Source of the DNA: a virus
Strand: one strand, 5' to 3'
Virus record (IMG/VR): IMGVR_UViG_3300049783_000686
Coordinates: 1 to 20,965 of that record
Length of the DNA: 20,965 nt
Part shown: positions 1 to 20,965 of the stretch, in pieces
Numbering within the stretch: the first letter of the stretch is position 1
How the letters are laid out: the number at the start of each line of letters is the position of its first letter
Program-made: the position numbers and the translations under genes
The notes under the pieces: model-generated
Database searches by the model: none
Told to the model about the DNA's origin: nothing
What the model saw: only the letters and a program-made list of their open reading frames with translations

Positions 1-852
1 GTCTCAACGGTGCGGGCTGCACTTGAGGAGTTCACCGAAGCGGGGGCGGCCGCATACGCGGAAGCCTTAGACACGAGCGCGCCCGGACTGTTGGCCACCA
101 TCAAGTCGGAATACTCGGCCCTGTTAGCTACGGCCGACGCGGTGCTGCGCCCTATCGCCGACACCCTAGACACTGTGCAGAATGTTTACGAAACGATAGA
201 CCGATCCATCCGGCTAGGCATAGACACGTTAGTCGGCCAGCCGTTGGCGTTGGCCTTTCAGACCTCCAGACTGCTACAAGCCCCCGCGCGATCGTTGGCC
301 AGCATATCCGACCGGCTGTCGGCGTACGGCAACTTGGCGCGGGCGATATTCTCGGGCGACGGCGCAAACGTGTCGACGCAATCGCCAGCAAAGAAAGCGA
401 ACACCTTCCACACCAAGGACTTGTACGCGTCGAACTACACGGCCGCCTCGGCCCTCTCAGTCGTTAATACGACGTTTTTCTCGAAAACCGAGGCGATCAC
501 CGCGGTGGACGGCCTTCTCGCACAGATGGACGCGTTGACGGTCTGGCGTGACAACGAATTCGCGGCGCTTGCACAGGACGGCGCAACGCCCGCGACGATC
601 GACACGGGCGCGGCCTACCAGCAGCTACAAGAGGCGGTCGCGCTAACCGCCGGCACACTTATCGCGCTAGCGTTTACGCTTAAACAGGAGCGGACTATCA
701 CAACCGATCGACCCCGCACGATCGTGGACCTTTGCGCCGAGCTGTACGGCGCCGTCGACAGTGAGCTGGACTTTTTCATAGAGTCCAACGACTTGAGCGG
801 GTCCGACATTCTAGAAATACCAAGGGGGCGCACTCTTGTCTTCTACGTTTAG
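1..852 (+). CDS. DNA circularisation / tail protein, Mu gpN-like (5' partial)
   Basis: The reading frame is open to the left edge of the window, so the gene is probably cut; the GTG at 10 is only the first in-frame start available. The visible part is about 280 residues, mostly alpha-helical and alanine-rich. It ends with a segment around residues 240-280 (IVDLCAELYGAV, then LDFFIESNDLSGSDILEIP) that resembles the C-terminus of Mu gpN-type DNA circularisation proteins, where a tail protein X/LysM-like stretch ends in an 'EIPRG' motif. In Mu this protein is part of the tail/baseplate. The next gene, the baseplate hub, starts 17 bp before this stop, so the two are translationally coupled. Family assignment rests on the C-terminal motif plus gene order (N, 44, 45, 46, 47, 48), which is typical of Mu-like tails. 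Moderately sure. Confidence 0.68.
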   Translation, partial: VSTVRAALEEFTEAGAAAYAEALDTSAPGLLATIKSEYSALLATADAVLRPIADTLDTVQNVYETIDRSIRLGIDTLVGQPLALAFQTSRLLQAPARSLASISDRLSAYGNLARAIFSGDGANVSTQSPAKKANTFHTKDLYASNYTAASALSVVNTTFFSKTEAITAVDGLLAQMDALTVWRDNEFAALAQDGATPATIDTGAAYQQLQEAVALTAGTLIALAFTLKQERTITTDRPRTIVDLCAELYGAVDSELDFFIESNDLSGSDILEIPRGRTLVFYV

Positions 853-2203
853 GTCGGGCGGCGGCGAAACTTTCGAGGAAATCTCGCGGATCGTTTACGG
901 CACCGAGGAGCACGCGGGGCTGATCGCTAAAGCGAACCCCGGGCAGGCGTCCCCGCTCGTGGGGAAAAGCGCCGTAGCTATCCCCACTCTGCCCGAGTCC
1001 TGGTTCGGAAACCCGCCGGAGGACCCGCCCGCGCCAACGGCGACGCCTGCGCTTAAACCCGCAACCGATAACGCAACAGCCCAAGCAGCCGGGCCCGCAG
1101 CCGCAACCGCGACCGCACTGCCCCAGGCGACACGCCCGGCCATCACAGACAGCGACGACGGGGTCGCGATCTCGGTCGACGGCTCGCGCTACCGATTTTG
1201 GGACACGACTCGGATCGTCCGCGCCATTGACGCGGTCAGCATCGTGGAGTTCACCGCGCCGAACAACTCAGCGGACCCCGCCCACCGGGAGACGTTCCGC
1301 CCGTTTAAATACAAGCCGGTAGGCGTAACGGTGGGCGGCGTCCCGCTGTTCAACGGCACCATGGTGTCGCCGGTCCCCACGCTGGAGAACAAGCGCAAAA
1401 TTCTGCAGGTCGGCTGCTACGGCCGCCCGGGTGTCCTGGGCGATTGTGTATTGCCTGCGAGTGCGTACAGCGACGGACGGGCCGAGATCGAATTCAACGA
1501 CCAGACCCTAGAGGAGATCGCCGCCACCGTGACGTCGTCCTTTGGGATTAGTGTGGTATTTTTGGCGGCCAGTGGCGCGACCTTCGAGCGCGTTGCGATC
1601 GGCACGTCGACACGGGTGCTGACCTTTTTGGGCAACCTCGCGCGACAACGCAACCTAGTAGTGGGCGACGACGCGCAAGGAAATCTGGTTTTTCAGCGGT
1701 TCGACACGGCCAGCAAGCCGGTCGCTTTTTTAGTGCAGGGCGTCTCGCCGCTTTTATCCGTGCAGCCGTTCTTCAACCCCCAAGACTACTACAGCCATGT
1801 GACCGGAATCGAGCCGGTTGTGCTCGGTTTTGCGGGCTCACAGTTTACCGTTAAAAACCCGCACACCTTGGGCGTCATTCGCCCGTTTGTGTTCGGCGTA
1901 GACGACACCCTGGGCGGGGACATCAAACAGGCCGTCGAGGCGAAAGCCGGCCGCATGTTCGGGAACCTAGCCTCGTTCACCGCCAAGGTGATCGGGTGGC
2001 GGGACCCGCAGGGCGAACTGTGGGCGCCGGGAAGCACGATAAACCTGCACGCGCCCGACGCCTCTGTCTACTCGCCGTATGACTTCCTGGTGCGCAGCGT
2101 CGAACTAGAACAGAACAAGAACGAAAAAACCGCGATGATTAACCTAACACTGCCGGGGTCGTTCGCAGGGATACTACCGGAGGCACTGCCATGGGATGGG
2201 TAG
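836..2203 (+). CDS. Baseplate hub protein with N-terminal LysM-like domain (Mu gp44-like)
   Basis: This is a 455-residue protein with a TTG start, chosen because a purine-rich AGGGG at 823-827 lies 8 nt upstream and no ATG is near. Residues about 8-50 look like a LysM/tail-protein-X module (ETFEEISRIVYGTEEHAGLI, then KANPGQASPLVGK, ending in 'AIPTLP'). Residues 55-100 are a Pro/Ala/Thr linker. The remainder resembles the Mu gp44/P2 gpD hub: a beta-rich region with 'FRPFKYKPVGVTVGG', a region near 'NLARQRNLVVGDDAQGNLVF', and a C-terminal half with 'PHTLGVIRPFVF'. Hub proteins form the trimeric ring at the tail-tube tip that carries the spike. That fits the next gene, which overlaps by 13 bp. 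The LysM head may help grip cell-wall sugar or lock into the baseplate; this is inference. Confidence 0.82.
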   Translation: MSSTFRSGGGETFEEISRIVYGTEEHAGLIAKANPGQASPLVGKSAVAIPTLPESWFGNPPEDPPAPTATPALKPATDNATAQAAGPAAATATALPQATRPAITDSDDGVAISVDGSRYRFWDTTRIVRAIDAVSIVEFTAPNNSADPAHRETFRPFKYKPVGVTVGGVPLFNGTMVSPVPTLENKRKILQVGCYGRPGVLGDCVLPASAYSDGRAEIEFNDQTLEEIAATVTSSFGISVVFLAASGATFERVAIGTSTRVLTFLGNLARQRNLVVGDDAQGNLVFQRFDTASKPVAFLVQGVSPLLSVQPFFNPQDYYSHVTGIEPVVLGFAGSQFTVKNPHTLGVIRPFVFGVDDTLGGDIKQAVEAKAGRMFGNLASFTAKVIGWRDPQGELWAPGSTINLHAPDASVYSPYDFLVRSVELEQNKNEKTAMINLTLPGSFAGILPEALPWDG

Positions 2204-2721
2204 GAAAGCTCGTCGCGTTCACCCGTCGAGGCAAAGGCGTCTCGGACGCAACGGCGGACACCGGAGGCGGGGCACAGACTGCCGCCCAGCATTTTAGCTC
2301 GCCAGGTGACGACGGCGCACCGCTGCCGGGCGACTACGAGGCGATCGTGCCACAGCAAGGCACGGGCCGAGGGTCCGCTGTCGGGTACGTCGACCCGCTA
2401 AACGCTCAGACTGCCGCAGGCGGCGAGAAACGTATCTACGCACGGGACCCGAAAGGCATCCAAGTGGCAGAATTTTGGCTCAAAGGCGACGGCACTATCG
2501 CAGCCAGTAACGAGAATTTTTCCTTGGTGGCCGCCCCGACGGGCACGACCACGATCAACGCAGGCGACGCCGTAATAGTTGCGGACGCTGGCGGACAGGT
2601 TACAATAAACGGCCTGCAGATAACCAAAGACGGCAACATGATCACCGCCGCGGGCATGGACGCAGACAAACACAAGCACGCCGGGAACCTAGGCTCACCG
2701 ACGGGCCCACCAATTTTATAA
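2191..2721 (+). CDS. Baseplate spike / puncturing protein (Mu gp45, P2 gpV-like)
   Basis: The protein is 176 residues long. The ATG is preceded by CGGAGG at 2178-2183 and lies inside the end of the hub gene. The N-terminal part carries an OB-like segment (DYEAIVPQQGTGRGSAVGYV, DPLN...EKRIYARD). The C-terminal half has short beta repeats ending in 'GGQVTINGLQITKDGNM', as in the triple beta-helix of spike proteins. The tail end has HKH at residues 162-164 followed by 'GNLGSPTGPPIL'. HxH near the tip is the iron-binding motif known from P2 gpV and phi92 spikes. The expected role is membrane piercing at the tip of a contractile tail. Position directly after the hub gene supports the call. Confidence 0.85.
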   Translation: MGWVGKLVAFTRRGKGVSDATADTGGGAQTAAQHFSSPGDDGAPLPGDYEAIVPQQGTGRGSAVGYVDPLNAQTAAGGEKRIYARDPKGIQVAEFWLKGDGTIAASNENFSLVAAPTGTTTINAGDAVIVADAGGQVTINGLQITKDGNMITAAGMDADKHKHAGNLGSPTGPPIL

Positions 2722-2737
2722 ACCAGGAGAGAAGGCC

Positions 2738-3145
2738 ATGACTATCGGCTATGCAACAGCACTACGAAACACAAGAATGGACGCAGTCGACGCGGCGGTA
2801 AATGCCGGCGCCAGCGGCGGGTTCCTGCGCATATACAACGGCACGCGCCCGGCAACAGGCGGCACAGCGACCACGCTGCTCGCCGAGTTGAGGTTCAGCT
2901 CGACGGCATTCGGCGCGGCAGCGGGCGGCGTAATCACTGCGGCTGCGATCACTAGCGACGCAAGCGCCAACGCCACAGGGACCGCGACGTGGTTCCGTGT
3001 GACGGACAGCGACGGCGACGTCGTGATGGACGGGAGCGCCGGGCTCACCGGTTCGGGCGCAGACTTAGAGCTCGCAGCCGTGGCGGTATCCGCAGGCCAA
3101 GAAGTTCGGGTGACGTCGTTCGTCGACACCGAGGGCAACCCGTAG
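2738..3145 (+). CDS. Conserved phage structural-type protein, function unknown
   Basis: This protein has 135 residues and starts at an ATG with AGGAGA at 2725-2730. It begins 'MTIGYATALRNTRMDAV' and continues with 'GGFLRIYNGTRPATGG', 'LLAELRFSSTAFG' and 'GTATWFRVTDSDGDVVMDG'. This layout is common among small phage proteins in tail/fibre neighbourhoods, and the alternating beta pattern suggests a compact beta-sandwich. It lies between the spike gene and the repeat protein, so a tail-tip, fibre-attachment or decoration role is plausible. I know of no assigned biochemical function for the family. There is no signal peptide, no transmembrane segment and no catalytic motif. Confidence 0.7.
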   Translation: MTIGYATALRNTRMDAVDAAVNAGASGGFLRIYNGTRPATGGTATTLLAELRFSSTAFGAAAGGVITAAAITSDASANATGTATWFRVTDSDGDVVMDGSAGLTGSGADLELAAVAVSAGQEVRVTSFVDTEGNP

Positions 3146-3156
3146 AGGGCTGACTC

Positions 3157-4383
3157 GTGTCCCTTGAGTTTATAGGGGCCGGATACACCAGCGCCCAGTG
3201 CGGCGGAGACGACACCGCTGCAGGCGCTCGCGTCGAAAGTGACGTACAGGTGATCGTCGTCGGCTGCGGCCACGACCTCGCGCACTGCGGCGGTGACAAG
3301 GCATACGCCAACAGCGTCGAGCTAGTCGGGGCCATATCGGGCGCTGCAGACATTACCGAGCAAGCGGACACGGTCGACGCCTCCGGGCAGATCGCCACCG
3401 TTGGCGCTGCAGACATTACCGAGCAAGCGGACACGGTCGACGCCTCCGGGCAGATCGCCACCGTTGGCGCTGCAGACATTACCGAGCAAGCGGACACGGT
3501 CGACGCCTCCGGGCAGATCGCCACCGTTGGCGCTGCAGATATCGACGAGCAAGCGGACACGGTCGACGCCTCCGGGCAGATCGCCACCGTTGGCGCTGCA
3601 GACATTACCGAGCAAGCGGACACGGTCGACGCCTCCGGGCAGATCGCCACCGTTGGCGCTGCAGACATTACCGAGCAAGCGGACACGGTCGACGCCTCCG
3701 GGCAGATCGCCACCGTTGGCGCTGCAGACATTACCGAGCAAGCGGACACGGTCGACGCCTCCGGGCAGATCGCCGCCGTTGGCGCTGCAGACATTACCGA
3801 GCAAGCGGACACGGTCGACGCTGCGGGCTCCGCACCCGTCGAGGGCGTCGTGGCGATCGTCGAACAACCCGACACAGTCGTGGGGGTGAGCCCCGGCGAC
3901 GGCCTCGACTTGGACGGTCTGGTCGTGAACTTCGACAACCGAGTGGGCGAGCTGCAGGGCACTCCCGCGGAGCTGGCGGCAGACTTCGCGACGTTTTACG
4001 CTCAATACTCGACCGGCGGGCTGGCGCCCGGCGTGGACGTAGCTGCCGGCGGCGATGTCGCGACGCTCTCCGACGCCTTTCTGTCAGACAACACGGCCGT
4101 GACTATCGACCGAATAGCCGACGGCGTGGCGACGTATTGGGCGACAGTGACGACGCCAGGCGCCCCGGCGCACGGTGGCACCGAGGTGCTGTCCGTCACA
4201 TGGACCACCGACCCCGCGGCGTTTAAGGCGGCCGTCACCGCGCAAGTGACAGACCAGCTCACCCCGCCGGGGGGCACGTTTAATTTTCACACCGCGATCG
4301 AAACCGTGCTAAAATTATCGCCAATCACTGTCCGCGAACTCGTTGCGGGCGTGCCGACGGACTTCGTGGAGTTTATAGAGTGA
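3157..4383 (+). CDS. Repeat-containing tail protein with seven 21-residue repeats
   Basis: The 408-residue protein starts at GTG. It has three parts. Residues 1-62 contain two Cys-Gly-Gly-Asp elements (TSAQCGGDD, and VGCGHDLAHCGGD). Residues 63-209 are seven tandem copies of a 21-residue unit, consensus AADITEQADTVDASGQIATV plus G, with only a variant copy 4 (DIDEQ) and copy 7 (AAVG); two degenerate copies follow. Residues 250-408 are a non-repeated acidic domain without recognised motifs. Similar 'EQADT' repeats occur in other phage tail/fibre proteins. The gene sits between the spike-side protein and the gp46-like gene and overlaps the latter by GTGA, so it belongs to the baseplate/fibre transcript. 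A role as an extended fibre-like spacer or receptor-contact protein is inference. The Cys motif recurs in the gp48-like protein. Confidence 0.72.
   Translation: MSLEFIGAGYTSAQCGGDDTAAGARVESDVQVIVVGCGHDLAHCGGDKAYANSVELVGAISGAADITEQADTVDASGQIATVGAADITEQADTVDASGQIATVGAADITEQADTVDASGQIATVGAADIDEQADTVDASGQIATVGAADITEQADTVDASGQIATVGAADITEQADTVDASGQIATVGAADITEQADTVDASGQIAAVGAADITEQADTVDAAGSAPVEGVVAIVEQPDTVVGVSPGDGLDLDGLVVNFDNRVGELQGTPAELAADFATFYAQYSTGGLAPGVDVAAGGDVATLSDAFLSDNTAVTIDRIADGVATYWATVTTPGAPAHGGTEVLSVTWTTDPAAFKAAVTAQVTDQLTPPGGTFNFHTAIETVLKLSPITVRELVAGVPTDFVEFIE
3343..3846 (+). repeat. 63-bp in-frame tandem repeat array (7 near-perfect copies plus 1 diverged)
   Basis: Units begin at 3343, 3406, 3469, 3532, 3595, 3658, 3721 and 3784, exactly 63 bp apart. 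Copies 1-7 differ only at three changes in copy 4 and one in copy 7. Copy 8 is identical for its first 39 bp or so and then diverges. The DNA-level identity exceeds what protein selection alone needs, which points to recent slippage or unequal recombination. There are no spacers, so it is not a CRISPR array. Confidence 0.95.
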
Positions 4384-4826
4384 CACAACAACAACAGGGT
4401 GACGTGCTGCTATTCCAGACCCCGGACAACGGCGAGATCGTCGTCGCGAACGGCGTCACCACCATGACTGGTTTTTTTGAGACGGCCACCTACGCGAGCC
4501 TATTCGGCGGCAACCAGAAAGACAGCACCCGAGCCGACGACCCAAACAACTGGTGGGGCAATCTGGGCGAGCCCGCCGCCAATCAGTACCGCAGCGAGAC
4601 GCAATACCTTATCGGCGAGCTGCCCGCAACCTCGGGCAACTTGCGCAAATTAGAGGACGCCGCGACGCGCGACCTGGCCTGGTTCCTATCGGAAAAAATC
4701 GCCAGCGATATCGTCGTGTCGGCGTCAATCCCCGAGCTAAATCGCGTAACTATTGCGGGCACCATTACGGCCCGCGGCCAAGAGTCCGCGTTTAGCTATA
4801 CCGAAAACTGGAAGGCAGGACAATGA
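4380..4826 (+). CDS. Baseplate protein, Mu gp46-like (phage GP46 family)
   Basis: The protein has 148 residues. Its GTG start overlaps the upstream TGA. The middle segment matches the hallmarks of the Mu gp46/T4 gp25-like wedge family: 'TMTGFFETATYASLFGG' (the L-E-TA-..SLF pattern), then 'DPNNWWGNLGE' (a Trp-Trp-Gly motif), and 'LRKLEDAATRDLAWF' (the arm with an acidic residue followed by a helix). Members form the first wedge component that nucleates the sheath. The next gene, baseplate J, begins four bases before its stop, as expected for the gp46-gp47 pair. Recognition relies on pattern rather than a search, but gene order strongly supports it. Confidence 0.85.
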   Translation: MTQQQQGDVLLFQTPDNGEIVVANGVTTMTGFFETATYASLFGGNQKDSTRADDPNNWWGNLGEPAANQYRSETQYLIGELPATSGNLRKLEDAATRDLAWFLSEKIASDIVVSASIPELNRVTIAGTITARGQESAFSYTENWKAGQ

Positions 4827-6025
4827 CACTAACAGCCCCTACGACCAAGCAAATTAGCGACAACCTTATTGCGCAAATGGAGGCGTCTTTAAATCAGACT
4901 ATCCCGCTGTTGCCTAAAGCGTTCAACCGCGTCTTGGCTAAAGCCTTGGCGGGCGTTTTTGTCCTGCTATACAAGTACGTCGGGTTTACGGCCCTGCAGA
5001 TGTTCGTGCAGACCGCGTCGAGTAAAGACACCGAAGTTAACGGCCGCACGGTCAACCCGTTGCGCTTTTGGCAGGAGTTGTCGGGCGTAGAACCTCGCGG
5101 CTCCGCGACTAATGCCGAGCTGTCCGTCACGGTAGCGGTGACCAATCAGACGGGCGTGCTCTCTAGCGGCTCGCAGTTAGTTAGCGCCGCCACGGGCGTG
5201 ACGTACATCACCTTGGCCGACGTGTTGCTTAACGCCGCCACCGTGCTGGTGTCCGTTCGCGCAGTGGCCGACCAGAGCAACAACGGCGGCCGGGGCACAA
5301 TCGGGAACCTAGACGCGGGCGACCCGCTGTCGTTCGCCAACCCGCTGCCCAACGTAGCGCGCGACGCCGTTGTGTCGTCTCAGATCATCACGGCGGCCAA
5401 CGAGGAGAACGTCGAAGTGTTCCGCCGCCGCATCCTTGACTGGTTCCAGAAACGACCGCAGGGCGGAGCGTATGCGGACTACGAGGAGTGGGCCGAGTCT
5501 ACCGACGGCATCATCAGCGCATACCCGTACACCGGCTTGCCGGGTCAAGTGAACCTGTACAGCGAGGCGACGGTCGCATCGAGCGGCAACGCGGACGGGA
5601 TACCGACCACCGCGCAACTGACCGCAGTCCTAGCAAGCGTAACAGTCAACGAGGCGGGGCTGGCGTCACGCCGCAACGTCAACACGTTCGTGAACTCTCT
5701 GCCGATACTGCGCACCGCTTTCGCCGTGACGGTGGTCGGTGTGGCGGGCGTGTCTAACCTGGCGCAAGTGCGCGGGGACATCACCACGGCCGTGGTCGAC
5801 TATTTTCGGTCTACGGCCCCTTTCATCCCTGGACTAACTTTGCCGCCGCGTAATGACCAGATAACTAGGACACGCGTCTCGGCCATAGTCGAGGACATCG
5901 TGACCGCAGCGAACGGCACGTTCACCTCGTCGACATTCGAGTTGTCGGGAGACCCGGGGGCGCTGGAGGTGTACGCACTCAACGAGGGCGAGAAGGCGAA
6001 AGCCTCCGCGGTATCCTTCACATGA
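4823..6025 (+). CDS. Baseplate J-like wedge protein (Mu gp47-like)
   Basis: The protein has 400 residues; the ATG overlaps the previous stop by ATGA. The N-terminal helices (MEASLNQTIPLLPKAFNRV) lead into 'RFWQELSGVEPRGSATNAE', followed by beta-rich 'GSQLVSAATGVTYIT'. These are the classic features of baseplate J proteins (gpJ of P2, gp47 of Mu, T4 gp6 core). Further along, 'NEENVEVFRRRILDWFQKRP' and 'GGAYADYEEWAESTDGI' match the conserved segment that links to wedge assembly. Length is close to the family norm of 350-400. It should dimerise and form the wedge ring around the hub. Downstream overlap with the gp48-like gene (ATGA) completes the standard 46-47-48 cluster. High confidence. Confidence 0.92.
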   Translation: MTLTAPTTKQISDNLIAQMEASLNQTIPLLPKAFNRVLAKALAGVFVLLYKYVGFTALQMFVQTASSKDTEVNGRTVNPLRFWQELSGVEPRGSATNAELSVTVAVTNQTGVLSSGSQLVSAATGVTYITLADVLLNAATVLVSVRAVADQSNNGGRGTIGNLDAGDPLSFANPLPNVARDAVVSSQIITAANEENVEVFRRRILDWFQKRPQGGAYADYEEWAESTDGIISAYPYTGLPGQVNLYSEATVASSGNADGIPTTAQLTAVLASVTVNEAGLASRRNVNTFVNSLPILRTAFAVTVVGVAGVSNLAQVRGDITTAVVDYFRSTAPFIPGLTLPPRNDQITRTRVSAIVEDIVTAANGTFTSSTFELSGDPGALEVYALNEGEKAKASAVSFT

Positions 6026-6846
6026 TCAACTGGCTGGCGGTAATTCGACACTTACTACCAGACGGCAAAGCCTGGCGCACGGTAACCGATAAGTTATTGC
6101 GTCAATTTTTCGAGGGGCTGGCCGGACTGCCCGCCGACGTTAAGACCTACGACGACAACATGTACGACGACCTAGACCCGCAGCGAACTCGCCGGCTCGC
6201 AGAGTGGGAACAACAATGGGGCCTACTCGACTATGGCCTAACCGAACAAGAGCGACGCGACCGACTCGACGCCGCTTGGAAAGCACAAGGCGGCCAGAGC
6301 CCGTCATACATACAAGCGACCCTACGCGCGGCAGGTTTCGACGTTCACGTCCATGAGTGGTGGGCGCCCTCCATCGAGCACCCCACCGGCGGCTCGGTCA
6401 ATGGCGACGTAACGCCAACAGCGCGCAACCCGTTCACGTACCTGTGGGACGGCGTAGCGCCGCGCCAGTACGTCGGCTGCGGGCACGATCTGGCTTACTG
6501 CGGCGGCGACTCAATGTTCGCAGACTCGAACGACTCCCCGCCGGGCTACCCGCTCGTCAATAAAATACTAGAAGTTAAGACCGACGCGGTGGGCACAGGG
6601 CACGACTTGGCCTACGTCGGGGGCACGCTCCTATACGCCGGCCAGTTCTACAGCAGCACGTTCGGGCGCAAGCAATACCAGATACCCGTCGGCGCGCAGT
6701 ATTACCCCTATTTTTTATACATCGGCGGGCAGACGTTCCCCGACCAGGCCACCGTACCCCTGGCACGACTTGACGAGTTCGAGGACTTGTGCCTTAAAAT
6801 TTGCCCCACCGAGCAATGGTTGGGTATACTTGTGACATACACCTAA
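6022..6846 (+). CDS. DUF2313-type baseplate protein (Mu gp48 / YmfQ-like)
   Basis: The protein has 274 residues and starts at an ATGA overlap. Residues 1-110 show the DUF2313 pattern: 'LLPDGKAWRT' near the N-terminus, 'LDPQRTRRLAEWEQQWGL' and 'ERRDRLDAAWKAQGGQS'. These proteins link the baseplate wedge to the tail fibre. The C-terminal extension is unusual. It holds two glycine/cysteine elements (GCGHDLAYCGGD at about 152-163, GTGHDLAYVGG at 191-201), the first nearly identical to an element in the repeat protein at 3157-4383. 'FEDLCLKICPTEQWLGIL' at the end resembles the conserved C-terminus of gp48-like proteins. The overall call is firm; what the extra motifs do is unknown. Confidence 0.85.
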   Translation: MINWLAVIRHLLPDGKAWRTVTDKLLRQFFEGLAGLPADVKTYDDNMYDDLDPQRTRRLAEWEQQWGLLDYGLTEQERRDRLDAAWKAQGGQSPSYIQATLRAAGFDVHVHEWWAPSIEHPTGGSVNGDVTPTARNPFTYLWDGVAPRQYVGCGHDLAYCGGDSMFADSNDSPPGYPLVNKILEVKTDAVGTGHDLAYVGGTLLYAGQFYSSTFGRKQYQIPVGAQYYPYFLYIGGQTFPDQATVPLARLDEFEDLCLKICPTEQWLGILVTYT

Positions 6847-6861
6847 CGAGGAGCCACCGAA

Positions 6862-8118
6862 ATGGCCACGAATCCCAGCACATTAGCCGAGAATATCGGC
6901 CGCATTACCGCAGTCACCGCGGCGTATCCGTACGGCTCCGCCAAAGACGACAGCACCGGCACGACCGGGGACGGGACGCCGATAAAAGAGGCGGTAATGA
7001 ACGACACCTACGGCCTGCAGCAAGCTATCCTACGCGCGGCAGGCATCACGCCGAGCGGCAACGCAGACACGGCGCTCGCCTCGCAGTACTTGCAAGGCAT
7101 CGTCGAGGTCGCCGCAGGGCGCGCCGTACAGTACGACGGAAGCGGCGCGGCCGACGTGTACGTGGCGAGCGTTAAGACGAACCAGCAAGCGCCAGGGGGC
7201 TATTTCGACGGCATGGTCGTGCAGTTCACGGCGGGCACCCCGAACACGGGCGGAGCCGTCACAGTTAACGTCGCGGGCCTTGGTGTCGTAAGCGCCAAAA
7301 TGTGGGGCGGGTCGACTAACCCGTCCGAAGGCCTGATTACCGCCACGGACCCGACGCAGTTCGTCTATCGCTCGCTGCCGTCGGCGCATTTTGAATGGCT
7401 CCCGATACTGACCGCCAGCGTGTTCAGGACCTTGAAGTCGGAAAGCCTCAACCTGCTAATTAACGGCGCAAAGCTGATTAACCAGAGGAACTTTGCGGGC
7501 GGGCAGCCAGCGGCGGGCGTATACGGTTTCGACCGCTGGAAAGGCGACGCGGCCGGCACAAGGATAGAACAAGTCATAGAGAACACCGTGACCCTGGGCG
7601 GCGTATACACAATCAGTTGGGCGGGCGGCACGGGAACCGCAGACGTAGACGGCACTACGGGCCTTAGCTCCGGCGACTCGGTCACCATGACGGCCACGGG
7701 TAATTACTCGGTAATTGTGCCCACCGACGCGGACGAGATCAAGTTCGAGCGGGGCAGCGTGGCGACCCCGTACGACGCGAGGCCAAGAGGTGCGGAGCTG
7801 GCGTTGTGCCAACGGTACTACGAGACGGGCGGCTCCGATATTACCGAGGTCCAGAGCGGGTCTAACGGCTCCGGCGTTAACTCCCAATTCAGAAACGAGT
7901 TTGCCTACTTAGTGGAGAAAAGGGACACGGGAACCCTTTCTTTTTCTAGCGCGACGCTGGCGGCGAGCAAAGTCACCAGTACAAATTCCCTCGGGGCTAA
8001 TATAAACAACAACTTAACAGGCACGCCCGTCCTTAAAACTAGGGGTTTCCAGATGCGAGCGCAGATCGGAACAGGCGCGGGCTATAAATTTTATTGGAAC
8101 GTAGACTCGGAGCTATAA
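6862..8118 (+). CDS. Tail fibre protein
   Basis: The protein has 418 residues, starting at an ATG with GAGGAG 9 nt upstream. The N-terminal part (PYGSAKDDSTGTTGDGTPIK, then 'EAVMNDTYGLQQAILRAAG') looks like the attachment region of short phage fibres. The middle ('GGAVTVNVAGLGVVSAK') is a repeated beta unit. The C-terminal half carries 'LLINGAKLINQRNFAGG', 'FDRWKGDAAG' and 'ELALCQRYYETGGSD', a set common to phage fibre C-terminal receptor or carbohydrate-binding domains. Its position after the gp48-like gene is the usual fibre slot. No chaperone-type gene is recognisable; the only gene between it and the lysis cassette is a 57-residue ORF. No reverse transcriptase or template repeat was seen, so it is not evidently a diversity-generating target. 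Confidence 0.85.
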   Translation: MATNPSTLAENIGRITAVTAAYPYGSAKDDSTGTTGDGTPIKEAVMNDTYGLQQAILRAAGITPSGNADTALASQYLQGIVEVAAGRAVQYDGSGAADVYVASVKTNQQAPGGYFDGMVVQFTAGTPNTGGAVTVNVAGLGVVSAKMWGGSTNPSEGLITATDPTQFVYRSLPSAHFEWLPILTASVFRTLKSESLNLLINGAKLINQRNFAGGQPAAGVYGFDRWKGDAAGTRIEQVIENTVTLGGVYTISWAGGTGTADVDGTTGLSSGDSVTMTATGNYSVIVPTDADEIKFERGSVATPYDARPRGAELALCQRYYETGGSDITEVQSGSNGSGVNSQFRNEFAYLVEKRDTGTLSFSSATLAASKVTSTNSLGANINNNLTGTPVLKTRGFQMRAQIGTGAGYKFYWNVDSEL

Positions 8119-8120
8119 CC

Positions 8121-8294
8121 ATGAAAACGTATTTAGAAGACGAAGCAGGCAACCTGTTGTTTGGGGGCGCGGTCATCTCCCCGAGTAAGGGCAACAGGTT
8201 CTACGTGCAAGCATTGGCGGAAGAGGAGTCGACAGAGGCGAGAATCTTGCGGTACGTCGCGCCCGAGCTAACGGCCGACGAGGGCGAGGCATGA
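8121..8294 (+). CDS. Small protein downstream of tail fibre, function unknown
   Basis: A 57-residue protein, MKTYLEDEAGNLLFGG at the start and 'ELTADEGEA' at the end. An upstream in-frame TTG at 8094 exists, but the ATG at 8121 is preferred: it lies just beyond the fibre stop and has CGGAG nearby. Its stop overlaps the endolysin start (ATGA), so it is translated from the same message. It is acidic and has no transmembrane segment. By position it could be a fibre-assembly or capping protein, but nothing in the sequence proves it. Confidence 0.6.
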   Translation: MKTYLEDEAGNLLFGGAVISPSKGNRFYVQALAEEESTEARILRYVAPELTADEGEA

Positions 8295-8830
8295 GCGACT
8301 TAAAAACGCAAACAATCGACGCCATTATCGCAGTCGAGGGCGGGTACGTTGACGACCCCGACGACAGTGGCGGCGAGACGAATTACGGCATAACGGTGGC
8401 GACGGCTCGGGGCTACGGCTACCAGGGCGACATGATAGACCTGCCCCGGTCGATCGCTTTCGACATCTACGCCGAGATATATTGGGACTCACTGCGAGGC
8501 GACGACCTGGCGAACGTGTCCGAAGCCGTAGCGGCCGAGGTAGTAGACACGGGCGTGAACTGCGGGACGCCGGCCGCCGGTAAGTTCCTACAGCGCGCGC
8601 TTAACGTGTTGAACGATCGCGAAGCACTATACGCCGACATTGAGGTAGACGGCCACGTCGGCGGCAAGACCGTCGCGGCCCTGCAGGCTTACGTCCACGC
8701 ACGGTCCGAGCGCGCAATGATGAAGGCGCTTAACTGTTTGCAAGGCGCTTTTTATATCGAACTGGCCGAGAGACGCGAGAAAGACGAGCGGTTCTTGTAT
8801 GGCTGGCTAACGCATCGAGTGGAGATTTAA
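8291..8830 (+). CDS. Endolysin, glycoside hydrolase family 108
   Basis: The protein has 179 residues. The start is at the ATGA overlap. Residues 13-35 contain 'AVEGGYVDDPDDSGGETNYG', the GH108 signature, with Glu16 in the EGGY motif as the likely catalytic acid. The C-terminal half ('DGHVGGKTVAALQAYVHARS') resembles the peptidoglycan-binding region that accompanies GH108 in phage lysozymes of the secretion-activator type. No signal peptide or N-terminal signal-anchor is visible, so export would need the holin. The holin-like gene is directly downstream. It should cleave the glycan strands of murein at the end of infection. High confidence in the family, moderate in details. Confidence 0.92.
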   Translation: MSDLKTQTIDAIIAVEGGYVDDPDDSGGETNYGITVATARGYGYQGDMIDLPRSIAFDIYAEIYWDSLRGDDLANVSEAVAAEVVDTGVNCGTPAAGKFLQRALNVLNDREALYADIEVDGHVGGKTVAALQAYVHARSERAMMKALNCLQGAFYIELAERREKDERFLYGWLTHRVEI

Positions 8831-8833
8831 ACC

Positions 8834-9346
8834 GTGGACCCTTTAACCATAGGCATTACCCTAGCGAAATTCGTCCCGGACATCATCGGGCTTTTTAAGG
8901 GCGACGACGCGAAAGAGTCCGCCCAAGCGGTCTTAGCTATTGCCGAGAAAGTGACAGGCAAGAAGGGCCCCGACGCGGCGGCTGCGATCGAGGCGGACCC
9001 GGCCACCGCGCTAGAATTTAAAAAGGCAGTGATGGCCGACAAACATGTCGCCGCACGCCTGGCACTTGAAAACGTGCAGGGCGCCCGCGCAATGTACAAA
9101 CACCACGGCACAAAAATCGACGAGGTCATCGGCGACGTGATGCGCAAAAACTTGCCGTATATTGTGGTGCTTGCGCTAGCGAACATCATCGCGGTGTACA
9201 TACTGAAAGACCACGGCGCCCTAGTCGCTATAATCTCGAACCTTATCGGCGTGATGATCGGCCAGCTAATCAGTGAGCGCCAAGCCGTAATGAATTTTTG
9301 CCTCGGCAGTTCCGTCGGGTCTAAAAACAAGAACAAGGAAGACTAG
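8834..9346 (+). CDS. Holin-like membrane protein (3TM/GTA holin type)
   Basis: The protein has 170 residues with a GTG start, 3 nt after the endolysin stop, with GGAG upstream. The N-terminal stretch 'LTIGITLAKFVPDIIGLF' is hydrophobic and followed by a charged, alanine-rich central region. Two clear membrane spans come next, about residues 107-124 (LPYIVVLALANIIAVYIL) and 129-147 (ALVAIISNLIGVMIGQLI). The tail end 'GSSVGSKNKNKED' is typical of the three-TM holin family of phages and gene transfer agents. It would form pores that let the endolysin reach the murein. Placement beside the endolysin supports this. I cannot exclude that it is an accessory membrane protein of the lysis cassette. 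Confidence 0.75.
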   Translation: MDPLTIGITLAKFVPDIIGLFKGDDAKESAQAVLAIAEKVTGKKGPDAAAAIEADPATALEFKKAVMADKHVAARLALENVQGARAMYKHHGTKIDEVIGDVMRKNLPYIVVLALANIIAVYILKDHGALVAIISNLIGVMIGQLISERQAVMNFCLGSSVGSKNKNKED

Positions 9347-9348
9347 CC

Positions 9349-9651
9349 GTGCCAGACGAAAACGATATGACCCTCGCCATGCTGGCGAAATTCTCCGCAT
9401 TCGAATGGGTGTCTGTTATGGGGACGATATTGTGCGTCACGGCCCTATTGGCGGTGGGGTACTCGAAGCTAGTCACGGCCGACGAGGGCCTAGTCGCCGC
9501 CGACGTCGCATACCAGGCCGTGCAGTCCGCCCTCGTGACCGACGTCGCCTACCTGCAGACGGACGTCGAAGTTATAAAAAGCGACGGCAAGAACAGAGAC
9601 AAACAGCTAGACCGAATCGAGGCCGCGCTGATTCGCTTAGAGATGCGCTAG
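9349..9651 (+). CDS. Small single-span membrane protein with coiled-coil tail, possible spanin-like partner
   Basis: The protein has 100 residues; the GTG start is 2 nt after the upstream stop. One membrane span lies at about residues 18-37 (FEWVSVMGTILCVTALLAVG region). It is followed by a predicted heptad-rich helix ('DVEVIKSDGKNRDKQLDRIE', then 'AALIRLEMR'). An N-in orientation with a periplasmic coiled coil is the layout of inner-membrane spanins, and it is the last gene of the lysis cluster. No lipoprotein partner with a lipobox overlapping it was found, so a spanin role is not established. The last codons overlap a 20-bp direct repeat that recurs inside the HNH gene. Confidence 0.6.
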   Translation: MPDENDMTLAMLAKFSAFEWVSVMGTILCVTALLAVGYSKLVTADEGLVAADVAYQAVQSALVTDVAYLQTDVEVIKSDGKNRDKQLDRIEAALIRLEMR

Positions 9652-9687
9652 CCAAAGCGGCGACGCCGAACGCCTCAAAGCCACCGA

Positions 9688-10020
9688 CTAGCCGTACCGC
9701 TCGCGCTGGTCACTGTCCGACGGTCCCGTCGGGTGCAACCTACACCAAACAGACGACGCCGCCCGGTGAGGGTGGTGCAAACCATCACACGAGCACGTCG
9801 CGAACTCGCCGGATTTCTCGGCTTGGGCTCGCGACCGAGCAAGGTCGGGCCGCCAGAACCGAGACCCGCACGCGCACACCGGCGCCCGCTCGTACTGCCA
9901 CAGCTCCCGCGCTAGCGTCCTGCGTGCCCCGCACCCGCTGCAACGGTAATGCTTAGTCGGGCGGACCTTGCCGCCCATTTTCTGGCACCACTTCGCCGCG
10001 TAGACCTTCCAGTCGCTCAC
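9688..10020 (-). CDS. Zinc-ribbon protein linked to the HNH gene
   Basis: The protein has 110 residues. The GTG start overlaps the TGA of the HNH gene (GTGA); a longer frame to 10167 exists, but the extra part only shadows the HNH gene. Three metal-binding sets are visible: CSGC at residues 27-30, CACG with Cys49 and Cys51, and a terminal CSCDGLHHPHR (Cys76, Cys78) followed by Cys93. The last set is the pattern found in small phage proteins near HNH genes, written elsewhere as C-x-C-x-G-x-H-x-P-H-R. It is likely a nucleic-acid-binding or metal-dependent partner. No catalytic residues are recognised. It is the last gene of the - strand operon. Confidence 0.7.
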   Translation of the reverse strand: MSDWKVYAAKWCQKMGGKVRPTKHYRCSGCGARRTLARELWQYERAPVCACGSRFWRPDLARSRAQAEKSGEFATCSCDGLHHPHRAASSVWCRLHPTGPSDSDQRERYG

Positions 10021-10409
10021 AAGCCAAGCCCCATCTGGTGCGGAGGCATGTCTGCGGCGAACAGCGCACGCCGCTCGAACGGGCAGCCGGGCCACCAAGT
10101 GTTCGACTTTTGCAAGTTCTCCCGGGCGCCTATTATCTCTAGGTTCCACGGGACATGCAGGCCGCAAACGAGCGCCGAGCAGATCGGCACAATGTGGTCG
10201 ACGTGTACGTCCTCGCCGTGGGAGCGCCTGCGCTTCGCCTCACGGTACAGACGCCCGAACCGCGGGTCGTCGGCACACCAAAGCGGCCACGCCCGGTACA
10301 GCTTGCGGTAATAGCGCACAGACCGCCGGTAGTTGGGGTTCAGATCGGGGTCGTTCTCGTCTTGGCGCGCTAGCCAAAGCGGCGACCCTCTGCGCGTAGG
10401 CGTCGCCAC
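10017..10409 (-). CDS. HNH homing-type endonuclease
   Basis: The protein has 130 residues with a GTG start that shares one base with the stop of the deformylase gene (TAGTG). The HNH core is at residues 70-103: 'VDHIVPI' (Asp71, His72), 'GLHVPWNLEIIGARENLQ' with Asn89 and Asn98, and 'KSNTWW'. This is the family of small phage HNH proteins, which act as nicking or homing nucleases, or in some phages in packaging. Translational coupling to the zinc-ribbon gene is by GTGA. A 20-bp sequence near its 5' end is repeated exactly 722 bp away, at the end of the convergent membrane-protein gene, which hints at a mobile cassette. Confidence 0.85.
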   Translation of the reverse strand: MATPTRRGSPLWLARQDENDPDLNPNYRRSVRYYRKLYRAWPLWCADDPRFGRLYREAKRRRSHGEDVHVDHIVPICSALVCGLHVPWNLEIIGARENLQKSNTWWPGCPFERRALFAADMPPHQMGLGL

Positions 10410-10834
10410 TAGACGATCGTCACGCCGTTAAGATGGTCGATCTCGTGCTGAAACACGAACGCCAAAAAGTTGCGGGCGTCGATCTTTACGGGCTGCCAGT
10501 GCTCGTCGAAACCCTCGACCAGCACCCGCTTGCTGCGCTTAACGTCCACGCGCCTGCCCGGGAAGGATAGGCACCCCTCGCCGATACTCGTCACGATCTT
10601 GCCGGGCGCTTTAACTACCACCGGGTTGACCACGACCATGCACGTCGAGGCGTAATTGATCACGATCACCCGGCGCAGGTCGCCGATCTGTGGCGCGGCC
10701 AGGCCAGCACCGCCGCGCTCTTTCACCGTCTCGCGCAGATCGTCGGCAAGGTCCAGCACGTCGGCCCCCTCGGGCACGGCCGTGCAGACCGCGCGGAGGT
10801 CCGCGCTACGGGCGGGAACTAGCTGCCTTAACAT
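10409..10834 (-). CDS. def: Peptide deformylase (phage-encoded)
   Basis: The protein has 141 residues. The ATG overlaps the upstream stop by ATGTTAA. All three PDF motifs are present: GGAGLAAPQIG at 41-51, EGCLSFP at 86-92 with Cys88 as metal ligand, and QHEIDHLNGV at 129-138 with His130, Glu131 and His134. The enzyme removes the N-formyl group from nascent peptides, a metal-dependent step in the cytoplasm. It ends just after motif III and so lacks the C-terminal helix that binds ribosomes in bacterial forms; short phage PDFs of this sort are known. Residue 'LRAVC' and the N-terminal part are as expected. The bacterial gene usually sits next to fmt, whereas here it lies in a phage replication operon. 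Confidence 0.93.
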   Translation of the reverse strand: MLRQLVPARSADLRAVCTAVPEGADVLDLADDLRETVKERGGAGLAAPQIGDLRRVIVINYASTCMVVVNPVVVKAPGKIVTSIGEGCLSFPGRRVDVKRSKRVLVEGFDEHWQPVKIDARNFLAFVFQHEIDHLNGVTIV

Positions 10835-11349
10835 GTTTGCACCGTGCCGTCGTCCGCCAGAAGATCATCGGGGGTCGGCTTCTTGCCGAGGTTCACCAGC
10901 TTTTGGAATAGCTCCGGGTGATCGTGTAGCGTCACCAACTCGACGGCAGTCAGGTCCAGGCCGTAGAGTCCTTGGGGCCCCTCGTTCTCCTGCAGCTCGT
11001 AGACGACCGGCACGCCGTACGCACGGGCGCCGATGGGGTTGTATCCGGGAGTCGCGACGCGGAACACGTCCTCGCCCGACTGCGTCACGTAGTCGCCTGG
11101 CACGGGTGGCGCCACCGGCTCGGGTTCGCCTTGCTCGGCGTACCACGCCAAGAACTCGGGGTTCATCGGGTGGTTCTCCCACGTCACCGCCTCGTCGAGC
11201 GGCAGGTCCGCCAGCTCGTCGAACGCGTCCGGGTTCTCGTCTTGGGTCGCCAGAATAATGTCCAGCGCGACGATCGCGAGGCGTAGTTCCCCGTCGGTGG
11301 CCGGGCCGTGGGTGCGTGCTGCGGCCGTTATCTCGTTTAATGTTCTCAT
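10828..11349 (-). CDS. Conserved phage protein, function unknown
   Basis: The protein has 173 residues, starting at an ATG with GAGAAGGA upstream, which is at the same time the end of the microprotein gene. The N-terminus 'MRTLNEITAAARTHG' followed by 'GELRLAIVALDIILA' is a segment I associate with small conserved phage proteins of unknown role. The rest is acidic and without recognised motifs: 'DLPLDEAVTWENHPMNPEFL', 'DYVTQSGEDVFRVATPG', 'NLGKKPTPDDLLADDG'. There is no membrane span or signal. The gene overlaps the deformylase gene by 7 bp and lies in the middle of the operon with the DNA polymerase upstream. Confidence 0.65.
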   Translation of the reverse strand: MRTLNEITAAARTHGPATDGELRLAIVALDIILATQDENPDAFDELADLPLDEAVTWENHPMNPEFLAWYAEQGEPEPVAPPVPGDYVTQSGEDVFRVATPGYNPIGARAYGVPVVYELQENEGPQGLYGLDLTAVELVTLHDHPELFQKLVNLGKKPTPDDLLADDGTVQTC

Positions 11350-11354
11350 GTTGT

Positions 11355-11432
11355 TTAGTCCTTCTCGTTTAGGTATGCGCGTATGTCTGCGCGGTAAAGG
11401 TATAAAATTGTTAAAATTATAAGAGCGTCCAC
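11355..11432 (-). CDS. 25-residue hydrophobic microprotein
   Basis: A short frame between the polymerase stop and the 173-residue gene. It starts at GTG with AAAGGA about 6-7 nt upstream, itself inside the 3' end of the polymerase gene, and ends 5 nt before the next start. The product, reading VDALIILTILYLYRADIRAY and then LNEKD, has one hydrophobic segment followed by a charged tail, as in single-span phage peptides. Its last codons form the Shine-Dalgarno sequence of the next gene. The fit of frame, spacing and ribosome site argues that it is real, but length alone makes the call uncertain. Confidence 0.5.
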   Translation of the reverse strand: MDALIILTILYLYRADIRAYLNEKD

Positions 11433-11435
11433 GGT

Positions 11436-13859
11436 CTAGTCCTTTTGGTATCGTTTATGCCGCCAACCTGCGGCGCGAATTGGCCACCATGCCGCCCACT
11501 CGGGGCGAATGGCCATAATGCGTTCCATTTCTTCGACGGACCCGGTCCCCTCCGGGACCTCCGCCACACCTTCGTCGTGCGTGTGCATGACTAGCGGATA
11601 GCCTGCCGCCTCGACGTTTTTCAGCGCGAACGACTGGATATCTGTCGCCACCGCTTGGTTCACGTTCTCGAACAACCTGCCCCCGTAAGTCTCCATGCGG
11701 AACCAGCCGACCGGGCCTTTTACCGAGTTGGAGTTGTACCCCTCGAACGTGATCTGATACGCCGGGCCGCGGTTCAACTTATCACGCGCCGACGACAAGC
11801 GCGGGCGGTGGTACGTCAAAAACCGGCCCGACGGTAGGCGACAGTATAGAACGTCGTCCCACATGCCGTACGTGATGTCGATGTACGAGAAGCACTTGCC
11901 TGGAAACTGTATCGCTTGAATCGCGCACCCTTCCAGGCCGAACAGCTCCGGGCGATAGTCCCACTTGCCGGGGCCACACCACAAGAACTGACCGCCCCAC
12001 ATGTGCTCGATCTCGGGAGACTCCGCGCGCCATTTCAGAACGTCGGCTTTTATTTCCTCGTCTGTCATAAACGCGTCGGCGCCGAAGTTTTTCCACGCGC
12101 CAACCCAGCCGCCATAGCCGCCGGCTAACTCCCGGACCTTGCCGATCGTTGCGCGTGCCGGGTGGTGCTGGCCGTGTGCTTTCTTGTACGCCATGATCTC
12201 CTCGAACGAGATACCGGTCGCCCTGGCTGCGCTCTCCTCGTATATTTTGGCGTGGCCCGCAAATACATCGATACGCCATTGGCAACGCGCCAGGCACGCA
12301 GCCGACACGGCCTCGATCGCCGAGAAGTCGACGCAGACAAAGTCCTTGCCGTCCTCTGCCGCGAACAGGCCGCGCAAACAGCCGCACATAACCTTGATCG
12401 AGTCACCCCACACGTTTTCGACGTGGTCCAAGTCGCGGGTCAGTATCGCCTTGATCGCGGACTCGACAGCCTCGACGGTCCAGCCAGGCATGGTGTGCCA
12501 TTGCCAGCTTCCGCAGTGCGGGCACAATAGCTCGGTGGTGCGCGTCTCGGTGTTGTTCAGCACGTCTATACCTACGACTCGCCCTTGCTGCGCCGACGGG
12601 TTGAAAAACTCGCCGCACCCCTCGCACTCGGCAGACTTCGGCCCCTTCGCCGTAATGTTCTGCAACTGCACGCCGCCAGCGGACCAGCGGCCCGTGCGAT
12701 CGGCGCCGCAGTAGGTGTACTGATCGCGGAGGCGCCCGTCGCTGCTAACCTGCAGTTTAAGCGTGCGCAGCTTTTTGATGTTGGCCGCCCCCAGGGCCGC
12801 CCGAATAGAAAGAACGCGGTGCGGTAGCGGCGGCAAGTCGACGCCGATCGCCTCCTCGATCGTTTCTTTTTGCATGTTCGGCAGGTCGACGCCGTTCGCC
12901 GCCAGCCACGCTTGCATGGCGGGCAACTGGCTGGGCGCGGTCACAATGCCGCCCGTGATCGTCGCCAACTCCTGGGAGTACTTGCGCTCGGTCTGCCCGA
13001 GTATGTCCAGGCAGGCGTCCAGGGCGGCCATGTCAACGGGCACGCCGCGCAGGTTCACGATCTGGTCGAGCTGCCACGTCGCGAGCTCGTCGGGCGTTAA
13101 GTCCGGGATGTGCGCAGCCGCCTCGTCCTCGGTTTTGACGTCGATATCGCAATAGGCATAGAGCGCAGCAAAATCGTCCCAAGCTGTCGCCGGGGTCCAG
13201 CGGTAGGCCTTGCGGTTTTTCGTCGGTTTAAGCGGGCGGGTCAGTTTACGGATAAGCGACCCGCCGGCCTTGTCTTTCTGTTGCGTGCCGAGCACCGCGG
13301 CAGCTTTACCTAGGGCGCCCGGTAGACTGTGCCGGCGTGATTTAGCCATCACGCAGCGGCATTGCTCTAGGCGCAGCACCGGCCAGCCAAGACGGCGCAC
13401 GGCGATCACGTTCCAGACCCAAAACTCAAACGTTATGTTCCAGGCTTCAATCAATCCGCCGCCCGCGATATACGCCAACAGGTCCGCCGGAGAGGGCGTG
13501 CCGGGCAGCCAGGCGCGACGACCGAGGCCGTCTTTTAGATCGTAATACAGGCATAAAATCTCGGCGCTTGGGTCCGTGACATAGTTCGGCGTGCCGACTA
13601 CTGGCAGGCCGCCTTTGCTGTTGTTGCCGGTGCCTTTTACCGTGCCCGCCTCGCGGTCGATATCGTACCCCGCCTCGCTATACGTCTCGAAGTCCATCGA
13701 GGGCACCACGGACGAGTAGCGCCCCGGAGGTCCCGCGCTTATGCGGTGCCCGGCGCGCAGGTCCTCGAACGGCATGTCGACCGCGTCGTTGTCGTCGTCT
13801 TGCTCCGCCATGTTGCCGAAGAACAACCCCTCGGTCGGGTGGTAGCGGAGGTTACCCAC
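11436..13859 (-). CDS. Family-A phage DNA polymerase with 3'-5' exonuclease and a zinc insertion
   Basis: The protein has 807 residues. The GTG at 13859 is chosen because a G-rich site lies upstream; the ATG at residue 17 is an alternative. Exonuclease motifs: MDFETYS (Asp56, Glu58), 'WNITFEFWVWN' at 140-150, and 'YCDIDVKTEDE' at 236-246. Polymerase motifs: 'DRTGRWS' at 387, motif A 'VDFSAIEA' (Asp511), motif B 'RATIGKVRELAGGYGG' (569-584), motif C 'HDE' (761-763). Between 'LQNI' and the conserved 'DHVENVWGDSIKVM' segment there is a CxxC...CxxC module (Cys412, 415, 446, 449). In this phage group motif A usually reads DFSAIEAR; here the arginine is a valine (residue 518). The enzyme would copy the phage genome. 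It shares the operon with an SSB and a nuclease. Confidence 0.95.
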   Translation of the reverse strand: MGNLRYHPTEGLFFGNMAEQDDDNDAVDMPFEDLRAGHRISAGPPGRYSSVVPSMDFETYSEAGYDIDREAGTVKGTGNNSKGGLPVVGTPNYVTDPSAEILCLYYDLKDGLGRRAWLPGTPSPADLLAYIAGGGLIEAWNITFEFWVWNVIAVRRLGWPVLRLEQCRCVMAKSRRHSLPGALGKAAAVLGTQQKDKAGGSLIRKLTRPLKPTKNRKAYRWTPATAWDDFAALYAYCDIDVKTEDEAAAHIPDLTPDELATWQLDQIVNLRGVPVDMAALDACLDILGQTERKYSQELATITGGIVTAPSQLPAMQAWLAANGVDLPNMQKETIEEAIGVDLPPLPHRVLSIRAALGAANIKKLRTLKLQVSSDGRLRDQYTYCGADRTGRWSAGGVQLQNITAKGPKSAECEGCGEFFNPSAQQGRVVGIDVLNNTETRTTELLCPHCGSWQWHTMPGWTVEAVESAIKAILTRDLDHVENVWGDSIKVMCGCLRGLFAAEDGKDFVCVDFSAIEAVSAACLARCQWRIDVFAGHAKIYEESAARATGISFEEIMAYKKAHGQHHPARATIGKVRELAGGYGGWVGAWKNFGADAFMTDEEIKADVLKWRAESPEIEHMWGGQFLWCGPGKWDYRPELFGLEGCAIQAIQFPGKCFSYIDITYGMWDDVLYCRLPSGRFLTYHRPRLSSARDKLNRGPAYQITFEGYNSNSVKGPVGWFRMETYGGRLFENVNQAVATDIQSFALKNVEAAGYPLVMHTHDEGVAEVPEGTGSVEEMERIMAIRPEWAAWWPIRAAGWRHKRYQKD

Positions 13860-14109
13860 AGCGGCCGCCCCCGACTGACTCAGTCCCCAGCGCGGTGCTT
13901 TTGCCCCAAATAAACCGCAGGGCCGCCCAGCTCGCGCGCACCTTATCGCGTCGGGACCGTGCCGCGAGGTTCTCGACGTAGCGGGCGTTGTAGACAGCGG
14001 TCGGCCCGGCGGACTTGCTCCGGGTCGCCACGATCTCCTCGTTATGGGTCAGCACTAGCGTGCCTTTTAGGTCCAGGTATTGCTTGCCTTTTAGCCTATA
14101 AAAATACAT
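13852..14109 (-). CDS. Small basic protein, function unknown
   Basis: The protein has 85 residues. The ATG follows an AAGGG site by about 7 nt and lies within the end of the two-TM gene. Sequence begins 'MYFYRLKGKQYLDLKGTLV' and then becomes basic ('NLAARSRRDKVRASWAALRF'). There is no transmembrane segment and no recognised motif. The end overlaps the polymerase start by 8 bp, so it is co-translated. It could be a small nucleic-acid-binding protein by charge, but that is a guess. Confidence 0.55.
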   Translation of the reverse strand: MYFYRLKGKQYLDLKGTLVLTHNEEIVATRSKSAGPTAVYNARYVENLAARSRRDKVRASWAALRFIWGKSTALGTESVGGGRCG

Positions 14110-14311
14110 GTCGTTCGCCCTTATCTTTAATGTGCGCGCGGAGGTTCAGCAATGCGCCCACGGGCCACGCTAAACAGATAAGCACGACAACGACCAAGGA
14201 CTGCCAGTCGTGGCGCGCGTTGCGCACTAGCGTCCGCTCGCGTTCGGCCAAAAGGAAATACGCCTGCACGCTGCCGAGCCAAAGCAACGCCCCGATTAAA
14301 TAAAGTAACAT
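14096..14311 (-). CDS. Small two-TM membrane protein
   Basis: The protein has 71 residues and starts at ATG, overlapping the upstream gene by 16 bp. Two hydrophobic segments are clear: 'LLYLIGALLWLGSVQAYFLL' at residues 2-21, and 'SLVVVVLICLAWPVGALLNL' at about 38-57. A basic loop 'AERERTLVRNARHDWQ' lies between them. By the positive-inside rule the loop is cytoplasmic. No known family. Small membrane proteins of this type in phage early operons can affect host membrane processes, but nothing here shows which. Confidence 0.6.
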   Translation of the reverse strand: MLLYLIGALLWLGSVQAYFLLAERERTLVRNARHDWQSLVVVVLICLAWPVGALLNLRAHIKDKGERHVFL

Positions 14312-14508
14312 GCTCTAAGCTCCTGCCAAAGTTGAAAGGCGCGCGCCTCGATGGACTCGATCGCCTCGTTAATCTCTCCGGTCGCGGTCTCTAGCTCGCC
14401 GCACCCACCACTACATCGCAACGTCGTCGCGTACTTGGTGCCGCCCTCGACGGGGTATGTCGATCGCTGCGGTTTTTTGCCGCAGCATCGGTTCGGAATA
14501 TTAGCCAT
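14296..14508 (-). CDS. Small zinc-ribbon protein, Lar-like layout
   Basis: The protein has 70 residues, starting at ATG with GAGGGAG upstream. It holds an early Cys pair (RCCGKKP, Cys8 and Cys9), a second set 'LRCSGGCGE' with Cys32 and Cys36, and a helix 'EAIESIEARAFQLWQEL'. The order Cys pair, spacer, CxxxCG, then acidic helix with a late Trp resembles small phage proteins of the restriction-alleviation (Lar) type, though the first pair is CC rather than CxxC. The resemblance is by layout only. It is the first gene after the long hairpin. Confidence 0.55.
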   Translation of the reverse strand: MANIPNRCCGKKPQRSTYPVEGGTKYATTLRCSGGCGELETATGEINEAIESIEARAFQLWQELRACYFI

Positions 14509-14542
14509 AAAGGCTCCCTCGTTCTTGTTGTTTTGGCGCGCT

Positions 14543-14647
14543 GGGCGGGCCCTTTAGGAGCACGGCACGAGGCCGCGCGCGGAGGCTTGCGGTAGCTCGG
14601 GGGAGGCCGAACCGGTACAACGTGCCGTGCTCCTAAAAAGCCCACCC
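14543..14647 (-). ncRNA. Long hairpin: 27-bp stem with a 51-nt loop, candidate structured RNA
   Basis: The arms 14543-14569 and 14621-14647 are inverted copies. The inner 17 bp (14553-14569 against 14621-14637) are perfect. The outer 10 bp differ at three places, and all three become G-U wobbles only if the - strand is transcribed, the direction of the flanking genes. The stem therefore closes without any mismatch in the - strand RNA. The loop contains the 10-bp palindrome CCGCGCGCGG at 14573-14582. No U-run follows, so it is not a standard terminator. It lies between the SSB gene and the Lar-like gene, in the only sizeable gap (about 160 bp) of the operon. A role in RNA stability, processing or replication is inference. 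Confidence 0.6.
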
Positions 14648-14669
14648 GGGGCGCCGTGAAAGCCCGCGA
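14648..14669 (-). other. Short spacer after the SSB stop with a weak terminator-like element
   Basis: On the - strand this short stretch leads into a small GCCC-loop-GGGC hairpin followed by TTTTT (about 14636-14653). That would be a weak intrinsic terminator, and it uses the same bases as the outer arm of the long hairpin. The two structures cannot form together. This is a reading of the sequence only; stem strength is low. Confidence 0.3.
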
Positions 14670-15494
14670 CTATTGCGGGATGAAGTTGTGCGCCTGGGCG
14701 ACAGGCTGCGCACCCACTACAGGCAGCGCCGCGATCGCTTCGGGCGGGTAGCCTGCGGCGGTCAGTTGCGCCGCGGTGTACTGGCCGTCGGGGGCTTGGT
14801 ACATCGGCTCGGGCGCGGCCTGTTGCTGCGCCGGTGCTTGGTACGGTGGTGCTGCGGCCTGTTGCTGCGCCGGTGCTTGGTACGGTGGTGCTGCGGCCTG
14901 TTGCTGCGCTGGCGCTTGGTAAGCTTGTTGCTGCGCCGGTGCTTGGTACGGTGGTGCGCCGCCGCCTCCGCCAAACGCTGCGGCAGTGTTGCCGCCGCCG
15001 GTGCTGTAGTTCGTGCGCACTGCGTTGGCCGCGACGATAGGTTCTAGCGCGTCAAGTCCTGCGCCAATGCCTTTCTGCTTGTTGTTGTACTCATAGCAGC
15101 TAGTCAACACGTCGACCATCTGGCCGTTAAACAGCGCGGGGCCGTAGATCATAGGCTCCAACAACTGGCCGTTAGCGTCGTACACGTCGGGGCAGAACTT
15201 AGACTTGAAGCTGATTTTAGACCAGCCCACATAGTTGCCGTCGAATTTGTTGTCGGCGCCCACGATCGTGATCGGCATGTTGCCGCCTGCGGGCAGTACG
15301 CCGCGGAACTGGGAGTGAACCAGTTCTAGGTTCGCCAAAGCCTCCAACAGTGGCAAGTCTGGGCAAGTCGGGGGGAACACGACGCCCAGCTCGTACGATA
15401 TGTTGCCGCCTGCGTTAGTGCCTGGCGTTGTGACGCCTTCCCATACGACTGTTCCGCCGCATACTTTTACTCGTCTCTCGTCAATTTGTGGCAT
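14670..15494 (-). CDS. Single-stranded DNA-binding protein, DUF2815-like, with Pro/Gln repeat tail
   Basis: The protein has 274 residues. The ATG lies 3 nt after the nuclease stop, with GGAAG upstream. Residues 1-165 match the DUF2815/T7 gp2.5-like pattern: 'GGTVVWEGVTTPG', 'NYVGWSKISFKSKFCPDVYD', and the late 'GPALFNGQMVDVLTSCYEY' plus 'KGIGAGLDALEPI'. These proteins coat single-stranded DNA and support replication and annealing. From residue 165 on it is a low-complexity tail: a Gly run, then repeats of PPYQAPAQQQAAA (181-235), then a final 'AAQLTAAGYPPEAIAALP' and an end in 'NFIPQ'. The usual acidic tip of SSBs is absent. It is the partner of the nuclease upstream in many phages. Confidence 0.8.
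   Translation of the reverse strand: MPQIDERRVKVCGGTVVWEGVTTPGTNAGGNISYELGVVFPPTCPDLPLLEALANLELVHSQFRGVLPAGGNMPITIVGADNKFDGNYVGWSKISFKSKFCPDVYDANGQLLEPMIYGPALFNGQMVDVLTSCYEYNNKQKGIGAGLDALEPIVAANAVRTNYSTGGGNTAAAFGGGGGAPPYQAPAQQQAYQAPAQQQAAAPPYQAPAQQQAAAPPYQAPAQQQAAPEPMYQAPDGQYTAAQLTAAGYPPEAIAALPVVGAQPVAQAHNFIPQ
14790..14954 (-). repeat. 39-bp in-frame repeats coding the Pro/Gln tail of the SSB
   Basis: Units recur at 39-bp spacing (for example from 14821 and 14860), encoding PPYQAPAQQQAAA; one copy is shortened to about 27 bp. The units are nearly identical at DNA level, so copy number is likely variable between relatives. Confidence 0.85.
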
Positions 15495-15497
15495 ATT

Positions 15498-16670
15498 CTA
15501 TACTTCCTTTTTTGCAAATGCGCGAGCGGCGATAGTGTCGCCCGCTTGGGTTAATGTCAGACCGCCAGGTGGGCGTTTCGTGACAGACTTTAAAACCAAA
15601 TCCATTGCCGGCCGTAGCGCGGTGGGTGTGGCGTTTTTCGTTTGCGTCGGGGTCAATGCTGCGACCGCCTTCGCGTTGTTTACTCCGAATTGAGCGGCGA
15701 TAGCGATCGCCTTGGCGTCGTCTACCGTCCAGGCTAAGTTGCCAAGCTTAGACTCTAGCGCGAGACCGGTGTCCCGTGCGCCTTCGCGGATTCGGTGCGT
15801 TAGCTCCTCGTCGATCGCGGTGGCTAAAGACTTACCGACCGCCTGGCCGTCGCGTACTTGGTTGCGAAATAGCGCCAAGCTTGCGCCGTCCATCGTGGAC
15901 AAGTCCGTCGGGGTGTCGACCAAGTCTATAAAATTATAGTGTGCCTGGCGCCCCGCTTCGCAGTCGAGCAACGCCGTACAGTCGCGGCAGTGCTTGCCGG
16001 TCGTGTACGTCGGGTTCGGGCCCGTGGCCTCGTCGGCCTTGGCTTTCAACCGGTTGAAATACCCGCGCAACTCGTGCAACGGCAGGCGCCACTCCTTAAC
16101 GGGGCCAAACGCGCTGTAGTTGAACGGCTGCACGCAGCGGATGACCACCTCAATGTACTGGTCTGCTACGCCGTCAATCTCGTATTTTTCGATAAGACCC
16201 TCGACGTAGTCAACAAACTGCAGGTTCCCCACAACATCGACGCCGCGGCGCCCGTGCTTATAGTCCCACAAGTACAGCTTGGCGCCTTTCTTGTCGAACA
16301 GGGCCGCGTCGAGCGTGCCCGCGTTGCCCGGGTGAATGTTCGACATCGTGACGGCGTGCTCGACCAACAACGAGCGCAGGCCGCCCGTGTCGTTGCACAC
16401 TTTCAGGACGTTATCGACGTGGACTTGGGCGCCGTCGCACATTTCCTCGTCGATCACCGTGCCGTCGGGGTCTACCTTGTATAACCAGTCGCGGCAGATA
16501 GGCGCACCGCCGTCGGGGTCGACCCACGCAAGGAGGCACTCGGCCCCGACCCAGTGAGCCCCGGACCCCTCGATCGTGCGGCGGTTCGGCAGGTCCGGCC
16601 GTCCGTCGGTGGCGATTAAAGACGCGGCGCAGTTGCCCCACAAGGGGGCGCCACTAGGGCGCAGCCTCAT
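15498..16670 (-). CDS. PD-(D/E)XK nuclease of the DUF2800 type, with Fe-S-type cysteines
   Basis: The protein has 390 residues and starts at an ATGA overlap. The N-terminus 'RPSGAPLWGNCAASL' and 'GSGAHWVGAECLLAW' are typical of DUF2800 (RecB/Cas4-like) phage nucleases. The catalytic core is 'GTLDAALFDKKGAKLYLWDY' continuing into K138: Asp121, Asp136, Lys138. Cys14 together with Cys228, Cys231 and Cys237 ('CRDCTALLDC') matches the one-plus-three cysteine arrangement of an iron-sulphur cluster in AddB/Cas4-type nucleases. It likely acts as an exonuclease that prepares single strands for the SSB encoded just downstream. C-terminal part (residues 260-390) is helical and unassigned. Confidence 0.88.
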   Translation of the reverse strand: MRLRPSGAPLWGNCAASLIATDGRPDLPNRRTIEGSGAHWVGAECLLAWVDPDGGAPICRDWLYKVDPDGTVIDEEMCDGAQVHVDNVLKVCNDTGGLRSLLVEHAVTMSNIHPGNAGTLDAALFDKKGAKLYLWDYKHGRRGVDVVGNLQFVDYVEGLIEKYEIDGVADQYIEVVIRCVQPFNYSAFGPVKEWRLPLHELRGYFNRLKAKADEATGPNPTYTTGKHCRDCTALLDCEAGRQAHYNFIDLVDTPTDLSTMDGASLALFRNQVRDGQAVGKSLATAIDEELTHRIREGARDTGLALESKLGNLAWTVDDAKAIAIAAQFGVNNAKAVAALTPTQTKNATPTALRPAMDLVLKSVTKRPPGGLTLTQAGDTIAARAFAKKEV

Positions 16671-17896
16671 GCGGGCACCTGAGCGGACAGCGCGGCGAAC
16701 ACTCGGCCGACATTGTTCGCGATCAACTCGGGCGATTTGGGCGGAAACATGTCAGGCAACGACAGCCCGGCGGCCACGTAAGCGGCGTCGACTGCGCCTT
16801 GCGTCAAATGGCCCGCGACTTGCATCTCTGCGACCCACGCCATCAGCTCGCCAGCCGTCGACAAGGTCTGGGGCTGCGCCGCTTCAACTGGGGGTGGCGT
16901 TGCGCTTGCTGGTGCGAACGCGCTGGCGGTGCTGGTCGGCGCGGCGGCCGTCTCGGCGACAGGCAAGTCCGCAACGCGTGCAGCGTACCAAGTGTTGTAG
17001 TCAATCTCGGACAGGCCGCGTTTGCGCTTCCATTGTCCCGCTGTTTTGCCGCTCGCGTAAAACGGGACCGCAGCCTCGCCGCAAAAATTCGCATCGAACT
17101 CGACGCCGTTGTTGTCTACTCGTCCAGTCGGGGCGGGCGTGAACTCTGCAGCCTCGGGGTCGGTAAACTCGGCCGCTTGCTGCAGCGGCGCTTCGGTGAT
17201 CGGTGTGCCGTACGGTTCAGTGATCGGTGTGCCGTACGGTGCGGCCAATTCGGGCGCAGCGCCAGTCGGGCGCAAAGTTTCGGCGGGCAATTCGTACGCC
17301 TTCGCGACGGCTTCGGTCACGGCCTCTTTAAACGCCGCGGGGGTTGTCGCTGCGGCTAGGGCCTCGGCCACGTCCTGCAGTGGCGCTTCGGTGGGCAGGC
17401 GCACCGCAGGCGAGCCCGTGTATGTGTAGCGGTTGCCGTCGGCGAAGTAGTCCGCCACGGTGGTGCCGCCCATCACGGTGCTGCAGTTCAAGACGTAAAA
17501 CCGGTCGCGCGTCTCGTCGTCGGCGGTGATCTCTGCGATCTGCACCTCGGTCAGTTTGTCGCCTAAGTAGATCGGGCCGGTGCTCAAAGTGTCGACGAGC
17601 ATCGAGCCCGGCTCGCTTATCGTAATTACCCGCGACATCTCGGCGTCGGTCGGGTCGCGGTCTTCGTCGGCGGACCAGCGCCCCGTTCTGGTGCCCTCCC
17701 CGTTCATGCGGCCGGAAAGTTCTTTGTGCCAGTCGGGCAGCGCTGCGCCGTTGCCGTCGCCGCGTATCTCTGCGTCGGGCATTGTGCCGGCCACCACGTT
17801 GTCGGGTGTTTCGTTAGGCGCTAGCGAACTAAGCATCGCGCAGGCCGCCCGTATTTCTCGCGCCGTTGCCGTCGCTGTGTCAATGGTTAGTTGCAT
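16667..17896 (-). CDS. Conserved phage protein of the replication/recombination module, function unknown
   Basis: The start is taken at ATG 17896 (residues MQLTIDTATATAREI), which has AGGAAAT 6-9 nt upstream; an earlier ATG at 17932 lies inside the promoter region and has no site. The product has 409 residues. Residues about 270-310 contain 'GVEFDANFCG', 'YASGKTAGQWKRKRGLSEID', a segment seen in phage proteins in which a 'D-G-xx-(W/F)D' motif is followed by a 'K-x-G-x-W-K-x-(K/R)-G' motif. The C-terminus 'ELMAWVAEMQVAGHLTQG' and 'PELIANNVGRVFAAL' is a helical bundle typical of the same family. There is an in-frame 24-bp duplication (PYGTPITE twice, 17195-17243). It is the first gene of the - operon, overlapping the nuclease gene by ATGA. 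Confidence 0.7.
   Translation of the reverse strand: MQLTIDTATATAREIRAACAMLSSLAPNETPDNVVAGTMPDAEIRGDGNGAALPDWHKELSGRMNGEGTRTGRWSADEDRDPTDAEMSRVITISEPGSMLVDTLSTGPIYLGDKLTEVQIAEITADDETRDRFYVLNCSTVMGGTTVADYFADGNRYTYTGSPAVRLPTEAPLQDVAEALAAATTPAAFKEAVTEAVAKAYELPAETLRPTGAAPELAAPYGTPITEPYGTPITEAPLQQAAEFTDPEAAEFTPAPTGRVDNNGVEFDANFCGEAAVPFYASGKTAGQWKRKRGLSEIDYNTWYAARVADLPVAETAAAPTSTASAFAPASATPPPVEAAQPQTLSTAGELMAWVAEMQVAGHLTQGAVDAAYVAAGLSLPDMFPPKSPELIANNVGRVFAALSAQVPA
17196..17240 (-). repeat. Short tandem duplication, 24-bp period, in the first - strand gene
   Basis: A 21-bp stretch at 17196-17216 is repeated exactly at 17220-17240, giving PYGTPITE twice in the protein. A related ctgcag-ggcgcttcggtg stretch recurs about 190 bp further on. 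It looks like slippage in a low-complexity linker. Confidence 0.85.
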
Positions 17897-17916
17897 AAGT
17901 ATTTCCTCGTTTGTTG

Positions 17917-17945
17917 TTGACGGGGGGAACATTACGCCTTAGAAT
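17917..17945 (+). promoter_or_regulatory. Promoter for the + strand early operon
   Basis: On the + strand: TTGACG (17917-17922), a 17-bp spacer, then TAGAAT (17940-17945), each 5 of 6 to the sigma70 consensus. It overlaps the opposite promoter, so the two polymerases would meet head on. The first gene starts at 17993, about 47 nt after the -10 box. Confidence 0.65.
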
Positions 17946-17957
17946 TCTAACTGTCAA
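17929..17957 (-). promoter_or_regulatory. Promoter for the - strand replication operon
   Basis: On the - strand: TTGACA (17957-17952), a 17-bp spacer, then TAATGT (17934-17929). The -35 box is a perfect sigma70 match; the -10 has 3 of 6, with the key positions 1, 2 and 6 kept. It lies 32 nt upstream of the ATG at 17896. Confidence 0.6.
17939..17950. promoter_or_regulatory. Palindromic operator candidate TTAGAATTCTAA
   Basis: A perfect 12-bp palindrome. It covers the -10 box of the + promoter and lies in the spacer of the - promoter, so one bound dimer could shut both. Confidence 0.5.
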
Positions 17958-17965
17958 GCATGACA
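17952..17965. promoter_or_regulatory. Inverted repeat TGTCA-AGCA-TGACA, operator candidate
   Basis: Two 5-bp arms with a 4-bp centre, overlapping the -35 box of the - strand promoter (17952-17957). A further 14-bp palindrome of A/T bases (TTAAATTAATTTAA) lies at 17967-17980. A protein bound here would repress the - operon. Confidence 0.45.
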
Positions 17966-17992
17966 ATTAAATTAATTTAAAAGGGTCCGCGA

Positions 17993-18208
17993 ATGTTTAA
18001 CAAAGAAAAGGCCGAGGAGTTGATCGCACAATACTGGCGCGACGGCACTGTAATGGGTAGCGATCTGGCGAACGAACTGCAGGCCGCGATTAACCACATC
18101 GACGCGATAACGCCCAAGGCGATCGAGCCCATCGGCCCGCTGCACGGCCCGCGACACCCGCACGCCGACGTCAAGGGCTGCGCGTGCCATTGGTGTGTTA
18201 AGAAGTGA
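17993..18208 (+). CDS. Small leading protein of the + early operon, function unknown
   Basis: The protein has 71 residues, starting at ATG with AAAAGGG upstream. The N-terminal half is helical (EKAEELIAQYWRDGTVM, then 'ANELQAAINHIDAI'). The C-terminal half holds a short metal-site-like stretch with His and Cys: 'LHGPRHPHADVKG' and 'CACHWCVKK' at the very end. The His/Cys cluster suggests zinc binding but no family is recognised. The end overlaps the helicase start (GTGA), so the two are coupled. Confidence 0.6.
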   Translation: MFNKEKAEELIAQYWRDGTVMGSDLANELQAAINHIDAITPKAIEPIGPLHGPRHPHADVKGCACHWCVKK

Positions 18209-19914
18209 TACGCCTGCGCGGATATCAGCAGGAATTTAAAGACGCGATTCTCGCCGCTTGGTCGACGGTCCGCTCCGTGCTGGCGGTCATGCCGACGGGC
18301 GGCGGTAAGACTATAATTTTTTCCTCGATCATGCACGACCACAAGGGCGCGGCCGCTGCGATCGTCCACCGCAAGGAGATCGTGGCGCAGATATCCGTCT
18401 CGCTCGCGCTCTTGGGGGTGAAGCACCGAATTATAGCCACCCCGGCCACCGTGGCGGCAATCCGGCGCAAGCACTACGAGAAGGTCGGCAGAAACTTTAT
18501 CGACCCGCACGCGCTCGCGGGCGTCGTATCCGTGCAGACGCTAACCAGTCAGGCGAGCGAGCGCAATGTCGCGCTACAGCGTTGGCTTAAACAGATTACC
18601 CTCGCGGTGTATGACGAGGGGCACCACTATGTCGATTCAGGCTTGTGGGCTAAAGCCGTGGACGTAATGGGCGCCGCGAAGTTGCTATTCGTGACGGCCA
18701 CCCCCGAGCGTGCCGACGGCCTCGGCCTAGGCGAGACGGCCGACGGGTTCGCCGAGGCGATGGTCGAAGGCCCCACGACGCAATGGCTTATCGACCAGGG
18801 GTACTTGTCGCGGTTCGTTTACCGTGCGCCGTCGACCGATTTAAACGTCCAAGGGCTCGCCGTTACCGCCTCGGGCGATTTCAACTCGAAAGCGTTGCGC
18901 GCCCGGGTGGTCGAGTCCCATCTAGTCGGCGACGTGGTCGACCAGTACCTCAAGTTCGCCCCGGGGCAACAGGCGCTAATCTTTAGCACGGACGTGGAGA
19001 CCGCGCACGAACAGGCCGACGCGTTTGTGGCGCGCGGGGTTGGCACTGTCGCGCTAAGTGGCAAAACCGACCAGCGCGTGCGCGAGACCGAGCTGCACAA
19101 ATTCGAGACCGGTGCGCTGCAGGCCGTGGCTAACGTGGACCTATTCGACGAAGGGTTCGACGTGCCGGCGGCGAGCTGCGCAATCATGGCCCGCCCGACT
19201 CAATCGCTGGCCAAGTTCCTACAGATGATCGGCCGCGTGTTGCGCCCGGTGTACGCCGACGGGTTCGACCTAGAGACGCGCCAGGGCAGACTCGACGCGC
19301 AAGCTGCAGGGCCGAAACCGTTCGCGGTAGTTATCGACCCGGTGAGAAACTGGGAGCGCCACGGAATGCCGAACTGGCCACGCCGCTGGACGCTCGCAGG
19401 CAAGGACAAGGGCTCGCGCGGCGCTAAGTCCGACGCTATACCGCAGAAAGTCTGCACGGCCTGCACGCAGCCGTACGAGGCGTTTTACAAGGCGTGCCCG
19501 TTCTGCGGCCACACGTTAGTCCCCGCCGGGCGAGCGCGCCCCGAGCAAGTGGACGGCGATCTGGTCGAGCTGGACGTCGAGGGCATGGCGGCGCTGTTCG
19601 CCCAGCTCCAGGCGGCGGACCAGGACGACGAACAGTTCATGATGGGCTTGATCGGCGCGCACGTGCCGGCGATCGGTCGCGGCTCCCAGCTAAAGAAACA
19701 CCAGGCGAACAAATACCGGCGCCAAGTTCTCCACGAGCTCGTCGCCTGGTGGATCGGAATGCAGCCCGAGGCGCGCACTATGAGCGAAAAACATCGCCGC
19801 TTTTTTCACCGCTTCGGCGTAGATATCGGCACGGCTTTCACCCTGCCAGCTAAAGAGACCGACACGCTGGTCGAGACAATTAAACGCCGATTCGGCGAGG
19901 ACATGACGACATGA
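18205..19914 (+). CDS. Superfamily 2 DNA helicase (DEAH-type) with C-terminal zinc finger
   Basis: The protein has 569 residues, starting at GTG in an overlap with the previous stop. Motifs in order: 'LRGYQQ' at 4-9, Walker A 'MPTGGGKT' at 29-36, Walker B 'DEGHH' at 137-141, motif III 'TATP' at 164-167, motif V region 'VDLFDEGFDVP', motif VI 'QMIGRVLRP' at 340-348. A four-cysteine finger follows (CTAC at 417-420, CPFC at 431-434). The last 120 residues are helical and may contact partners. Helicases of this kind are found in phage replication modules next to VRR-NUC nucleases, as here. It unwinds or remodels DNA using ATP. Confidence 0.92.
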   Translation: MIRLRGYQQEFKDAILAAWSTVRSVLAVMPTGGGKTIIFSSIMHDHKGAAAAIVHRKEIVAQISVSLALLGVKHRIIATPATVAAIRRKHYEKVGRNFIDPHALAGVVSVQTLTSQASERNVALQRWLKQITLAVYDEGHHYVDSGLWAKAVDVMGAAKLLFVTATPERADGLGLGETADGFAEAMVEGPTTQWLIDQGYLSRFVYRAPSTDLNVQGLAVTASGDFNSKALRARVVESHLVGDVVDQYLKFAPGQQALIFSTDVETAHEQADAFVARGVGTVALSGKTDQRVRETELHKFETGALQAVANVDLFDEGFDVPAASCAIMARPTQSLAKFLQMIGRVLRPVYADGFDLETRQGRLDAQAAGPKPFAVVIDPVRNWERHGMPNWPRRWTLAGKDKGSRGAKSDAIPQKVCTACTQPYEAFYKACPFCGHTLVPAGRARPEQVDGDLVELDVEGMAALFAQLQAADQDDEQFMMGLIGAHVPAIGRGSQLKKHQANKYRRQVLHELVAWWIGMQPEARTMSEKHRRFFHRFGVDIGTAFTLPAKETDTLVETIKRRFGEDMTT

Positions 19915-20396
19915 ATTACCACGAATGGCGAGACACTTACCCCGCAGCGGCCGCGGACCTGGAGCAAATGCACGACGCGGTAAAACATCACGCGGCGCCC
20001 GAGACGGCAGGCAAGACCGAGACCTTCTCGCAACAGGCGGCGCGCTTTACGATATCAAAGCAGGGCGCGTTCTCCTGGCGCAACAATGTCGGGGCCACGC
20101 CTAGCAAGTGCAAGTCGTGCGGCGCGCCACAACAGCCGGTACGGTATGGGCTGTCGAACGACTCAAAAGCATTAAACGAAAAATTTAAATCGAGCGATTT
20201 AATTCTATTAATTCCGCGACTCATTACCCCGGCGATGGTCGGGACAACTATCGGCCAGTTCGGCGCGGTAGAAACTAAGCGCCCCGGCTGGAAGTTCTCC
20301 GGCAAGGGGCAAGAACCTGGGCAAGCCAACTGGCTGGGCCTGGTAAACAGATACGGCGGGTTCGCCACTTTTAGCACTGGAGACGTAACACTATGA
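19911..20396 (+). CDS. VRR-NUC type nuclease
   Basis: The protein has 161 residues and starts at an ATGA overlap with the helicase. Motifs: 'FSWRNNVGA' at 54-62, 'SDLI' with Asp96, 'GAVETKRPG' with Glu121 and Lys123, and 'QANWLGLVNRYGGFATF' at 138-154. This is the PD-(D/E)XK order of phage VRR-NUC proteins, which are structure-specific or Holliday junction-type nucleases. A single 'CKSCG' (Cys67, Cys70) is present. An AT-rich stretch lies in the middle of the gene (20161-20220). It is coupled to the TetR-like gene by ATGA. Confidence 0.85.
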   Translation: MNYHEWRDTYPAAAADLEQMHDAVKHHAAPETAGKTETFSQQAARFTISKQGAFSWRNNVGATPSKCKSCGAPQQPVRYGLSNDSKALNEKFKSSDLILLIPRLITPAMVGTTIGQFGAVETKRPGWKFSGKGQEPGQANWLGLVNRYGGFATFSTGDVTL

Positions 20397-20746
20397 CACT
20401 TAAACGAAAGGCCCCCGCGGTCCGCAAGGACGAGATTCTAGCCGCCGCGATATCACTGGCGGCCGCATCGAGTTACACGCGCGTGACGCGCGACCAGATC
20501 GCGAAGGGCATCGGCGTGACGGGCACGGCCGTGCAGTACCACTTCGGCACCATGGGGCAACTGCGCACGGCCATAATGCGGTCCGCCGTTAAGCGTGCCG
20601 TGTCCGGGCAGAGCGGCGCCACCGACATGACCAGCCACGACCGGGGCGAGTTCCTGCGCGTTGTCGCCCAGGGTCTACTCGACAAAGAACCCCACGCAAT
20701 GCGGGCGCCGGATTGGCTTAAAACCGAGGCGCGGGGGTCTATTTAA
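20393..20746 (+). CDS. Short TetR-like HTH protein
   Basis: The protein has 117 residues. The N-terminal 65 residues match the TetR DNA-binding domain: 'KDEILAAAISLAAASS' (helix 1), 'VTRDQIAKGIGVTGTAVQYH' (helix-turn-helix), and 'FGTMGQLRTAIM'. Normal TetR proteins have about 200 residues with a ligand domain; here only about 50 residues follow, so the ligand domain is missing. It is the last gene of the + operon. It could be the repressor acting on the palindromes at 17939-17965, or a DNA-binding replication factor. Confidence 0.75.
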   Translation: MTLKRKAPAVRKDEILAAAISLAAASSYTRVTRDQIAKGIGVTGTAVQYHFGTMGQLRTAIMRSAVKRAVSGQSGATDMTSHDRGEFLRVVAQGLLDKEPHAMRAPDWLKTEARGSI

Positions 20747-20772
20747 AACTAATTGTTAAAATGTGGGGGGTT

Positions 20773-20804
20773 TTGCTTGTATCTCTCCCGCATTGGTGTA
20801 TCTT
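20773..20804 (+). promoter_or_regulatory. Possible promoter before the last gene
   Basis: TTGCTT at 20773-20778 and TATCTT at 20799-20804 with 20 bp between them; an alternative -35 TTGTAT at 20777 gives 16 bp. Both are imperfect. The heptamer TGTATCT occurs twice, 19 bp apart. The 97-bp gap otherwise shows nothing clear and no terminator. Confidence 0.3.
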
Positions 20805-20843
20805 GTCGGTACTGAAACAACAAACCACCCGAAGGGCGACATT

Positions 20844-20965
20844 ATGAAAACTTACAAATACCCCCTAAGTATTAAAGGTTGGAGACTTGAGGAAAGATTT
20901 TTAATTATAGCTAGCGACCCAAAAAGAGAAGGAATGTACAAAGCCACCGAGGTTCAAATTAAAGA
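20844..20965 (+). CDS. AT-rich gene, 3' end outside the window
   Basis: Starts at ATG with GAAGGG at 20831-20836. The 40 visible residues begin 'MKTYKYPLSIKGWRLEERF' and continue with 'LIIASDPKREGMYKATEV'. By direct count 43 of 122 bases are G or C (35%), far below the genes around it. Codon choice also differs, with many AAA and ATT codons. No family recognised. It may be a regulatory or recently acquired gene. Confidence 0.55.
   Translation, partial: MKTYKYPLSIKGWRLEERFLIIASDPKREGMYKATEVQIK

Follow-up and report, generated by a model that had tools for sequence, protein, structure and literature searches.

Intergenic hairpins and the window

Hairpins of the REP/BIME type are decay-blocking elements, and intrinsic (Rho-independent) terminators combine a GC stem with a short loop and an immediate U-run. 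Targets of RNase III contain a duplex of at least about 22 nucleotides (nt), with sites known in the RNAs of phages lambda, T7, and T3 (PMC5371410). Here, we describe a long hairpin from an uncultured phage, the virus record IMGVR_UViG_3300049783_000686, of which the whole stretch of 20,965 bases was analysed and is called the window below.

The hairpin shares with intrinsic terminators its slot after the stop codon of a gene for a single-stranded DNA-binding protein (SSB), where a probable relic of a GC stem with a U5 run remains. It differs from them in its 51-nt loop and in that no U-run lies 3' of the long stem on either minus- or plus-strand RNA (AAAACAAC follows on the minus-strand RNA), in line with the preliminary description, which had judged it not to be a standard terminator. 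With REP/BIME-type hairpins it has in common a long, stable intergenic stem, here after a gene that is likely highly expressed, whereas those hairpins form a repeat family and this stem is single copy: multiple copies as in MITE or REP elements were not seen in the phage and plasmid collections, viral contigs, and genomes searched. With 27 mismatch-free pairs as minus-strand RNA, the stem exceeds the duplex length of RNase III targets. As a candidate site, it resembles the intercistronic RNase III sites of T7, T3, and lambda (PMC5371410) in that a polycistronic phage transcript would carry, between two of its genes, a double-stranded stretch longer than 22 bp, and it differs from them in its large loop and its unrelated sequence.

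Gene context

All genes of the locus are on the minus strand, where a DUF2800-type exonuclease gene (15498-16670) is followed by the SSB gene (14670-15494), by three small open reading frames (ORFs), and by the gene for a family A DNA polymerase (11436-13859), an order that is kept across relatives. The SSB is an Enc34/gp2.5-like protein with Q/A/P-rich repeats, identified by a match to PHROG 112 (E = 1e-7), by tblastn matches to phage SSBs, and by a weak, below-cut-off match to Pfam PF10991. As had been described, the hairpin occupies a sizeable gap of the minus-strand operon, which we place after the SSB gene: the gap spans 161 nt between that gene, upstream of the stem, and the first small ORF (14296-14508; 70 amino acids [aa]), downstream of it, and the stem begins 14 nt past the SSB stop codon. 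Homologue searches with the 70-aa ORF, including Pfam and PHROG, gave none. Its Shine-Dalgarno-like site, GAGGGAG (14514-14520), was read directly and lies outside the stem.

Other features of the window include 39-nt repeats (14815-14958) in the SSB gene, which encode its YQAPAQQQ-rich tail. The SSB tails of relatives are Q/G/P-rich and of very different lengths, and in Vibrio phage 1.009.O such repeats carry the annotation "CRISPR spacers." We also observe a phage-borne peptide deformylase gene (10409-10834; Pfam PF01327, E = 2.6e-35) and, within an ORF of the tail region, a 63-nt tandem repeat (3214-3947) that encodes about eight copies of a 21-aa ADITEQADTVDASGQIATVGA unit.

Stem geometry and folding

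On the minus-strand RNA, the inverted repeat consists of two 35-nt arms, the 5' arm at 14621-14655 and the 3' arm at 14535-14569, which are 86% complementary and enclose the loop at 14570-14620, within which two small hairpins are predicted. A leader ORF in the loop (TTG after AGGAG) was considered, with nothing found in its support. The inner 17 pairs are exclusively Watson-Crick (14553-14569 with 14621-14637), and mismatch-free pairing extends to 27 bp, three of them G-U (14543-14569 with 14621-14647), so that the coordinates, exact arms, pair count, and loop length of the preliminary description are all reproduced. Two mismatches lie beyond these 27 bp, and the full set of 35 positions comprises 23 G-C, 7 A-U, and 3 G-U pairs, one C-C, and one C-A. 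All five differences between the arms thus fall in the outer 18 positions, the inner 17 being perfect; since the arms differ at five positions, an assembly chimera was rejected as the origin of the hairpin.

The long hairpin is real and beyond chance. When the window was simulated 60 times under a first-order Markov model, the longest Watson-Crick stem with a loop of up to 100 nt measured 9 to 15 bp and the longest one-strand stem with G-U allowed 13 to 19 bp, compared with the 17 and 27 bp found here; the earlier judgment that such a stem is unlikely by chance therefore holds. No second stem of this kind occurs anywhere in the window. Folding of the gap yields -91.6 kcal/mol (z = -5.3) as minus-strand RNA and -89.6 kcal/mol (z = -3.05) as plus-strand RNA, and the inner 27 bp are the more stable as minus-strand RNA, at -56.1 versus -47.6 kcal/mol.

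A transition between two arms produces a G-U pair on one strand and an A-C mismatch on the other, and the G-U pairs of the minus-strand RNA had been taken as a bias that reveals selection for that RNA. The four transitions between the 35-nt arms split into 3 G-U and 1 C-A on the minus-strand RNA (two-sided binomial P of about 0.6, our own arithmetic), the earlier count over 27 bp having ended just short of the C-A mismatch. Because the whole repeat includes that C-A, the ratio is 3:1 rather than 3:0, and the wobble pattern gives no evidence for strand-specific selection.

Comparison with related phages

Searches with the polymerase and the SSB gathered about 35 relatives with both genes, among them IMG/VR contigs and named phages of Aeromonas, Pseudoalteromonas, Oceanospirillum, Vibrio, Shewanella, and Alteromonas. 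The long stem between the SSB and polymerase genes is present in none of them, and the arms, whose lack in related phages the preliminary description had named as evidence against its proposal, are absent even in the nearest relative (L027/L028; polymerase 71% identical). A blastn search of the gap against phage and plasmid collections gave no match, no viral contig searched held a copy of both arms together, and no second copy of an arm was found elsewhere in the window. Arm homologues with compensatory pairing, as in a conserved structured RNA family, were likewise not found in phages, plasmids, or viral contigs. An arm 15-mer produced 12 matches in IMG/VR, 7 of which are one segment common to related contigs, the rest being unrelated. 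Rfam contained no match at gathering score; a weak match to MIR918 (E = 0.014), about 240 bits under its cut-off, was dismissed as a generic long-stem match.

Among the sequences inspected, an unrelated viral contig has, in what looks like an intergenic region (L005:9823-9964), an inverted repeat of 23 perfectly matching bp around a 96-nt spacer. Another sequence has its polymerase gene as two same-frame ORFs about 600 nt apart, perhaps separated by an intron (L145:4278-4883), and the polymerases of L021 and L023 (1100 and 1164 aa) were matched in two pieces, with no intein match in Pfam.

We read the 60 to 90 nt past the SSB stop in 33 sequences and observe a recurrent short GC-rich hairpin, e.g., GGCCGCC-NNNNN-GGCGGCC, often with a U-run after it. 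By a simple stem score, 24 of 32 relatives have a hairpin scoring at least 18 in the first 60 nt past the SSB stop, versus 2 of 27 past the polymerase stop, and the mean score past the SSB stop is 19.6 versus 13.2 for shuffles; some rows are near-duplicates, which makes these counts partly dependent on one another. A T-run is found in 16 relatives at +27 to +48, directly after the hairpin or a few bases from it. Because it starts 5 to 35 nt beyond the SSB stop codon, the short hairpin looks like an intrinsic or partial terminator that would end the exonuclease-SSB part of the operon. Terminator-like short hairpins kept in position, 5 to 50 nt past the SSB stop, were noted in relatives L016 to L050 and L131. 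The comparison with related phages thus divides: a short hairpin at the same position is shared, the long arms are not, and with the long stem missing from every relative, conservation supports the slot and not the enlarged structure.

In the window, the same slot holds a weak stem-loop, GCCC-CGGGT-GGGC (14640-14652, minus strand; 4 bp, -5.4 kcal/mol), directly followed by TTTTT (14635-14639; +31 to +35 after the SSB stop), the U5 run that is now paired inside the long stem and whose position matches that of the T-runs of relatives. An automatic terminator scan of the window did not call this 4-bp stem with its U5. In the multiple alignment, the window's GGTGGGCTTTTTA falls on GGCGGGCCTTTTTA / GGGCGGCCTTTTTA of relatives, and from position and sequence the 4-bp stem and U5 are probably a relic of an ancestral post-SSB terminator. 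The long stem's 5' arm includes the 3' half of the relic and its U-run, where the alignment with relatives places the 3' half and U-run of the presumed ancestral terminator. The 3' arm is without counterpart in relatives; the 5' arm looks ancestral, and the 3' arm looks like a later inverted copy.

Possible origin and role

The element looks like an enlarged, one-off form of an intercistronic stem-loop that this group of phages retains downstream of the SSB gene. We tentatively favor, at somewhat short of even confidence, the reading in which the terminator-slot hairpin was turned into a long stem with a part in the punctuation or processing of the minus-strand operon mRNA, perhaps via RNase III. 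Transcription of the exonuclease, SSB, small ORFs, and polymerase A would read through the weakened terminator, after which the long stem would fold in the polycistronic mRNA and mark the SSB boundary. There it could block 3'-5' decay of the exonuclease-SSB part, serve as an RNase III cleavage site, or both, while the ribosome-binding site of the next gene, outside the stem, would stay open; SSB and polymerase would then be produced in different amounts. The bolder form, in which an inverted duplication captured the terminator's own 3' half and U-run and so gave the operon a new switch, dependent on RNase III, between the output of SSB and that of DNA polymerase, seems improbable to us. Of the RNA element proposed earlier, the nonchance stem and a plausible part in punctuation, stability, or RNase III processing stand, and the wobble-based selection does not. 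If true, it would show how a phage can make a simple terminator into a long stem for processing or stability amid its replication genes. The post-SSB hairpin kept in the group suggests a deliberate uncoupling of SSB and polymerase levels.

The main rival, less likely in our view yet to be taken seriously, holds that template switching in replication left an inverted duplication of the terminator/U-run segment, which would be neutral, without a separate function, and in slow decay. Such an event would suit a stem unique to this phage, with an ancestral-looking 5' arm and a 3' arm lacking a counterpart in relatives, and the five differences among 35 positions, with the four transitions at 3:1 across strands, are as expected without selection. 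It accounts less readily for an inner 17 bp that is perfect while the outer 18 positions hold every difference, and for the persistence of such DNA in phages, whose intergenic stretches are usually kept short. A DNA-level element read by a protein, be it a replication origin or primosome hairpin, a cruciform, or paired operator sites, would agree with the nearly equal folding of the two strands and the location among replication genes; we consider it doubtful, since there is no GC-skew switch at the site at 1-kb resolution, the arm has no second copy in the window, and relatives keep the same replication genes without the long stem.

Both the weak terminator (GCCC/GGGC with U5) and the long stem use the same nucleotides, as they would in an attenuator whose mutually exclusive folds set read-through from SSB to polymerase. 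That arrangement is likewise a poor candidate: transcription reaches the 3' arm about 80 nt beyond the U-run, when termination could no longer be prevented unless the polymerase pauses, the stem of the relic is weak, and there is no leader ORF or ligand candidate. Least probable, and very unlikely, is a miniature transposable element or host REP-like repeat, despite inverted-repeat ends that flank a short core, as no further copy was found in the record or in phage and plasmid collections, no viral contig has both arms, and no target-site duplication was seen. Matches in 398 genomes from the phylum of an Acetobacteraceae MAG, which may not be that of the host, were short, scattered, and near chance.

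A hairpin in L103 and its neighboring motif

One phage, L103 (polymerase 44% identical), has a 19-bp hairpin with a 55-nt loop in its SSB-polymerase gap and has GGAGCAC/GTGCTCC in common with the window. It was rejected as a homologue of the window stem; since it adjoins another conserved RNA motif, one that the window lacks, we put the 7-nt match down to chance or Shine-Dalgarno likeness. The motif, GGTGAATGCGCAGGCTGATGCGC ... GCCGGAGATCAGC(G/A)CCGG(C/T)CACC, resembles a noncoding RNA and matched neither Rfam nor the literature searched. In many phages it is conserved, either close to tRNA genes or in the spaces between genes (L103:5771-5940, L146:1505-1610, L147:1509-1640, L148:805-930, and L149:804-900), and about 150 phage records, from phages of Klebsiella, E. 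coli, Pseudomonas, and others, match the motif part of the L103 query. Its outer stem covaries (AGGGTG/CACCCT, GTGGTG/CACCAC, and GAGTGA/TCACTC), and its GCTGAT could pair with ATCAGC.
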